Assembly: GCF_000226295.1 (NCBI RefSeq)
Contig: NC_016024.1
Coordinates: 417,501 to 481,500 of the forward strand
Direction: 5' to 3'
DNA: 64,000 nucleotides
Source: Chloracidobacterium thermophilum B
GTDB lineage: Bacteria > Acidobacteriota > Blastocatellia > Chloracidobacteriales > Chloracidobacteriaceae
A model generated the notes under the pieces. It worked only from the letters and a program-made list of their open reading frames with translations. It was not told the origin of the DNA and did not search any database. This document shows, one piece after another, positions 1 to 64,000 of the stretch. Numbering within the stretch: position 1 is the first letter of the stretch; each line of letters begins with the position of its first letter. The translations under genes and the position numbers were made by a program.

Positions 1-2
1 CG

Positions 3-656
3 CGCGCGGTGGTGGCGTTTCCACGCCATTTTACCGGTTACGTCTGGGCTTTTCCGCGCCCTGACCACATTTCCTACGGCATCATCAATCAGTGTGGCGA
101 GTATCCACTGCCGAAGCTCTGGGAGGAACTCGATGCCTTTGTCCGCTGGCATCGGCAGGGCGAGTTGCCGCGCGAACGGGTCCGGTATGCGGCGCGGGTC
201 CCGATGTTGCGGCGCGCGTCATGGAAGACGAATCGGGTGGTTGGCGATGGCTGGGCACTCGTGGGGGATGCGGCCGGCTTTGTGGACCCGATTACGGGCG
301 AGGGTATTTTCTATGCGCTGCATTCGGCGGAGTTGCTTGGGCAATCCCTCATTGCCGGGGAGGCTATGAGTTATGAGCAGCGGTGGCGGAAGGCGTTTGA
401 AGCTGACCTGACGGAGGCTTCACGTCGGCTGCCGAAGTTTTACCGTGGCTCGATGCTGGGCGCGTCCGTCATTGACCGGGTGCTTCAGCTTTCGACGCTG
501 CACGGCGGTGTCGTCAGCATCATGCAGCAGGCGCTGGCCGGTGACGTGGATTATGTCACCTTGAAGGGGCGTGTGCTGCGCAGTTTCGTGGCACCTTCGG
601 CCTGGCGCGCCCCGAAGCTGACCCTGCACACGGTGGATTATCCACGGGCGGCCTGA
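3..656 (+). CDS. Geranylgeranyl reductase family FAD-dependent oxidoreductase, C-terminal part (BchP-like), truncated by window edge
   Basis: The reading frame is open to the left edge, so the N-terminal FAD Rossmann motif lies outside the window. About 217 residues remain. They hold the family's second FAD-binding motif, GDAAGFVDPITGEGI, and the upstream stretch GYVWAFPRPDHISYGI, both typical of geranylgeranyl reductases of the BchP/ChlP and archaeal lipid type. In a bacteriochlorophyll-making organism (bchD is in this window) reduction of the geranylgeranyl tail of bacteriochlorophyll is a plausible role. The substrate cannot be decided from this half, and reduction of other prenyl chains remains possible. 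The GTG at 9 is internal and not a real start. Confidence 0.8.
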   Translation, partial: RAVVAFPRHFTGYVWAFPRPDHISYGIINQCGEYPLPKLWEELDAFVRWHRQGELPRERVRYAARVPMLRRASWKTNRVVGDGWALVGDAAGFVDPITGEGIFYALHSAELLGQSLIAGEAMSYEQRWRKAFEADLTEASRRLPKFYRGSMLGASVIDRVLQLSTLHGGVVSIMQQALAGDVDYVTLKGRVLRSFVAPSAWRAPKLTLHTVDYPRAA

Positions 657-885
657 AGCACCTTTCCGGCACAAAGTGGCCAACGCCCGTCACGGTATCC
701 CGGCGCCGGGGCTTGCACCGTCCAGTCTCTTTCCGTTGGCGGTGAGTCGCTGTTTCCAGAAGCCGGCACCGTTGGATTCAGAAAAACCGACAACAAGGGG
801 CTATCTCAAAGGCCAAAATGGAAAAAGCAAACCGGATTGAGTAGAGAGCGGAGCAAGGATTCAAACCCGCTTTTCGAGACAAAGA
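657..885. other. Intergenic stretch with no recognised gene
   Basis: This 229-bp gap follows the reductase stop. I see no tRNA, convincing terminator or promoter, and no open frame with family features. Confidence 0.5.
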
Positions 886-1203
<318 letters not shown>

Positions 1204-1211
1204 ACGCCCGC

Positions 1212-1566
1212 ATGAACTTTTTGGCTGACGAAAGTGTTGACCGCCTCGTTGTCGAACACCTGCGGCAGGAGGGGCGTCGGGTTTTGTACATTGCCGAGTT
1301 GGGCCAGGGATGCCCGATGAGGCTGTCCTGAACCTGGCGAATCAGGAAAACAGCATTGTTATTGACCGCAGACAAGGATTTCGGTGAGATGGTATTTCGT
1401 CAGGGACTTAACATCCACGGGGTGGTGCTGATTCGTCTGGCCGGCTGACACCTGTTCGCAAAGCGGAGGTAGTCGCTTGGCAGTCAGGGAGCATCTGCCG
1501 GAACTTTCACATTCGTTTACGGTCATCACGCCAGGGACATTGCGCATTCGTCGTGTCGGCAAATAG
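1212..1566 (+). pseudogene. Frameshifted DUF5615 (PIN-like, VapC45-type) toxin remnant
   Basis: The frame opens at ATG 1212 as MNFLADESVDRLVVEHLRQ, which is the DUF5615 N-terminus, but stops at about 1331. Continuation in the next frame reads DEAVLNLANQENSIVI. A further shift gives TADKDFGEMVFRQGL and IHGVVLIRLAG. A last shift gives REHLPELSHSFTVITPGTL and RIRRVGK, ending at a TAG at 1564-1566. The pieces are collinear with one intact DUF5615 protein of about 115 residues. At least three frameshifts therefore separate it from function. Sequencing error is less likely, because nothing else nearby is broken. Confidence 0.75.
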
Positions 1567-1718
1567 CTCCATGGTCAAGTTCAATAGCTGCGAACCTTGG
1601 GATACTTGACCAATTCCACAGTTTTCCGTTCTGACGTCGGGAAAAGCAGGAAAAGCGAAAAACGGCAGCCGAAAGCGCAGGGCAAGGGGCGGGTGGGTAT
1701 AGGCGGCGTGGACTCACC

Positions 1719-1761
1719 CAAAACAGCAAGACCCCGTTGGGCGCTCCCAAGGGGGTCTTGC
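1719..1761 (-). terminator. Rho-independent terminator after tRNA-Asn/ruvB
   Basis: A perfect 10-bp stem is formed by GCAAGACCCC (1726-1735) and GGGGTCTTGC (1752-1761). Read on the minus strand it is followed by TGTTTTGG. It lies downstream of tRNA-Asn, which itself follows ruvB in the same direction. Confidence 0.65.
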
Positions 1762-1801
1762 ACAGTGTACGGCCCGCCAGAATTCTGCGGCTTGAAAAAG
1801 G

Positions 1802-1876
<75 letters not shown>

Positions 1877-1926
1877 ACGGAAGTCAGTCTTGTAGCGACC
1901 TCATCGCGGCTTGTCAATGCTTTTGT

Positions 1927-2985
1927 TCATTCCTCGCCAAAGAGCGGGGTCTGGGCGGTTGCGCTGCGGAAACGGTGTGCTACGCCAAGGTGGGCATAGG
2001 CCGCGCCCGTAACGACCCGGCCGCGGGGCGTCCGGTTGAGAAAGCCAATCTGGAGCAGATACGGCTCGTAGATTTCCTCGATGGCATCCTTTTCTTCGTT
2101 GATGGCGGCTGAAATTGTCCCCAGTCCGACGGGGCCGCCATCAAACTTCTCGATGATGGTCAACAGCAGCTTGCGGTCAACTTCGTCCAGCCCAAACCGG
2201 TCCACTTCCAGGCGGTCCAGCGCCTCGGCCGCCACATCCGCCGTGATGCACCCATCGTAAATAACTTCGGCAATGTCCCGAACCCGCCGCAGCAGGCGGT
2301 TGGCAATCCGGGGTGTGCCACGCGCCCGGCGGGCGATTTCCGCTGCGCCGGCTTCGTCAATCGGCGTCTCCAGAATCCGGGCCGAACGCAGCACAATCTG
2401 CTGTAACTGCTCCGGCGTGTAAAAATCGAGGTGGAAGTTGATGCCGAAACGCCCCCGCAGCGGAGCTGTAATGAGACCGGCGCGGGTGGTCGCGCCGATG
2501 AGCGTAAAGCGTGGCAAATCCAGCTTGATGGAGCGCGCGGACGGTCCCTGTCCAATGACGATGTCGAGCTGAAAATCCTCCATGGCCGGGTAGAGAATTT
2601 CCTCGATGGCCGGCGACAGGCGGTGGATTTCGTCAATAAACAGCACATCGCCTTCCTGAAGGTTGGTCAGCAGCGCCGCCAGGTCGCCCGATTTTTCAAT
2701 GACGGGGCCGGCCGTGGATTTGATTTCGACCCCCATCTCATGGGCCACGATCATCGCCAGAGTCGTTTTGCCCAGCCCCGGTGGGCCGCACAGCAGCAGG
2801 TGATCAAGCGGCTCGCCCCGCTGGCGGGCTGCCTGCAGAAAGACCGCCAGGTTGTCCGTGGCGCGGTTCTGTCCAATGTAGTCGCGCAGCCGGCGCGGAC
2901 GCAGTGAAGACTCGAGGTTTCGTTCTTCACCGTCCGTTTCACCCGCAACGAGGCGCCGCATGGAAGTTCGGTCAGCAGACGACAT
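1927..2985 (-). CDS. ruvB: Holliday junction branch migration DNA helicase RuvB
   Basis: RuvB is the AAA+ motor that works with RuvA to move Holliday junctions during recombinational repair. The 352-residue protein has the family's length. The N-terminal region has [12 protein letters not shown], Walker [10 protein letters not shown] (about residue 70), Walker [10 protein letters not shown] (about 115), the RuvB-specific [11 protein letters not shown] segment, and the arginine-bearing LRGRFGI. The C-terminal winged helix includes [15 protein letters not shown] and the [11 protein letters not shown] motif. ruvA and ruvC are not adjacent. The ATG at 2983-2985 gives the expected N-terminus. Confidence 0.97.
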
Positions 2986-3039
2986 GACTTGGCGTGTCCA
3001 TCACTGTCCTCTCATCATCCCTGGCGGCTGGCCTGGCGG

Positions 3040-4770
3040 CTAGTTCTTGAAGCTGTTTGTCGGGCGCAAGGGCGATGGCATCAGCCGGCGCGCATTCTCC
3101 GCCAGGCTCCGTGACTGTGGGACTTCGGCAATGGCACGCTTGACAACCGCTTCCTCCCGGATAATGACTTCCTGCGCCGTGTCGAAGCCGTAGGCTGCGG
3201 TCAGAATTTCGCGCCGGAGTTGCTGCCGCAAAAAGGCGTCATTGCCTACAAGGGCCGTTGGCGCGATGCCAAATTCTTGGAGACGCGGCTGGGCAAAGGC
3301 TTTGAAGGCCGCCAGAAGCTGGTCGGTGATGGGGTAGTCGCTGTCCTGGAGCGTGTGGTTGTAGTCCACGTCACGCGGCACACGGTACTGGGCAAAACCT
3401 TCAACCTGCCCGTTCGCCAGCAGGCGGCCAAACAAAAAGGTCAGGCTCGTGAGCTGTCCCTGGGCAAGCGTGTAGGTTTCGCCTTTGACCTCGACATCCG
3501 GCGTGATGCCCAAACCGCCGTAAACAGTACGCTTGCCGTCAGTGAGGTATTTCGTCAGCCCATCCTTGCCTGTAACTTCCGTGCGTGAGCGGCGGCGCTG
3601 ATAGTCGTAGAGCGAAACATTGTCGTAGCGCCGCTGGATGAGGCGGCCCGTTGGGGTGTAATACTTGGCCGAAGTCAGGGTAAGGCCGTACCCGTCCGGC
3701 AGGCGGTAGGGCGTCTGGACCAGGCCCTTGCCAAAGGTGGTCTCGCCAACAAGCAGTGCGCGGTCGTGATCCTGAAGCGCACCAGCCAGGATTTCTGCGG
3801 CGCTGGCACTGCCACCGTTGATGAGTACCACCAGGGGAATGTCCTCTGGAGTGGGGTTGTTGGAAGTCAGGGCATTTTCGTAGGTCAGGCCGCGCGGCGT
3901 TCTTCCCCGAATGCTGACGATTTTCTGACCACGGGCGAGAAACAGCTCCGCAATGGCACGGGCGGCGTCCACAAGTCCGCCAGGGTTGTCGCGCTGGTCA
4001 AAGACAATAGCCTTGGCACCCCGTGCCTTGAGTTGGCGGACGGCAGCCGCGACTTCCTCCCCACTGGCCTGCGCGAAGCCACGGCGGAAGGCCAGATAGC
4101 CGACTTCCGGGGTCAGCATGAAGACGTTCGATACCGAAGGTTGCCCTACGGAGTCGCGGACGATGCGCACCGTGATCGGTGATGGCTCGCCGGGGCGGTT
4201 GACCGTAACCGTAACGGCCGTGCTGCGCAGCCCCCGGAGCCGTGAGCGTACCTTGGAGACATCCCAACCTTCGGTGGATTCGCCATCCACGGCAATGATT
4301 TCATCTCCATAGCGCAGCCCCGCCCGGTAGGCTGGCGTGTCGGCAATCGGCGACCAGATATAGACCTTGTTGCCGTGCTGCGTGATGAGCGAGCCGATGC
4401 CAGAGTAGTTGGCCTGCTGCTGGCTGCGGAACTCATTGAATTCTTCGCGGGTGAAGAAGTTGGAGTGCGGGTCGAGCGTCCGCAGCATGCCGGTGGCGGC
4501 TGCATCGCAGAGCCGCTCGTGGTCAATCGGCCCGGCATAGTGTTCCTCGGCCAGCGTCAGGGCTTCGACGTAGGCCGTGGTCACGTCCTTGCCTTTCCAC
4601 ACATCGCCGGGTTCGGGGCCAAGTCCAAACTCGACTTCCTGAGCCTGGACGAGTCCGCGTCCACTTCCCCCGGTGGGCACCGGGAATCCGGTGAGACACG
4701 TGACACAAACCAAACTCATGACACCGGCAGCCAACCGCGATGGGGTGCGAGGAACAGACTTCATAGGCAT
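3040..4770 (-). CDS. S41 family C-terminal processing peptidase (CtpA-like)
   Basis: A 576-residue exported serine protease of the tail-specific/CtpA type. It starts with an N-terminal hydrophobic export segment (about residues 12-32, with Cys residues inside). A PDZ domain follows (SGIGSLITQHGNKVYI, AGLRYGDEIIAVDG), then the S41 catalytic domain. The nucleophile Ser323 lies in GGSASAAEILAGAL and the general base Lys348 in TTFGKGLVQ; the 25-residue spacing is typical of this Ser/Lys dyad family. The C-terminal 150 residues are an extension. It would cleave the C-termini of periplasmic proteins; the substrate is unknown. ATG 4770 or 4764 could be the start. It is divergent from miaB. Confidence 0.9.
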   Translation of the reverse strand: MPMKSVPRTPSRLAAGVMSLVCVTCLTGFPVPTGGSGRGLVQAQEVEFGLGPEPGDVWKGKDVTTAYVEALTLAEEHYAGPIDHERLCDAAATGMLRTLDPHSNFFTREEFNEFRSQQQANYSGIGSLITQHGNKVYIWSPIADTPAYRAGLRYGDEIIAVDGESTEGWDVSKVRSRLRGLRSTAVTVTVNRPGEPSPITVRIVRDSVGQPSVSNVFMLTPEVGYLAFRRGFAQASGEEVAAAVRQLKARGAKAIVFDQRDNPGGLVDAARAIAELFLARGQKIVSIRGRTPRGLTYENALTSNNPTPEDIPLVVLINGGSASAAEILAGALQDHDRALLVGETTFGKGLVQTPYRLPDGYGLTLTSAKYYTPTGRLIQRRYDNVSLYDYQRRRSRTEVTGKDGLTKYLTDGKRTVYGGLGITPDVEVKGETYTLAQGQLTSLTFLFGRLLANGQVEGFAQYRVPRDVDYNHTLQDSDYPITDQLLAAFKAFAQPRLQEFGIAPTALVGNDAFLRQQLRREILTAAYGFDTAQEVIIREEAVVKRAIAEVPQSRSLAENARRLMPSPLRPTNSFKN

Positions 4771-4903
4771 ATCTGGGGTGGGTGAAGTTGAGAAGACACG
4801 ACCCGCGCGCCAGCGGCAAGTCGTCAGGCAAACCGCCGCTCATTGTTGGACGTTACTCGCCACGGGTCAAGCCCTGGCTGGAAGTTGCTGACCCGAACGG
4901 TCA

Positions 4904-4931
4904 TTGAAAAGCCTGCCCTACGCGCTATAGT
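4904..4931 (+). promoter_or_regulatory. Putative sigma-70 promoter for miaB
   Basis: TTGAAA (4904-4909) and TATAGT (4926-4931) are separated by 16 bp and end 40 bp before the miaB ATG. This is inferred from consensus only. Confidence 0.5.
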
Positions 4932-4971
4932 CAAACCTTATCCGTGCTGCCAAGGGTAGGTCGTTCGTCTT

Positions 4972-6315
4972 ATGCAAGCTTGCGTCATCACGCTTGGGTG
5001 TCAGATGAATGAGTATGACACCCATGCCATTCAGTCCCAGTTGGCCGGGGTGGGCTACTCGTTCGTGGACAACATTCACGAGGCTGACCTGGTGCTGCTC
5101 AACACCTGCGCCGTACGCGGCAAGCCGGTCGAGAAAGCCCGCTCCCTGCTCGGTGCACTGCGCAAGGAGAAAAAGCGCCGACCGGTGACGGTGGCACTGA
5201 TGGGATGTCTGGCTCAGTTGCCCGAAGGACAGGCAATGGGGGCCAAATTCGGCGTGGACATTATGCTCGGACCCGGCGCCCTGACCGATCTCATCCCTGC
5301 ACTTCGCCAGGGCAGGTTTCAAAGCTTTGCCTTTCGGGATGAACTGCGTGATTACGCGCCGCCGCCGCCAAAAGGCGCTCTTTCAGCTCACGTGGCCATC
5401 ACACGCGGCTGCAACCACAAGTGTACCTACTGTATCGTCCCGACCACCCGCGGCCCGGAAGTGTCGCGGCCGGCAGCGGATATTCTGCGGGAAGTCGAAG
5501 CCCTGCGGGATGCCGGCGTGGTGGAAGTCAGCCTGCTGGGGCAGAATGTCAACAGCTACGGGCTGGAGCCGGGGCTGGGGCCGCACCGCAAGCTGCTGCC
5601 GGGCTTTCCTTCCTTTGCCGAGTTGCTGCGGATGGTCGGGCAGATTGGCATCCCACGGGTGCGTTTCATCACGAGCCATCCCATCAACTTTACGGACGAC
5701 ATCATTGCCGCCATTGCGGAGACGCCTGCGGTGTGCCAGTACATTCACCTGCCGGTACAGGCTGGCTCAAACCGGACCCTGCGCCGGATGGCGCGGGAGT
5801 ACACGCGCGAGTATTACCTCGAACGCATTGCGGCAATCCGGTCGCAGTTGCCGGAAGCCACGCTTTCGACCGACATCATCTGCGGTTTTCCAGGCGAAAC
5901 GGAAGCCGATTTTGAAGAAACCCTGACCCTCTATGATGCGGTGCAGTTCGACATGGCGTTTATGTTCGTTTACTCCGAACGGGAGGGAACGCCGGCCGCC
6001 AGGCACTTCGATGACATTCCGCACGCGGTCAAGGTGGCGCGGCTGATGCGACTCATCGAGCGCCAGAAGCACTGGAGCCTCATCAACTACCGGCGATGGG
6101 TGGGGCATCAGGTCGAGGTGCTCGTCAAAGGCCCGGCCCACGATGGGGATTTGATGCAGGGCCACACCCGTGGGAACCATACCGTTCTCGTGCCCCGGAC
6201 AGTTGCCCCCAGGCCCGGTCTCTACACCGTCAACATCGCACACGCCACACCGCACCTGCTCTATGCCGAAGGCGCCGCGTTGCCGGAAAATCGCCCGGTC
6301 GCCACGGCGGCATGA
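4972..6315 (+). CDS. miaB: tRNA-2-methylthio-N6-dimethylallyladenosine synthase MiaB
   Basis: A radical-SAM methylthiotransferase that converts i6A37 of tRNAs reading UNN codons to ms2i6A. The 447 residues are arranged as in the family. The N-terminal UPF0004 domain has Cys10 (LGCQMNEYD), the Cys of [10 protein letters not shown] and the Cys of LMGCLAQL, which bind the auxiliary 4Fe-4S cluster. The radical-SAM motif has Cys147, Cys151 and Cys154 ([12 protein letters not shown]), and a C-terminal TRAM domain follows ([21 protein letters not shown]). The CQMN signature favours MiaB over the RimO and MtaB paralogues. It is transcribed divergently from the S41 protease gene. Confidence 0.95.
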
Positions 6316-6371
6316 CACCCACGGGGCGACGAACAGGGAAGGCGTGTCTTGGCAGGCCGTAGGACAGGACG

Positions 6372-6890
6372 ATGACCGAGGACGCACGCTGGCAGTGGCA
6401 GGCCGACATCATCCGGGCGCTTGGCGACGGCACGTTGCCAAAGCTCTATGAACAGATGGTGCTCAGCCAGCGCACGCGACGCTTCGATTTGTTTCATACA
6501 CCGTGTCGCCGGCCGCCGGTCGTCCAGATTCAGCACACCCTGCTCGGTATCGAGCTGAAGGTCGGGCGGCGGCGGTTGGGCTGCCCGGATTTGGCCACCG
6601 CCCGCTACCTGGCTGTATTTGCCAGGCTGGGCGTGACTTCTGTTGCCGTGCCGTACGACATTTCACAGCTTCCACGGGTGGCCGACGCCTTTGAGACGGC
6701 CTGGCAGCGGATGTGTCTGGTTATCGAACAGCATCTGCAAGCCGTACCGGTACGGGCGCGGCGGCGCACCCGGCAGCAGTTTCTGGAGGAGGTCCGGCAA
6801 GCCATCGAGGCGTTGGGGGCGGGCGCGGTGCGTCCGACGTTCGTTCAGACCACACGCCAGCGCCCACTGGCCGACCGGTTGGAGTCATGA
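6372..6890 (+). CDS. Hypothetical protein, 172 residues
   Basis: I do not recognise a family. The protein is soluble, Arg-rich and predicted mostly helical. It contains LLGIELKVGRRRLGCPDLATARYLAVFARLG as a mixed strand/helix core, here given only as landmarks IELKVGRR and ATARYLAVFARLG. There is no signal peptide or membrane segment. Its TGA overlaps the ATG of the downstream TMTC-like gene (ATGA at 6887-6890), and only 56 bp separate it from miaB, so the three may share a transcript. Function unknown. Confidence 0.65.
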   Translation: MTEDARWQWQADIIRALGDGTLPKLYEQMVLSQRTRRFDLFHTPCRRPPVVQIQHTLLGIELKVGRRRLGCPDLATARYLAVFARLGVTSVAVPYDISQLPRVADAFETAWQRMCLVIEQHLQAVPVRARRRTRQQFLEEVRQAIEALGAGAVRPTFVQTTRQRPLADRLES

Positions 6891-8839
6891 CCGCCGTACC
6901 TTTCCAGACTTTCTCCTGGTGGAGTCGTTGGCACCGGTCAGTGGTCTCTCCATCACCACGGCGCACTGTGGTCCTGCTCATCAGTCTGGCGGTGGTGGTC
7001 TATCTCAACACCCTGGGCAATGCTTTTGCCTACGACGATGTTCCCATCATCGTCAACAATCCAAGTGTTCACCGAATGGATTGGTCGGCATTGTGGCGGC
7101 GCGGCTACTGGAGCCATGTCACTGGCGGCGGCGGCAACTATCGCCCTCTCACCGTCAGCACGTTTGCTGTGGAGTACCAGTTGTGGGGGGAACGTCCGGC
7201 CGGGTATCACCTGGTCAACATCCTGCTGCATGCCGCCAATGTCGCCTGGTTGTTTTACCTGTTGAGGCGCTACCGGGTTGCCGCTGGCTTGGCCAGCCTG
7301 GCGGCCGCGCTGTTTGCCGTGCACCCCGTCCACACCGAAGCCGTGGCGAATATCGTCGGGCGGGCCGAGTTGCTGGGCATGTTTTTCGGCGGGCTGATGT
7401 GGTGGGCCTGGTTGCAGGGGCGTGAGGGGGGCCTCAAAGGATGGGGTTGGCGGGTGGTGTCTGCCGTGGCCTATCTGGCCGCAGTGTTTTCCAAGGAAAA
7501 CATGATCGTGCTGCCGGCGGCACTATTCGCCGGTGAGTGGCTTGCCGGAAGGTTCCGTCGCGTGGGTGTTCGGCAAGCAGCCTGGCCGTTTATCGTCTTT
7601 CTGGTTGTACTGATACCGTATTTCTGGCTGCGGACGCTGGCCGGTGAAGGGGTTGAGCAGCAGGTTGAAATAGGCCATGTGCCGCTGACCGGGCGAAGCC
7701 TGTGGGAGCGGTGCATCATCATGGCCGGGGTCGGTGTGACCTGGTATCGCCTTGTGTTGATTGGTTATCCCTTACAGGCATTTTACAGCATTCGGGAGTT
7801 TGACCTGACCCCAAACCTTCAGTGGCGCGTCATTGTGGGATTTGCCATCACGGCCAGCCTGCTTGGTCTGGCGCTGGCATATCGCCGCCGCGCCCCCCTT
7901 GTGACGTTTGCCGTTGTGTTCTGGTTTATCACTTTGTCTGTCACGAGCAATGTCGTGTTGCCAATTGGAGCACTGCTTGCCGAGCGGTGGCTGTATCTTC
8001 CTTCCGTTGCCGCCGTACTGTTGGTGTCCATAGCGGCGTTGTGGGGTGTTCGCGCTGGCGGTGCCCTGCGGCTGGGGACGCTGGTTGGTATGACCAGCCT
8101 GCTCGTGTTCTACAGTGTTGTCACCGTGTGGCGAAACCCTGACTGGCGAAACAGCGTCACGATTTTTGAAAGCCTGGTGGCTACGGCGCCGAACAACCCT
8201 TCGGGCTACATGATACTTGGCCACGAACTTATGACGATCGATCCGGTGCGCGCACGCCAGCTTCTGGAAGCGGCCCTTGAACTGGACCCGGTCTTTCTGT
8301 CGCCGCAGGGCAGTCTGGCTGAGCTTGATTTGCGGGAAGGCAAGGCTACCGTAGCCCGTGACCGTTTGGCACAGTTGTTGGCGCAGGAGCCGCCCAACCT
8401 GCCGACGCCAGCCGGGGAATGGGCGGAGTGGCACGCCCTGTATGCCAAAGCCCTTGCTTTGACCGGAGACCTTCCCCTGGCGCTCGAGCATGCCCGGATT
8501 GCTTCGCGCCAGTCACCAACCTCGTTGAAGGTGCTGTTTGAAACCAGTCAGGTCTTTTTGCAGGCCGGGCAGATCGATGTGGCGCTGGCGGGTTTTCGTC
8601 AACTCACCCTTCACGACCGCGATCACGGGCGGGCTTACAGTAACTTCGCCACGGTGCTGATCGAGCTGGAACGCTACGCCGAAGCCGAAGCTGTGTTGCT
8701 GGAGGGGTTGCAGCTAGTACCTGATAGTGAAGCTCTGCGGGCAAGGCTGGAATTTGTCCGTCAACGACGCGCTCAGGAAAAGCTCCCTTCGACGACCCGA
8801 TCATCACCAAAGCATTCGGTCTTGAACACATCACCGTGA
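6887..8839 (+). CDS. TMTC-like multipass membrane protein with C-terminal TPR repeats (first copy)
   Basis: This 650-residue protein has about ten predicted transmembrane helices in its first 430 residues and TPR-like helical repeats after that. The membrane part has hallmarks shared with the eukaryotic TMTC O-mannosyltransferase family: GGGGNYRPL, LLHAANVAWLFYLL, HPVHTEAVANIVGRAELLG and SKENMIVLPAAL. By analogy it may be a polyprenyl-phosphate-sugar-dependent protein glycosyltransferase; that activity is inference. The ATG at 6887 overlaps the previous stop, which argues against the upstream in-frame extension to 6713. A second copy of exactly the same length follows. Confidence 0.8.
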   Translation: MTAVPFQTFSWWSRWHRSVVSPSPRRTVVLLISLAVVVYLNTLGNAFAYDDVPIIVNNPSVHRMDWSALWRRGYWSHVTGGGGNYRPLTVSTFAVEYQLWGERPAGYHLVNILLHAANVAWLFYLLRRYRVAAGLASLAAALFAVHPVHTEAVANIVGRAELLGMFFGGLMWWAWLQGREGGLKGWGWRVVSAVAYLAAVFSKENMIVLPAALFAGEWLAGRFRRVGVRQAAWPFIVFLVVLIPYFWLRTLAGEGVEQQVEIGHVPLTGRSLWERCIIMAGVGVTWYRLVLIGYPLQAFYSIREFDLTPNLQWRVIVGFAITASLLGLALAYRRRAPLVTFAVVFWFITLSVTSNVVLPIGALLAERWLYLPSVAAVLLVSIAALWGVRAGGALRLGTLVGMTSLLVFYSVVTVWRNPDWRNSVTIFESLVATAPNNPSGYMILGHELMTIDPVRARQLLEAALELDPVFLSPQGSLAELDLREGKATVARDRLAQLLAQEPPNLPTPAGEWAEWHALYAKALALTGDLPLALEHARIASRQSPTSLKVLFETSQVFLQAGQIDVALAGFRQLTLHDRDHGRAYSNFATVLIELERYAEAEAVLLEGLQLVPDSEALRARLEFVRQRRAQEKLPSTTRSSPKHSVLNTSP

Positions 8840-10788
8840 AGACATCGCTTTCACCACGCCAGATGGGTATCGCTGTGGTTGCGCTGGCCCTGCTGGTGTA
8901 CGCCAACACGCTGGCCAACGGCTTTGCCTATGATGACATCAGCATCGTCCAGACCAATCCCTACATTACCGACTGGCGGCAGATACCGTGGCTGTTCACC
9001 AAGGGGTACTGGAGCCATAAATCCGGTGGCGGCGGTAACTATCGTCCCCTCACCATCATCACCTTCACGGTGGAGTACGCCCTCTGGGGGCTGGCACCCC
9101 TGGGGTATCACCTGATCAACGTGCTGCTCCATGCGGCCAATGTCGCGCTGCTGTTTGGCCTGCTCCGCTGTTACCGCGTCGCACCGGGCATTGCCGGCGT
9201 GGCGGCGCTGGTGTTTGCCGTACACCCGGTTCACACCGAGGCCGTGGCCAATGTCGTCGGGCGCAGCGAACTGTTAGGGATGTTGTTTGGCGGGCTGATG
9301 TGGTGGGCGTGGGTGGCGGCGCGGCGGGCAAAACGTCACCGGATCAAGGTTTGGGTCTGGCGCGGCGCAGCAGCCGTGGCTTATCTCGCGGCGTTGCTCT
9401 CCAAGGAAAACATGGTGACGTTGCCGGCAGCCCTGTGGTTGGCCGAAGTCCTGGTTGCGCGGCGGCGCTGTTTTCTCCGCGGTGCGCTGACCGCACGCCT
9501 GCGCTCTTTGTGGAAGGTGACAGCCTCTTTCTGGGTGCTGGCTGCGGCCCTCATCCCGTACTTCTGGTTGCGTTCCCTGGCTGGTGAAGGCACTGCCCAG
9601 ATGCCAGGAGTTGGAGTGGTAACGCTGGCTGGTTACACGCTTTGGCAGCGAGCCATCATCATGCTGGAGGTTGGGTTGATCTGGTACCGCCTGCTGCTGG
9701 TCGGCTACCCGCTGCGTCCGCAGTACGACGGCACGAATATCCCGGTCATTCCCGACTGGAACGAATGGAAGTTGCTGGGACTGCTGCTCCACGCCGGATT
9801 GGTGGCCGCCCTGTGGCTCACCTGGCGACGGGTCCCTCTCGTGGCCTTTGCCATTGGGTTCTGGTTCATCACCTTGTCTGTTGTGAGCAATGTGCCAATT
9901 CCGCTGGGCACGCTGGTTGGGGAACGCTGGCTGTATGTCCCGTCAGTTGGCTATGCCATTGCCCTTGGTTATGCTGTGTGGCTGGTTTGGAGCCATGCCC
10001 TCTGGCTGGAAGCCCGGCTCAAAGCCCGGATGGGGGCATCCCGGCACTGGCATCTGCGGGCTGAAGTCACGCGGCTGTGTCTCCTTCTGCTTGTGGCCAG
10101 CCTGGTGGGAAGCTACGTGTATCGCACGGCGCAGCGCAATCTTGACTGGCGCGACAACTACACGCTGTTCAGCCGCTTCATTGAAACCGATCCACAGCAT
10201 CCCATCGGTTACGTCAATCTTGGAGAAACCCTGGTTCGCCGTCAGCCACAGCAGGCACGGGTTTTTTACGAACACGCGCTGCGAGTCGAACCCCGTCTCA
10301 TTTCAGCCAACATTCTGCTGACAGTCCTCGACATTGAGGACAAGGCTTTCGAGCAAGCACGGGCGCGTCTGGAGCGCATGCTTGTCAGGGAGCCACCGTA
10401 TCTGGTGCTTCCCTCTGGTGAATGGGGGCTGATCCACGCCCTGTATGCGCGCGTTCTGGCGGCACTCGGAGAACGGGAGGCGGCTTTGTCAGAAGCCCAA
10501 ACCGCATTGCGCTATGCACCGGAAGGGCCTCAGCCGCTCTTCGTCGTTGGGGAAACCCTGGTGACAATTGGTGAGCGGGATGCCGCCATAGAGGTCTATC
10601 GTCGTCTGGTACGGTTGTTGCCGTTGGCACCCGTCCCCCATGCACAGCTCGGTATCCTGCTGCTCGAAACTGGCGATGCCAAGGCTGCCGAACGCGAACT
10701 GCGCCTTGCTGCCGAGCTTGCACCTGACAAACCTTTTATCAGGGCGTGGCTGGAGAAAGCCAGGCAGCAGGCCGCCTCACAGCCCTGA
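8836..10788 (+). CDS. TMTC-like multipass membrane protein with C-terminal TPR repeats (second copy)
   Basis: A tandem paralogue of the preceding gene, also 650 residues. It begins with GTG at 8836, which overlaps the preceding TGA. The same landmarks recur in order: GGGGNYRPLTI, LLHAANVALLFGLL, HPVHTEAVANVVGRSELLG, SKENMVTLPAALW and GERWLYVPSVGYA. A C-terminal block of TPR-like helices follows (GYVNLGETLVRRQPQQAR, PHAQLGILLLETGDAKAA). The sequences have diverged clearly outside these blocks, so the duplication is not recent. Two copies may recognise different acceptors or act as a heterodimer; this is inference. Confidence 0.8.
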   Translation: MKTSLSPRQMGIAVVALALLVYANTLANGFAYDDISIVQTNPYITDWRQIPWLFTKGYWSHKSGGGGNYRPLTIITFTVEYALWGLAPLGYHLINVLLHAANVALLFGLLRCYRVAPGIAGVAALVFAVHPVHTEAVANVVGRSELLGMLFGGLMWWAWVAARRAKRHRIKVWVWRGAAAVAYLAALLSKENMVTLPAALWLAEVLVARRRCFLRGALTARLRSLWKVTASFWVLAAALIPYFWLRSLAGEGTAQMPGVGVVTLAGYTLWQRAIIMLEVGLIWYRLLLVGYPLRPQYDGTNIPVIPDWNEWKLLGLLLHAGLVAALWLTWRRVPLVAFAIGFWFITLSVVSNVPIPLGTLVGERWLYVPSVGYAIALGYAVWLVWSHALWLEARLKARMGASRHWHLRAEVTRLCLLLLVASLVGSYVYRTAQRNLDWRDNYTLFSRFIETDPQHPIGYVNLGETLVRRQPQQARVFYEHALRVEPRLISANILLTVLDIEDKAFEQARARLERMLVREPPYLVLPSGEWGLIHALYARVLAALGEREAALSEAQTALRYAPEGPQPLFVVGETLVTIGERDAAIEVYRRLVRLLPLAPVPHAQLGILLLETGDAKAAERELRLAAELAPDKPFIRAWLEKARQQAASQP

Positions 10789-10819
10789 CCTCCATTGCCC
10801 ACCCGGTCGGCAGCCGTCT

Positions 10820-10854
10820 TGAAAAGACGAAAGCCCTGCACGGCGGCAGGGCTT
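10820..10854 (-). terminator. Terminator after initiator tRNA
   Basis: AAGCCCTGC (10831-10839) and GCAGGGCTT (10846-10854) form a perfect 9-bp stem. On the minus strand it is followed by TCGTCTTTTC, as expected for termination downstream of the tRNA at 10859-10935. Confidence 0.6.
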
Positions 10855-10858
10855 GGAA

Positions 10859-10935
<77 letters not shown>

Positions 10936-10980
10936 GCAAGTCGTTGCCTGGTTGTGTCAGAAGGCCAACCAAGGCAGTCG

Positions 10981-11580
10981 CTATTCGTAGCTGTTTCCCG
11001 GTTGCGTTGTCAAGCTTTTTGAGGTGCTTGCACTCTGGAAAGCAGACAGCGCCTGAAGGACATCCTCTGCGACCTGTTCCGGCGGCGCGGTTCCTACCGG
11101 TACGCGGATGTCAGCCTGGGCATAGTCCGCCCGGCGCTGTTCATAGCGCAACCGGGCTTCATCCACAGAGGTCCACAGAGGGCGGCGGCCATCCGGCACC
11201 ACGCGCGTGGCCAGGATGTCAAACGGAACGTCGAGCCAGACACTGCATCCGGTCTGGCGAATGTGGTTCCGGTTTTCAGGCCGCGTGAACGTCCCGCCCC
11301 CAAGGGCAACGATATTCCAGGGCAGGTCATCCTGACGCAGTTCGGCGCACACCTGAACAAGCGCCGCATGCTCCCGCTGACGAAAACCGGTTTCTCCCTC
11401 CGTCTGGAACAGTTCCGGGATGGAGCGGCCGGCTGCCCGGGCAATCCGCTCGTCCAGATCAATGAAACGTCCACCGAGGCGGGCGGCCAGGTGCTGCCCG
11501 ACGGTCGTCTTCCCCGAACCCATGAAACCAACCAGAAAGATGATGCCGGTTACGTCTGACACCCGCCTTGTACGCTCCAT
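10981..11580 (-). CDS. aroK: Shikimate kinase
   Basis: Shikimate kinase phosphorylates shikimate at the 3-hydroxyl with ATP, the fifth step to chorismate. The 199-residue protein has the P-loop GFMGSGKTTVG near residue 20. The shikimate-binding DLDERI and the GFRQREH segment (RxxE type) follow, and VALGGGTF is the glycine-rich stretch. The LID region contains RRPLW. The chain is some 25 residues longer than minimal AroK, mostly at the C-terminus. It is divergent from the protease gene at 11791. Confidence 0.92.
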   Translation of the reverse strand: MERTRRVSDVTGIIFLVGFMGSGKTTVGQHLAARLGGRFIDLDERIARAAGRSIPELFQTEGETGFRQREHAALVQVCAELRQDDLPWNIVALGGGTFTRPENRNHIRQTGCSVWLDVPFDILATRVVPDGRRPLWTSVDEARLRYEQRRADYAQADIRVPVGTAPPEQVAEDVLQALSAFQSASTSKSLTTQPGNSYE

Positions 11581-11790
11581 GCGGCTGCGATCTCGACCAA
11601 ATACCGTTGCGGAAAACCTTGTCGTCCAGGCCGGTCAAAAGTAACATGGGGACTTGTCGAACTGGCAGCCAATGCGGCTGCCAGCTTGGGCGAGTTGGCG
11701 CAACTGTCTCGGGTTGATGAAAAAATCCACCCCACCGTTTGAGGCTTCCTGACTTCTGGTTCCCTGGCGGCCCCTGTCCGTCGCACAGCC
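11581..11790. other. Divergent intergenic region with a perfect 9-bp hairpin
   Basis: This spacer separates aroK from the protease gene. CTGGCAGCC (11662-11670) and GGCTGCCAG (11676-11684) form a perfect stem with the five-base loop AATGC. No T-run follows on either strand, so it may be an operator or transcript structure, not a terminator. Confidence 0.4.
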
Positions 11791-13377
11791 ATGAAAATCG
11801 GTAACACGGCGTCGAATCTGCTGGTGGTTTCCCTGACTGGGGCAGGGAAGGGGCGTTCCCTTGTGCTGGATAAGGAAGCCGTCACGATTGGCGTCGGGGA
11901 CGGCTGTGATGTCGTCCTGGATGCGCCGGGGGTGGAGACCGCCGGGGCTGTGGCTGCCATCCGGCGCCAGGCACAGCGGTTGGAGCTGTTCGTGCATGAC
12001 GCCGACCATTATTCATTTCGCATCAATGACGAACTGCACACCCCGGTGGATGGAACGCCCATTGCGCTGACCGATGGGGATGTCGTTGCTGTTGAGCCAC
12101 GCCAGGTCGCTGCCGGCTGTGAGCCGGAGAAAGTCCTGCTCAAAGTCGTAGCCAAACCTCAGTCGGACGTGCCACCAGCCGCAGGTGTTCTTCAGTTTCC
12201 TGAAGTTGATGCTGGCGGGCAGCTCCATCCGCGAACCGCGACGCGCTTTCTCAAGGAACTGGTTTTTGCCCTCTACGCGGAGATGCCAGCCTGGGTACGG
12301 GCCGTGGCACTGTTGCTGACCGTGTTGATTCCGCTGTCGGTGATGTCGGCAACGGTGATCGTTTTCGTTTTCCTATGGAACTACGCCAAGCTGACGGAAG
12401 ACCTGCGGAGCAAAAACCGCGATTCAGGCATCCAGATTGACGTGCTGATGGAGGAGAACGAAAAGCTCAAAAACCGCCTGAAGGACTACGAGGAAGCCAT
12501 CAACTTTGCACCCAAGATCGCAGCCAGCTACCGAGGTGGGGTCTGCCTCATCGTCGGAACCTATACCTACCGGGATGCCCAGCAGCGTCCCCTGCGCTAC
12601 ATTGACCACAGCTTCGATGACAGCCGGGCACTTTCTGCCGATGGCAAACTCAACGTGAGCTTTGAAGGCACCGGCAACGAATTTTTCGAGGAGTTCAGCG
12701 GCACGGGATTTGTCGTCGCGGAAGGCGTTATCCTCACCAACCGGCACATTGCCCAGCCGTGGTGGACTGATCCTACCGACAAACTCATCACCCAACTTGG
12801 TGGAAAGCCTTACATCAAGGAAATTCAAGCTTACTTTCCCGAGCACAAGACACCCTTTGCCCTCAAACCAGTCGGCTTTTCACAGGAAAGCGATGTCGCC
12901 CTGTGCACCTTCAATCCAGGTGATGCCAGGATACCCATCCTGCCCATCGAGGGCTTTGAGGAAGATGAAACGAAGCCCCTGCCCGACATCACCGGCCAGG
13001 CCATCCTGCTGATGGGGTTTCCCAATGGCGTTGATGTGCTCGTGGCCCAACTCACGGATGGGCAGCTCAAACGCGATCTCGAACGGCGCTTCAGGGTATC
13101 TGAAAAGGCCATCCTGCTGGCCCAACGCGGTGAACTCGTCCCTCTCGTCACCCAGGGACACGTGACCCGGCTGGTTGCAGGACGCATCGTGCACGATGCC
13201 GCCACGCAGGAAGGTGGCTCCGGCAGCCCGATTTTCAACAGCACCGGCAAGGTCATTGGCATCAATGCCCAAGTCACGGTGGATGAAGGCGGCGGGCAGG
13301 TTCCCGGCAACAATCTGGCCGTACCGATTCGAGCCGCTTTCAAACTTCTGCGCGAAACGGGGAAGCCACTTGGTTGA
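11791..13377 (+). CDS. Membrane-anchored trypsin-like serine protease with FHA-like N-terminus
   Basis: The 528 residues fall into three parts. The first 110 resemble a forkhead-associated fold (LVLDKEAVTIGVGDGCDVVLD, cited here by ends LVLDKEAVTIG and CDVVLD, then FRINDELH). A transmembrane helix follows at about 170-195 with a short coiled coil (MEENEKLKNRLKDYEEA). The last 290 form an S1C-type protease domain. Its triad reads His319 (LTNRHIAQ), Asp368 (QESDVALC) and Ser477 (EGGSGSPIF). The topology suggests a cytoplasmic sensor joined to a periplasmic protease. The FHA assignment is weaker than the protease call. Confidence 0.8.
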   Translation: MKIGNTASNLLVVSLTGAGKGRSLVLDKEAVTIGVGDGCDVVLDAPGVETAGAVAAIRRQAQRLELFVHDADHYSFRINDELHTPVDGTPIALTDGDVVAVEPRQVAAGCEPEKVLLKVVAKPQSDVPPAAGVLQFPEVDAGGQLHPRTATRFLKELVFALYAEMPAWVRAVALLLTVLIPLSVMSATVIVFVFLWNYAKLTEDLRSKNRDSGIQIDVLMEENEKLKNRLKDYEEAINFAPKIAASYRGGVCLIVGTYTYRDAQQRPLRYIDHSFDDSRALSADGKLNVSFEGTGNEFFEEFSGTGFVVAEGVILTNRHIAQPWWTDPTDKLITQLGGKPYIKEIQAYFPEHKTPFALKPVGFSQESDVALCTFNPGDARIPILPIEGFEEDETKPLPDITGQAILLMGFPNGVDVLVAQLTDGQLKRDLERRFRVSEKAILLAQRGELVPLVTQGHVTRLVAGRIVHDAATQEGGSGSPIFNSTGKVIGINAQVTVDEGGGQVPGNNLAVPIRAAFKLLRETGKPLG

Positions 13378-14092
13378 AGCATCACGAGTCCAGCCGACAC
13401 CCCGCTACCGGGTGCGCGCCCTGCTTTTCGATCTCGATGGCACCCTGGTGGACTCCCGCCGTGACTTGGCTACGGCACTCGATCTCACGCTGTGCGACCT
13501 GGGATTGCCGCCCCTTGGCGTCGAAGTGACGACGCACCTGGTTGGCGATGGAGCGCGCCGGCTCATCGAGCGCGGGCTAGCTGCCGCCGGTGCCGGGCCG
13601 GTGCTTTCGGACGCCTTTGTCAGCGCGGCCCTGGAACGCTTCAAAACACACTACGCCCGGCACCTGCTGGCGACGACCCGCGCCTACCCACAGGTCGGCC
13701 CGGTTCTCGAATACTTTGCGGCGTTGCCCAAGGCCGTGGTCACGAACAAGCCGGCCGGCTTCTCAGAAACGATCCTGCAGGGACTGGGGCTGCGGACGCA
13801 TTTCGTAGCGGTCATCGGTGGCGATACGCTGCCGGAACGCAAGCCACATCCAGCGCCGGTTCAGGCCGGACTCGCGGCCTGTGGGTATATCAACCCGGCG
13901 GAAGCTGTCATGATTGGTGACAGCCCAAACGATATTCGTGCCGGACGCGCCGCCGGGACGCTTACCTGTGGTGTCACTTATGGCTTTCGTGCCTCGTCCG
14001 AACTGACTGAAGCCGATATACTCATTGACGACCTGACCCGCCTCACCGGGTTGTTGCAGCCGATTGCCGTCGGGAGGAGGACGTTACCATGA
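13370..14092 (+). CDS. HAD-superfamily phosphoglycolate phosphatase-like hydrolase
   Basis: The HAD motifs are all present: nucleophile motif LLFDLDGTLVDS, VVTNKP (motif II), the Lys of ERKPHP (motif III) and MIGDSPNDIRAG (motif IV). A helical C1 cap lies between motifs I and II. Length and motif order match Gph, which removes 2-phosphoglycolate, but pyrophosphatases of the PpaX type look the same. The start is taken as TTG 13370, which overlaps the protease stop by 8 bp and gives 240 residues; GTG 13412 is an alternative. Its stop overlaps the next gene's start (ATGA). Confidence 0.8.
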   Translation: MVEASRVQPTPRYRVRALLFDLDGTLVDSRRDLATALDLTLCDLGLPPLGVEVTTHLVGDGARRLIERGLAAAGAGPVLSDAFVSAALERFKTHYARHLLATTRAYPQVGPVLEYFAALPKAVVTNKPAGFSETILQGLGLRTHFVAVIGGDTLPERKPHPAPVQAGLAACGYINPAEAVMIGDSPNDIRAGRAAGTLTCGVTYGFRASSELTEADILIDDLTRLTGLLQPIAVGRRTLP

Positions 14093-14952
14093 CCCGTTAC
14101 CGTCTGCTGGCCGTGGACCTGGACGGCACGCTGCTTGGCCCGGACAGCAAGCTGACCCCACGGACGCGCCGGGCCATGGAACGCGCCATTCAGGAATACG
14201 CAGTGGCTGTGGTCATTGCAACCGGGCGCCGCTTTCACTCGGCCCGCCCCATCGCCCGCGATGCCGGTCTCACCACGCCACTCGTGACACACAATGGCGC
14301 GCTCGTCAAAGACATCGAGACGGCAGCCGTTCACCACTACCAGCCGCTTGATGTGACCGTCGCGCGCGAACTCCTGGCGATCGGCAAAGCCTTTGGTGCT
14401 GACACCATTGCCTTGGATGACCCGGAAGGCGACGGGCGTATCCTGACCGATGGTGTTTCGGAGCGAAACACTGCGCTGCGCTACTACCTGGAAATCAACC
14501 GCCAGTATGTCCATCAGGTGGACGACCTGCGGGTGTTTGTGCAGGAACCCGTCACCCAGGTGATGTTTTGCGGTCCCTGTGCCGCAATGCAGTCCCTCGC
14601 GCAAGTGCTGGAACGCGACATGGCGACGGAAGCCCGGCTGTTGGTGACGACCTATCCGCACAACGACATGACAATTCTCGACCTTATGCATCCGTCCTGC
14701 TCAAAAGCCACCGGCATTGCCTATGTCGCTTCCCAGCTCGGCATTGCACGCGAAGAGATTCTTGCTGTCGGAGACAACTACAACGACCTCGACATGCTGC
14801 GCTATGCCGGGCGGGGGATTCTCATGGGCAATGCCGAACCGGAACTCAAAGCCATGGGATTTGAGCTGACGGCACCCAACACCGAAGACGGTGTGGCACA
14901 GGTCATCGAAACCTACATCTTCGGACAGCCCACGTCGCTGCCCAGTGAATGA
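14089..14952 (+). CDS. Cof-type HAD-IIB family hydrolase
   Basis: A 287-residue HAD phosphatase with a C2B cap between motifs II and III, typical of the Cof/YidA group acting on sugar phosphates or nucleotide-like substrates. Motifs are LLAVDLDGTLLGPD, VVIATGRRFHSARP, the Lys in HPSCSKATGI and VGDNYNDLDML. The chain ends shortly after the GNAEPELKAMG segment. It overlaps both neighbours by ATGA junctions, which places it in the middle of a three-gene unit. The exact substrate cannot be read from the sequence. Confidence 0.88.
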   Translation: MTRYRLLAVDLDGTLLGPDSKLTPRTRRAMERAIQEYAVAVVIATGRRFHSARPIARDAGLTTPLVTHNGALVKDIETAAVHHYQPLDVTVARELLAIGKAFGADTIALDDPEGDGRILTDGVSERNTALRYYLEINRQYVHQVDDLRVFVQEPVTQVMFCGPCAAMQSLAQVLERDMATEARLLVTTYPHNDMTILDLMHPSCSKATGIAYVASQLGIAREEILAVGDNYNDLDMLRYAGRGILMGNAEPELKAMGFELTAPNTEDGVAQVIETYIFGQPTSLPSE

Positions 14953-15581
14953 ATGGGCAGAGGTTTCCCAGAGTAGCCACGGGGCCATTGTCCCGACACG
15001 GTTTGTACCGTATGCGCATTCACATCCCACCACGGACACTCATCGCGCTGGCCGGCGCGTCGGGTTCAGGAAAGACGACCTTTGCCCGGCGGTGGTTTGC
15101 GCCAACCGAGGTGCTTTCCTCGGATGTGTTCAGGTCGCTGGTGGCGGACGACGAACGGGATCAGTCGGCGACGGGAGATGCCTTCGACGCCTTGTATTTT
15201 ATTGCTGCCCGCCGATTGGCGCGGGGGAAACTGACTGTCGTGGACGCCACCCATGCGTATCCGTTCACACGAATGCGGCTGCGGGAATTTGCCCTGGCCC
15301 AGGGCGTCGAAGTGGTGTTGATCGTCTTTGACCTGCCGCTTGAAATCTGCCTGGCCGGCAACGCGGCGCGTCCGCACCGCCAGGTGCCACCGGAAGTCGT
15401 GGCGCAACAGCACGCGGCGTTGCGCCAGGCGCGTCCAGCCCTGGGCGCGGAGGGTTTTTCCTCCGTCATCACCCTGGAAACCCCGGAGGCCGTGTCGTCT
15501 GTGGTGGTTGTCCGTCAACCACTCACTGTCGGGGAAGCCGCAGAGAGAAACGTTACACTGGGGGATGCCAAGGGCTGGTAG
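14949..15581 (+). CDS. AAA-type P-loop kinase, polynucleotide-kinase-like
   Basis: A small kinase with Walker A GASGSGKTTFAR about 40 residues in, VLSSDVFRSLVADDE after it, LTVVDATHAY as the strand with the second acidic residue, and a LID-like NAARPHRQVP. This set resembles the kinase domain of the T4 Pnk/Pnkp group, which phosphorylates RNA or DNA 5' ends or small molecules. ATG 14949 overlaps the previous stop; ATG 15012 would remove 21 unconserved residues and is the likelier true start. No ligase or phosphatase domain accompanies it. Confidence 0.75.
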   Translation: MNGQRFPRVATGPLSRHGLYRMRIHIPPRTLIALAGASGSGKTTFARRWFAPTEVLSSDVFRSLVADDERDQSATGDAFDALYFIAARRLARGKLTVVDATHAYPFTRMRLREFALAQGVEVVLIVFDLPLEICLAGNAARPHRQVPPEVVAQQHAALRQARPALGAEGFSSVITLETPEAVSSVVVVRQPLTVGEAAERNVTLGDAKGW

Positions 15582-15643
15582 GCGCTGGTGCCGGTCTGTG
15601 ATAGCGTGAGCTGGTCTGATTCAACGAGCGGAGAAACCAAGGT

Positions 15644-16162
15644 ATGAAAACCGTGAAGTGTGTGCCAATGCTGTTGCTTGCGGCTGGGCTGCTGACTGCG
15701 GCCTGTGGCGATGCACCGCGCCCGGTATCCTCGAATGCACCGGCGCCAGCGGCAGGTGGTTATGGAGCTGGCACCCCGGCGCCGACGCCACCGGCCGGGC
15801 AGCCCCCAGCTTCGGTGCCGAATGCTGCGCCCAAGTATGGCGATCCGGTGACGGACGAAAACTTCATCAAGTTACTCAAACCGGAAACCCTGGCTCTGGT
15901 TGAAAAGGTTCGCAAGTGCCAGAAGGACTATGATGCAGCGCCACAGAACGCCGCCCTCAAGCGCCAGCTTGTCGCGGCTAAGGTCGAATATGGAAATGCC
16001 CTGCGCGATCTTGGACAAGCCGGGCCGCGCATTTACTATCCGGCGGCGCTGCGGATGTACCGGCAGGTGCTGGCTCTGGACCCCGACAACAAAGAGGCGC
16101 TGGAAAAGAAAAAAGAGATCGAACTCATCTACCAGAGTATGGGGCGGCCTATCCCGGACTAG
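15644..16162 (+). CDS. Predicted lipoprotein of unknown function
   Basis: The N-terminus is a type II signal peptide ending in the lipobox LTAAC (Cys about residue 21), so the protein should be lipid-anchored. A Pro/Ala/Gly-rich linker follows (residues 25-60). The remaining helical domain of about 110 residues contains a TPR-like pair near the C-terminus (ALRMYRQVLALDPDNKEALEK, cited as ALRMYRQVLALDPDN). I do not recognise a family. It stands alone between the kinase and the methylmalonyl-CoA mutase gene. Confidence 0.75.
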   Translation: MKTVKCVPMLLLAAGLLTAACGDAPRPVSSNAPAPAAGGYGAGTPAPTPPAGQPPASVPNAAPKYGDPVTDENFIKLLKPETLALVEKVRKCQKDYDAAPQNAALKRQLVAAKVEYGNALRDLGQAGPRIYYPAALRMYRQVLALDPDNKEALEKKKEIELIYQSMGRPIPD

Positions 16163-16199
16163 GGCCTGAGACCGGGGCACCGGAGATTTGGGCGGCGCG

Positions 16200-16228
16200 T
16201 TGCCGCTTGTCCAGCACTTGGATATAGT
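16200..16228 (+). promoter_or_regulatory. Putative sigma-70 promoter for the mutase gene
   Basis: TTGCCG (16200-16205) and TATAGT (16223-16228) are separated by 17 bp, about 108 bp before the chosen ATG. Inferred from consensus only. No cobalamin riboswitch elements are visible in the leader. Confidence 0.5.
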
Positions 16229-16336
16229 TTTCGGGCGTGGTTCATAGTTGGTGTGATTTTCCCGCCCGCAAGACACCAGCGACGAGCCGTGAGCCTGTAC
16301 CAGAAAGCCCGTGAAAGGCAAAAAGAGGTTGGGGGA

Positions 16337-18037
16337 ATGAGCGCTGCTTCGACAACAACATCGCCTGTCCACACTGAGCCGGACACCCTGCAGGCTGCCC
16401 AGCAGCGTTGGGAAGCCACGACGTTGGCCAGGACGCTGGCCAGGATGCCGGAGAGCCGTTCGGGCTTCACAACGGTTTCACTGCGTCCGATTCAGCGGCT
16501 TTACACGCCCAATGACCTCCCGGATTTTGACTACGTCCGCGACCTTGGCTTTCCCGGAGAGTTTCCCTACACGCGGGGGATTCATGCCACCGGCTACCGG
16601 GGCAAGTTGTGGACGATGCGCCAGTTTGCCGGATTTGGCTCGCCGGAGGATACGAATCAACGGTTCCGGTATCTGCTGGAGCAGGGGCAAACCGGATTGT
16701 CAGTGGCGTTCGACCTGCCGACGTTGATGGGGTACGACGCCGACAGCCCCTTTTCGCTGGGCGAAGTCGGCAAGTGTGGGGTCTCGGTGTCCAGCCTGGC
16801 CGATATGGAAACCCTGTTTGCCGGGATTCCACTCGAAAAGGTGACGACCTCGATGACCATCAATGCCCCCGCCTCGGTCATCTTTGCCATGTTCATCGTC
16901 ACGGCCGAGAAGCAGGGGGCGGATTTACGCAAGGTTTCCGGTACGCTCCAAAACGACATTCTCAAGGAATACATTGCCCAGAAAGAATGGATTTATCCAC
17001 CCCGTCCGGCGATGCGGCTGGTGACGGACAGTATTGCCTTCTGCGTCGAGCACATGCCGAAGTTCAATCCCGTGTCCATTTCGGGCTATCACATTCGGGA
17101 AGCCGGCGCGACGGCCGCGCAGGAACTGGCCTTTACCCTGCGGGACGGCATTGAGTACGTCCAGGCTTGCATCGAAGCTGGTCTCAACGTGGATGACTTT
17201 GCCCCCCGGCTTTCGTTTTTCTTCAACGCCCACAACGATTTCTTTGAGGAAATTGCCAAGTACCGCGCAGCGCGGCGGCTCTGGGCGCGCATCATGCGTG
17301 AACGTTTCGGGGCGCAGCAGGAACGTTCCTGGATGCTCCGCTTCCACGCGCAGACGGCCGGCTGCACGCTGACGGCCCAGCAGCCGTACAACAACGTCGT
17401 GCGGGTGGCCATTCAGGCCTTGGCGGCCGTTCTGGGCGGCACGCAGTCGCTGCACACCAACTCGCTCGATGAAACCCTGGCGCTTCCCTCGGAGCAGGCG
17501 GCGACCATTGCCCTCCGTACGCAGCAGATCATTGCGCATGAAACCGGTGTCACCAATACCATTGACCCCCTCGGAGGGAGCTACTTCGTCGAAAAGCTGA
17601 CCAACGACCTGGAAGCTGAAGCCCTCGATTACATCCGCCGGATTGACGCCCTGGGCGGTATGGTGGCGGCCATTGAGGCCGGTTTTCCCCAGAAGGAAAT
17701 TCAGGAAGCGTCGTACCAGTACCAGAAAGTTGTGGACAGCCGTGAAAAAATCATCGTCGGGGTCAATGGCTACACCCAGTCAGAGACTCAGGAAGTGCCG
17801 CTGCTGTTGATTGATGAGCGCGCCGAGCAGGCCCAGCGCGAACGGCTGGCAGCGCTCCGGGCGCAACGTGACAACGCCGCGGTCAAACGTGCTCTGCAGG
17901 CGTTAGCCGAAGGGGCCCGCACCAATGCCAACACCATGCCGCTCATCATTGAAGCGGTGCGCACCTATGCCACCCTGGGTGAAATCTGCGACTGTCTGCG
18001 ACCGGTCTTTGGTGAGTATCAGGAACCCGCATTTTAG
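16337..18037 (+). CDS. Methylmalonyl-CoA mutase large (catalytic) subunit, without B12-binding domain
   Basis: The catalytic TIM-barrel subunit of an acyl-CoA mutase family enzyme. It interconverts succinyl-CoA and methylmalonyl-CoA, or a related branched acyl-CoA, together with a B12-binding small subunit. Landmarks are [20 protein letters not shown] (cited as [12 protein letters not shown]), the barrel segment [25 protein letters not shown], the [14 protein letters not shown] active-site stretch and [13 protein letters not shown]. It ends after 566 residues at FGEYQEPAF, with no DxHxxG cobalamin motif, so the small subunit must be encoded elsewhere. ATG 16337 follows an AGAGG ribosome site; an upstream in-frame ATG at 16253 is less likely. 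Confidence 0.92.
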
Positions 18038-18071
18038 TCCCATTCGTTGACACCTCAAGAAGGCACTGGCT

Positions 18072-18770
18072 ATGGCACACATTCTTGTAATTGACGATGA
18101 GCCGGACGTGCGTTTGGCAACCGTGATGGCACTCAAGCACGGCGGACACACCACGGTTGAAGCCGATGGGGGGCTTCCTGCCATGCGCTTGTTGCAGCAG
18201 CAGGGGCCCTTTGACCTCATCGTGTGTGATGTGATGATGCCCGGAATGACCGGCCACGAAGTGTGCCAGCTCGTGCGTCTCAATCAGGCGACGAAAAACA
18301 TTCCCTTCATTTTCCTGAGCGCCAAGCGGGACACCGAAGAGCGTCTGGAAGGCATTGGTTTCGGCGCCGATGATTATCTGGGCAAACCATTTGCGCTGGA
18401 AGAACTCCTGATTCGCGTCAACAGTGTCCTGGCCCGGCATCAGGCACTGGCTACCGGACGGGCAACGCCAGACCCGCTCCAGCAAGTTACCCTCGCCCAG
18501 TGTATCGATCTGGTGGTACGGCACAAACTGAGCGGCAAGTTGAACGTTCTGCTCAAAAGCGACCTGGGTGATAAGTCTCCCGTTTCGGGCGCCATTTTCT
18601 TCGAGGGAGGGCATGCCGTGCATGCCAGGCTCGAAGACCGTTTGGGCGAAGCTGCGGTACGGGAAATTCTGGCCTCGCCGCTTCTGATGTACTCATTTGA
18701 AGCGTATGAAGTGGCCGATCAGATTACGATGGCCATGGACATTACACGGCTGATCAAGCGACACGGGTAA
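18072..18770 (+). CDS. Response regulator with C-terminal DUF4388/PATAN domain
   Basis: Residues 1-120 form a CheY-like receiver with acidic pocket DDEPD, phosphoacceptor Asp53 (VCDVMMPGMTG), the Ser of FLSAKRD and Lys104 of LGKPF. The C-terminal part (about 130-232) matches DUF4388/PATAN, a domain found in two-component and motility regulators. It contains LSGKLNVLL, GAIFFEGGHAVHARL and GEAAVREILA. No DNA-binding domain is present, so output is probably protein-protein. No histidine kinase is adjacent. Confidence 0.88.
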   Translation: MAHILVIDDEPDVRLATVMALKHGGHTTVEADGGLPAMRLLQQQGPFDLIVCDVMMPGMTGHEVCQLVRLNQATKNIPFIFLSAKRDTEERLEGIGFGADDYLGKPFALEELLIRVNSVLARHQALATGRATPDPLQQVTLAQCIDLVVRHKLSGKLNVLLKSDLGDKSPVSGAIFFEGGHAVHARLEDRLGEAAVREILASPLLMYSFEAYEVADQITMAMDITRLIKRHG

Positions 18771-18893
18771 GCTCAAAGCAGCCGGGGAACGCTGCCGGCG
18801 CAGGTTGCAGGCACCTGACGGATGTAGTTGTGTGGCTTTCTTTGTCGGCACATCTTTCCCCGCCATTATGTCACCTGACGGGTTGGTTTCTCT

Positions 18894-21770
18894 ATGGAGC
18901 GGACTTCTCCAACCACGGTTCCGCCAGCGGTTGTGCCTCGGCAGGCGTCGTCAGGGGAGCTGCCGTCCACGCCACCAACCCTCGATGAAATCGAGCGTGA
19001 ACTCAATGAGCGTCTGAGCAAGCTTGGGTTGCCAGCCTTGGTGGCAAGCCACGTGGCGGCCCGTGAAACGGCTCCGCTGCGCGGGGAAGCCGGCCGCACC
19101 ACGCAGGTTCTCAACCTGAGCGAGTTGCGGACGGCGCTGCGCCAGCAGGTGCGGATTGCGGAAATCAAGGACCAGATTGCTGTCGTCATTGCCGATTGGC
19201 ACCGGGAGCAGTTCCGCACCGGTGAGATTCGCATTGCCGAGTTCGAGGTTCGGGCGGCTGACATCCTGCTTCCGTATTGCCGTGAGTTCATTCCCAACTT
19301 TCCGCCTGCCATGCGGCCGGTCGAACTGGCCGTGGACCTCAATCTGGAAACCATTCTTCGCACGACACTGCCGCGCGGACAAAACCAGGAGTTAACCCAC
19401 GAGGTCATCGAACGCTGTGCGGTGCAGGTGCTCCAGTCCCTGCTCCGGCATCCGCTCATTCCACAGACGGCGGCCGACCGGGCTGAAGTCAGCCTTCAGA
19501 CGACGGTTCTCAAGGACAAAAACGGCACGGCTGTGTACTCGCCGTCGGATGCGGCCTACCTCAAGCGCCTGATCGAGGAGCAGAACCTGCTGGATCGGGA
19601 AGGTGAGATTGGTTTGCTGGCCATGCTCATCAGCGCCCGCAAGTGGCAGAAAATCACGGATGACACGCTGTTTGCCGCTGCTGTGGAATACACCCTCGAA
19701 GCTCTGGCCAAACGCCGTGGTATCCCTACCATCCAGGTACGCAATCAGGGACCCGATCATCCCGTGGCCTACATCCTGGGTGAGTACATCCAGCATCACC
19801 TGTCTGAGTCCCTCGAAGGCCAGATTCACTTCGTCGAAAACTTTCTGACGGTGACGGCCAGGGCCCTTGCTGAGGACGGCCCCCGGTTCGTGGATGCCGT
19901 TTACCAGACTTACCTGCCCTTACTCCAGGAGGTTTTCTTCAACCTGCTTCCAGAAGTGCTCCATCGCTTTCTCCACAGTTTCGAGCGGGAGTTTCTGGGA
20001 TCGTCCCTGACGTTGCGCAGCAAGCTTTTTTTGCTCAAGCGCGTCGGGGATTTCTGCGAACTGACCTTTTACTGTCACGATGCGGTACGCAAGTTTGCCA
20101 CTCCGACCGGCGACATCTACGCCGTCGAGCGGCTGAACGAAGGGACAGCCCACTTTGCCCGGCGCAACGGGCTGCCGCTGGCCGAGGGCATGGATGTCTT
20201 CAATCAGCGCAACACCTTGGCTGAGTTACTCATCAGCGCCATCAAGCACCGGCGCTCCCTGTTTCCGGCCGCAGATGATACGGCAGAACGCCGGCTTCAT
20301 TCTGAAAACCTGCTGACCGGGGACCTGCTCAACTGCCTCAACTACCTGCGGCGGGCTTTTGACTGTGACTATGCCCGGGCGCGGGAGAACAACTATGAGC
20401 ACTACCTTCAGTGGCGAGGCTTAGTGCTTGAATGGAGCCGCACCTATGTCCGGCTTCTCACCGGACGGACGCCCAACGATGTCGAGCAGTATCACCTGGA
20501 CGGGCTGGCCGCCTGGCACATCGAACAGGAGCTTTCCTTTACCAAGGTCAGTTTTCCCCTGCTGCTCTACACCGACCGGGAAGCCGGACTGTCCACTATG
20601 CGTCAGCCCCAGGACATTCTGAAAGAAGCGTTCCTGCGGTTCTGGCGGGCCTTTCACATCAGCGTCCTGACCCGTGCCCAGGAGCGTGCTGACCTCGAAG
20701 AACAAATCTTTTCAGGCGAGCCTTCGTCCCGGCATACCGCACGGGTGTCGGTGGATGATCTTGGCAAACGGGCCTTCCTGGCGCGCAGCGACCTGCCCAT
20801 GGCGACCTACACTTTTGAGCGTCTGGCGCAGCACGTCACGCCCCAGACCCACGATGTGGCGGTGCTCACCCAATCCATTGAAATGGCGCTCGAACTCGGA
20901 AGCCAGGCGTACACCTACGAGGAGATGGTAGCTGCACGAACCTGCCTGCGGCGCATCCAGCGCCGACTCGATGACCTGCTTGTGTTGGGCGAGACCGAAC
21001 GCGCCGAGTATCGCTCCCGGCTGCCAGCCCTGATTCGTGATCTCGAACGCCGGGAACCCATCCGTCTGGCCTCGTATCTGGTGGCGCTGAACGATCTGGA
21101 AAGTCTCGACCTGACGGACGAGCGGATTCTGACCGAGTGGAAAGCCCTGGAGACGACCATTCAGCGTCTCAAGCAGATTTCAGTGGCATTGCTCATGCTG
21201 CGTTCCCGTGCGGAACTCCGGGCATTAGCCCAGACGTTCGGTGAGTGGTATGCCGCCCTGCCGGAAGACACTGAACCGCCCGAACGCCGTACTTATGCCC
21301 AGCGGTGGCAGGACATCCAGGAGTTGGCCCGGCTGAGTTGGCCGGCGTGGCTCCTCCGCCGCTGGTTTCTGCATCTGGTCTGGACGCTCCAGTGTGTGAG
21401 CTCCGTAGCAGACTGGCATCCGCCGGAGACCTACCTGCTCGAAGACTTTCTGGGACTCGATACTCCACCCATACGTCTGCGCGACCAGGAACTGGTGCTT
21501 GCAACCTACCCGCTGCCAAAACTGACGCAGTTGGTCACGCAGCTCCAGGAAACCCTGACCGAACGCCTTGCCTCCGCTGGCGGCACCTACTACACCGACG
21601 AAGAGCGGGTCCTGCTCGAACGGCGGCTGCAACGCCTTGAGCGCCTGACCCACCGTCCCCCCTGGAAGGCTGCCCTGACCCGTTGGACTTACATCGTTCT
21701 GCGGGCGCTGGTGGCGCCTTTACGCCGCGCGCCATCCCCTGCGAAGGAAAGCCATCCGCAACGCTCATGA
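18894..21770 (+). CDS. Large hypothetical protein, 958 residues
   Basis: I do not recognise a family. The first 30 residues are Pro/Thr-rich; the rest is predicted almost wholly helical and soluble, with coiled-coil-prone stretches in residues 690-760 (RRIQRRLDDLLVLGETE and ALETTIQRLKQISVALL). There is no signal peptide, Walker motif or zinc site. The C-terminal 30 residues are basic and partly hydrophobic. Its stop overlaps yraN (ATGA at 21767-21770), which in turn overlaps purN, so it sits first in a three-gene unit. Confidence 0.75.
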   Translation: MERTSPTTVPPAVVPRQASSGELPSTPPTLDEIERELNERLSKLGLPALVASHVAARETAPLRGEAGRTTQVLNLSELRTALRQQVRIAEIKDQIAVVIADWHREQFRTGEIRIAEFEVRAADILLPYCREFIPNFPPAMRPVELAVDLNLETILRTTLPRGQNQELTHEVIERCAVQVLQSLLRHPLIPQTAADRAEVSLQTTVLKDKNGTAVYSPSDAAYLKRLIEEQNLLDREGEIGLLAMLISARKWQKITDDTLFAAAVEYTLEALAKRRGIPTIQVRNQGPDHPVAYILGEYIQHHLSESLEGQIHFVENFLTVTARALAEDGPRFVDAVYQTYLPLLQEVFFNLLPEVLHRFLHSFEREFLGSSLTLRSKLFLLKRVGDFCELTFYCHDAVRKFATPTGDIYAVERLNEGTAHFARRNGLPLAEGMDVFNQRNTLAELLISAIKHRRSLFPAADDTAERRLHSENLLTGDLLNCLNYLRRAFDCDYARARENNYEHYLQWRGLVLEWSRTYVRLLTGRTPNDVEQYHLDGLAAWHIEQELSFTKVSFPLLLYTDREAGLSTMRQPQDILKEAFLRFWRAFHISVLTRAQERADLEEQIFSGEPSSRHTARVSVDDLGKRAFLARSDLPMATYTFERLAQHVTPQTHDVAVLTQSIEMALELGSQAYTYEEMVAARTCLRRIQRRLDDLLVLGETERAEYRSRLPALIRDLERREPIRLASYLVALNDLESLDLTDERILTEWKALETTIQRLKQISVALLMLRSRAELRALAQTFGEWYAALPEDTEPPERRTYAQRWQDIQELARLSWPAWLLRRWFLHLVWTLQCVSSVADWHPPETYLLEDFLGLDTPPIRLRDQELVLATYPLPKLTQLVTQLQETLTERLASAGGTYYTDEERVLLERRLQRLERLTHRPPWKAALTRWTYIVLRALVAPLRRAPSPAKESHPQRS

Positions 21771-22207
21771 AGACGCTCCTGAAACGGCTGGGCTTTTCTG
21801 AAGCAACGCCTTCCGAAACGAGCCGTCAAAGCCTCGGTCAGCAGGGTGAACGCCTGGCGGCACACTTTTTGACCCGGTGCGGTATGCAGATCGTGGCTTA
21901 CAACGTGCGAGTGCCGGTTGGACGAACCCGGACCGGTGCGCGCGTCTATGGCGAACTGGACATCGTGGCCTTCGATGGGCCAACGCTGGTGTTTGTCGAG
22001 GTCAAGACCCGGACAACAACCGACTTCACCACGCCGGAAAGCGCCATCACGCCCCGCAAGCAAGCCCGGCTGGCGCGTGCTGCCCGACGTTACCGCACCC
22101 TCATTGGCCCGTTTGACGCGCCATACCGCTTCGACGTGGTGAGCATTGTTGCTGCGCCGGGTGCACAACCGACCATCCGACTTTTCAGGGACTTTTTCCG
22201 GCCATGA
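21767..22207 (+). CDS. YraN/UPF0102 family nuclease-like protein
   Basis: A 146-residue member of the UPF0102 family, which has a restriction-endonuclease-like fold. The signature is present: LGQQGERLAAHFL, the catalytic-type GELDIVAFDG and LVFVEVKTR (an E-x-K site after D), then ITPRKQARLARAARRY. The usual loop between strands carries an insertion (PVGRTRTGARVY). The start at ATG 21767 overlaps the previous stop; an in-frame extension to 21683 lies inside the preceding gene. The cellular role of the family is not settled. Confidence 0.88.
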   Translation: MKTLLKRLGFSEATPSETSRQSLGQQGERLAAHFLTRCGMQIVAYNVRVPVGRTRTGARVYGELDIVAFDGPTLVFVEVKTRTTTDFTTPESAITPRKQARLARAARRYRTLIGPFDAPYRFDVVSIVAAPGAQPTIRLFRDFFRP

Positions 22208-22820
22208 GCGAACGTCCAGGTCTTGTCGTCCTGATTTCCGGGCGTGGGTCGAATTTGCGGGCCCTGGCCGAAGCTATCCGGCAGGGGCGTCTCCGGGCTA
22301 CGTTGGCGGCCGTCATCAGCAACCGCGCAGATGCCCCAGGGCTGAATTTTGCCACGGAGCAGGGAATCCCAACGCATGTGGTCTCGCACGTCGGGTTGTC
22401 GCGCGCTGAGCACTCAGCCGCTTTGCTTGAGGTCATCCGTCCCTATAACCCCCGGTTCATCTGTCTGGCCGGCTTTATGCGGTTGTTAGCTCCGTCGTTT
22501 ATCCAGGCTTTCCTACACCGCGTTGTCAACATTCACCCGTCGTTGCTCCCGGCTTTTCCCGGTTTGGACGCCCAACGTCAGGCGCTTGACTATGGTGTGA
22601 AAGTCTCCGGCTGTACCGTCCACCTCGTGGACGAGGAACTCGACCACGGCCCCATCGTCATGCAGTCGGCCGTGCCGGTCCTCGATGACGATACGCCGGA
22701 AACCCTGGCCACGCGCATCCTGGCCGCCGAGCACAAAACCTATCCGGCGGCTATTGAGCGATTGCTGTACGAACCCTGGACACTGGAAGGACGCCGTGTT
22801 GTCTTTCAGTCGGCACAGGG

Positions 22821-22842
<22 letters not shown>
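22204..22842 (+). CDS. purN: Phosphoribosylglycinamide formyltransferase PurN
   Basis: PurN transfers a formyl group from 10-formyl-THF to GAR, the third step of de novo purine synthesis. The 212-residue length and all motifs fit: N-terminal VVLISGRGSNLRAL, AVISNRADAPG, FICLAGFMRLL, and the catalytic HPSLLPAFPG with the Asn-His pair (VVNIHPSLL). GCTVHLVDEELDHGPIV carries the conserved Asp and is cited as LVDEELDHGPIV. It overlaps yraN by 4 bp. Its 3' end overlaps the convergent rhomboid gene by 22 bp. Confidence 0.95.
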
Positions 22843-23555
<713 letters not shown>

Positions 23556-23608
23556 CGGGCGTGCTTCTCCCTGCGTTCTGTCAGTGTGACACCGTTTGGG
23601 AAAACCTT

Positions 23609-24031
23609 ATGGAAAGCCATAACATTCTGCTTCACGGACTGGCCCGTCCGCGGGCGAACTATCCCCATGCGCGGCGGGTCGGGAATTTCATTTTTGTCTC
23701 CGGGCTGTCGTCGCGGCAGCCGGACGACTCAATTGCCGGCATAACCCGTACGCCTGACGGGCGCATCATACGTGACATCGCCCGGCAAACCGAAGCTGTC
23801 ATTGAAAACCTGCGGCTTGTCCTGCAGGCGGCCGGAGCTGACCTGGCGCAGGTAGTGGATGTGACCGTGTTTCTGGTGGACATGGCCGACTACGCGGCGT
23901 TCAACGCCGTGTATGACCGCTACTTTACGGCTGAAACCGGCCCGACCAGAACGACCGTGGCCGTACGCGAGCTGCCGCATCCGGATTTGCTCATCGAAAT
24001 AAAAGCCGTGGCCTCTGTGCCTGCGCCCTAG
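23609..24031 (+). CDS. RidA/YjgF family protein
   Basis: A 140-residue RidA-like protein. Landmarks are VGNFIFVSGLSSR, QTEAVIENLRLVLQAAGA, VVDVTVFLVDMADYAAFN, and the GPTRTTVAVRELPHP segment with the substrate-carboxylate-binding Arg. RidA proteins hydrolyse reactive enamine/imine intermediates; the closest subgroup may be 2-aminomuconate deaminase-like, but that needs a tree. The ATG at 23609 gives the proper N-terminus; the in-frame upstream extension to 23513 overlaps the divergent rhomboid start and looks non-coding. Confidence 0.9.
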   Translation: MESHNILLHGLARPRANYPHARRVGNFIFVSGLSSRQPDDSIAGITRTPDGRIIRDIARQTEAVIENLRLVLQAAGADLAQVVDVTVFLVDMADYAAFNAVYDRYFTAETGPTRTTVAVRELPHPDLLIEIKAVASVPAP

Positions 24032-24047
24032 TGCCGGTGCGGTTGGG

Positions 24048-24878
24048 CTATGAAGTCAGGTCGGAGACGAGGCGTGCCAGCCAGGGTTGCCGGTGATGCT
24101 CCCGGACGGCTGCTCCAATCCGCTTCATCCACTGGAGTTCTTCTTCTGACATCGGGCCGCGGTCAAGGGCGGTAAAGGCGGCTTCGAGTTCCTGGGCGTC
24201 TTTCGGCCCGGCCAGACAGACATCGACATTTGGGTTGGTTAGTACAAAACGGTAACAGTCAGCCGCAGTCGGCGTCGGTTCGCCCTTTGGTGTCAGGCGC
24301 GCATCGAGCAGCGAGCCCCAGCGCGTGGCGGTGTAAGCCACCACACCTACCCGGCGCTGGCTGAGGTAGGGAAAGACTTCGGTTTCAGCGCCGGGATGCG
24401 CGGCGTTGTACCGCACCATGATGGCATCGAACACCGGCTCACCGATGAAGGCTTTGAACATCTGCCGCTCGTGGCAGGAGATCATAATCGAACGTACCCG
24501 GCCGGACTCTTTGAGCCGCAGGGCGGCGTCGCGGATGCGGGGCGGCGGCATGTCATTCCACCAGCCCAGAAGCAGAACGTCGGCATAGTCGGTGTCGAGT
24601 TCCCGCAGGGCGGATTCGAGCGCAGGCTTCATCAGAAAACCGACGCGGGTGTACGTCTGCACGACGATGACGAGCCGTTCCCGGTCGCGCGCTGCCAGAC
24701 GGCGGATGGCCTTGCCAAAGTCAGGACGCTGGATGGAACCCCAGTAGAGGTAGTTGATGCCGCGTTCGTAGGCGGCTTCGACTTCACGCGCGCCAATGCC
24801 GTAGCTCGAACCAAGCCCAATCCGGCTGACCTGCAAGCCGGTGTTGCCAAGCGGGACTCTTTCCAAAGCGGACACCAT
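24048..24878 (-). CDS. Aldo/keto reductase-fold protein with altered catalytic tetrad
   Basis: The 276-residue chain has the AKR N-terminal hairpin PLGNTGLQVSRIGLGSS and C-terminal NVDVCLAGPKDAQELEAA. The tetrad is not canonical. In place of the usual FDTAxxYG there is NYLYWGSIQ. The position of the catalytic Lys holds Gln (VIVVQTYT), and the position of the active-site His holds Trp (LLGWWNDMPP). A Tyr remains in the loop. It probably binds a nucleotide cofactor, but classical carbonyl reduction is doubtful. Its end is 17 bp from the convergent RidA gene. Confidence 0.8.
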   Translation of the reverse strand: MVSALERVPLGNTGLQVSRIGLGSSYGIGAREVEAAYERGINYLYWGSIQRPDFGKAIRRLAARDRERLVIVVQTYTRVGFLMKPALESALRELDTDYADVLLLGWWNDMPPPRIRDAALRLKESGRVRSIMISCHERQMFKAFIGEPVFDAIMVRYNAAHPGAETEVFPYLSQRRVGVVAYTATRWGSLLDARLTPKGEPTPTAADCYRFVLTNPNVDVCLAGPKDAQELEAAFTALDRGPMSEEELQWMKRIGAAVREHHRQPWLARLVSDLTS

Positions 24879-24935
24879 CGTTTTGGTCGGATGTCGGTAA
24901 TCCGTAAAGCCGAGGACAAGAGAGGGCTGGAAAAA

Positions 24936-24985
<50 letters not shown>

Positions 24986-25112
24986 CCACGGGGGCGTTGA
25001 ACAGTATTCATGCCGCCCCCGGAAAGTCAACAAAAATCAACATTACCCCTTGCTTTTCCAGTAGTTTGCGGCGATACTTGCGTTGAACCGGATTGAACGG
25101 TTTTGAGCAAAA

Positions 25113-25156
25113 GTGGCTGGATGGTGGCTGGATGGTGGCTGGATGGTGGCTGGATG
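25113..25156 (+). repeat. Four tandem 11-bp repeats, putative integrase arm sites (left)
   Basis: GTGGCTGGATG is repeated four times without interruption. Two further copies with one mismatch each lie at 35813-35834, inside the other end of the element. The position between attL and the integrase gene and the recurrence at both ends fit integrase arm-binding sites. Confidence 0.6.
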
Positions 25157-25221
25157 GCCGACACCCGGATTCGGGCGGATGACACCCGGACACATATCCG
25201 CTGCCCGGAAAGGAACAGGTT

Positions 25222-26514
25222 ATGGAGCGTGTGCGGTTGACGGCGGGCAGGGTGCAGACTTTTACCTGCCCCAAAGGGAAAAGGCAGGCTTTTCTGCGCG
25301 ACAGCGAAGTGCCAAGCCTGGCGTTGCGGGTGACGGCGAATGGCAGCCGCGCCTACGTTTTCGAGAGAAAGCTGAACCGGCACACCATTCAAATGACCAT
25401 CGGCAGCCCGGCGAACTGGACAATCGAGGACGCGCGCGCACGGGCAAGGGAACTGGCGTCGCTGGTTGACCGGGGCGTTGACCCAAGAACGGAGCTGGAA
25501 AAGCAGCGGCAGGAAGCCGAAGCCGCCCGTGTCCGGCGCCAGGCAGCCGAAGTCTGTGCGCTGGAAGTCTGGCACGCTTATTGCCACAGCCGGCGCGCCG
25601 TGTGGGGCGAACGCCACTACCTTGACCATCTTCGTATGGCTGCTCCGGGGGGCGAACCCCGGAAAAAGGGCGAAGGCGTCACCCAACCAGGGCCGCTTTA
25701 CGCGCTGCTCAATCAACCGCTGGCACGTCTCACCCCCGAAGCCGTCGAAGCGTGGGCCGCCCGGAACGCCCATCGCCCAACGCAAGCCCGTCTCGGATTG
25801 CGCCTGCTCAAGGCTTTCCTGAACTGGTGCCGCGCGCAGGCGTCCTACGGGGCGGTGCTACCCGCCGAAAACCCGGCCCACAGCCGCAAGGCGCGCGAAA
25901 CCCTGGGGACGCCCAAAGCCAAAGACGACTGCCTGCAACGGGAGCAGCTTGCGCCGTGGTTCGAGAAGGTACGCCAGCAACATCCGACGGTAGCCGCGTA
26001 CCTGCAAGCCCTGCTGCTGACAGGCGCCCGTTCCGGTGAACTGCTCGAACTGACGTGGGACGACGTGGATTTCCAATGGCGGACGCTTACCATCCGGGAC
26101 AAGGTGGAAGGGGAGCGGACGATTCCGTTGACCCCGTACGTTGCCCGTCTGCTGGCGGCACTCCCACGACGGAACCAATGGGTGTTCGCATCGGACAGAA
26201 CCGATGCCCCCATCAACCGTCCAAGTCACGCCATGGAGCGCGTCTGCCGGCTGGCAGGCATCCCACACGTCACCCTGCACGGGCTGCGCCGTTCGTTCGG
26301 GACGCTCTCCGAATGGGTGGAAGCCCCCGTGGGTGTCGTAGCCCAACTTATGGGCCACCGTCCAAGCGCCACAGCCGAACGCCACTATCGCGCCCGCCCG
26401 ATTGACCTGCTGCGAAAGTGGCACACCGGAATCGAAGGCTGGATTCTCGAACAGGCCGGCATCGAACAGCCGCCGGCGGAAGCGAACCCGGCAAAACTCC
26501 GGGTGGTGAGGTAA
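25222..26514 (+). CDS. Tyrosine recombinase/integrase, P4-integrase type
   Basis: A 430-residue integrase that should catalyse insertion of the element into the tRNA gene. The N-terminal DUF4102-type arm-binding domain has LPSLALRVTANGSRAYVF-like sequence (here VPSLALRVTANGSRAYVF) and TIGSPANWTIEDARARA. A core-binding domain follows, then the catalytic domain with Arg in LLTGARSGELL (about residue 270), His-x-x-Arg in HGLRRSFGT (about 353-356), His in LMGHRPS and the nucleophile Tyr in ERHYRARP (about 389). All catalytic residues are present, so it looks active. AAAGGA lies 8 bp before the ATG. Confidence 0.95.
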   Translation: MERVRLTAGRVQTFTCPKGKRQAFLRDSEVPSLALRVTANGSRAYVFERKLNRHTIQMTIGSPANWTIEDARARARELASLVDRGVDPRTELEKQRQEAEAARVRRQAAEVCALEVWHAYCHSRRAVWGERHYLDHLRMAAPGGEPRKKGEGVTQPGPLYALLNQPLARLTPEAVEAWAARNAHRPTQARLGLRLLKAFLNWCRAQASYGAVLPAENPAHSRKARETLGTPKAKDDCLQREQLAPWFEKVRQQHPTVAAYLQALLLTGARSGELLELTWDDVDFQWRTLTIRDKVEGERTIPLTPYVARLLAALPRRNQWVFASDRTDAPINRPSHAMERVCRLAGIPHVTLHGLRRSFGTLSEWVEAPVGVVAQLMGHRPSATAERHYRARPIDLLRKWHTGIEGWILEQAGIEQPPAEANPAKLRVVR

Positions 26515-26523
26515 ACTCCGACC

Positions 26524-26588
26524 GTCGCACCTAGCCGGCGGCTGATCACCCCGGCGAACAGCGGGAACCCTTCGCCCGCCGGTGCGAC
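26524..26588 (+). other. Nested inverted repeat, predicted structured RNA downstream of the integrase
   Basis: The outer stem is GTCGCACC (26524-26531) with GGTGCGAC (26581-26588), extended by CCGGCGG/CCGCC across a TAG bulge. The inner stem is GGCGAA (26553-26558) with TTCGCC (26571-26576). No T-run follows, so a simple intrinsic terminator is unlikely. It sits 10 bp after the integrase stop and 37 bp before the next ATG. It could be an attenuator, a small RNA or a protein-binding leader. Confidence 0.5.
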
Positions 26589-26624
26589 ACCCCATCGAAG
26601 GGCTGCACTGGAAGGGGGTGCTTT

Positions 26625-27581
26625 ATGGCGTATCCGTCATGGGTGCCGGCTGGCGTTGCGCAGAGGGTTGAAGCCCTTGTGGAAGGATGGCGCAGAAGTG
26701 AGGAACACATAAGACTCCGGTTGGCTGACATTGCTATCAAAGCCAACATCAGGCGCGGGAGAAGGCCCCACAGCCTGCAAAGCGCGTGTAAGCGCATGCA
26801 AAAGCTCCTGCAAGACCGCCTGCAAGCCCGCATTGACAATATCCGCGACGACATAGCCTGCATCGAGCGTCTGACTCGAAGCCATAACGACGGACGTGAC
26901 TATGACAGACAGGAGCTTTACGGGAGATGGCTGTCTGGTCTCGACGACCGCAAAGTGGTCATGTTTCTCCTTGCGGCCTGTGAGGCGGCGCACAACCACA
27001 CCAGGATACGCCGGCAACTGAGAGAGGCCCGCCTTCTGCGCCAAGAAATCATCAAGGCCGCCAGGGAACTGTCCAGACAAATCAGAACCCTCGAATCGCT
27101 GGACGTTGGTATGCCGAAGGAGTTGGTTTCAACGCGCGCGCTACTCAGGATAGCGAACCCTTCTCACCCCGATGACGTTGACGCATGGGAAACCCTGCGC
27201 CCGCAAATACTGGGAGACGAGCCGGACTCAATCGTGAAGGTATGCGACGAGCTGGACTCAAGCGCGGAGGTACGCAGCGCGTGGGATTCAGCCCCTGACT
27301 TGGCTGACCTGCTTGAGGCTGCGGCTATGGCGGCTGAAAACTACATAACCGCGCCCCTACACTCACGACAGAAGGGTGAGAAAACAGACGCCATCCGGGT
27401 TTTTGCAGGCATACTGACCAGGATTTTCAAGTTCGACCTGACGGACCGCATCAAGCACGCAATGGCGGTAGCCGCAACTATAGCCATCAACCGCCCCGAC
27501 ATCGTTGTTACCTACGACAACGTGCGTAAAGCCCTGGACGGCAGACAGCCCCGCCCTGGAAAAGTCGCGCCCGAAAAATAA
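26625..27581 (+). CDS. Hypothetical helical protein of the element, 318 residues
   Basis: I do not recognise a family. The protein is soluble, predicted almost entirely helical, Arg-rich in its first half (residues 40-160, e.g. IRRQLREARLLRQEIIK), with coiled-coil potential around 140-165. The second half is more acidic (LGDEPDSIVKVCDELD). No signal peptide, membrane segment or nuclease motif is visible. Its position between the integrase and the AlpA-like gene is a place where satellites carry accessory genes. A good ribosome site (GAAGGGGGTG) precedes the ATG. Confidence 0.7.
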   Translation: MAYPSWVPAGVAQRVEALVEGWRRSEEHIRLRLADIAIKANIRRGRRPHSLQSACKRMQKLLQDRLQARIDNIRDDIACIERLTRSHNDGRDYDRQELYGRWLSGLDDRKVVMFLLAACEAAHNHTRIRRQLREARLLRQEIIKAARELSRQIRTLESLDVGMPKELVSTRALLRIANPSHPDDVDAWETLRPQILGDEPDSIVKVCDELDSSAEVRSAWDSAPDLADLLEAAAMAAENYITAPLHSRQKGEKTDAIRVFAGILTRIFKFDLTDRIKHAMAVAATIAINRPDIVVTYDNVRKALDGRQPRPGKVAPEK

Positions 27582-27625
27582 TCGAGTGCTCCACGACAGA
27601 TTCGGGCTGACGCGGCATCCTGCCC

Positions 27626-27656
27626 CCGTTCGACGATTGCGAATAAGCGCGAACGG
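27626..27656 (+). promoter_or_regulatory. Inverted repeat before the AlpA-like gene
   Basis: CCGTTCG (27626-27632) and CGAACGG (27650-27656) flank a 17-bp loop. The right arm abuts the ribosome-binding GGAGG at 27655-27659, just before ATG 27666. It could be an autoregulatory operator for the downstream DNA-binding protein or an RNA hairpin limiting its translation. Confidence 0.45.
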
Positions 27657-27665
27657 AGGTGCAGT

Positions 27666-27896
27666 ATGCAGAAACTACTCGAAAACGAAACCCGACCGGC
27701 AATCCCGACCGGGGAAGCCGCCCGGTTGCTTGGCCGCCGTCCACAGACGCTGCGCCTGTGGGCGTGCCTGGAAAACGGCCCGCTCCGTCCGGTTCGGGTT
27801 CACGGCCGCCTGATGTGGCCGGTAGCGGAAATCCGACGATTGCTTGAAGGCAAACCAAACAGCCAGACGCCCGGCGCGGCGAATGGCAAGGCATAA
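27666..27896 (+). CDS. AlpA/excisionase-like small DNA-binding protein
   Basis: A 76-residue protein with a MerR-type winged helix-turn-helix: IPTGEAARLLGRRPQTLRLW is the HTH (cited as GEAARLLGRRPQTLRLW), then VRVHGRLMWPVAEIRRLLEG as wing and last helix. Such proteins act as excisionases and as activators of integrase or early genes in P4-like elements. It is placed directly before the replication genes, so control of them is plausible. The C-terminal 15 residues are a flexible tail. Confidence 0.8.
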   Translation: MQKLLENETRPAIPTGEAARLLGRRPQTLRLWACLENGPLRPVRVHGRLMWPVAEIRRLLEGKPNSQTPGAANGKA

Positions 27897-27924
27897 ACCC
27901 TTTGGGCGTGCCCAAAAGTTTCGA

Positions 27925-27952
27925 CCCGGCACAGGGGAAAGCTGTGACCGGG
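27925..27952 (+). other. Leader hairpin before the RepA-like gene
   Basis: CCCGGCACAG (27925-27934) pairs with CTGTG and CCGGG (27942-27952) apart from one bulged A. A smaller hairpin, TTTGGG-CGTG-CCCAAA, lies at 27901-27916. Neither is followed by a T-run. They fill most of the 78-bp gap before the RepA-like gene and may affect its transcription or translation. Confidence 0.4.
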
Positions 27953-27974
27953 CCGGGAAAGGAAAAAGGCTTAT

Positions 27975-28874
27975 ATGGAAGCTAAATCTAACTGCACGAA
28001 CGGTCAACTGGAACCGGCGCTGAACAATGCGTCAGGGCGCGGCCGGAGATTCAGGATGACATCGGCTTTCGAGCTGCGGCGCAACCCGCTGTCGCACGAT
28101 TGGCTGATTCAAGGTTTTCTCGAAGCCAATACGCTCGCCCTTCTGTTCGGCGAACCGGCAGCCGGAAAGTCGCTGCTGGCGCTGGACTGGGCCGCGTCTG
28201 TCGCAACCGGACGCGCCTGGTGCGGACGCCAGACCCGGCGGGGGACGGCAATCTACCTGGCGGGCGAAGGCTACCGGGGGCTGGCCCGGCGGCTGGCCGC
28301 GTGGGAAAGGGTGAACGGACAGGAATCGTCTCCCGATGTGCCGCTGCTCTTTTCAGAGTGCATTGCCGGACTGCCCGACAGCGTAGGCGCGGTTATCGAG
28401 GGCATTGACGCGGTTGCCATCCGGTACGGGAAGCCGCTGCTGGTGGTTATTGACACCTTGGCGCGCTGCTTTACCGGCGATGAGAACAGTGCCGGCGGTA
28501 TGGGCGGCTTCCTGACCGCGTGCGACGCGATGCGCCTTCGCTATGGCTGCACCGTGCTGATTGTCCATCACTCCGGTCACAGCGATAAGGGGCGCGCGCG
28601 CGGCTACTCATCGCTGCCGGCGGCGATGGACGCGATTTACCAACTCGAAACGGAAGGGGAAGGCAGGCGGAAACTGAAATGTTCCAAGGCCAAGGACTTC
28701 AGCCCGCCTGCTACCTGCTCCTTCATCATTCAGGAAGTGAAGTTGCCCGATACAGACCAGAGAGGAAAGCCCGTTACGGCGCCGGTACTGAAAGAAGCAC
28801 CTGCCCTGGCGGAGCTACCCCAAGCAACCGTCAGTCCGGCGTGGCGCCACCCAAGCCGGACTTACCTGAGATAA
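27975..28874 (+). CDS. RepA-like hexameric replicative helicase (AAA/RecA-fold ATPase)
   Basis: The 299-residue protein has the RSF1010 RepA/KaiC-like helicase core. Walker A is FGEPAAGKSLLALDWA (about residues 55-70), then a strand with TAIYLAGEGYRGLARR. Walker B is LLVVIDTLARCF, and motif H3/H4 is VLIVHHSGHSDKGRARGYSSL (cited as VHHSGHSDKGRARGYSSL). It would unwind the element's origin. AAAGGA precedes ATG 27975. It is followed after 22 bp by the TOPRIM-DUF927 gene. The gene resembles satellite and plasmid replication helicases. Confidence 0.85.
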   Translation: MEAKSNCTNGQLEPALNNASGRGRRFRMTSAFELRRNPLSHDWLIQGFLEANTLALLFGEPAAGKSLLALDWAASVATGRAWCGRQTRRGTAIYLAGEGYRGLARRLAAWERVNGQESSPDVPLLFSECIAGLPDSVGAVIEGIDAVAIRYGKPLLVVIDTLARCFTGDENSAGGMGGFLTACDAMRLRYGCTVLIVHHSGHSDKGRARGYSSLPAAMDAIYQLETEGEGRRKLKCSKAKDFSPPATCSFIIQEVKLPDTDQRGKPVTAPVLKEAPALAELPQATVSPAWRHPSRTYLR

Positions 28875-28896
28875 AGAAAGGAGACTTTGTCGGCCC

Positions 28897-31800
28897 GTGT
28901 ATCTATCACATCACTCTCTATCGCGTCAACCGTACCAGCCGGCGCCGGCGCCGGGAAGCACGCTGGACGATGCTTTGCCGGAAATCCGCGCCCGGCTTGG
29001 CTGTGCGCCACAGCGGCTGTACGAGACTACTAACGGACGCCCCATCCGCTTCGGACGGGGCAAGTCAGCTTGGGCTTTTGCCCATTACGTAAACGGCACC
29101 TGGTTTGTCCACTACGGTGACTGGCGCACCGGGGAACAGTACACGTGGACTTCGCATAGCCAGTACGAGCTGACGGATGTCGAGCGCCGGCGTCACCAAG
29201 AAAACCTTCGCCGGTTTCTGGAACAGGAAAGACTGAAGCGGGAAGGTCAGCAGGCGGCGGCGGCCCGTAGCGTGCAGGCGCAATGGGAAGCCCTACCGCC
29301 GGCGCCGGCAGACCATCCCTACCTGGTACGCAAAGGCGTCCAGCCGCACGGCATCCGCATCAAAGCCGGCAGTCTTGTCGTGCCGTTGCGTGACATCGCC
29401 GGGCAACTGTGGAGCTGGCAGACGATAGACGCTGAAGGCAGGAAGCGGTTCTGCAAGGATGGGCGCACCAGTGGTCTGTTCTTCACCTTCGGCCAACCCG
29501 GCCAACTCGAAACCGCTAACACCATCCTGGTCTGCGAAGGATGGGCAACGGGCGCAACGCTGCACGAGTCCACCGGGCGGCCGGTAGTGGCAGCGATGAA
29601 CGCCGGCAACCTGCTGCCAGTGGTGCAGGCGCTACACGGGAAATACCCGCAATGCCGGCTGGTGATATGCGCCGATGATGACTGGAAAACCGCCGGCAAT
29701 CCGGGAGTAACCAAAGCCAGAGAGGCAGCCTGCTCTGTCGGGGCGGCGGTTGTCGTTCCGCTTTGGTCAGTGGAGCGCGGCGAAAAGGACACCGACTTCA
29801 ATGACCTGGCGCTGGCGGAAGGGCGTGAAGCGGTTCAGCGTCTCGTTGAAGCTGCTCTGGCGGCGCCGGAAGGCAGGACAGACAGCGCGACAGACAGCGT
29901 GACAGACAACGCGCCGGCGCCGGACGAGACAACCGACAGCGTGCCTGACGTGCCATCACCTGGTGTGCCGGATGACGAGGCGCCGGGCAGAACAAAGGGC
30001 AAGGCGTCTGGCAAGGCAAAGAGCAAGGCAGAGGCCAAGGCGCCGGTCAAGGCAGTGCCCGGGCCGGACAAGGCAAAGGTCAAGCCAGAGGACAATGCGC
30101 CGGACAAGGCAGAGACTAAGGCGCCGGCCAAAGCGAAGGTCAAGGCAAAGGTCAAGCCAGAGGACAAGGCGCCGGTCAAAGCGAAGGGCAAGGCGCCAGG
30201 CAAGGCGAAGGCGAAGGACAGGGCGCCGGATAAGGCAAAGCCAGAGCAGGAAGGGAAGCCAGAGCAGGAAGGGCGGAAGTGGACGTTTCAGGACTCTGTG
30301 CTGTTCAACCTGGAAGGGCTGTTTGGCGTGAAGCTCGAAGGCCCGCTGCCTTACGAACAACCCATCCGCTTCCGCACGTCCGGCTTCGGTGAAACCGGCT
30401 GGTGCATCCTTTACCGGCTTCCCAGCGGCGCCGAGGCGGCCAAGTACGGCGATCACCTGACAGGTGTTTACCACCAGCAGTTCTCAAAAGACCTCATCAG
30501 CCCGCAGGAAAAGCGGCAACTGGAAGCGGAGCTGCACCAGCTAGAGCAGGAAGGGCAGCAACGCCAGGAAGAGGCGCACAGGCAGGCGGCTGAAAAGGCA
30601 CAGGCGGAATGGGCATCGCTTCTTCCGGCACTCCCTGACCATCCCTACCTGCAAAGCGCCGGCGTCCAGCCCCATGACGCGCGCGTCACGCGGAAGGGCG
30701 CGCTGTGCGTACCGTTGCGCGATGCCAGCTGGCAGTTGTGGAACCTGTGGTTCTTCGAGGCGGACGGCAAGACGTGGAAGGTGTCCGGCGGGCGCACCCG
30801 TGGACTGTTCGCGCCCTTCGGTGAACGCGCCAGCTTCGAGGCGGCTGAAGCCATCCTGGTCTGTCAGGACTGGCTGACCGGCGCGCTGCTGCACGAGTCC
30901 ACCGGGCGGCCGGTAGCGGCATCCGACAGGCTGGATGCGACGCTTCAGGCATTGCGCGAATGGCTACCAGAGGTGAAGCTGGCGATATGCGTTGACAATG
31001 ACCCGGCCGCGCTTGAGGAAGCCGGGATTGCCACCCGGAAAACCGGCGCGGTTGTTATCACGCCACCAAGCGAAGGCGAACCCGTCACCTTCCTTGACCT
31101 GGCAGGCACCAGAGGACGGGAAGCGCTACGCCAATTGGTTAGTGACGCATTGCGTCAAAACCCGCGCCCCGGCAAAAACGAGCGTCCCTGCTTCTGGCTG
31201 GTTGTAGAGCCGGTGGAAGACCGGGAAGGGAAGCAGAGCAGGCAGTACAAGCCGGGCGTGTATTACTTCGGGACAAAGACTGAAAAGGCTTTTGGCAGGA
31301 CAGTTGAGGTTCCCGTTGAAGCCTGGCTGTGCAGCCCGATCCGGCGGAAGGCGCGTACCATCGAATGGCCCGACGGCGCCCAGGGCGTCAGGCTGGACGT
31401 TCACGACGGAAGCGGCTGGCGCGATGTGGTGCTATCGCGTAGAGACCTAGCCTCGCGACGCCATCGTGAAATCCTGCTGGACTGTGGCGCCAGCCTGGAA
31501 GCCCAAAGCACGGACGCCAAGGCGTGGCTGGTGGAATACCTGCAACAACCCATGCCCCGGCGGGAGTACACCACAGAGCGTACCGGCTGGCACGGACAGC
31601 AGTACGTTTTCCCGGACGTTACCATAGGGAAGGGTGAGACCATCCTGTTCACGGGCGCACGGGCTACAGACAAGCCTTTGACGGGCGGCGAACTTGCCGA
31701 CTGGCAGAAGTCGGTTGCAGCGCTGGCAGTGGGCAATCCCTTGCTGACGTTTTCAATCTCGCTAGCCTTTGCCGGGCCGCTGCTCGAACCAACCGGACAC

Positions 31801-33054
31801 AACGCCGTGCTGGTGCAGCTTGTCGGGCGGAGTACAACCGGCAAGACAACCTGCCTGCTGGCGGCAAACTCCGTTGTCGGGCCGGAAGCGCTGGTAACAA
31901 CCTGGTACACCACAGCCAGCGGGCTGGAGCAGAAGGCGCTAACGCACTGTGACGGCTTCCTGGCGCTGGATGAAATCGGGCAGGTGAAGCCGGATGTGCT
32001 GGATGGCGCGATTTACACCCTGGCGAATGGCACGGCCAAGCAACGCGCCAAAGCCTACGAACACGGCGTAGGGGCGGTGCCAACGCAACACTGGCGGGTG
32101 GCGGCGCTTTCGACCGGCGAAAAGACAATCGAAACCCTGCTGGCGCTGGACAAGCGCAACGTCAACGCCGGACAGGCTGTGCGGTTTATCGAAATCCCGG
32201 CGGAAGAGCAATACGGCGCGTTTACGGAGCTGCACGGCTACGAGTCCGGGGCAGCCCTTGCCGATGCCCTGCGCAAGGCAGTGAGACAGTACTACGGCAC
32301 GCCTATCCGGGCTTTCCTTGAGAAGCTGTGCAACGATGACAGAGATAAGCTGAATCAGGTGCTGGACAAGTGTACGGGACGCCTGCTTGAGGCTGTGAAA
32401 AACAGCGGTGCGGCACCAGGTGCGCAGGCCAGCCGCGTCCTGACTTCAATGGCGCTGGTGGCGGCGGCTGGTGAGCTGGCAACGTCCTACGGCATCACCG
32501 GCTGGAAACAGGGAGAAGCGCTTGAGGCGGCGCTGCATTGCTACCGGCTGTGGGCACGGAGACGGGCTGCCGGAACCGACTTCGAGACAACATCCATAAT
32601 CCGCCAGGTGTATGACTTCATCACCGAGCATGTAGATTCACGGTTTAGCCCGATAGTTCGTGGTGGCATACCGGCAGGCAATGACATACCCGGCGATGAG
32701 CAGGGCGATGAGCAGGCAGGTGATGACATACCTGGCGGCAAGTCTGGCACAGTGTTAGACACAGTGTATGTCAATAACCCTGTCGTGCATCGTCGCGCCG
32801 GTTACTACTGTGACCTGCCGAATGGAGACCGTCTGTACAAGTTCACCAGTAGAGGATTCCAAGATGCTGTAAAGGGCTTTGACCTCAGGCACGCGCGGGA
32901 TGTGTTGAAGAGTCTGGGCGCGCTTATTCCGGGCAAAGACCACGACAGTCAATCCGTCCGGACCGGGACCGGATACCCCGACAAAGTGCGTGTTTACGTG
33001 ATTTCATTCAATGCGCTGAATCGCGCGCTGGAGCAGGTAGGAGGGTGTGAGTGA
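28897..33054 (+). CDS. TOPRIM-DUF927 primase-helicase with duplicated N-terminal half
   Basis: A 1385-residue replication protein. Residues 1-330 end in a TOPRIM-like domain with ILVCEGWATGATLHES (catalytic-type Glu about 213) and LVICADDDW (about 257). Residues 360-460 are a Lys/Ala/Pro-rich repetitive linker. Residues 465-765 repeat the first unit, but the TOPRIM Glu is Gln (LVCQDWLTG) and ADDD is VDND. From about 780 comes a DUF927 helicase domain with Walker A GRSTTGKTT (about 977) and Walker B FLALDEIGQV (about 1020). The GTG start follows AAAGGAG by 13 bp. It likely primes and unwinds element DNA; the role of the altered copy is unknown. Confidence 0.85.
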   Translation: MYLSHHSLSRQPYQPAPAPGSTLDDALPEIRARLGCAPQRLYETTNGRPIRFGRGKSAWAFAHYVNGTWFVHYGDWRTGEQYTWTSHSQYELTDVERRRHQENLRRFLEQERLKREGQQAAAARSVQAQWEALPPAPADHPYLVRKGVQPHGIRIKAGSLVVPLRDIAGQLWSWQTIDAEGRKRFCKDGRTSGLFFTFGQPGQLETANTILVCEGWATGATLHESTGRPVVAAMNAGNLLPVVQALHGKYPQCRLVICADDDWKTAGNPGVTKAREAACSVGAAVVVPLWSVERGEKDTDFNDLALAEGREAVQRLVEAALAAPEGRTDSATDSVTDNAPAPDETTDSVPDVPSPGVPDDEAPGRTKGKASGKAKSKAEAKAPVKAVPGPDKAKVKPEDNAPDKAETKAPAKAKVKAKVKPEDKAPVKAKGKAPGKAKAKDRAPDKAKPEQEGKPEQEGRKWTFQDSVLFNLEGLFGVKLEGPLPYEQPIRFRTSGFGETGWCILYRLPSGAEAAKYGDHLTGVYHQQFSKDLISPQEKRQLEAELHQLEQEGQQRQEEAHRQAAEKAQAEWASLLPALPDHPYLQSAGVQPHDARVTRKGALCVPLRDASWQLWNLWFFEADGKTWKVSGGRTRGLFAPFGERASFEAAEAILVCQDWLTGALLHESTGRPVAASDRLDATLQALREWLPEVKLAICVDNDPAALEEAGIATRKTGAVVITPPSEGEPVTFLDLAGTRGREALRQLVSDALRQNPRPGKNERPCFWLVVEPVEDREGKQSRQYKPGVYYFGTKTEKAFGRTVEVPVEAWLCSPIRRKARTIEWPDGAQGVRLDVHDGSGWRDVVLSRRDLASRRHREILLDCGASLEAQSTDAKAWLVEYLQQPMPRREYTTERTGWHGQQYVFPDVTIGKGETILFTGARATDKPLTGGELADWQKSVAALAVGNPLLTFSISLAFAGPLLEPTGHNAVLVQLVGRSTTGKTTCLLAANSVVGPEALVTTWYTTASGLEQKALTHCDGFLALDEIGQVKPDVLDGAIYTLANGTAKQRAKAYEHGVGAVPTQHWRVAALSTGEKTIETLLALDKRNVNAGQAVRFIEIPAEEQYGAFTELHGYESGAALADALRKAVRQYYGTPIRAFLEKLCNDDRDKLNQVLDKCTGRLLEAVKNSGAAPGAQASRVLTSMALVAAAGELATSYGITGWKQGEALEAALHCYRLWARRRAAGTDFETTSIIRQVYDFITEHVDSRFSPIVRGGIPAGNDIPGDEQGDEQAGDDIPGGKSGTVLDTVYVNNPVVHRRAGYYCDLPNGDRLYKFTSRGFQDAVKGFDLRHARDVLKSLGALIPGKDHDSQSVRTGTGYPDKVRVYVISFNALNRALEQVGGCE
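29980..30275 (+). repeat. Coding repeat: Lys/Ala-rich linker
   Basis: The DNA repeats short units around AAGGCAAAG, AAGGCGCCGG and CCAGAGGACAA, which encode motifs such as GKAKAK, DKAKVKPED and DKAPVKAKGKAPGK. It separates the two copies of the duplicated unit in the TOPRIM-DUF927 protein. The composition resembles histone-H1-like DNA-binding tails. Confidence 0.8.
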
Positions 33055-33920
33055 TGGGAGCAGCGGAAGTGCTCAGATTTCTGTCAACCTGGAACGAACC
33101 CAGCCCAGCCCGGAACGAACCCAGCGAAGCACAGCCCAACTCATCGTGCAGCGCGCCTGAACCGACAATGACGCGCAATGACGCGCCGGGTGACGTAACC
33201 CCCACAGACACCAGGCAGGACGCGCCTGGCGGCATTACAGGGCAAAGTACACAGCCTGACAAAGCAACCAGCCAGCCGGATGACGCGGCGCGGCTACGGG
33301 CGCGGATTGACGGCTGTCTGATAACGGAACCTGACCCGGCGCTACGGCTGTTTCTCAAGTCGCTGCTCCACAGCAGCCACCACTACCCGGCGGAGATGGT
33401 GCGCCGGCAACTCGAAGCGTACCTGCAAGCCGGCAACCCTGATGACTTCCTGAACCGGCTGGCGGCGCTGCACCTGGACTGGGTGAAGCAGGACGTTGCC
33501 AGCGACCCGGACGGCAACTGGCTGAAGCACGGCAACGCCGGAGACCGCACGCTGATGCTCGAAGCCATCAGGGAAGCCTTCGAGCAGGAAGCCCGGCCCG
33601 TACTGCGTTGCTACCTGGCAAAGCTGGCGCGTAGAACGTTGACCGACCCGGTGTACGCACGCGAAAGACTGGATGACTACACCAGCAAGCGTGATGACGA
33701 TACCTGGCAGTGGCTGGCGGAAGTAGCCGTTGCCGGCAGCCCTGAAGCGGCTTTCCAGTGGCGGCTGCAAGCGGCACGCCGGCAGACAACCGACGCCGAC
33801 CTGCACGACTACCTGGACAAGCTCGAACAGGAAGCGCGTGCAAACCTGCCAGAGGCTGTCTCGAAGCTGGAAGCCTTCACCAAGCCTGTGACGCCCGTCC
33901 AGGGCGCGCCGGCGGCGTAG
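33054..33920 (+). CDS. Hypothetical protein of the element, about 288 residues
   Basis: I do not recognise a family. ATG 33054 lies 8 bp after AGGAGG and overlaps the previous TGA; GTG 33051 is also possible. The first 85 residues are low-complexity and rich in Pro, Thr, Asp and Gln (NEPSPARNEPSEA), probably disordered. The rest is a helical domain with SLLHSSHHYPAEMVRRQ and HLDWVKQDVASDPDGNW. Tight coupling to the primase-helicase gene suggests a replication or maintenance partner. Confidence 0.7.
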   Translation: MGAAEVLRFLSTWNEPSPARNEPSEAQPNSSCSAPEPTMTRNDAPGDVTPTDTRQDAPGGITGQSTQPDKATSQPDDAARLRARIDGCLITEPDPALRLFLKSLLHSSHHYPAEMVRRQLEAYLQAGNPDDFLNRLAALHLDWVKQDVASDPDGNWLKHGNAGDRTLMLEAIREAFEQEARPVLRCYLAKLARRTLTDPVYARERLDDYTSKRDDDTWQWLAEVAVAGSPEAAFQWRLQAARRQTTDADLHDYLDKLEQEARANLPEAVSKLEAFTKPVTPVQGAPAA

Positions 33921-34024
33921 GGCACGCTGACAGGCAGGCGTTTTGGGGAGTACTACCATACAGGCGGGCTTCCCAGAACGCCTTATAAACGATTTTACGG
34001 GCTTGCAAGCCTACTGGAGGGTTT

Positions 34025-34531
34025 ATGGCAAAGCTATCACCTGACGATTGGGAGCAAATTCGCGCTGAACGTGAAGCCGGACTGAGTTTCAGGCGGCTGG
34101 CTTCCCGGCACGGTATCAGCAAGACGGCTATCATCCAGCGCGCCAAAGCTGAAGGTTGGGGCGATGGAGCGGACGTGGCGGAGCTGGTGCGGCGCAAAGC
34201 CAGCGCCAGAGTTGCCGGCGTGGACATTGCCAGCCCGGAAAAAAAGGCGGCGGCGATTGACACGGCGGCGGAACTGGCGGCGGACGTTATCCGGCGTCAT
34301 CAGGCGGAAGCCGAACAGGTGCGGGAGCTGTTCTGGCGCGGGCTGGAAGCCAGCCGGGCGGCGGAGACGCTGGATGAAAAGCGGCTGGCCTTCGAGACGC
34401 TCAAGGCGGCAAAGATTTCCAGCGAGACAGCCCTGAACCTGCAACGGATGGAGCGCATCAGCCACGGGCTGGACAACCAGGGCGGCAAAGTCGAACTCGT
34501 CATCGAGCGTAGCTACGGAATAGCAGCATAG
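34025..34531 (+). CDS. Small-terminase-like helix-turn-helix protein
   Basis: The 168-residue protein begins with an HTH of the kind found in phage small terminase subunits: WEQIRAEREAGLSFRRL, then ASRHGISKTAIIQRAKAEGW. A helical oligomerisation-like region follows (VRELFWRGLEASRAAETLDEKRLAFETLKAAK region, cited as DEKRLAFETLKAAK). Satellites such as PICIs encode their own TerS to divert a helper's packaging motor. No large terminase is present here. A general transcription regulator is the alternative. The ribosome site is GGAGGG before ATG 34025. Confidence 0.65.
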   Translation: MAKLSPDDWEQIRAEREAGLSFRRLASRHGISKTAIIQRAKAEGWGDGADVAELVRRKASARVAGVDIASPEKKAAAIDTAAELAADVIRRHQAEAEQVRELFWRGLEASRAAETLDEKRLAFETLKAAKISSETALNLQRMERISHGLDNQGGKVELVIERSYGIAA

Positions 34532-34567
34532 GGCTGACCAGGGCTAACCAGTAACAACCAACCCAAC

Positions 34568-34600
34568 CCGGCGCTGGCATCACCTGCCGGCGCTTTTTGT
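34568..34600 (+). terminator. Terminator after the small-terminase-like gene
   Basis: CCGGC (34568-34572) and GCCGG (34586-34590) form a short GC stem followed by CGCTTTTTGTTT. It separates the gene string from the iteron region. Confidence 0.55.
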
Positions 34601-34620
34601 TTGCCCGGGCCGCCGTACCA

Positions 34621-34990
34621 GTGGAACAAGTGGAACAAGCGGAACAAGCTGGAACAAAACTTAGTGAAATTTTTGTTCCAGGCTAACCTATTGACCTGAC
34701 AAGGGTTACCTACTACTGGAACAAAAGGAACAAGAATTTCAGACAGGATATATACATGTGAAGCGCATGCCCCCGGAGTAAGGGATGTCTTCCCTTTGCC
34801 TGGCATGAGCATGTGCATGGCATGAGCATGCGATCAGAGTTGTTCCCGATCCGTGCCTGCTCGTGTAGATATACCCCCTATGCGAAAATTCTTGTTCCTT
34901 TGTTCCAGCAGCGCCTAAGTCTTTTATGTGCAATGGGTTACCCTGGAACAAAACCCTTGTTCCAGGGCTTGTTCCATGTTCCAGCGGCGA
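34621..34990. other. Iteron region, putative replication origin of the element
   Basis: The heptamer GGAACAA or its complement TTGTTCC occurs 13 times in about 355 bp. Direct copies begin at 34623, 34632, 34641, 34651, 34718, 34727 and 34945; inverted copies begin at 34673, 34840, 34892, 34900, 34957 and 34969. Between them lie AT-rich stretches (34655-34679, 34734-34765) and two copies of GGCATGAGCATG (34802, 34819). Clustered iterons in both orientations around AT-rich DNA, downstream of two helicase genes, fit an origin. No convincing gene lies in 34532-35313. Confidence 0.7.
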
Positions 34991-35039
34991 TTCAGGGCGG
35001 CTGTCTCAGGAAACCGCCGGCGGCGCTGCCTTCACGCCT

Positions 35040-35170
35040 GGCAGGACGTGCGGCCCGGCTTCCTGTCTGGCTTCCTGCTTTCCTGCCTGCCTGCCTTCCT
35101 GCTTTGCCTTCCTGCCTGGCTTTCCTGCCTGGCGCCGGCAACCCGCCAGCAAGCCGCCGGCAAGCCGCAA
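35040..35170. repeat. Pyrimidine-skewed CCTGCCTG-type repeat tract
   Basis: The plus strand carries runs of TTCCTGCCTG, GCCTGCCTGCC and GGCTTTCCTGCC, so one strand is strongly pyrimidine-rich. Short open frames cross it on both strands, but their Arg/Gln/Lys or Pro/Cys-rich translations look like repeat artefacts. Confidence 0.55.
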
Positions 35171-35313
35171 CGCACTGCCTGGCAGGACGGAAACGCTATC
35201 GAACGGAGCTGCGGGCTGATGGAGCCGCACGCCGGATTGACGCCGGGCACGGGCGTTTGCCAGTCTGTACGGCAAGCTATGGGCGCGGGCGGCCCTGAAA
35301 CGCCGGGAGGACG

Positions 35314-35673
35314 ATGATGGCTACTGTGGTTTACCGGCCTGTTTACGAATGCACGACTGACCTGCCCGAAGCCTTCGGGCACGACGAGGACGTGACCGTG
35401 CCCTACGAACTGTGGGGCGGGCGCACTATCAGAGTGCCGGTTGGCTGGCGCGAAGTGGAAGTGGACGGCTTCGAGGCGGTAGTCGGTTTGCGCTACCTGG
35501 ACGAGCTGGACTGGGACGGCACGGCGCCGTTCGTGCAGGTGATTGAAGTGGACGGCTACGAGGATTTCTTCGGCGCCAATGACCCACGGGTGCGCGTGCT
35601 GAACGAAGATGTGCGGAGCGTCCGGTGTCTGACCCGTGCCGAAGCCCTGGCACTCGAAGCCGAAACCGCGTGA
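35314..35673 (+). CDS. Hypothetical acidic protein, last gene of the element
   Basis: The 119-residue product is acidic and predicted mostly beta-strand, with PVYECTTDLPEAFG, VPYELWGGRTIRVPVGWR and EVDGYEDFFGANDPRV. I do not recognise a family. GGGAGG lies 3-9 bp before the paired ATGs at 35314 and 35317. It is followed by a strong terminator and lies next to attR, a location where satellites often keep accessory or anti-phage genes; no such function can be read from the sequence. Confidence 0.65.
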   Translation: MMATVVYRPVYECTTDLPEAFGHDEDVTVPYELWGGRTIRVPVGWREVEVDGFEAVVGLRYLDELDWDGTAPFVQVIEVDGYEDFFGANDPRVRVLNEDVRSVRCLTRAEALALEAETA

Positions 35674-35700
35674 CCCCGGTACTCCGACTCTGACTCCACG

Positions 35701-35727
35701 GCCGGCAGCGATGCCGGCTTTTCTTTT
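35701..35727 (+). terminator. Rho-independent terminator at the right end of the element
   Basis: GCCGGC (35701-35706), loop AGCGAT, GCCGGC (35713-35718), then TTTTCTTTT. It closes the element's last gene. Confidence 0.8.
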
Positions 35728-35812
35728 GCGCCGTACCGAAGCCCTGGCGCGCTGGCTACAGGGCGGAAGCCACCCCTGACGGACGGACGGAAACCCGCCC
35801 GACTTCGCAAAA

Positions 35813-35834
35813 CTGGCTGGATGGTGGCTGGACG
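35813..35834 (+). repeat. Two 11-bp repeats, putative integrase arm sites (right)
   Basis: CTGGCTGGATG and GTGGCTGGACG, each one base from the left-end unit GTGGCTGGATG, lie in tandem 57 bp inside attR. Confidence 0.55.
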
Positions 35835-35890
35835 GCTTTGCCGGGCTGATGCCTGCTGCCTTCGAGCGCCCCGTAAACTACTGATTTTAT

Positions 35891-35940
35891 TAGTGGGACT
35901 TGCAGGACTCGAACCTGCAACCAACGGATTATGAGTCCGC
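35891..35940 (-). repeat. attR: element-supplied 3' part of the tRNA(CAT) gene
   Basis: 50 bp matching attL with three mismatches; the longest identical block is the last 23 bp (35918-35940), which covers the anticodon arm and is the likely crossover region. Together with 35941-35966 it restores a complete tRNA. Confidence 0.85.
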
Positions 35941-35966
35941 TGCTCTGACCGTTGAGCTAAAGTCCC
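35894..35966 (-). tRNA. tRNA with CAT anticodon (tRNA-Ile2 or elongator tRNA-Met)
   Basis: The minus strand folds into a 73-nt cloverleaf: acceptor GGGACTT/AAGTCCC, D-arm AGCTC..GAGC, anticodon stem GCGGA/TCCGT with loop CTCATAA, T-arm GCAGG-TTCGAGT-CCTGC and discriminator A. CCA is not encoded (CTA follows), unlike the two other tRNAs here. It lacks the GGG/CCC initiator pairs. The sequence is close to tRNA-Ile(CAT) genes whose C34 becomes lysidine, but elongator Met cannot be excluded. It is the integration site of the element. Confidence 0.92.
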
Positions 35967-35979
35967 ACACCAGGGCAAA

Positions 35980-36008
35980 ATCGTAACCCGTGCCGCCAAC
36001 CCCGGCAA
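35980..36008 (-). promoter_or_regulatory. Possible promoter for the tRNA(CAT) gene
   Basis: On the minus strand TTGCCG (36003-36008) and TACGAT (35980-35985) are 17 bp apart, and the tRNA 5' end is 13 bp further. Consensus-based only. Confidence 0.35.
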
Positions 36009-36013
36009 GTCAT

Positions 36014-36811
36014 TCACTTCCCGCCGGTCACCAGTGCAAACATCACCGAACCGAGCAGCCCCAGCAGCCACAAACTGCCGGGAATGATGGCCATCTGCAG
36101 CGGTGTTTTCTTGTAGGCAACTGCCGCCAGCCCGATGGCCATCAGCCCGATGAACCACAGGGAAAAGACATCCACCCAACGCACTGCCGCGAGCATCCAG
36201 CCCGGCAAGGATTCAGGAAGCAGCGGTGCCGGATTGCTGATGACGAAACTACCCCGCGCCTTGAGAATCTGTTCAACATCCGGCGGACGCAGGAGGATGA
36301 TGAGGATGTTGAGCACGTACTGGACGCTCTCCGTGGCATAGGTGGCGTAAGCGGTGACGGAGAGCACCTGCCGGAACGTGGCCTGCCCGCGCACAAGCAG
36401 CATGCCCAAGTAGTACACTCCCGCCAGCGCCAAGGTCGCCAGGACGCTAACACCTATCCCGATGACCGGAGCAAAACGCTGAAGCCCGGCGCTGAATTCA
36501 ATGTCCTGCTCAAACTGGCGCTGTTCAGCATCGGAAAGATCAGGCCACCGCTTGCCCTGACTTTCGAGCTGGCGCTCAATGGCCCGGCGGGCAACTTCTT
36601 TGGGATCAACCTTGACCCAAACACTGAAAAACACCGAAAACCCGGCTGTCAGCAGCGCCATGACCAGCATCGGGGCCAGAAACTCAGGCTGGCGGCGCAG
36701 CGCTGCAAACACAGCGCCAGGCGTGAAAAACATGCCCTTCAGCCGTTGCCAGACCGTGGTGGAAACCGGTTGTGCCTCTGCGCCGGGAGAAAGTTCATTG
36801 GCATCCTGCAT
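36014..36811 (-). CDS. Yip1-domain integral membrane protein
   Basis: With the start at ATG 36811 (AAAGGAG 11 bp upstream) the protein has about 265 residues. A cytoplasmic N-terminal segment contains VWQRLKGMFFTPGAVFAAL, the typical Yip1-family entry. Five predicted membrane helices follow, including FLAPMLVMALLTAGFSVFFS and LATLALAGVYYLGMLLV, with an acidic/basic loop between the first two. Function of the bacterial family is unsettled. A longer frame to 36898 adds 29 residues that lack family features. Confidence 0.8.
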   Translation of the reverse strand: MQDANELSPGAEAQPVSTTVWQRLKGMFFTPGAVFAALRRQPEFLAPMLVMALLTAGFSVFFSVWVKVDPKEVARRAIERQLESQGKRWPDLSDAEQRQFEQDIEFSAGLQRFAPVIGIGVSVLATLALAGVYYLGMLLVRGQATFRQVLSVTAYATYATESVQYVLNILIILLRPPDVEQILKARGSFVISNPAPLLPESLPGWMLAAVRWVDVFSLWFIGLMAIGLAAVAYKKTPLQMAIIPGSLWLLGLLGSVMFALVTGGK

Positions 36812-36912
36812 GCTCGGACGTGCTCCTTTGGACGTGCGTTTTGTTTCGCAAGCCACGGCGTGCGACAAGTGGCTTCTGCCAGAGTGTTGTTCCCCCATCC
36901 ACCGACGACACC

Positions 36913-38340
36913 ATGACCAAACGCATTCTCTGTTGGTTTCGGCGCGACCTGCGCCTGGACGATAACACGGCTTTGCTGGCGGCTTACGCTGCGGCGGAAG
37001 AAGTTGTTCCGGTGTTCATTTTTGATGACGCCATCCTGTCCCGTCCTGACACTGGCGCCGTGCGCGTGGCGTTTTTGCTGGAAAGCCTCCGCAACCTGGA
37101 TGAAAACCTGCGCGCGCGCGGCAGCCGATTGCTTCTCCGCCGTGGCCGGCCGGAGCATGTGCTGGCGCAGCTCGTCACGGAAACGGCCGCCAGCGCCGTT
37201 TATTTCAACCGTGATGTGGAACCATTCGCCCTGGCGCGGGATGCCCGTGTGCGGGCGCATCTGGAAGGACGGTGCGCCGTCGAAGGCTTCGACGATGGCG
37301 GACTCACCGCACCGGAGGCCGTCAGAACCAAGGCCGGAACACCCTACACGGTCTTTACACCCTACAGGCAGGCGGTTCTGGCGCAGCCTATCCCACGTCC
37401 CCGCCTGGCGCCGGCGATGCTCAGGACGCCGGCCGATGTGCCAAGCGACCCCTGGCCATCGCTGAAAGACCTTGGTTTTGCTACCTCAGTCAGTCCACCG
37501 CCGGGCGGAGAAACCTCAGCTCAAGCACGGTTACAGGGCTTCATACAAAACGGGCTGGCCCGCTATGCCACCGAACGCGATGTTCTTTCCGCTGATGGCA
37601 CATCCCGACTATCGCCCTATCTGCGGTTTGGCTGTCTGTCACCACGCCGCGCCTACTGGGCGGCGCGGGAAGCTGTCCCGGAAGGCTCGCCCGGCATGGA
37701 AAGCTGGATTGCCGAACTCATCTGGCGCGACTTTTACCGCCAGATTCTGTTTCATTTTCCTTACGTGGAAACTGGTGCGTTCCGGCGCGCCTACGATGAC
37801 CTTGCTTGGGAAAACAATGCGTCCTGGTTTGACCTCTGGTGTCAGGGCAAGACCGGTTTTCCAATCGTGGATGCCGCCATGCGCCAACTGCTTACAACCG
37901 GCTGGATGCACAATCGGGCGCGCATGATTGTGGCGTCCTTTCTGACCAAAGACCTGCTCATTGACTGGCGATGGGGCGAGCGGCACTTTATGAAACATCT
38001 CGTGGATGGCGATCTGGCGGCCAACAACGGCGGCTGGCAGTGGGCGGCTTCGACGGGCACCGATGCCCAGCCGTACTTCCGCATTTTCAATCCGACCGCC
38101 CAAGGGAAAAAATTTGACCCCACTGGGGCCTATGTTCGGCAGTATGTGCCGGAACTGCGCGCCGTGCCAGACCGCTGGATTCACGAGCCTTCCCGGATGC
38201 CGCCAGACGTACAGCGGGCTTTTCGCTGCGTTATTGGCGTGGACTACCCGGCGCCACTGGTTGACCACGGCCGCCAGCGCGCCAAGGCACTGACCATGTT
38301 CGGACGCTTCGCCAGCCCGGAAAAAAGGCCGGGCAGGTGA
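36913..38340 (+). CDS. Deoxyribodipyrimidine photo-lyase (class I CPD photolyase)
   Basis: A 475-residue light-driven repair flavoenzyme that splits cyclobutane pyrimidine dimers. The N-terminal antenna-binding domain starts ILCWFRRDLRLDDNTAL. The FAD domain has WRDFYRQILFHFP, FPIVDAAMRQLLTTGWMHNR (cited as FPIVDAAMRQL and GWMHNRARM), the DLAANNGGWQWAASTG signature and FRIFNPTAQGKKFDP. The ATG at 36913 gives the correct N-terminus; the in-frame upstream stretch is antisense to the Yip1 gene. Cryptochrome-like function is less likely given the full photolyase motifs. Its last codons lie inside a large hairpin. Confidence 0.93.
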   Translation: MTKRILCWFRRDLRLDDNTALLAAYAAAEEVVPVFIFDDAILSRPDTGAVRVAFLLESLRNLDENLRARGSRLLLRRGRPEHVLAQLVTETAASAVYFNRDVEPFALARDARVRAHLEGRCAVEGFDDGGLTAPEAVRTKAGTPYTVFTPYRQAVLAQPIPRPRLAPAMLRTPADVPSDPWPSLKDLGFATSVSPPPGGETSAQARLQGFIQNGLARYATERDVLSADGTSRLSPYLRFGCLSPRRAYWAAREAVPEGSPGMESWIAELIWRDFYRQILFHFPYVETGAFRRAYDDLAWENNASWFDLWCQGKTGFPIVDAAMRQLLTTGWMHNRARMIVASFLTKDLLIDWRWGERHFMKHLVDGDLAANNGGWQWAASTGTDAQPYFRIFNPTAQGKKFDPTGAYVRQYVPELRAVPDRWIHEPSRMPPDVQRAFRCVIGVDYPAPLVDHGRQRAKALTMFGRFASPEKRPGR

Positions 38341-38368
38341 GGACGTGGGCGGCGACACCTGCCCGGCC
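38321..38368 (-). terminator. Terminator of the TonB receptor gene, overlapping the photolyase 3' end
   Basis: GGCCGGGCAGGTG (38327-38339) and CACCTGCCCGGCC (38356-38368) form a perfect 13-bp stem. On the minus strand it is followed by TTTTTTCC (38319-38326). The left arm includes the last codons and part of the stop of the photolyase gene. Confidence 0.8.
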
Positions 38369-38391
38369 GTTCTGCCCGGATTCGGAAAAAC

Positions 38392-40890
38392 CTAGAAGTT
38401 CAACCGGAAGCCGGCCTGCACCAGCCGTGGTGGCCCGGGCAGGATGCCTCGCACGCGGTCGGCGATGTAGAGCCGGTCGGTAAGGTTTTTCGCCGTGATG
38501 AAGAAGGTTGTCCGCCACTGCTCGACCCGGTAGTTGGCGGTGGCATTCCAGATGGTGTAAGCCGGAAGCAAGCCAAGCTGTCCGTTGGCAAACACGGCCG
38601 GGTTCACCGGTGAGGTCGGGCGCAGGTTGAGGTCATCGCCAAACTGTTCCCCGACGTGGACGGCTTCCATCTGCACGTCAAAGCCTTTGGGATGGGCGTA
38701 CCCGAAAGCGCCAGTGAACATGTGGCGGGGGGTATAGGGAATCCGATTCCCTGTCACCAGGACGTTACCAAAGCCCGAAACGCTGCTGAAGCGGCGCCCC
38801 TCAAAACGGGCATCGCCAACGAACGTATAGTTGACCCGCACGAAGACGTTGTGCGCTGACTTGAACAGCAATCCGCTATCAATCCGGCCAAAAATTTCCA
38901 GTCCCTGATGGAGTGTCTTACCGGCGTTGGTCAGGGTTGCACCGACACCGCCGGCTAGGCTAGCCGGCACAATCTGGTTCGAGAAGTCCATGCGGAAGTA
39001 GGAAGCGTCGAGGCGGATACCCTGTACCGGAACGCTGCGGATGCCAACTTCCGTGTTCCAGCTCAGCTCCGGGTCGAGATCAACGACGCCGCCCGTGTTG
39101 GAGATGATGTCTTCCGTACGTGGCGGGGCAAATCCCCGGTGAATGCCGGCAAAAATGGTTGCCCGCTGCTTGAGGTTGTAAGACGCACCGATGCCCGGCA
39201 CCACCTGCGTCAGGACGACTTCGCCTCGCGCGCCCAGCCCGTTGTTCGCCAGACGGTTGGCCCGGACGAAAGAAACCCGCTCCACCCGCACACCGGGCGT
39301 CACGGTCAGGTTGCCGAAGATGAAGCGATTCTGGATGTAGCCGGAAAAGGCATCGTTGCCGCGAAAGTTGTTTTCGACCGTGACGCCGGTACGCGCCGTT
39401 GGCGTCGAGCCGTTGATTTGCCGCCGCTCTTGGTTTTCGCGGTGATAGCGAAAGCCGGTGTCCAGCTCATTGCGCAGCCGCCCGAATCCAAAGCTGGCGC
39501 GCACCTGTGGCGTGACGCCGAAGGTGTAGTAGCTACGTACCCGCCCTTCGTTGCCGCACGTCGTAAAGAGATCGATCATGCCACGACAGCCGCCAACGCC
39601 GATGCGATTGGGGCGCTGGTTCGAGTTGCTTGACTGCCGCCACCAGGCCCGGTCGAACGTCGAGCCGTAGAGGCTCGTCGTCAGCAGGATGTTCTGGTTG
39701 ACGACAAAGCTGTGCACGGCAGCGGCCCCGAACCGTCTGAAATCCGTGGCGTCGTTGCGAAACGGATTCTGGCGTGGATTGGCCTGGTATTCGTCAAGGC
39801 GCAGTCCCGAATAGGTCACACGCGAGTTCTCGTCGTAGTAGTTGGCCTTGAACGTCAAGACCTGCCGCGTGCCGAAGGTGGAAACCGACTTGAAGTTGAA
39901 GTCATAGATGCCGCTGCGCGTGTTGTCGCGGGCGCCTTCGCCCTGCTTGCGCATGAAATCAAGAAGAAAGCCCGTGTTTCCGAGTTTCCACCCGTAGGTG
40001 ATGAGTCCGTTGAAGTAGTCACGGTTGCCGCCCACGAGCAGGAGCGACCCACTCGGCGTATCTGGCGGATTAGGTGTGATGTAGTTGATGACGCCGCCAA
40101 CCGTAACCGGGCCGTAGAGAATCTGTCCCGATCCTTTGACCACTTCAATGGTTTCAAAGCGTTCGATAGGCGGATGGTAGTAGGAGGCATTGTCGCCGTA
40201 GGGCGCAAAGGCCAGCGGCAGCCCGTCTTCAAGCAGCAGTACCTTCGTCGAGCGCGTCGGATTGAGGCCACGGATGCCGATGTTGGGGCGGAGGCCGAAG
40301 CCTTCCTCGTCCCGGACGTGGATGCCGGGCAGCTTGCGCAGCGCCTCGTTGGCGTTGAAGACCCGGCTGAGCTGCAAGGTGCGCTCGTCGAGAATATCCA
40401 CCGTGCCGGGGATACGGTTGAGGGATTCGCTCGTCCCGACGATGCTGTTGATGCTGACGATGATGTTTTCCGCCAGCGGCGAAATATCAAGCGAAACGGT
40501 GACGGAAGTGACTTCACTTCCGCTGACTTTGACGATTTTCGTACCTGGCTGGTACTGCTCGCCTGTGACGGTGATTTCGTAGTCGCCGGGCGTCAACTGG
40601 TCAAACCGGAATTCGCCGTTGGCATCGGTTTGAGCCGTCTGGACGGTGCCGGCGGTCAGCCCCCGCAGCCGCACGGTAGCGCCTGCCACAGGCGCATCGG
40701 CTACTGTCACGGCGCGCCCGGCAATGGCCGGCTGCGTCGTTGTCGAGGTTGTAGGGGGCGTTTGAGCCGCCGTGAAGCCGATGGAAGTCAGGATGATTGA
40801 ACTGATCAGGGAAAGCTGGAGCAGGAAGTACCAGTGGACGCCCGACTGCCAGGGGCGTGCCGGCCGGATACATAGGGCAAGGTGGTTCAT
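38392..40890 (-). CDS. TonB-dependent outer membrane receptor, probable siderophore/iron-citrate type
   Basis: From ATG 40890 (preceded by GAGGAA) the protein has 832 residues. Order: signal-anchor-like N-terminus with cleavable region ending near GFTAAQ, a carboxypeptidase-regulatory-like domain (about 50-130; GATVRLRGLTAG, GEFRFDQLTPGDYEIT), then a TonB plug (LRKLPGIHVRDEEGFG, IGIRGLNPTRSTKVLLLEDG, VVKGSGQILYGP). A 22-strand-type barrel follows, ending GFRLNF with the C-terminal aromatic. The plug resembles FecA-type receptors. A Fur box inside the promoter supports iron uptake. It ends 23 bp from a strong terminator. Confidence 0.9.
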   Translation of the reverse strand: MNHLALCIRPARPWQSGVHWYFLLQLSLISSIILTSIGFTAAQTPPTTSTTTQPAIAGRAVTVADAPVAGATVRLRGLTAGTVQTAQTDANGEFRFDQLTPGDYEITVTGEQYQPGTKIVKVSGSEVTSVTVSLDISPLAENIIVSINSIVGTSESLNRIPGTVDILDERTLQLSRVFNANEALRKLPGIHVRDEEGFGLRPNIGIRGLNPTRSTKVLLLEDGLPLAFAPYGDNASYYHPPIERFETIEVVKGSGQILYGPVTVGGVINYITPNPPDTPSGSLLLVGGNRDYFNGLITYGWKLGNTGFLLDFMRKQGEGARDNTRSGIYDFNFKSVSTFGTRQVLTFKANYYDENSRVTYSGLRLDEYQANPRQNPFRNDATDFRRFGAAAVHSFVVNQNILLTTSLYGSTFDRAWWRQSSNSNQRPNRIGVGGCRGMIDLFTTCGNEGRVRSYYTFGVTPQVRASFGFGRLRNELDTGFRYHRENQERRQINGSTPTARTGVTVENNFRGNDAFSGYIQNRFIFGNLTVTPGVRVERVSFVRANRLANNGLGARGEVVLTQVVPGIGASYNLKQRATIFAGIHRGFAPPRTEDIISNTGGVVDLDPELSWNTEVGIRSVPVQGIRLDASYFRMDFSNQIVPASLAGGVGATLTNAGKTLHQGLEIFGRIDSGLLFKSAHNVFVRVNYTFVGDARFEGRRFSSVSGFGNVLVTGNRIPYTPRHMFTGAFGYAHPKGFDVQMEAVHVGEQFGDDLNLRPTSPVNPAVFANGQLGLLPAYTIWNATANYRVEQWRTTFFITAKNLTDRLYIADRVRGILPGPPRLVQAGFRLNF

Positions 40891-40965
40891 TGTGCCATTC
40901 CTCAAACATTGGTTGTGCTGCTACGCCAAGGGCCGGAGCAGCGTCTGGTCCTTATGGTGTGCTCC

Positions 40966-40994
40966 AATGTAGATAAAATGATAATCATTTTCAA
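40966..40994 (-). promoter_or_regulatory. Promoter with embedded Fur box for the TonB receptor
   Basis: On the minus strand TTGAAA (40989-40994) and TACATT (40966-40971) are exactly 17 bp apart. The spacer contains ATGATTATCAT, and 40972-40992 closely matches the Fur consensus as 7-1-7 half-sites. Iron-bound Fur here would block polymerase. Confidence 0.75.
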
Positions 40995-41034
40995 TAAAAA
41001 AGAAGCCAACACCGGGACGTGCCTGTTCCCGGTG
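40994..41034 (-). terminator. Terminator of frr
   Basis: CACCGGGA (41010-41017) and TCCCGGTG (41027-41034) form an 8-bp stem; on the minus strand it is followed by TTGGCTTCTTTTTTATT. Its T-run touches the -35 element of the TonB receptor promoter. Confidence 0.75.
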
Positions 41035-41059
41035 CATCGCAGGCCTGCGCGGGGACAGG

Positions 41060-41620
41060 TTAGACGCGCATGAGTTCTTCTTCCTTGGCTTTGGCCAGGT
41101 CGTTGAGCTTCTGGGTGAAGGCGTCGGTCTGTTTCTGGATTTGTTCCAGGGCGACTTTGTGCTCGTCTTCCGAGATGAGTTTTTCCTTGAGCAGCTTTTT
41201 GACCTCTTCGTTGGCATCCCGGCGGATGTTGCGTAGTCCCGCCCGGTGTTCTTCCGCCGTATCGCGGACGGTGCGTGCCAACTGTTTCCGGCGTTCTTCC
41301 GTCAGCGGTGGAATCGGGAGGCGGATGATCTTGCCATCGTTGGATGGGGTGATACCAAGGTCAGAGGACTGAATGGCGCGCTCAATGGCGCCCAGCAGGG
41401 AGGTGTCCCAGGGTTGAATAGTGATGAGAGCGGCTTCCGGGGCGCTGATGTTGGCAAGCTGGTTGAGCGGCATCACCGTGCCGTATGACTCGACTTGGAT
41501 GCCATCGAGCAGATTCACCGAGGCGCGTCCAGTTCGAATCGAGCTGAACCGCCGGCGGGCATCTTCGAGTGTGGTTTCCATGCGCGCTGTCGCTTCTTTC
41601 AAGATGTCTTGAATGGTCAT
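41060..41620 (-). CDS. frr: Ribosome recycling factor
   Basis: RRF splits post-termination ribosomes with EF-G. The 186-residue length is standard. Landmarks: MTIQDILKEATARMETTL at the N-terminus, IRTGRASVNLLDGI, YGTVMPLNQLANIS, IQPWDTSLLGAIERAI, and the C-terminal helix with RNIRRDANEEVKKLLKE. It follows pyrH on the same strand after 130 bp and ends the translation-gene cluster, with a terminator 26 bp downstream. Confidence 0.97.
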   Translation of the reverse strand: MTIQDILKEATARMETTLEDARRRFSSIRTGRASVNLLDGIQVESYGTVMPLNQLANISAPEAALITIQPWDTSLLGAIERAIQSSDLGITPSNDGKIIRLPIPPLTEERRKQLARTVRDTAEEHRAGLRNIRRDANEEVKKLLKEKLISEDEHKVALEQIQKQTDAFTQKLNDLAKAKEEELMRV

Positions 41621-41750
41621 GCCGATTCCTCATTCCAAATCACGAATGTTACCTGACAGAAGCCCGTGTGCATTGCCTGCGTGGGAAACCTGCTGTTGAG
41701 GGCTGGACCGTCAGGGCTTTTACGGGCAGTGTCCCACAGTCTGTGGCTAC

Positions 41751-42536
41751 CTATGAAGCACAGGCCGCTGCCGTCGGCGGTGTGGCACTGACCAGGGTAC
41801 CGATAGACTCGCCGGTGACGACGCGGTAGATGTTGCCCTTGGTCAGCAGGTCGAAAACGATGATGGGCAGGTGGTTGTCCTTACACAGCGCAATGGCGGA
41901 AGCGTCCATGACGTTGAGGCTCTGTTCCAGCACCTGCTGGTACGTCACATGGCTGTACCGGCGTGCCGTGGCGTCCTTCGTCGGGTCGGCCGTATAGACG
42001 CCATCCACCTTGGTGGCTTTCAGCAGGACATCCGCCTTGATTTCACAGGCGCGGAGCGCCGCTGTGCTGTCCGTGGTGAAGAAGGGACTGCCAGTGCCGG
42101 CAGCAAAAATGACAACCCGTCCCTTTTCGAGGTGGCGCACGGCACGCCGTGGGATAAAGGGTTCCGCCACCTGCCGCATCTCGATGGCTGAAACAACCCG
42201 TGTGGCAACGCCGAGCTGTTCGATGGCGTTTTGCAGCGCCAGACTGTTGATGACCGTGGCGAGCATCCCCATGTAATCGGCTGAAGCGCGGTCCATCCCG
42301 GCAGCGCTGGCCTCAGCCCCACGAACAATGTTCCCACCCCCAACGACCAATGCGAGTTGGACTCCGAGTTGGTGGACATCGCGCACCTGCTCGGCAACTT
42401 CCTGAACAGTGAGCGGATCAATACCAAACCCGCGTCGCCCTTCAAGAAACTCTCCACTCAGTTTGAGCAGGACACGTTTGTAAACCGGCGTCGGTGTTCC
42501 TGGCGCGGGAGAGGATACGGCTGGCGTAGGGTTCAT
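41751..42536 (-). CDS. pyrH: Uridylate kinase (UMP kinase)
   Basis: PyrH phosphorylates UMP to UDP; the bacterial hexameric type belongs to the amino-acid-kinase family. From ATG 42536 the protein has 261 residues, including a Pro/Thr-rich N-terminal tail of about 17 residues. Landmarks: [66 protein letters not shown] (cited as [13 protein letters not shown]) and [13 protein letters not shown] longer frame to 42605 lacks similarity at its N-terminus. It follows tsf, but a terminator separates the two. Confidence 0.96.
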
Positions 42537-42639
42537 ACTGGCTCCAAAAGGCGGTTCTATTGAGATTGTCGGGAAAAGCACCTGGCCGCAAACATCCAGC
42601 GGCACGGATCATGGGTGGGCAGGGGAATACCGGGCATAC

Positions 42640-42669
42640 AAGCAAAACGCCCCATCCGGGATGGGGCGT
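42640..42669 (-). terminator. Terminator between tsf and pyrH
   Basis: ACGCCCCAT (42647-42655), loop CCGGG, ATGGGGCGT (42661-42669); minus-strand continuation is TTTGCTTG. It implies partial uncoupling of pyrH-frr from the ribosomal genes. Confidence 0.7.
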
Positions 42670-42675
42670 CGGGGG

Positions 42676-43344
42676 TCATTGTTTGGCCATCATTGCGGCC
42701 ACTTCACTGGCGAAGTCGTCGGATTTCTTTTCGATACCTTCGCCCAGCTTGAAGCGTACAAAGCGGCGAATGCGGATGTTTTCACCTGTTTTGGCGATGA
42801 GTTGTTTGAGCAGTTCCCCGATGGTAATGCTCTGATCCTTGACGAAGGGCTGTTCGAGCAGGCAGGTCTCCGCGCGAAACTTTCCAAGCCGGCTTTCAAT
42901 GATGTTTTCGATAATGTGGGCTGGCTTATTTGCCGTCTTGGGGTCAGCGGCGACCTGTGCCCGTGCTATTTCACGCTCTTTTTCAAGCACTTCCGCCGGA
43001 ATTTCCTCGGCTGAAACATACTCGGCGTTGAGCGCGCAGATTTGCAGGGCAATGTCGCGCACGAACTCCTTGAAGTCTTCGCTGCGGGCAACGAAATCCG
43101 TTTCACAGTTGACTTCGACCAAAACACCAATGCGGCCGCCGGTGTGGATGTAAGCTTCAACCAAGCCTTCGGCCGCTACCCGTGATTCCTTCTTGCCTGC
43201 AATGTGCTTGTTGCGTTCACGCAAAATGGTGATGGCTTTTTCTTCATTACCCTGGGCTTCTTCCAGGGCTTTTTTGCATTCCATCATGCCGGCTCCGGTT
43301 TTTTCCCGGAGAGCTTTGACTGCTGCTGCGCTCACATCTGCCAT
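42676..43344 (-). CDS. tsf: Translation elongation factor Ts
   Basis: EF-Ts exchanges GDP on EF-Tu. The 222-residue protein is of the shorter type, without the full E. coli core duplication. The N-terminal UBA-like module has [22 protein letters not shown] (cited as [16 protein letters not shown]), the contact motif [13 protein letters not shown] is intact, and the C-terminal part contains [10 protein letters not shown]. It lies 70 bp after rpsB, the classical gene pair. Confidence 0.97.
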
Positions 43345-43414
43345 GAATGCTTCCCCTCAACAGAAATGTCGGTGGCAACCATCCGCTAGACCGTCAGTCG
43401 CCCACCGGATGACT

Positions 43415-44221
43415 TCAGGCTGGCACCGCTTCAGCCGCCGATACGACAGAAGTCGGCGTGGTGGTTGTTGTCCCGCCAGGAGCCGGGGCATCGGCACCGC
43501 CCATCTCGACCTTGCCGCCGTCTCCCTTTTCGATTCCCATGGTGCGACCTTCGATGACCGCATCGGCGATTTTGGCACTGATGAGGCGCACCGAGCGCAA
43601 TGCATCGTCGTTGCCTGGGATGACATAGTCAACCCCAAGCGGGGAACAGTTTGTATCCACCAGGGCGACGACTGGAATTCCCAGGCGGTTGGCTTCAGCG
43701 ATGGCGATTTCCTCTTTCTTGGTGTCAATGACGAAAAGTGCCTTGGGCAGGCGGTTCATTGTGCGGATACCCGAAAAGTTCCGTTCGAGCCTGGCATACT
43801 CTTTCTCGATGCGCAGGATTTCCTTTTTGGTCAGGGACTGGTAGTGCCCATCTGTACGCATCACTTCCAGCTCACGCATGCGCTTCATCGAACGCTGGAT
43901 GGTCTGGAAGTTGGTCAGCAGACCGCCCAGCCACCGCTGGTTGACATACGGCATGCCGCACCGGGTGGCTTCCTCCGCGATGGCGTCCTGCGCCTGGCGT
44001 TTCGTCCCAACGAAAAGTACTGTCCCGCCCTCAGCCGCCGTTTGCGCGATAAACCGGACAGCCTCGCGCAGCAAACGCTGGGTCTTCTGGAGATCGATGA
44101 TGTAAATGCCATTGCGTTCACCGAAGATGTACTCCTTCATCTTCGGATTCCACCGCCGTACCTGATGCCCGAAGTGAACTCCAGCTTCGAGCAATTCCTT
44201 CATAGTGACTGCAACTGCCAC
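43415..44221 (-). CDS. rpsB: 30S ribosomal protein S2
   Basis: S2 joins late in 30S assembly and is needed for S1 binding. The 268-residue chain begins with GTG at 44221 ([20 protein letters not shown], of which [13 protein letters not shown] is diagnostic), with AAAGGCGG upstream. Other landmarks: [43 protein letters not shown] and [25 protein letters not shown] (cited as [10 protein letters not shown] and VIPGNDDA). The last 40 residues are a Gly/Thr/Ala-rich tail. Confidence 0.97.
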
Positions 44222-44405
44222 TCACGACCGCCTTTCTTACAAGCCTCTGGCTTGTTGTGGATGGTTTGTGTACTCGCCACACACGCCTCCGGCTGACCTT
44301 GAGGCAGCCATCGGAACACACCCGCTGCGTGGCAATGAAATATCCCTATCAGTTGTCGGGGCCGACGCAACCGGCCACAGACTGGCTGTAGCTTACCGCT
44401 TCAGC

Positions 44406-44801
44406 TTACCGCTTCGAGAACTGGAAGCGCTTGCGCGCACCTTTTTGCCCGTACTTCTTGCGTTCTTTCATGCGAGGGTCGCGCGTCAGAAAGCCGGCTT
44501 TCTTCAGGCGGCGGCGCAACTCGACATTGAAATGGAGCAGCGCCCGCGCAATCCCGTGCCGAATGGCGCCGGCCTGGCCAGACAGACCGCCGCCGGAAAC
44601 GCTGACCAGGACATCGAACTTGCCCAGCGTCTCCGTAACCTGAAGCGGTTGGCGGATAAGCATCCGCAGGGTTTCACTTGGAAAGTAACCTTCAAAGGTG
44701 CGTTTGTTAACTGTGATATTCCCGTCACCGGGACGCAGATAGACCCGCGCCGTAGCGGTTTTGCGGCGACCTGTCCCGTAGTATTGAATGAGCATCCCCA
44801 C
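44406..44801 (-). CDS. rpsI: 30S ribosomal protein S9
   Basis: A 131-residue S9. Landmarks: [17 protein letters not shown], the core [20 protein letters not shown] (cited as [14 protein letters not shown]), and the basic C-terminus [16 protein letters not shown], whose final SKR reaches the P-site tRNA. It follows rplM after 117 bp in the usual rplM-rpsI order. Confidence 0.97.
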
Positions 44802-44918
44802 GCTTGACTTACCTCATCAATTTCAAATCACAATCGTCGTTGACCTTCCATCCTTCTGCTTTCTGCCTGCTTTCTGCACGACCGCCTTCGGTCACACCGG
44901 AAAGTTGCCCAACAGGGC

Positions 44919-45488
44919 TCACCTCTTGGCGCGCAGGGTATCGAGCACCAGCGGTTCCGGGCGCTGTGCCTGGTGTGGATGGTTCGGACCGGCGTAGATG
45001 CGGAGCTTTTTGGCCATCTGGCGGCCGAGCTTCGTCTTCGGCAGCATCCCGACAATGGCGTGCTGCAAAATCCGGGTCGGAAACCTGGCCAGCAGGTCTT
45101 TGGCTCTGATTTCCCGCAAGCCGCCGGGGTAGCCAGTGTGCCGCCGGTAAAGTTTCTGATTCCACTTATCACCCCGGAAAACAACCTTCTCGGCGTTGAT
45201 GACAATCACACCATCGCCCATGTCCATAAAGGTCGTGTACCGCGGATGGTGCTTGCCCATCAGAATTGGAGCAATCTGCGATGCCAACCGTCCGACGGTC
45301 AGCCCTGTGGCATCCACGAGAAACCACTTGCGCGCCGGTTCGGGCAACGGGCCCTTGGGCACGAAGGTCTGCCCGGTGTACGCCTTGTGTGGGCGGCGAC
45401 GGACAGCCGTTTTCGGCGAATTGCCCGCCGTGGGGGTGGACTCAGCGGATGCTGCCGCCTGCGTTGTCTCGGATGTCGGTTCACTCAT
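44919..45488 (-). CDS. rplM: 50S ribosomal protein L13 with N-terminal extension
   Basis: The C-terminal 142 residues are a normal L13: [52 protein letters not shown] and the ends of [19 protein letters not shown] (cited as [15 protein letters not shown]). Before that comes an extension of about 45 residues, Ser/Thr/Ala-rich then basic ([17 protein letters not shown]). ATG 45488 is preceded by GAGCACATTC and no stronger ribosome site; no internal Met precedes the conserved core, so the extension is probably translated. Confidence 0.95.
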
Positions 45489-45623
45489 GACAGCTTGAAT
45501 GTGCTCCTCACAGCAACCTCATACCCTTTGTCATCCAGTTTGGCATCTGCGCAGGTGACTGACTGGGCAGCACGCACAGCCGTCCCTTGGGACGCTCCAC
45601 TACCGGAAGCAAAGCGAACGACT

Positions 45624-45653
45624 AGACTACGCAACTCCCGGCTGAGCTGTCAA
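45624..45653 (-). promoter_or_regulatory. Promoter of the rplM-rpsI cluster
   Basis: Minus-strand TTGACA (45648-45653) and TAGTCT (45624-45629) are 18 bp apart, about 136 bp before the rplM ATG. Confidence 0.55.
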
Positions 45654-45736
45654 GGGCGGACGTTCCTGAACAGACGAACCCGGAGCAAACGGACAATGTG
45701 CCGGGAACGGTGTGGCAGACTGCCAAGCCCCCCTGC

Positions 45737-46780
45737 CTAGGAAGTCTCCCCGCTGACCCGCTTGTGCCTGTCCAGCAGGGAAGCCCCGACACCCAGCGCC
45801 AGCAGACCCAGAACAACGCTCAGGCTGACCAGCGGCGGCAGGTGAAACCAGTCAAAGGCCAGCGCCAGCATCTTGATGCCGATGAAAAGAAGAATGACAA
45901 ACACAGCTTTGTCGAGGTGAACAAGCATGCGCTTGGCTGCCGCCACCAAAAAATACATCGAGCGCAAACCAAGCACGGCGAAGATATTGCTTGTATAGAC
46001 CAGAAACGGGTCCTGCGTGACCGCAAAAATCGCCGGTACGCTGTCGAAGGCAAACATGATGTCCGAGGCCTCAATCACCAGCAGGCACAGAAAGGCCGGA
46101 GTCAGCGCATGGTAGTGCCGCCCCTGCCCATCTGTGACCCTGGTCAGGAAGCGACCACGGTCGAGTTGTGTCGCAATCCGGTTGGGAAAAAACTGGCGCA
46201 GAAAGCGAACAGCCCAGTGGTTGGTGTAGTCCGTTTCCTCTTCGGTCGTGTCCTTCTGCCCGGCGCGAAAGAGGGCGTGCACCGACCACAGAATGACCAG
46301 GCCGAAACCAAAAAAGACCACGCGCTGGAGTTCGATATGCCAGCCGAAGATGGTCAGCGCCCCCAGCGCCCGCGCACCAAACAGCAGGCCAACGCCCAGT
46401 CCGATGAAAATGGCACGGAAAATCAGCGCACCAATGATGCCCCAGTACAGAATCCGGTGGTGCAGATACTCTGGAATGGCAAAGGCGGAAAAAATCGCCA
46501 GAAAGACGAAGAGGTTATCTACGGCCAGGGATTTTTCGAGGGCATAAGCCGTCAGAAACAGGATGGCGTCGTCCGTGCCACGAATCGAGGCCACATAGCC
46601 GGCAAAAGCCAGCGAGACCGCCACCCAGATGCCCGACCAGGTGGCTGCCTTGAGCATTGAAACCGGCCGGTCCGTTTTGCCGGAAGCCAGATCAACCCAG
46701 AGAAAGCCGATAACAAGCGTAATGAAAACAACAAAATGAACCGGATGGGTGGTGGCCGCCGACGCCAGGTGGGGCTGCAT
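45737..46780 (-). CDS. TerC/Alx family integral membrane protein
   Basis: The 347-residue protein has about nine membrane helices and the TerC-family acidic motifs: AYALEKSLAVDNLFVF in an early helix and IEASDIMFAFDSVPA later, where the Asp/Glu residues are thought to handle metal ions. Alx-type members export manganese in E. coli; here the role is inferred from family. The chain is of the Alx size class. It is the last gene of the SDR-tgt-yajC-terC unit, 16 bp after yajC, so no yybP-ykoY (manganese) riboswitch can precede it. Confidence 0.9.
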   Translation of the reverse strand: MQPHLASAATTHPVHFVVFITLVIGFLWVDLASGKTDRPVSMLKAATWSGIWVAVSLAFAGYVASIRGTDDAILFLTAYALEKSLAVDNLFVFLAIFSAFAIPEYLHHRILYWGIIGALIFRAIFIGLGVGLLFGARALGALTIFGWHIELQRVVFFGFGLVILWSVHALFRAGQKDTTEEETDYTNHWAVRFLRQFFPNRIATQLDRGRFLTRVTDGQGRHYHALTPAFLCLLVIEASDIMFAFDSVPAIFAVTQDPFLVYTSNIFAVLGLRSMYFLVAAAKRMLVHLDKAVFVILLFIGIKMLALAFDWFHLPPLVSLSVVLGLLALGVGASLLDRHKRVSGETS

Positions 46781-46796
46781 TGAAGGTCAGCTTTCA

Positions 46797-47102
46797 TTAC
46801 TTGTTGGGCTGGTCACGCAGGCCGATGATGGCATTTCTGGAAAACTCAATTTTGACCGACGGCGCGACGAGCAGGTGCAGAGTGTTTTCTTTCTCATTGA
46901 TACCGGCCACCGTTCCGTAAATCCCGCCTTCGGTAACAACCCGGTCGCCGTTCTTGAGGTTGTTGCGCATGGTTTCGAGTTCTTTCTGGCGTTTCTGCTG
47001 GGGACGGATCACCAGAAAGTAAAAAATGGCGACCATCGCCAGAATCGGAACAAGCTGGATGAGAAAACTTCCTCCACCACCCTGTGCCAGGACGATGTTC
47101 AT
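46797..47102 (-). CDS. yajC: Preprotein translocase subunit YajC
   Basis: YajC associates with SecDF at the Sec translocon. The 101-residue protein has one membrane helix (LIQLVPILAMVAIFYFLV) followed by IRPQQKRQKE, GDRVVTEGGIYGTVAGI and a beta-rich soluble domain, all standard. It overlaps tgt by 4 bp, a conserved neighbourhood in many bacteria. secD/secF are not in the window. Confidence 0.95.
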   Translation of the reverse strand: MNIVLAQGGGGSFLIQLVPILAMVAIFYFLVIRPQQKRQKELETMRNNLKNGDRVVTEGGIYGTVAGINEKENTLHLLVAPSVKIEFSRNAIIGLRDQPNK

Positions 47103-48241
47103 GTTGAAAGAGACTCCTCGGATGAAAGCTGCCGACGGTGGAAGTCAGCCCGGAAGCGGCTGAACTCGGCCCGTTCCAGAGCGTGCCGAATCTGCCGCAT
47201 CAGGTCAAGATAGTGATGCACGTTGTGATAGGTTGCCAAGATGGAGGCGAGAATTTCTCCCGTCCGCAGCAGGTGCGCCAGATAGGCCCGCGAGTACCGC
47301 CGGCAGACCGCACAGGTGCAGTCCGGGTCAAGCGGTTGCTCATCACGGACGTAGCGCGCATTGCGCAGGTTGAGCCGGCCGGTCGTGGTGAACACCGTGC
47401 CGTTGCGCGCGTGGCGTGTGGGCATGACGCAGTCGAACATGTCCACCCCGCGCGCCACGGATTCAACCAGGTCGGCCGGCGTCCCGACGCCCATCAGGTA
47501 GCGGGGCTTGTCCGCCGGCAGGCGCGGCGCGATGAACTCCGTCGTGTCGTACATCAGGTGTTTTTCCTCGCCAACGCTGAGGCCGCCGATGGCGTAGCCC
47601 TCAAAGCCAATCTCCAGCAGTCCCTCCAGGGAACGGGCGCGCAGTTCCGGGTACACGCTGCCCTGCACAATGCCAAACAGCGACTGGCGCTCCCGGTCGG
47701 CGTGGGTGTCGAAGTACGTCCGGCACCGCCGCGCCCAGCGTTCGGTCAGTTCAAGCGAGTGCCGCACCTGTTCAGGCGAAGCCGGATAGGGCGGGCACTC
47801 ATCGAAGGCCATGACGATGTCGGAGCCAAGCGCGATCTGAACCTCCATGGAGACTTCCGGCGACAACAGCAACCGTGTGCCGTCAAGGTGGGACCGAAAG
47901 GTGACGCCTTCCTCGCTGATGGTACGCAACTCACCCAGCGAGAACACCTGATAGCCGCCGCTGTCGGTGAGGATCGAGCGCGGCCAGCTCATAAAGCGGT
48001 GCAGACCGCCCAGTTCCCGGATGACCTCGTGCCCGGGGCGCAAAAACAGGTGATAGGTGTTGGCCAGAATGATGCGCGCATCCAGGGCTTCGAGCATGTC
48101 CTGGGTGAGCGCCTTGACGGTGGCTGCCGTCCCGACGGGCATAAACACCGGCGTTTCAATGACGCTGCGGGTCGTCGTAATCCGCCCCCGCCGCGCTGCC
48201 GTCCCGGCATCACTGGCCAGTAGCTCAAAGCGCAGACTCAT
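47099..48241 (-). CDS. tgt: Queuine tRNA-ribosyltransferase
   Basis: Tgt exchanges guanine for preQ1 at position 34 of tRNAs with GUN anticodons, the first tRNA-level step to queuosine. The 380-residue protein has TPVFMPVGTAATVKAL, ILANTYHLFLRPG, ILTDSGGYQVFSL (nucleophile region), the SFDECPPYPAS-like MAFDECPPYPAS, GGLSVGEEK and the zinc site CTCAVCRRYSRAYLAHL (cited as CTCAVCRRYSRAYL with a downstream His). It overlaps yajC and the SDR gene by 4 bp each. The GTT anticodon of tRNA-Asn above is a Tgt substrate type. Confidence 0.97.
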   Translation of the reverse strand: MSLRFELLASDAGTAARRGRITTTRSVIETPVFMPVGTAATVKALTQDMLEALDARIILANTYHLFLRPGHEVIRELGGLHRFMSWPRSILTDSGGYQVFSLGELRTISEEGVTFRSHLDGTRLLLSPEVSMEVQIALGSDIVMAFDECPPYPASPEQVRHSLELTERWARRCRTYFDTHADRERQSLFGIVQGSVYPELRARSLEGLLEIGFEGYAIGGLSVGEEKHLMYDTTEFIAPRLPADKPRYLMGVGTPADLVESVARGVDMFDCVMPTRHARNGTVFTTTGRLNLRNARYVRDEQPLDPDCTCAVCRRYSRAYLAHLLRTGEILASILATYHNVHHYLDLMRQIRHALERAEFSRFRADFHRRQLSSEESLST

Positions 48242-49032
48242 CGCGCTTTCATGATGTTGCCGGCAATGCGGGCGGCAATGTCGCGTGGCACAAACCGCGT
48301 CGCCTGCGACAGCAGGCTGTTGGCCAGGCCCGAAACGACAGAACTGCTTCGCCGGCGGATGCCGGCAAAGGCGGCTTCAACGACTTCTTCCGGCGTTTGG
48401 GCGCGGCGGAGCATGTCGCGGGCCGTGCCTTCGGCGACCTGCGCCGTGTCGAAAAACTCCGTTGCCGTGGCCCCCGGACACAGCGCCATGACGAGCACGC
48501 CCTGGTCCCGGCATTCCTCGTGCAACGCCTCGGAAAAGCTCAGCACATAGGCCTTCGTGGCCGCATAAGCGCCCAGATAGGGCACTGCCTGGAAGGCGGC
48601 CGTCGAGGCCACGTTGACAACAACGCCCTGCCGGCGCGCCAGCATTCCCGGCAGGTAGCGATGGGTCAGCTCGGTCAGGGTGACAATGTTGAGCTGAAGC
48701 ATCTCCAGATTGCGCTTGAGGTCGGTTTCCACAAACCGCCCGCCGATACCAAAGCCGGCGTTGTTGATGAGACCGTCCACCTGGAGGTTCAGCCGTTCGG
48801 TTTCCTCAAAGACTTCCCCGGCTGCTTCCGGCAGACTGAGGTCTTTGGCCAGCACATCCACGGTGATGCTGTGCTGCCTGGCCAACTCAGCCGCCAGCCG
48901 CCGGAGCTTGTCTTCCCGCCGCGCCACCAGCATCAGGTTGGCTTTTTCCCGCGCAAAGCGCCGGGCAAAGGCTTCTCCTATCCCAACTGAGGCGCCGGTA
49001 ATGAGTACCGTTTTGCCCGCCCACGTTTCCAT
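48238..49032 (-). CDS. Short-chain dehydrogenase/reductase
   Basis: A classical SDR of 264 residues. The NAD(P)-binding motif is TGASVGIGEAF, with LINNAGFGIGG as the NNAG motif and the catalytic Ser in VNVASTAAF. The YxxxK motif is AYAATKAYVLSFSEAL, with Lys four residues after Tyr. An Arg-rich stretch (LVARREDK) after the second strand suggests NADPH preference. The substrate cannot be predicted. It starts the SDR-tgt-yajC-terC unit. Confidence 0.9.
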   Translation of the reverse strand: METWAGKTVLITGASVGIGEAFARRFAREKANLMLVARREDKLRRLAAELARQHSITVDVLAKDLSLPEAAGEVFEETERLNLQVDGLINNAGFGIGGRFVETDLKRNLEMLQLNIVTLTELTHRYLPGMLARRQGVVVNVASTAAFQAVPYLGAYAATKAYVLSFSEALHEECRDQGVLVMALCPGATATEFFDTAQVAEGTARDMLRRAQTPEEVVEAAFAGIRRRSSSVVSGLANSLLSQATRFVPRDIAARIAGNIMKAR

Positions 49033-49148
49033 GTTGAATATCCTTCCAGCAAGTCAGAGTCTCCCGGTTTGAGCCTGTGCGATATGCCTGCTCGCGGGTC
49101 GCTTGTCAAAGAGGAATGCCTGCTTTCGGGACAGCCGCTGCTGCCCCG

Positions 49149-50108
49149 TCAGTGGGCCGCGGGGCCAGCCGGCTCGGCAAGCACCTGACGGAAGTAGGCA
49201 ATCGTCCGGTCAAGGCCGACATCAAGCGGGATGTGCGGCGCCCAGTTCAGGCGTTCACCGGCCAGGGTGATGTCGGGACACCGGCGCTGCGGATCGTTTT
49301 CCGGCAGCGGGCGATGCACGATGGGCGACGCCGAACCCGTCTTGGACAGCACCTTCTGTGCCAGTTCAGCAACTGTGAACTCATCCGGGTTGCCGAGGTT
49401 GACCGGTCCCGTAAATGCTTCGGCCTGCATCATACGGACAATGCCTTCCACGAGATCATCCACGTAGCAGAAGGAACGGGTCTGCGAGCCGTCGCCATAG
49501 ACGGTCAGAGGTTCCTCCCGCAGCGCCTGGCAGATGAAGTTGCTGACCACGCGCCCGTCGTTTTCGAGCATGTTCGGGCCGTAGGTGTTGAAAATCCGCA
49601 CGATCCGCACATCCACGTGGTGCTGGCGGTGGTAGTCCATCGTCAGCGTTTCGGCGACGCGCTTGCCTTCGTCGTAGCAGCTTCGCGGCCCAATGGGATT
49701 GACGTTGCCCCAGTAGTCCTCACGCTGCGGATGCACGAGCGGATCGCCATAGACTTCCGAAGTTGAGGCAAGCAGAAAACGCGCGCCAACCCGTTTGGCC
49801 AGCCCCAGCATGTTGAGCGTCCCCAGAACACTGGTTTTGACGGTCTGAATGGCATTCGCCTGATAGTGGACGGGCGAAGCCGGGCAGGCGAGATGGTAGA
49901 TTTGCGTGACTTCAAGCCGGATTGGCTCGATGACATCGTGGCGTATCAGCTCAAAGCGCGGGTGGGAAAGATGCGGCCGGATATTGGCGCGTTGGCCCGT
50001 GTAGAAGTTGTCAAGACAGATGACTTCGTGACCTTCATCCAAAAGTCGTTTGCAGAGATGTGTGCCGATGAAGCCGGCCCCGCCAGTGACAAGAATTCGC
50101 TCGGTCAT
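49149..50108 (-). CDS. UDP-glucuronic acid decarboxylase (UDP-xylose synthase), extended SDR
   Basis: The 319-residue sugar-nucleotide enzyme has [30 protein letters not shown], the UXS-specific [24 protein letters not shown] and the active-site Tyr-Lys of [26 protein letters not shown] and [17 protein letters not shown] also match. These features favour UDP-glucuronate to UDP-xylose conversion over epimerisation. UDP-xylose serves cell-surface glycans. It stands alone on the minus strand. Confidence 0.92.
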
Positions 50109-50157
50109 AAGTGGTGTAGTCTAAAGTATTCATTGGTAAAGGATTTGGTGCGGGGGC

Positions 50158-51258
50158 TCAGGGAGTGTCCAGTCCGGGAAGGGGGTGTTGGCTGATGTCG
50201 GAGATGTTGGTCAACGCCCTGGAATCCGGCTGGTGGGCGCTGATCTGCATCGTTTCCAGAAGGTGATTCAGAATGGAAAGTACTGTGTAGTGGGACGCCG
50301 GTATGCTGTCGAGCAGCTCGCGTACCGTCGGCTCTCCGGCATGCAGGCGATACCAGATGTCATAGGCGATGGGCAGCAGGTTCTCGTCGCCTTCCCAGCG
50401 CAGGTCGTCGTCCAGAGGGCGATACCGCTGGTTGGCCGGAAACTGGCACCGCAACGCCCCGACTTCATCCTGCATGCGGACAGCTTCCATGAGCATTGTC
50501 ATGCCGGGCAGGAGAATGTCGCAGGTGGCGCCTTCCGCCACTTCCCGCTCACCGCCTTTGAACTCGAATGTGCCTTCCGTCGGTGGCGGCTGAAAGAGCT
50601 GGAAGAAGGCTTCGCTGCCGGTCAGATGGCCCATGACGGAACGGCACAGGTGTCCGTTGTCAAAGTAGATTTCGGCCAGGGTGATGCCCAGCGGGTCGTC
50701 CACGCGCAGCGTGCCGGTCATGCCGGAGCTGATGATGGTCTGGATGACCGTCGGCAGGTCAAAAAACTTGAGGTTTCCGCCCAACTGGCGCTGGCGTTCC
50801 TTGCGCATGTTGCGCACAGTGGATTCGAGCCGCTGGGCAAAGGTAAAGCACAGCCGCAGTGCGAGTTCCGGGAAGCCGGCCACAACCGAGTGAAAGTTGT
50901 CACGCGAGATGCGGAAAATTTCACCGCCGCCGGGCATGCGCGCTGCCGAAGCACGATTGGAGCGGGTGAACATGGCGACCTCGCCAATCACGTCGCCGGC
51001 GGAGACGTAAGCCACTGGCGTCAGTTCTCTGGAGCCTTCCATTGCCGGCCGGCGAATCTCCACGACCCCCGACTTGATGACATACAGGTAATCGGCCGGA
51101 TCGCCAATGTGGAAAACATCGTCGCCGGGTTCAAAAACAACGACCTGCCCGCGCAGGAACAGCGCCTGCAACGTCAGGTCGGAAAGCGTCGAAAACAATT
51201 CGCATTCCCGCAAGAACGAAAATTCCGGCGGTGACGAACGTGGTTCTGGAGAAGACAT
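50158..51258 (-). CDS. Cyclic-nucleotide-binding domain protein with DUF4388/PATAN domain
   Basis: From ATG 51258 the protein has 366 residues. Residues 15-140 are a cNMP-binding-type domain (FLRECELFSTLSDLTLQAL, cited as FSTLSDLTLQAL, VFEPGDDVFHIGDPADYLYV region cited as IGDPADYLYVIKSG, GDVIGEVAMFTRSNRASA). Residues 165-270 match DUF4388/PATAN (MTGTLRVDD, EIYFDNGHLCRSVMG). A helical C-terminus follows with DSIPASHYTVLSILNHLL. It is the second PATAN protein in the window after the response regulator at 18072. A longer in-frame extension to 52629 is a shadow of bchD. Confidence 0.88.
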   Translation of the reverse strand: MSSPEPRSSPPEFSFLRECELFSTLSDLTLQALFLRGQVVVFEPGDDVFHIGDPADYLYVIKSGVVEIRRPAMEGSRELTPVAYVSAGDVIGEVAMFTRSNRASAARMPGGGEIFRISRDNFHSVVAGFPELALRLCFTFAQRLESTVRNMRKERQRQLGGNLKFFDLPTVIQTIISSGMTGTLRVDDPLGITLAEIYFDNGHLCRSVMGHLTGSEAFFQLFQPPPTEGTFEFKGGEREVAEGATCDILLPGMTMLMEAVRMQDEVGALRCQFPANQRYRPLDDDLRWEGDENLLPIAYDIWYRLHAGEPTVRELLDSIPASHYTVLSILNHLLETMQISAHQPDSRALTNISDISQHPLPGLDTP

Positions 51259-51415
51259 AGGCGCGTCGCAACCCGGAATCAGACGGAATGGCTCGGTACG
51301 GCCTATTGTGCACGATGCCGCCCGTGGCGAACAGGGCCACAGGGGGCCTGCCCGTTCCAGGTGGCGCATTTTGAGGTCAATACCCGACCCGGAGGGCAGA
51401 AACCAAAGTGTGAAA

Positions 51416-53305
51416 TCAGGACGACCGGCGCAGTTCCTGCTTGACCGCATCGGTGATGCCGGCCGCCGACAGGCGCGGCAGGTAGATGTATCGCCCGCCA
51501 AACAGCTCTGCGAGCTGTCTGGCTTCGCCACGTGAGACAAAGCGGTTTTGGGTGTCGAAGACAACGAGGCGGATGTTACTGGCGGCATATACCCGCGCCA
51601 GGTCTTCCAGTTCACGCCGGATAGCATCGGCGCGGGAAAGGTTCCCGTCCGGTTCGGGCGTCCGGGCCGGGACGTTGCCGCGTCCGTCGCCGATGACAAT
51701 GACAAGCGCCTCGGTGTAGGCCCCGGTGCGCCGGACTTCCTCGATGAGCGCCTGTGCCCGCCGGAGTGCATCGTTGAGCGGCGTGGCTCCGCCGGTCGGC
51801 AGGGTTTCGAGCTGGCGCTTGGCCGCTTCGACGCTTTGTGTCGGAGCCAGCAGCACCCGGCTTTCGTTGCCATAGCAGCCAATGAGGGCAACTTTGTCCC
51901 GGTTGACGTAGGACTGGCGCAGCAGTTCGACGACGGCCCCTTTGGCCTGTCCCATACGGTTGGCAGCCATGCTCCCGGAAGCATCCACGATGAAGACGAT
52001 GAGTGCGCCGGTGCGCTGGCGGAGTTTCTTGAGCCGGACATCATCTTTTTTGAGTAGTATCCGGTCGGGTGTCTGTCCGTTGGCGAGCAGCTTCTGGCGG
52101 CGGGCCGGCTGGTGCGGTGCGGCCTGACGCAGCGTGGCTTCAATGGCGACGCGCCCCCGCGAGGGTTCGCCCGGCACGGAGCGGACGTGCCGCCCGGATT
52201 GAAAGTTGTCGCGCTCGGAGCGTTTCCCGTAGCGCCCCAGCCGCGCCTTTTTGGCAAAAAAGTCGAAGTCGGCGTCGAGGGCCGCTTCTTCGGCGTCGAA
52301 AACCAGCGCCAGGTCTTCGAGTTCTTCCGGCGGTGAGGGCGGTTCCGGCTCGTCTTCCGAGCTTTCCGAAGGCGGTGGCGGCGGCGGTGGTGGTTCGGGT
52401 TCGCTTTCGGGACGCTGTGTGGCGCGTGGCAGCAGGACGAAAAACTCGGCTGTCCGGCAGTCGTCTTCATTGACCGCGGTCCGTCCTTCGAGTGCGGCAT
52501 TGGCCCGGGCCGCCAGCGTGGCAAAGTATTCTGCCCGCTGCCCGACGGTGCCCAGCGCCGCCGCGCGTGCGCAAAGCCAGTGCAGGGTTTCATCGCCCAG
52601 CGTGACCTGCGGCAACCGCTGCCGTGCATCGGTCAGGAGATTCCGAAGCAGTGTGGTTTCTTCGGCGTAAAGCATCTGCAGGGCTTCCGGGTCACGCTCG
52701 AAGGCCGCCACGGTTTCGATGACTTTCTGCCGGGTTTCGAGGTCAGACTGGCGCGAGGCGGCCACGATGAGGCCCAGCCGGTCGAGGATGTGCCAGCGTA
52801 CGGGGCCGTCACCCGGATTGAAGGCCGCAATCAGCCCGAAGTCCGCGGGCAAGGTCAGCGAGACGCCTTCCCGTTCGACGCGCAGGCAGCCTTCGTCGAG
52901 GCAGGTCAGCAGGGCGTTTTCCACCTGGGTCGGCAGCAGATTGAGGTTGTCGGCAAAGACGTAGCCGCCGTGGGCTTGCGCCAGAATACCCGGCGCGAAG
53001 CGTCGCCGGCCGCCGGCGAGCGTGGCTTCGAGGTCGAGGCCGCCAAAAAGGCGGTCTTCACTGATGTTGCCGGGCAGGATGACGAACGGCGGGCGCCGGC
53101 CGTCCACGTCGGGGACAATCTGGGCAAAACCGCGCGCCAGAACCGACTTGGCACTGCCGGCCGGAGCGGCAAAGGCGACGCCGCGCAGCCGGGGTTCAAT
53201 GGCCAGCAGCAGCAGCGCGCGCTTGACCGGAGCATGGCCGACGACAGCGACAAAGGGCAGCGTGACGAGCTGAAGGGAAGGGCTGGTTTGGGCGTAAGAC
53301 ATCAT
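51416..53305 (-). CDS. bchD: Magnesium chelatase subunit D
   Basis: BchD is the AAA+/integrin-domain subunit of the BchH-BchI-BchD complex that inserts Mg into protoporphyrin IX at the start of bacteriochlorophyll synthesis. The 629-residue protein has an AAA-like N-terminal part with APAGSAKSVLARGFA, ILPGNISEDRLFGGLD and GYVFADNLNLLPTQVENALL (cited as VFADNLNLLPTQVENALL). A Pro/Glu-rich linker lies at about 300-330. The C-terminal vWA domain has MIDAS residues Asp441, Ser443 and Ser445 (VDASGSM). The linker and degenerate Walker region distinguish it from BchI. bchI and bchH are not adjacent. Confidence 0.93.
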   Translation of the reverse strand: MMSYAQTSPSLQLVTLPFVAVVGHAPVKRALLLLAIEPRLRGVAFAAPAGSAKSVLARGFAQIVPDVDGRRPPFVILPGNISEDRLFGGLDLEATLAGGRRRFAPGILAQAHGGYVFADNLNLLPTQVENALLTCLDEGCLRVEREGVSLTLPADFGLIAAFNPGDGPVRWHILDRLGLIVAASRQSDLETRQKVIETVAAFERDPEALQMLYAEETTLLRNLLTDARQRLPQVTLGDETLHWLCARAAALGTVGQRAEYFATLAARANAALEGRTAVNEDDCRTAEFFVLLPRATQRPESEPEPPPPPPPPSESSEDEPEPPSPPEELEDLALVFDAEEAALDADFDFFAKKARLGRYGKRSERDNFQSGRHVRSVPGEPSRGRVAIEATLRQAAPHQPARRQKLLANGQTPDRILLKKDDVRLKKLRQRTGALIVFIVDASGSMAANRMGQAKGAVVELLRQSYVNRDKVALIGCYGNESRVLLAPTQSVEAAKRQLETLPTGGATPLNDALRRAQALIEEVRRTGAYTEALVIVIGDGRGNVPARTPEPDGNLSRADAIRRELEDLARVYAASNIRLVVFDTQNRFVSRGEARQLAELFGGRYIYLPRLSAAGITDAVKQELRRSS

Positions 53306-53487
53306 GGTGCAGTGTCAGGGGCCGGAACGGATGTGACTGCGTAAGAGGATGGCAGGCGGCCGGGTGGATGGTGCAGCTACGGATTCAACTTACACCAAAA
53401 GGCTGCCCGGCCAAGGCTTCGGCGGCTGGGCCGTGACGGGTTTGGTGACTTGAGTCTGCGGCCGGCGGTTTCTAAGATGGCATCACT

Positions 53488-54507
53488 ATGGCTGACCGTA
53501 CTTTTACCCGCCGTGATCTCCGCCCGGAACGCAAACCGGCGTGGCTGAAAATCCGCCTGGATGCCCGTGACAGGTTTCAGGAAGTCGCCCACATGGTGGA
53601 CGATCTTTCCCTCAACACCGTGTGTCAGGAAGCGCGCTGCCCGAACATCTGGGAGTGTTTCTCCAACCGGACGGCGACCTTCATGCTCATGGGCGACATC
53701 TGCACGCGGCACTGTGGCTTCTGCGCCGTGACAAAGGGTGCGCCCCGGCTGCTCGATCCCGCTGAGCCGCGCCACGTCGCCGAAGCCGTCCGCAAGCTGG
53801 GCCTGCGCCACGCGGTCATCACTTCGGTGAACCGCGATGACCTGCCCGATGGCGGCGCGCACCATTTTGCGGCGACGATCCGGGAAGTCCGGCGTTACAA
53901 CCCCGGCTGCCGCGTGGAAGTGCTCATCCCGGACTTCTGCGGCAACTGGGAAGCCCTCGATGTGGTGATGGAAGCGCGTCCCGATGTGCTCAACCACAAC
54001 ACGGAAACGGTCAAGGCGTTGTACCGGCGGGTGCGTCCCGATGCCATTTATGCCCGCTCGATGGAGTTGCTGCGCCGGGCGGCCGCCTGGCGTTCAGCAG
54101 ACTATCCCGTGCTGACGAAGTCCGGCGTCATGCTGGGTCTGGGCGAGACACGGGATGAACTGCTGGAAACGATGCGCGATCTGCGTGAGAACGACTGCGA
54201 TATTCTGACGTTGGGGCAGTATCTGCGGCCAAGTCTCCGTCACCTGCCGGTCGAGAAGTTTTACCACCCGGATGAATTTGCCGAACTCAGGCAGATTGGG
54301 CTGGCGATGGGGTTCCGGCATGTCGAAGCCGGCCCGCTGGTGCGCAGTTCTTACCACGCGCACGAACAGGTTGCGGAAGTGGATGCCCCTGTGCCGGCAG
54401 CCCCGCCGACACTTGTGCCGTTGACGCGCCGCCGGTCAACGGCATCAGCACCGGACCTGCCGGGAAACACCCTTCCCGGTGCCCTTCCTCGTGAAAGAAC
54501 GACCTAG
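53488..54507 (+). CDS. lipA: Lipoyl synthase
   Basis: LipA inserts two sulfurs into protein-bound octanoyl groups. The 339-residue protein has the auxiliary-cluster motif CQEARCPNIWEC, the radical-SAM motif CTRHCGFCAV and the C-terminal RSSYHAHEQ with the conserved Ser ligand. Other landmarks are TFMLMGDIC, TSVNRDDLPDGGA and LNHNTETVKALYRRVRP (cited as NHNTETVKALYRRVRP). A C-terminal tail of about 45 residues, Pro/Thr/Arg-rich, extends beyond most homologues. It is divergent from bchD; lipB is not adjacent. Confidence 0.97.
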   Translation: MADRTFTRRDLRPERKPAWLKIRLDARDRFQEVAHMVDDLSLNTVCQEARCPNIWECFSNRTATFMLMGDICTRHCGFCAVTKGAPRLLDPAEPRHVAEAVRKLGLRHAVITSVNRDDLPDGGAHHFAATIREVRRYNPGCRVEVLIPDFCGNWEALDVVMEARPDVLNHNTETVKALYRRVRPDAIYARSMELLRRAAAWRSADYPVLTKSGVMLGLGETRDELLETMRDLRENDCDILTLGQYLRPSLRHLPVEKFYHPDEFAELRQIGLAMGFRHVEAGPLVRSSYHAHEQVAEVDAPVPAAPPTLVPLTRRRSTASAPDLPGNTLPGALPRERTT

Positions 54508-54516
54508 CCACAGGGC

Positions 54517-55242
54517 CTAGCCAAAGAGCCGGGGCACGATGTCGCCGGCCCGGCCGCGCAGCGAGAGCGTCATGTGGGGCGTCAGGTCGGTGCTCTCCGG
54601 GTTGACCTCGATGACGGCCGCGCCGGCATCGCGCGCGGCAAAGGGAATGAGTGCCGCCGGATAAACCACGCCGGACGTGCCGATGACGAGGCAGACATCA
54701 CACCGGGAAGCTGCAATTTCAGCTTCCTCAAACGCGCCGGCCGGAAGCATCTCACCAAAGAGAACAACGTCGGGGCGCAGCGGCTCGTCGTGGTCGCCAC
54801 GGGGCGGCAGCGTCGGCAGCGGCGTTTCGGGCAGCGGATAGCGTTTGCCCGTACGCAACCCGCGTCCCCGCCAGATGTTGCCGTGCAGCTCGATGATGCG
54901 TTGGCTGCCGGCCTTCTGATGCAGGCCGTCCACGTTTTGCGTGACCACCAGAAAATCCTCAAACCGCGTTTCCGCCTGGGCAACGGCGATGTGCGCGGGG
55001 TTGGGAACGACGGTTTTGAGCAGCGTCCGCCGGTAGTCAAACCACTCCCAGGCCGTGGTGAGGTCCTGTTCGAGCAGTCCGATGGAAGACGCAACGGCGG
55101 CCGGCATCCCCTTCCAGGTCGCATCTTTGCCACGAAAGGTCGGCACGCCGGATTCGGCCGAAATGCCGGCTCCCGTGAACACTACAACGCGCCTGGCGGC
55201 GGCAAGGTACTGACGGGCTTGCTGGAGCTGGTCGTCGGTCAT
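54517..55242 (-). CDS. Sir2-family NAD-dependent protein deacylase lacking zinc cysteines
   Basis: From ATG 55242 the protein has 241 residues. Sirtuin motifs are intact: FTGAGISAESGVPTFRG, TQNVDGLHQKAGS, the catalytic His in IELHGNIW, VIGTSGVVYPAA and VIEVNPE. The region between HGN and DVVLFGEMLPAG, which normally holds two Cys pairs for structural zinc, has no cysteine. The class III specificity motif reads WFDYRR, with Phe where desuccinylases carry Tyr. NAD-dependent deacylation is expected, but acyl preference is open. A longer in-frame extension upstream is a shadow of pssA. Confidence 0.88.
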   Translation of the reverse strand: MTDDQLQQARQYLAAARRVVVFTGAGISAESGVPTFRGKDATWKGMPAAVASSIGLLEQDLTTAWEWFDYRRTLLKTVVPNPAHIAVAQAETRFEDFLVVTQNVDGLHQKAGSQRIIELHGNIWRGRGLRTGKRYPLPETPLPTLPPRGDHDEPLRPDVVLFGEMLPAGAFEEAEIAASRCDVCLVIGTSGVVYPAALIPFAARDAGAAVIEVNPESTDLTPHMTLSLRGRAGDIVPRLFG

Positions 55243-55258
55243 ACGGGCAAGTGGTTGG

Positions 55259-56161
55259 TTAGAGGGTTTCGGCCGAAGTGGGCGTCGGAACGGAAGCCGT
55301 CCTGCGGCGGAAAAGGCTGGCCAGTTTCCCGGCCGGCCCCTGCCCGGCGTAGATGGTGGCCAGGATGAGCAGCGTCCATTGCGAGTAGTTATAGACGAGA
55401 AAAATGAGCAGTCCCAGGGAAAGCAGTACGATCTGCGGATGCCGGGCGTATGGCCCCAGGTCCTTGAAGCTGTTGAACCGCAACGTGCTGACCATAAGCA
55501 GCGCCAGCGTAATCGCCAGCACGAACAGCCCCAGGGCCCATTCCGTCGGGGTGATGAGGAATTCCTGCCCGAAGAGGCGGTAGTAGGTTTCCTGATACAC
55601 AACCGGCAGCGGCGTGAAGTGCACAATGGCGGCGAGCAGCCCAGCCGCCGCCGGGGTGGGAAGACCGACAAAGAAGCGTTTGGCGGTTTTGGGGTCGCCG
55701 GGGATGGGTTTGGTCGCTTGGACGTTGAAGCGCGCCAGACGCAGCGCACAGCAGATGAGGTGAATAAAGGCCGCCCCCCACGCCAGCTTCTGAAACGCCG
55801 GAATGCCGGAAAAGCCCCAGGTGTAGAGCAGAACCGCCGGAGCAATACCAAAACTGAGCACGTCGGCCAGGCTGTCGAGCTGGACGCCAAACTCACTCGT
55901 GGCATGCATCAGGCGCGCAATGCGTCCGTCGAGAAAGTCGCACAGCACCGACCAGCCAATGCACAGCGCCGCAATGTCGAAGTGCCGCGTGGCCATTTCC
56001 GGGTCGTTGAGCGCCACGTACTTGTAGCCCTTCAGGCTTTCGACCACGGCATAAAAGCCCATGTAGATGTTGATGCAGGTGATGAAGCTCGGCAGGACAT
56101 ACACGCCTTTGCGCAGGCGGCGGCGGGTGAGACGATGTTTGGCTTCAGCTTCACGGTTCAT
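55259..56161 (-). CDS. pssA: CDP-diacylglycerol-serine O-phosphatidyltransferase
   Basis: PssA makes phosphatidylserine from CDP-diacylglycerol and serine in the inner membrane. The 300-residue protein has about eight membrane helices. The CDP-alcohol phosphotransferase motif is contained in FLDGRIARLMHATSEFG followed by QLDSLADVLSFG, which supplies the conserved Asp-Gly, Ala-Arg, Gly and two Asp. The tail after residue 280 is Ala/Thr/Pro-rich. It follows psd after 54 bp occupied by tandem repeats, and precedes the sirtuin gene by 16 bp. Confidence 0.95.
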   Translation of the reverse strand: MNREAEAKHRLTRRRLRKGVYVLPSFITCINIYMGFYAVVESLKGYKYVALNDPEMATRHFDIAALCIGWSVLCDFLDGRIARLMHATSEFGVQLDSLADVLSFGIAPAVLLYTWGFSGIPAFQKLAWGAAFIHLICCALRLARFNVQATKPIPGDPKTAKRFFVGLPTPAAAGLLAAIVHFTPLPVVYQETYYRLFGQEFLITPTEWALGLFVLAITLALLMVSTLRFNSFKDLGPYARHPQIVLLSLGLLIFLVYNYSQWTLLILATIYAGQGPAGKLASLFRRRTASVPTPTSAETL

Positions 56162-56163
56162 GG

Positions 56164-56218
56164 CGACAAGGCGTTGGCGCCGGCAAAGGCGTTGGCGCCG
56201 GCAAAGGCGTTGGCGCTA
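56164..56218. repeat. 18-bp tandem repeat between psd and pssA
   Basis: AAAGGCGTTGGCGCCGGC is repeated nearly three times and the last copy runs into the psd stop. The repeats contain GGCGCC palindromes and may fold in the transcript just ahead of the pssA ATG. Confidence 0.75.
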
Positions 56219-56854
56219 GTCCAGTGGGCGAATCCGTCCGATGATGGTGGTGCCGCCCTTGACCCGCTGCCCCTGGCGCACCTGGAGTTCAACTTCGGCC
56301 GGGACGATGAGATCAGTCCGTGAACTGAACTTGATGAGACCAATCCGCTCGCCACAGGCAACCTGATCGCCGACGCCTTTCCACAAAACGCACCGGCGGG
56401 CAATGAGTCCAGCGATTTGTTTGAGGGTGACGGTGATGTGCGTTCCTTCCAGCACGACGATGAACTGCTCGTTGATGAGTGCCGCATCTTCCCGCAGGGC
56501 GCTTTTGAACTGTCCGGGCCGGTGCAGGACATCCCGGATGATGCCGGCGATGGGCGCCCGGTTGATGTGCACGTCCAGCGGCGACAGGAAGATGCTTACC
56601 AACCACGGTGAAGCCGGGTCGCCGGGCGTCACCGGAGCCAGGCGGGTGATGCGCCCGTCGGCCGGCGAGACGACAATATCGCTGCCGGGCGGAATCTGGC
56701 GCTCCGGGTCACGAAAAAAGTAGGCCACGAAGGCGGCCACAAGGCCAACCACGGCTACGAGTCCCCACGCCGGAGGCCACCAGAGCGCCGCCGGGGCAAG
56801 CAGCGCCGCGGCCAGACCGCACCAGAGCAGGTAGGGATAGGCTTCCTTGGCCAT
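56216..56854 (-). CDS. psd: Phosphatidylserine decarboxylase, short (proenzyme) type
   Basis: Psd decarboxylates phosphatidylserine to phosphatidylethanolamine and depends on a pyruvoyl group made by self-cleavage. The 212-residue protein has two N-terminal membrane helices, AYFFRDPERQIPPG, SPADGRITRL, FLSPLDVHINRAP and the C-terminal processing region KFSSRTDLIVP. In related enzymes the cleavage site reads Gly-Ser (FGSR); here the preceding Gly is Ser177 and the pyruvoyl-forming residue is Ser178. It starts 3 bp after eno and precedes pssA, so eno-psd-pssA-sir2 are probably cotranscribed. Confidence 0.93.
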   Translation of the reverse strand: MAKEAYPYLLWCGLAAALLAPAALWWPPAWGLVAVVGLVAAFVAYFFRDPERQIPPGSDIVVSPADGRITRLAPVTPGDPASPWLVSIFLSPLDVHINRAPIAGIIRDVLHRPGQFKSALREDAALINEQFIVVLEGTHITVTLKQIAGLIARRCVLWKGVGDQVACGERIGLIKFSSRTDLIVPAEVELQVRQGQRVKGGTTIIGRIRPLD

Positions 56855-56857
56855 TGC

Positions 56858-58210
<1,353 letters not shown>

Positions 58211-58261
58211 TCAGTGCAAGGGAATGCGGAACGTCGTCGCTTGAAAAAGGCGTAAAAATGA

Positions 58262-58372
58262 AGCCAGGCTTTCGAGTTTCCCCGCACACTCCGCAAACTC
58301 ACTACCGTTGCTGTATCTCTACCCTGGCGGGGTTCGTGAGCCCTTGGACGCGCGGGACCCGAAAGCCTGATA
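58262..58372 (-). ncRNA. ffs: Signal recognition particle RNA (small bacterial 4.5S type)
   Basis: The minus strand forms a long hairpin. A perfect closing stem joins CAGGCTTTCG (plus-strand complement at 58360-58369) to CGAAAGCCTG (58265-58274). Further stems lie along both arms, and the tip matches SRP domain IV: CAGG, then GTA-GAGA-TAC, then AGCA. This is the symmetric CAGG/AGCA internal loop under a GNRA tetraloop (tip at 58313-58322), preceded by AACCCCGCC and followed by ACGG as in other bacterial SRP RNAs. The transcript ends near ATTTTT at 58255-58259. It would bind Ffh for cotranslational targeting. Its promoter lies at 58400-58428. Confidence 0.85.
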
Positions 58373-58399
58373 TGCGCCTGCCGTGTGACAAGCCTAACG

Positions 58400-58428
58400 A
58401 CTATAGGCCGCAAAAGCCGGGGTGTCAA
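58400..58428 (-). promoter_or_regulatory. Near-consensus sigma-70 promoter of the SRP RNA
   Basis: Minus-strand TTGACA (58423-58428) and TATAGT (58400-58405) are exactly 17 bp apart, the best promoter match in the window. It fits a strongly expressed stable RNA starting near 58393. Confidence 0.75.
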
Positions 58429-58596
58429 TTCACCGGCCGGGAAACAGGAAATGGCACGCGCGTCTGGAGTGGGCGTTATTGACGGGCAGGGTTCTGGTCA
58501 TTTGACTCAAGCAGGGCTTTCCAAGCAGCCGGTTTGAGTTACAATGCCCGGCTTATGCTCATGCTCTGATTCCGTCGGCTCTATTGCTCAATCCGC

Positions 58597-59163
58597 ATGC
58601 GTTTTTTGTTCTGTCTCATTGCATTTGTGTGTTTTTCTCTGCTGCCTGTCTCCGTGGATGCCCAGTGCAACATGCGCGTGATGGAGACGCGCGAACTCGT
58701 CCTGAGCGCCGATCTCATTGCGCGGGTGCGGGTGCGCTCCACCAAAAACATTCGCAATCCGATGTATGGACAGTTGGCGACGCTTGAAATCGTCGAGGTC
58801 ATTTATGGCGATCCGCGCCGTCAGGAAGTGCGGGTATGGGCGATGAGCACCACCTACTGCGCCCGCGATGTGTATGCGCCCCAGCAGGAAATGCTGGTCT
58901 TTCTGGCCCGTGATCAAACCCTGTTTCATACGGTCAACTGGCAGTATGGGCAGTTTCTGATAAACGGGGATACAGTCGAGAACTGGCGCGGACGCTCCGG
59001 TGAGGTAGCGGACGGGGGGGCAGCGACCGTGGCAACCGGGGCATCCGAGGCACGGCGAGGGGAGGTCCCGCGTGGGCAGCCGCGGCCCTTTGCGGAAGTC
59101 AAACAGGAAATTCTGACCCTGCTGGAGGAAGCCCGGCAGAACGGCAAGGCCCGCCGCCCGTAA
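58597..59163 (+). CDS. Exported protein of unknown function, 188 residues
   Basis: The N-terminus is a clear signal peptide (FLFCLIAFVCFSLLPVSVDAQ, cited as LIAFVCFSLLPVSVDAQ) with a likely cut after VDA. The mature part has two cysteines (QCNMRVMET, TTYCARDVY) that could form a disulfide. It is beta-rich, with LVLSADLIARVRVRS and EIVEVIYGDPRRQEVRVW, and ends in a helical tail. The pattern recalls exported NTR/TIMP-like folds, but I do not assign a family. Only 2 bp separate it from the repeat array. Confidence 0.75.
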   Translation: MRFLFCLIAFVCFSLLPVSVDAQCNMRVMETRELVLSADLIARVRVRSTKNIRNPMYGQLATLEIVEVIYGDPRRQEVRVWAMSTTYCARDVYAPQQEMLVFLARDQTLFHTVNWQYGQFLINGDTVENWRGRSGEVADGGAATVATGASEARRGEVPRGQPRPFAEVKQEILTLLEEARQNGKARRP

Positions 59164-60610
59164 GGAGTCCGGGATCACGCTTGGGAGGGCGGGCGTCCCG
59201 CCCGCATCTTTGTTTTTTGGCGAGCAATTTGGGGATGCCAATGGGTGGGGTTCCCATCGAACAGAGGATTTTGCCCGTCCGCATCCCCAGTGGATGAAAT
59301 TTGTCTGTCGCGTAGCGACAGTTGAGCTTAGCCGTGGGTTTCAACCCACGGATCGCAGGCATCCCCATATTCCCCGTCGCGTAGCGACGGTTGAATTTCA
59401 TTCCCAACAACGCAGGCATCCCACCCATTTTTTTGGAGGCAATCCAGGGATGCCCGTGGGTTGAACCCGCCCGCGTCCAACCGTCGCTGACGCAACGGGG
59501 GACGGTGGGGGATGCCGCGATCCCGTGGGTTGAAACCCACGGCTAAAATCAGGCGTCGCTGACGCGACGGACCTGGGAGCGCGGGCGTCCTGCCCGCACC
59601 TTTGTTTTGGCAGGATGACCGTGGATTGAACCCAGCGTGGGTTGAAATCCACGCCTAAATTCTGCCGTCGCTGACGCGACGGGAACGATGGGACCGGCTG
59701 TGATCCGTGGGTTGAAACCCACGGCTAAAATCAACTGTCGCTACGCGACAGACAAACTTTCATCTACTGGGGATACGGACGGGCAAAATCCCCTGTTCGA
59801 TGGGAACCCCAACCCACTGGCATCCCCCAATTGCTCGCCAAAAGCAAACGTGCGGGCAGGACGCCCGCGCTCCCAGCCCCGTCGCGTCAGCGACGCCTGA
59901 TTTTAGCCGTGGGTTTCAATCCACGGGTCACAGGCGTCCCACACCCCCCGTCGCGTGGCGACGGTTGAATTCAGCAGGAGTTCAACCCACGGGCATCCGC
60001 CAAGTGCCCGCCAAAACAAAGTGCGGGCAGGACGCCCGCGCTCCCAGGTCCGTCGCGTCAGCGACGCCTGATTTTAGCCGTGGGTTTCAACCCACGGGAT
60101 CGCGGCATCCCCCACCGCCCCCCGTCGCGCCAGCGACGGTTGAATTCAGCAGGAGTTCAACCCACGGGCATCCGCCAAGTGCCCGCCAAAACAAAGTGCG
60201 GGCAGGACGCCCGCGCTCCCAGGTCCGTCGCGTCAGCGACGCCTGATTTTAGCCGTGGGTTTCAACCCACGGGATCGCGGCATCCCCCACCGCCCCCCGT
60301 CGCGCCAGCGACGGTTGAATTCAGCAGGAGTTCAACCCACGGGCATCCGCCAAGTGCCCGCCAAAACAAAGTGCGGGCAGGACGCCCGCGCTCCCAGCCC
60401 CGTCGCGTCAGCGACGCCTGATTTTAGCCGTGGGTTTCAACCCACGGGTCACAGGCGTCCCACACCCCCCGTCGCGTGGCGACGGTTGAATGTCACCCCA
60501 ACAACACAGGTGACCCGCCTGCACATTTTGGCTTGTTGTACGACGCACAGGCGAAACATGCCCAGGCCGAACCGAAAGCATGCGGGCGGGACGCCCGCGC
60601 TCCCAGGCTT
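59164..60610. repeat. Palindromic repeat array without real genes
   Basis: Three kinds of palindrome alternate through 1.4 kb. Type A is GCGGGC-GTCC-TGCCCGC-like (at least seven copies). Type B is CCGTCGCG-TCAG/TAG-CGACGG-like (more than ten). Type C is CCGTGGGTTTCAACCCACGG (at least seven). The right part has direct units beginning at 59850, 60021, 60196 and 60371 (171-175 bp), two of them nearly identical. The left part is in the opposite orientation. Open frames through it are stop-free repeat artefacts. Confidence 0.85.
59217..59842. repeat. Long inverted repeat inside the palindrome array
   Basis: 59217-59360 is nearly the reverse complement of 59696-59842, with only scattered differences over about 145 bp. 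It includes the non-palindromic spacer with TTCCCATCGAACAG. The array therefore switches orientation around 59530. Confidence 0.75.
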
Positions 60611-61285
60611 TCAGGTTTTCCCGTTGATCCGGGCGTACAGCCGCTTGGCGTGGTTGCGCGCAATGAGCGACAACCGCAGGTCATTGGCCAGACTCGCCAG
60701 CAGGTCAGCCAGGGCTGCCGGCTCGGCGATGCGCCTGGCATTGAGGTCGGCTTCCAGGTCACGCAGCAGTTTGGGCATGTCAAGCGGTTGATAGCGCCGT
60801 GCCACTTCAATCTGACTGACCCGCTGGTGCTGCGTGACGATTCCCCGAAAGAACTGCCCCAACTCAAGCAAAGCCGGATGAGGCGTGTAGGTAAAAGCCA
60901 CCGTAACCGGTTGGCCGTTGACCACCAGCGACAGCTTGCTCAACCCCAGGTTGGAATGTTTTTCCGAAGGCGGAGCGGACGGCAGGGACGCCACCTGTTC
61001 CGCCAGCCGTCGAAGACGCGCCAGCGATTCAGGGCGCAGCGTCACCGGAGCGCGGGTCGGCGCCGGTATGTCCTTTTCGACATATTCGAGCGTGCCGCGT
61101 CCCTCCGCATCGAGAACGATGACAATCCGCGTCACAAGGAAGTTGGGCTGCTCAAACTCATAGCGGTAGGTTTCGCCCTGTGCCCCTGCGGCGGGCAGAT
61201 ACCACCCAAGTGCCCACCCCAGCAGCAGCCCAACCGACAGCGCCAGATTAAGTGCCAACCTGAGCCAACGTCGTCCCGGGTTCAC
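60611..61285 (-). CDS. Hypothetical exported or membrane-anchored protein, 224 residues
   Basis: The N-terminal 35 residues are a hydrophobic signal or anchor (LALNLALSVGLLLGWALGW). The remainder is a soluble domain with YRYEFEQPNFLVTRIVIVLD at its start (cited as YEFEQPNFLVTRIVIVLD), LSKLSLVVNGQPVTVAFTY and a helical C-terminus. I do not recognise a family. Its start overlaps the acyl-CoA synthetase stop by 4 bp, so the two are cotranscribed. Its 3' end meets the palindrome array directly. Confidence 0.75.
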   Translation of the reverse strand: MNPGRRWLRLALNLALSVGLLLGWALGWYLPAAGAQGETYRYEFEQPNFLVTRIVIVLDAEGRGTLEYVEKDIPAPTRAPVTLRPESLARLRRLAEQVASLPSAPPSEKHSNLGLSKLSLVVNGQPVTVAFTYTPHPALLELGQFFRGIVTQHQRVSQIEVARRYQPLDMPKLLRDLEADLNARRIAEPAALADLLASLANDLRLSLIARNHAKRLYARINGKT

Positions 61286-62907
61286 AGCTTGCCTTCGGCG
61301 TACATCTGACGGAGTACCTTCTTGTCAAACTTACCCACCGACGTTTTGGGGATGCTCTCCACAAAGCGAAACTCATCGGGAACCCAGAACTTGGCACAGT
61401 GCGCCAACACCAGTTCGTGGAGTTCCTCCGGTGTTGGACGGTCATCAGGGTTGCGCGGGACGACCAATGCCAGCGGCCGTTCGCTCCACTTTTCATTCGG
61501 GATGGCAATGACCGCTGCTTCCAGTACCTTCGGATGCGACATGATGACGTTTTCCAGCGCCACGCTCGAAATCCATTCGCCGCCGCTTTTGATGAGGTCC
61601 TTCGTCCGGTCGGTGATGGTCAGCAGCCCTTTGGGATCAATGGTGGCCACGTCGCCGGTACGAAACCAGCCGTCGGGTGTGAACTGCGCCGCGGCCGAGT
61701 CGTCGTTGTAGTACGCACCCACGACCCAGGGGCCGCGCACCTGGATTTCGCCCACCGACTTGCCATCCCAAGGCATTTCACGGCCATCATCGCCCACGAT
61801 ACGCATTTCGACGCCGGGCGGGGCGTAGCCCTGGTGGGTTTTGATGGCGATTTTCTCGTCAATGGAAAGGTCTGTGCGATGACTGAGCGTGCCGGTGGAG
61901 GTGCCCATCGGCGACATCTCGGTCATACCCCAGGCGTGAACGACCGGTATGCCCAGTTCTTTCTCGTAGGCTTCGATCCAAGTCTTGGGAAACGCCGCGC
62001 CGCCCACGATGAGCGCCCGCAGACTGGAAACATCGAAGCCATGCGCCTTGATAGCCTGATACATCCCAATCCAGAGCGTCGGGACGCCGGCTGCCACGGT
62101 GACTTTTTCATCCTGGATGAGTTGCGCCAGGGTTTCCGGCTTGAGGTGCGGGCCCGGCAACACGAACTTGAAGCCAAGCGAAGCACTCAGATAAGGCAGC
62201 GCCCAGGCGTTGGCGTGAAACATCGGGACAACCGCAATGACGGTGTCCGTCCCTCTGAGTGAGAGGGCGTCTCCGCCCCCAGCCGCAATCGTGTGGATGA
62301 ACTGCGACCGGTGGCTGTAGAGAACGCCCTTTGGTTTCCCTGTCGTGCCGCTGGTGTAGCACAGCCCGGCCGCCGCCCGTTCGTCCAGCCGGGGAAAGTC
62401 GAATGTGTCCGGCTCGCCCTCAAGCAGCTCTTCGTAGTGCCGGACGTTGGGCAGCTTGGTCGTAAAGTCCGGCGGGGCATTGATGATGACAAAGTGCTGG
62501 ACGCTCGTCAGGTGCGGTTGAATGGCTTCCAGCAGCGGGACGAGGCTGGCATCCACGAAAATGATGCGGTCGGCCGCGTGATTGATGACGTAGGTCAGTT
62601 GGTCGGGTGCCAGGCGCAGGTTGAGCGTGTGCATCACCGCCCCGTAGCAGGGAACGGCAAAGTACAGCTCAAGGTGCTGGTAGTGATTCCAGGCCAGGGA
62701 GCCAATCCGGTCGCCCTGTTCGACGCCCAGCCTGGCCAGCGCATGCGCCAGACGGCAAACCCGCCGGTAGGCTTCGCCGTACGTGTAGCGGTGCAGTGAG
62801 CCGTCGGGACGTTTGGTGACAATTTCAACATCGTGGTGATACCGCCGGGCACGTTCGAGAAAATGTGTCATGGTCAGGGGATAGTCCATCATCAAACCCT
62901 GTAACAT
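61282..62907 (-). CDS. Fatty-acid-CoA ligase (AMP-forming acyl-CoA synthetase)
   Basis: The 541-residue enzyme activates a medium- or long-chain acid through an acyl-adenylate. Motifs: CYTSGTTGKPKGVLYSHR (P-loop type A3), HAWGMTEMSP (A5), DGWFRTGDVATID (A7), DRTKDLIKSGGEWISS (A8) and the C-terminal catalytic Lys in PKTSVGKFDKK (A10). The N-terminus MDYPLTMTHFLERA matches the long-chain subgroup. ATG 62907 has AAGG 6 bp upstream; an in-frame extension to 62985 is unlikely, ATG 62892 possible. Chain-length preference is not readable. Confidence 0.92.
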   Translation of the reverse strand: MLQGLMMDYPLTMTHFLERARRYHHDVEIVTKRPDGSLHRYTYGEAYRRVCRLAHALARLGVEQGDRIGSLAWNHYQHLELYFAVPCYGAVMHTLNLRLAPDQLTYVINHAADRIIFVDASLVPLLEAIQPHLTSVQHFVIINAPPDFTTKLPNVRHYEELLEGEPDTFDFPRLDERAAAGLCYTSGTTGKPKGVLYSHRSQFIHTIAAGGGDALSLRGTDTVIAVVPMFHANAWALPYLSASLGFKFVLPGPHLKPETLAQLIQDEKVTVAAGVPTLWIGMYQAIKAHGFDVSSLRALIVGGAAFPKTWIEAYEKELGIPVVHAWGMTEMSPMGTSTGTLSHRTDLSIDEKIAIKTHQGYAPPGVEMRIVGDDGREMPWDGKSVGEIQVRGPWVVGAYYNDDSAAAQFTPDGWFRTGDVATIDPKGLLTITDRTKDLIKSGGEWISSVALENVIMSHPKVLEAAVIAIPNEKWSERPLALVVPRNPDDRPTPEELHELVLAHCAKFWVPDEFRFVESIPKTSVGKFDKKVLRQMYAEGKL

Positions 62908-63126
62908 AGGCAACCTTGCGCTCCTTGCGTGGAATGATTCGTTTTGTACAATCTTTGCCGCCGAAACCCTTCTGCACGAAGCCACGGTGGGATGAAATGC
63001 AGCGCCCTCCGTTTGTCATTCATCGAAAGGCTGGTCTGGCAACCTACAGCCGTCTTGTTAGTGATTCATGTATGTGGTGGTGTCTGGATGCTTGATGCCG
63101 CAGACCATCGGAAAGGGATGATACTC

Positions 63127-64000
63127 ATGTCAAGCCGGGATTTGAAGTCACAGCCGGAAGGTGTGGCCGCCGTGGGACAGCGCAGGAAACAGCCTCGACG
63201 CAGCCGGATGACGCGCAGCATGGCCATGCTCATGGTCGGTCTGGTGCTGATGAGCGCCTTGGGCGTGCCGGTCTGGGCCGACAACCGCAACCGTTCTGCC
63301 GGACCCAACCCGTACGACAAGTTCCGGCGGCTCGACGACCGGGCGCGCGCCCGTGGGGCCATGTCTCTCCGGGATGAGTTGGCGTTTGCGGAAATGGCCC
63401 ATCAGGAAATCTCGAAACAGTACCGTTTTGTGACTGACCCGGTTATCGTCAACTATGTCAACCAGGTCGGACGACGGGTGGCCGAGGTTTCCGGGCGACC
63501 AGACCTGCCCTACCAGTTCTATGTCGTGGAAAACGACCAGATTAACGCTTTCACACCCGGCGGCGGGCGCATTTACATCCACACAGGACTCATCAAACAG
63601 GCGACGACCGAAGGGCAACTGGCCGCCGTTCTGGCCCACGAAGTCGGCCACAACGTTGGCTATCACCTGAGCGCCACACTCCGCCGGACACAAACAACAG
63701 GTCTCATCATCGGCATTGCCGGAGTCCTGTTGGGCAACGGCGCGATCGGTCAGCTTGGGCAGTTGGCTGTGACCCTCATCGCTGGCGGCAAGCTGTTTCA
63801 GCGGTCACGCGATCAGGAGCGGGAAGCCGATTTTCTTGGGCTGTATGACATGTACCACGCCGGCTACAACACCGAAGAAATGAACAACATGTTCCGCCTG
63901 CTCGGTTCGCTGATGCAGCGTAGTCCCGGCCTGTTCGACAAAATCTTTGCTTCCCACCCGCCTCCGGCAGAGCGTCTCCAGAATACCCAGCGTGAAATCG
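63127..64000 (+). CDS. M48 family metalloprotease, truncated by window end
   Basis: Zinc protease of the M48 (HtpX/BepA-like) family, cut at residue 291 by the window edge. A basic start precedes a signal or anchor segment (MAMLMVGLVLMSALGVPVWA, cited as LMVGLVLMSALGVPVWA). NAFTPGGGRIYIHTGLI follows, then the zinc motif LAHEVGHNV and the third-ligand region QEREADFLGL. It therefore looks like a periplasmic or membrane-bound member, such as BepA, which continues with TPRs. ATG 63127 lies 9 bp after GGAAAGGG; ATG 63118 abuts that site and is less likely. Confidence 0.9.
   Translation, partial: MSSRDLKSQPEGVAAVGQRRKQPRRSRMTRSMAMLMVGLVLMSALGVPVWADNRNRSAGPNPYDKFRRLDDRARARGAMSLRDELAFAEMAHQEISKQYRFVTDPVIVNYVNQVGRRVAEVSGRPDLPYQFYVVENDQINAFTPGGGRIYIHTGLIKQATTEGQLAAVLAHEVGHNVGYHLSATLRRTQTTGLIIGIAGVLLGNGAIGQLGQLAVTLIAGGKLFQRSRDQEREADFLGLYDMYHAGYNTEEMNNMFRLLGSLMQRSPGLFDKIFASHPPPAERLQNTQREI

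Follow-up and report, generated by a model that had tools for sequence, protein, structure and literature searches.

Why a replication protein should carry two primase units, one of them apparently dead, is the question raised by a gene at positions 28897-33054 (+) of the window, the 64,000-nt stretch of DNA analysed here from the hot-spring bacterium Chloracidobacterium thermophilum B. The open reading frame starts with GTG, encodes 1385 amino acids and stays open throughout its 4.2 kb. Judged from its sequence, it is composed of two homologous primase units with a K/A/P-rich linker between them, followed by a DUF927 helicase. Unit 1 (aa 23-322; 28963-29862 (+)) resembles DnaG/T7 gp4-type primases and has all of their catalytic motifs. 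Its Toprim_3 domain (aa 210-311; 29524-29829 (+)) is recognized by Pfam with E 8.3e-14 on the whole protein and E 1.8e-12 when the unit is scored alone. The linker (aa 331-452; 29887-30252 (+)) is built on 12-nt based repeats and contains 26 K, 24 A and 18 P in 122 residues, with a net charge of +7. Unit 2 (aa 464-754; 30286-31158 (+)) is degenerate: it matches phrog_2249 (E 4.3e-27) and gives no TOPRIM match in Pfam. The helicase domain (aa 784-1052; 31246-32052 (+); PF06048, E 1.8e-53) has both the Walker A (GRSTTGKT, aa 977) and Walker B (LALDEIG) motifs of a DUF927 helicase. It is related by sequence to PDB entries 8tch (E 5.7e-11) and 5dgk (E 9.7e-07), and its match to NCBIfam Cch1 is weak and far below the cut-off. 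No other helicase family is listed for the 1385-aa protein.

The preliminary description of this DNA had proposed that a whole primase unit is repeated inside the protein, and this is borne out. Local alignment of residues 1-345 with residues 451-790 gives a score of 426, with 109 of 257 aligned columns identical, against a mean of 37.4 and a maximum of 64 in 500 shuffles of residues 451-790. The module order is common to both units (N-terminal domain, long helix, DHPYL, VQPH, VPLRD, HESTGRPV and TOPRIM core), and the described motifs are all found, CEGWATG and ADDDW in unit 1 and CQDWLTG and VDND in unit 2. DNA identity is, as had been noted, locally high at HESTGRPV, where there is a 29-nt exact match (29559-29587 vs. 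30888-30916). In 20-codon windows it amounts to 0.75-0.80 over this block, 0.40-0.55 towards the unit ends and 0.52-0.70 between.

The aligned halves also locate the motif losses in unit 2. Unit 1 possesses the TOPRIM acids E214 (29536-29538 (+)), D260 and D262 (29674-29682 (+)) within a predicted TOPRIM fold; with this full motif set it would be a primase and presumably makes primers. In unit 2 the catalytic Glu is replaced by Q657 (30865-30867 (+)) and the adjoining G215 by D658; further changes are K146 to A, K183 to T, D300 to T and N302 to L. The acids lost are the TOPRIM Glu and D300, which lies in the later TDFND motif. The earlier statement that the metal-binding acids are changed fails for the DxD pair: D700 and D702 are both kept (as DND, 30994-31002 (+)), so that a change of the DxD acids in VDND is rejected. 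A middle N is in fact the commonest state, present in 16 of the 28 units of a set drawn by tblastn and HMM. This set combines 18 phage or plasmid units, picked for diversity from the top matches out of 109 and 4392 records, respectively, with 10 genome-search loci, near-duplicate loci of the same genomes being left out.

The lost residues are strongly conserved elsewhere. The Glu position is E in all 213 distinct outside units (distinct strings, many closely related to one another), 78 of which came from a scan whose pattern itself contained EG, and it is still E in 135/135 once these are set aside. K146 is K in 210 of 212 scorable outside units and K183 in 208 of 213; the 28-unit set has E in 28/28, K146 in 27/27 scorable, D300 in 23/26 and N302 in 24/26. 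Over 76 columns conserved among 32 homologues, unit 2 keeps 31, unit 1 keeps 50 and the single-unit paralog described below keeps 56; unit 2 ranks last among all 35 rows, with locus L080 (42/79) second to last. An apparent conservation of W263 and K264 was rejected as biased, since it came mostly from loci fetched by peptide patterns including ICADDDWK and vanished in the 28-unit set. Because the Glu and K146, K183, D300 and N302 are all lost, unit 2 is very probably not a primase, and the claim that the second copy is inactivated holds with high probability.

Modelling suggests that the fold outlasted the active site. The AF2 model of unit 1 (pLDDT 90.0) matches the primase region of T7 gp4 (1q57_A) with Z 17.5 and rmsd 2.8 over 183 aligned residues, and that of unit 2 (pLDDT 89.1) with Z 16.6 and rmsd 2.8 over 182. 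Both units are therefore predicted to share the T7 gp4 primase-core fold, and unit 2 is predicted to keep the TOPRIM fold, AF2 with a family alignment being a lenient judge of fold retention. In T7 gp4 itself, a single primase unit and a zinc domain accompany a helicase of the RecA type, whereas the protein here has a DUF927 motor and two units.

The gene belongs to a satellite-like element of 11 kb that lies at a tRNA-Met gene. The left attachment repeat (24936-24985), a partial copy of the tRNA-Met 3' half, is 50 bp long and 94% identical to the right one (35891-35940), which lies inside tRNA-Met 35893-35966 (-); a tRNA-like remnant at 24939-25016 scores 29.1 bits vs. a gathering score of 29. 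Four 11-bp direct repeats adjoin the left site (25115-25158 (+), pattern positions), with two further copies at 35815 and 35826; they are possible integrase arm sites. These are followed by a tyrosine integrase (25222-26514 (+); PF00589 E 1.8e-19, Arm-DNA-bind_3 E 1.2e-11, phrog_1 E 3.2e-40) and an int-alpA small RNA (RF02996; 26524-26602 (+); 52.7 bits vs. a gathering score of 35.8), the sole RF02996 match reported in the genome among the 150 of 843 first-look candidates that were scored. An AAA_25 ATPase (27975-28874 (+); PF13481 E 3.7e-40) precedes the primase-helicase. Downstream are a hypothetical protein (33051-33920 (+)), whose product matches no PHROGs or Pfam family above the curated cut-off, and a small-terminase-like protein (34025-34531 (+); phrog_1206 E 5.8e-15). 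The integrase with attachment-site duplication at a tRNA, the element's own replication gene and the packaging gene are features of phage satellites of the PICI/P4 kind. No capsid or tail genes appeared among the element ORFs compared with PHROGs and Pfam, which included part of the small ones, and capsid family PF05065, the one helper-phage family looked for, was not found in the genome. The words phage, prophage, mobile and integrase do not occur in the main text of PMC8245765.

Single-unit homologues, which the preliminary description had proposed to look for, do exist, and one of them lies in the same genome. It is encoded by a second element (L005:6490-9753 (-)) and has 1087 amino acids with one unit, in which the Glu and DxD are intact. 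Like the protein studied here, it combines a primase unit with a DUF927 helicase, has a K/A/P-rich stretch before a unit and shares its neighbours (integrase, AAA_25-type ATPase, small-terminase-like gene); it differs in that its K/A-rich stretch lies upstream of its only unit, with the helicase directly after that unit. The elements have related DNA: 27908-28732, in the ATPase region, is 95% identical between them (blastn), 33231-33877 of the hypothetical gene is 73% identical to L005, and the small-terminase-like protein has a 79% identical copy. Identity between the two elements is 99% along a 455-bp stretch and 95% along one of 828 bp, and in windows over unit-1 residues 260-308 the unit 1 and paralog cores are 0.90-0.93 identical in DNA, with far more diverged flanks. 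As near-identical stretches sit between much more diverged ones, the two elements evidently exchange DNA, and these exchange patches make any single tree unsafe. The best tree pairs units 1 and 2 (support 95/79), yet neither unit 1 with the paralog (p-AU 0.098) nor unit 2 with the paralog (p-AU 0.295) is excluded; the sole supported grouping is the clade of all three (98/88).

Tandem units are otherwise absent from the material surveyed. Among 239 unit-bearing ORFs in 254 loci, several of which overlap or are near-identical, three have tandem units, and all three are the present gene in overlapping loci. No other case was found in 162 genomes of the class (6 with a match at E 1e-15; up to 13 first-look candidates scored per genome) or in 396 genomes of the phylum (6 with a match; up to 5 scored per genome), and in phage (109 with a match) and plasmid (4392) records no single place covers 80% of the query. 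The openly licensed literature searched, in its available text, holds no description of a double-unit protein of this kind. The double-unit architecture is known from one genome only, which is itself a consensus of a non-clonal enrichment.

The reading that we prefer, with a probability of roughly one half as a whole, is that this protein serves a phage-satellite-like element as its replicative primase-helicase and works in a Twinkle-like manner, as an active primase arm and a non-catalytic primase collar on a helicase. Computation shows the repeat, the motif losses, the shared predicted fold, the gene context and the single-unit paralog; that unit 1 synthesises primers, that unit 2 is inactive, that a ring assembles and that ssDNA is held we infer. 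Unit 1 would make primers. Unit 2, a copy with the primase fold kept and catalysis lost, would sit directly on the DUF927 (MCM-like) motor as a collar that holds the emerging ssDNA and/or steadies the ring, and the linker may give the active unit 1 access to the lagging strand. The collar role taken by itself stands at about even odds. That labour is divided in one chain, between an active primase on a tether and a pseudo-primase that is non-catalytic yet under selection and serves the helicase ring, is put forward tentatively. The motor of Twinkle is RecA-type. Membership of the Twinkle/T7 gp4 family is accordingly rejected for this DUF927 protein, and the resemblance claimed is one of working only. 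In the available text of PMC9860392, human Twinkle has a primase-like domain N-terminal to its ring helicase that is devoid of the zinc and Mg-binding sites; although no longer active as a primase, this domain still binds ssDNA and makes oligomers more stable. A regulatory or DNA-binding role of unit 2, as first suggested, is plausible and has a functional precedent in this retained dead domain, and the unit 2 model matches the Twinkle primase region with Z 14.6; Twinkle differs in being mitochondrial and in having no active unit in cis.

Several observations weigh against a collar. Unit 2 has lost K146 and K183, two conserved basic residues with a possible part in nucleic-acid binding. In 19 of the 254 loci (the helicase label coming from our own HMM, alignment A4), the unit and the helicase are encoded by two genes, so that no unit needs to be fused to the helicase. 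Finally, there are the occurrence in one genome and part of the results on selection given next.

Unit 2 might instead be a decaying relic: recombination between related elements would have placed an intact unit before an older one, which now drifts, its frame being preserved only for the sake of the downstream helicase. We consider this unlikely, though a serious contender. The exchange of DNA between the elements and the lack of any other double form in the material surveyed agree with it, as does the end branch of unit 2 (1.8; unit 1, 0.5; paralog, 0.64). Counted by codon position, the TOPRIM-core changes found in unit 2 only number 40, 27 and 33, a pattern without third-position excess, as under relaxed constraint; the corresponding figures are 8, 14 and 16 for unit 1 and 5, 11 and 17 for the paralog, a difference that is not significant (p 0.08). 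Decay is harder to reconcile with the predicted intact fold, lenient as that prediction is, and with hydrophobic retention: 56 of 65 hydrophobic columns are still hydrophobic (57 in the paralog), more than in any of 300 neutral runs, whose mean was 41.5 and whose maximum was 51, and retention in the core only is above 97% of 1000 runs. Within the TOPRIM core, changes are rarer at hydrophobic columns than at others (9/29 vs. 25/40, p 0.015). Against a collar, the same test gives p 0.06 over the whole of unit 2 and p 1 upstream of the core, and of the hydrophobic positions that did change, 8 of 14 stayed hydrophobic, where 6.7 are expected under neutrality (p 0.34). The evidence for any selection on unit 2 is moderate and mixed.

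Two other explanations are much less probable. The double unit could be a chimera created when copies of the element were misassembled. According to the available text of PMC8245765, the 2011 genome of strain B was obtained as a Roche 454 consensus from an enrichment that was not clonal, and it differs from the PacBio genome of the clonal B-T (2015); moreover, two related elements have near-identical stretches, and the units are separated by precisely the kind of repeated, low-complexity sequence that the linker consists of. We regard this as improbable. With no more than 41% identity to the unit of the paralog, unit 2 is no fragment of that known second copy, the reading frame of 4.2 kb is uninterrupted, and a misjoin in the linker of two paralog-type genes would not place a linker after unit 1, because the paralog's K/A-rich stretch lies upstream of its unit. 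It is more improbable still that both units are catalytic, with unit 2 using DND and, to make up for the missing Glu, the neighbouring D658 or some other acid, perhaps with a different substrate preference. The intact DxD pair, its common DND form and the new acid adjoining the lost Glu favour such activity; the invariant Glu among the 135 units not selected on it and the concurrent loss of K146, K183, D300 and N302 speak against it, as does a stretch after DxD that is gapped or shifts between alignments.

The non-priming service of a primase domain to a ring helicase has been studied in Twinkle, where the chain retains no active copy to compare it with. Here, one chain carries both an active-looking and a dead-looking copy, and the genome offers a natural single-unit control, so that simple deletions could separate the two roles. 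Under the preferred reading, the gene would also show how exchange between co-resident elements builds a replication protein and then divides its work. If unit 2 is a relic, the gene would be a snapshot of domain decay after recombination.

Among known systems, SCCmec Cch and SaPIBov1 Rep share the DUF927 helicase family (the 8tch and 5dgk matches) and differ in that TOPRIM primase units are not described for them in the available text of PMC7581432 and PMC10061031. A Toprim_3 primase unit and a homologous helicase (tblastn) are both encoded by Pseudomonas phage AH14b (AH14b_p15 and p16, KU708005), there as two genes with one unit. AH14b, in which its authors found no terminase gene, is a proposed helper-dependent satellite (PMC4936722).

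The open reading frame at positions 28897-33054 (+ strand) encodes a 1385-aa primase-helicase with a real internal duplication. Residues 1-345 align with residues 451-790 at 109 identical positions of 257 and a score of 426; none of 500 shuffles scored above 64. The repeat spans the entire primase unit, i.e. the TOPRIM core plus the rest, as the preliminary description had proposed, and the raised DNA identity that it placed at the HESTGRPV block is confirmed by a 29-nt exact match (29559-29587 and 30888-30916). Pfam detects a single Toprim_3 match (residues 210-311, E = 8.3e-14), within unit 1, and a DUF927 motor (residues 784-1052, E = 1.8e-53).

The suggested search for single-unit homologues yielded, for instance, a 1087-aa paralog on a second element of the same genome (locus L005). 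Among 254 loci, tandem units occur in 3 of 239 unit-bearing ORFs, all three being the gene described here, and no others were found among the matches from the class (162 genomes) and the phylum (396 genomes), only part of the candidates being scored per genome. Unit and helicase are fused in 21 of the 254 loci (7 are copies of this genome's two genes) and separate genes in 19. The best phage match, AH14b, described as a proposed satellite (PMC4936722), has primase and helicase as two genes, in contrast to the fused chain of C. thermophilum B. Loci L078, L140, L141, L142 and L172 encode DUF927 proteins whose N-terminal regions (~290-450 aa) give no primase-unit match; L140-L142 show a DUF6371 match below cut-off.

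Of the 76 columns conserved across 32 non-redundant homologues, 50 are retained in unit 1 and 56 in the paralog; unit 2 retains just 31 and ranks last of 35 rows, the next row up being a single-unit relative, L080 (42/79). Because most loci behind this count were fetched by peptide patterns, key columns were recounted in a set of 28 units obtained with tblastn or HMM searches. In these, the TOPRIM Glu and the next Gly are invariant (28/28 each), the two DxD aspartates are present in 28/28 and 27/28, and K146, K183, D300 and N302 in 27/27 scorable, 25/28, 23/26 and 24/26, respectively. In 213 distinct outside units, Glu is found in 213/213 (135/135 without the units of one scan whose pattern contained EG), Lys in 210/212 at K146 and 208/213 at K183, D300 in 167/167 scorable (46 gaps) and D262 in 211/213. 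At the corresponding columns, unit 2 has Q657, D658, A588, T626, T731 and L733, but retains D700 and D702. Judged by these alignments, the Glu and further polar residues are gone from unit 2, DxD is kept, and the unit is very probably non-catalytic. Its proposed inactivation thus holds for the Glu, but not for the DxD pair: VDND had been read as altered metal-binding acids, which is wrong since both aspartates remain, and a middle Asn is common (16/28, with Asp in 10; 69/213, with Asp in 126). In two single-unit relatives, L080 (same place as L106 and G001) and L146, DxD has become DxG with Glu kept; the L080 unit is fused to a DUF3987 domain rather than to DUF927.

AF2 models of both units, built from 32-row alignments, have pLDDT values of 90.0 (unit 1) and 89.1 (unit 2), the latter to be read knowing that AF2 fed a family alignment is lenient to degenerate members. 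As predicted folds both resemble T7 gp4, their best solved-chain match (1q57_A; Z 17.5 and 16.6, rmsd 2.8 for each, 183 and 182 aligned), with Twinkle 7t8c_A at Z 14.7 and 14.6; these matches scarcely touch either N-terminal part. Evidence that the fold of unit 2 is maintained is mixed, and supports it moderately, all p values below being nominal. Hydrophobic columns remain hydrophobic in 56 of 65 cases (paralog 57; 300 neutral runs, mean 41.5, maximum 51), and in 26 of 32 for the core, a count reached by 3.0% of 1000 neutral runs (mean 21.2). At positions identical in unit 1 and paralog, to which the change-rate test is limited, core changes affect 9/29 hydrophobic versus 25/40 other columns (p 0.015; whole unit p 0.06; upstream of core p 1). 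Altered hydrophobic positions stay hydrophobic in 8 of 14 cases (expected 6.7, p 0.34). Specific core changes by codon position number 40, 27 and 33 in unit 2, 8, 14 and 16 in unit 1, and 5, 11 and 17 in the paralog; beside these unit 2 looks relaxed, below significance (p 0.08).

Unit 1, unit 2 and the paralog unit form one clade (98/88), with branch lengths of 1.8 for unit 2 versus 0.5 and 0.64 for unit 1 and the paralog; two alternative branching orders within it pass the AU test (p-AU 0.098 and 0.295). DNA identity between unit 1 and paralog is 0.90-0.93 at unit-1 residues 260-308, between far more diverged windows (0.37-0.65 at 18-216; 0.45 at 309-328), which indicates that the two elements exchanged DNA. 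That the double unit is instead an assembly chimera is unlikely, its weight being raised slightly because the strain B (2011) genome is described as a consensus built from 454 sequencing of an enrichment that was not clonal (PMC8245765).

Unit 1 is very likely the primer-making unit; unit 2, fused straight to the DUF927 motor, would most likely serve as a non-catalytic collar. The analogy is with the human Twinkle N-terminal domain, reported in PMC9860392 to have lost primase activity while keeping ssDNA binding, oligomer stabilisation and support of processive synthesis, a precedent for a primase-derived non-catalytic unit. Membership of the Twinkle family itself was ruled out because the motor is DUF927, not RecA-type. 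SCCmec Cch and SaPIBov1 Rep are grouped here with the DUF927 motor (PMC7581432 and PMC10061031; PDB matches).

The genome comprises 3,695,372 bp in two contigs. The gene lies in an ~11-kb element at tRNA-Met, flanked by 50-bp repeats (24936-24985 and 35891-35940; 94% identical), which carries an integrase, an int-alpA RNA, an AAA_25 ATPase, the primase-helicase, a hypothetical gene and a small-terminase-like gene. A search of this genome for one capsid family, PF05065, gave no hit, against hits in 4/14 control genomes. The second element (L005:3871-12799, at about 1.55 Mb on the same contig, contig 1) has the same gene order, with DNA 95% identical across 828 bp and 99% across 455 bp; it is satellite-like and its integrase differs. 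In one quick comparison of its flanks, the longest repeat was 17 bp (88% alike). The int-alpA RNA (RF02996, 26524-26602) lies immediately 3' of the integrase in this acidobacterial element, and the next ORF (26625-27581) matched AlpA in neither Pfam nor PHROGs. Direct repeats of 11 bp near both att sites (25115-25158, four copies; 35815-35836, two copies) are perhaps integrase arm sites. The att copies differ at three positions, two of which, by eye, form a compensated tRNA T-arm base pair.
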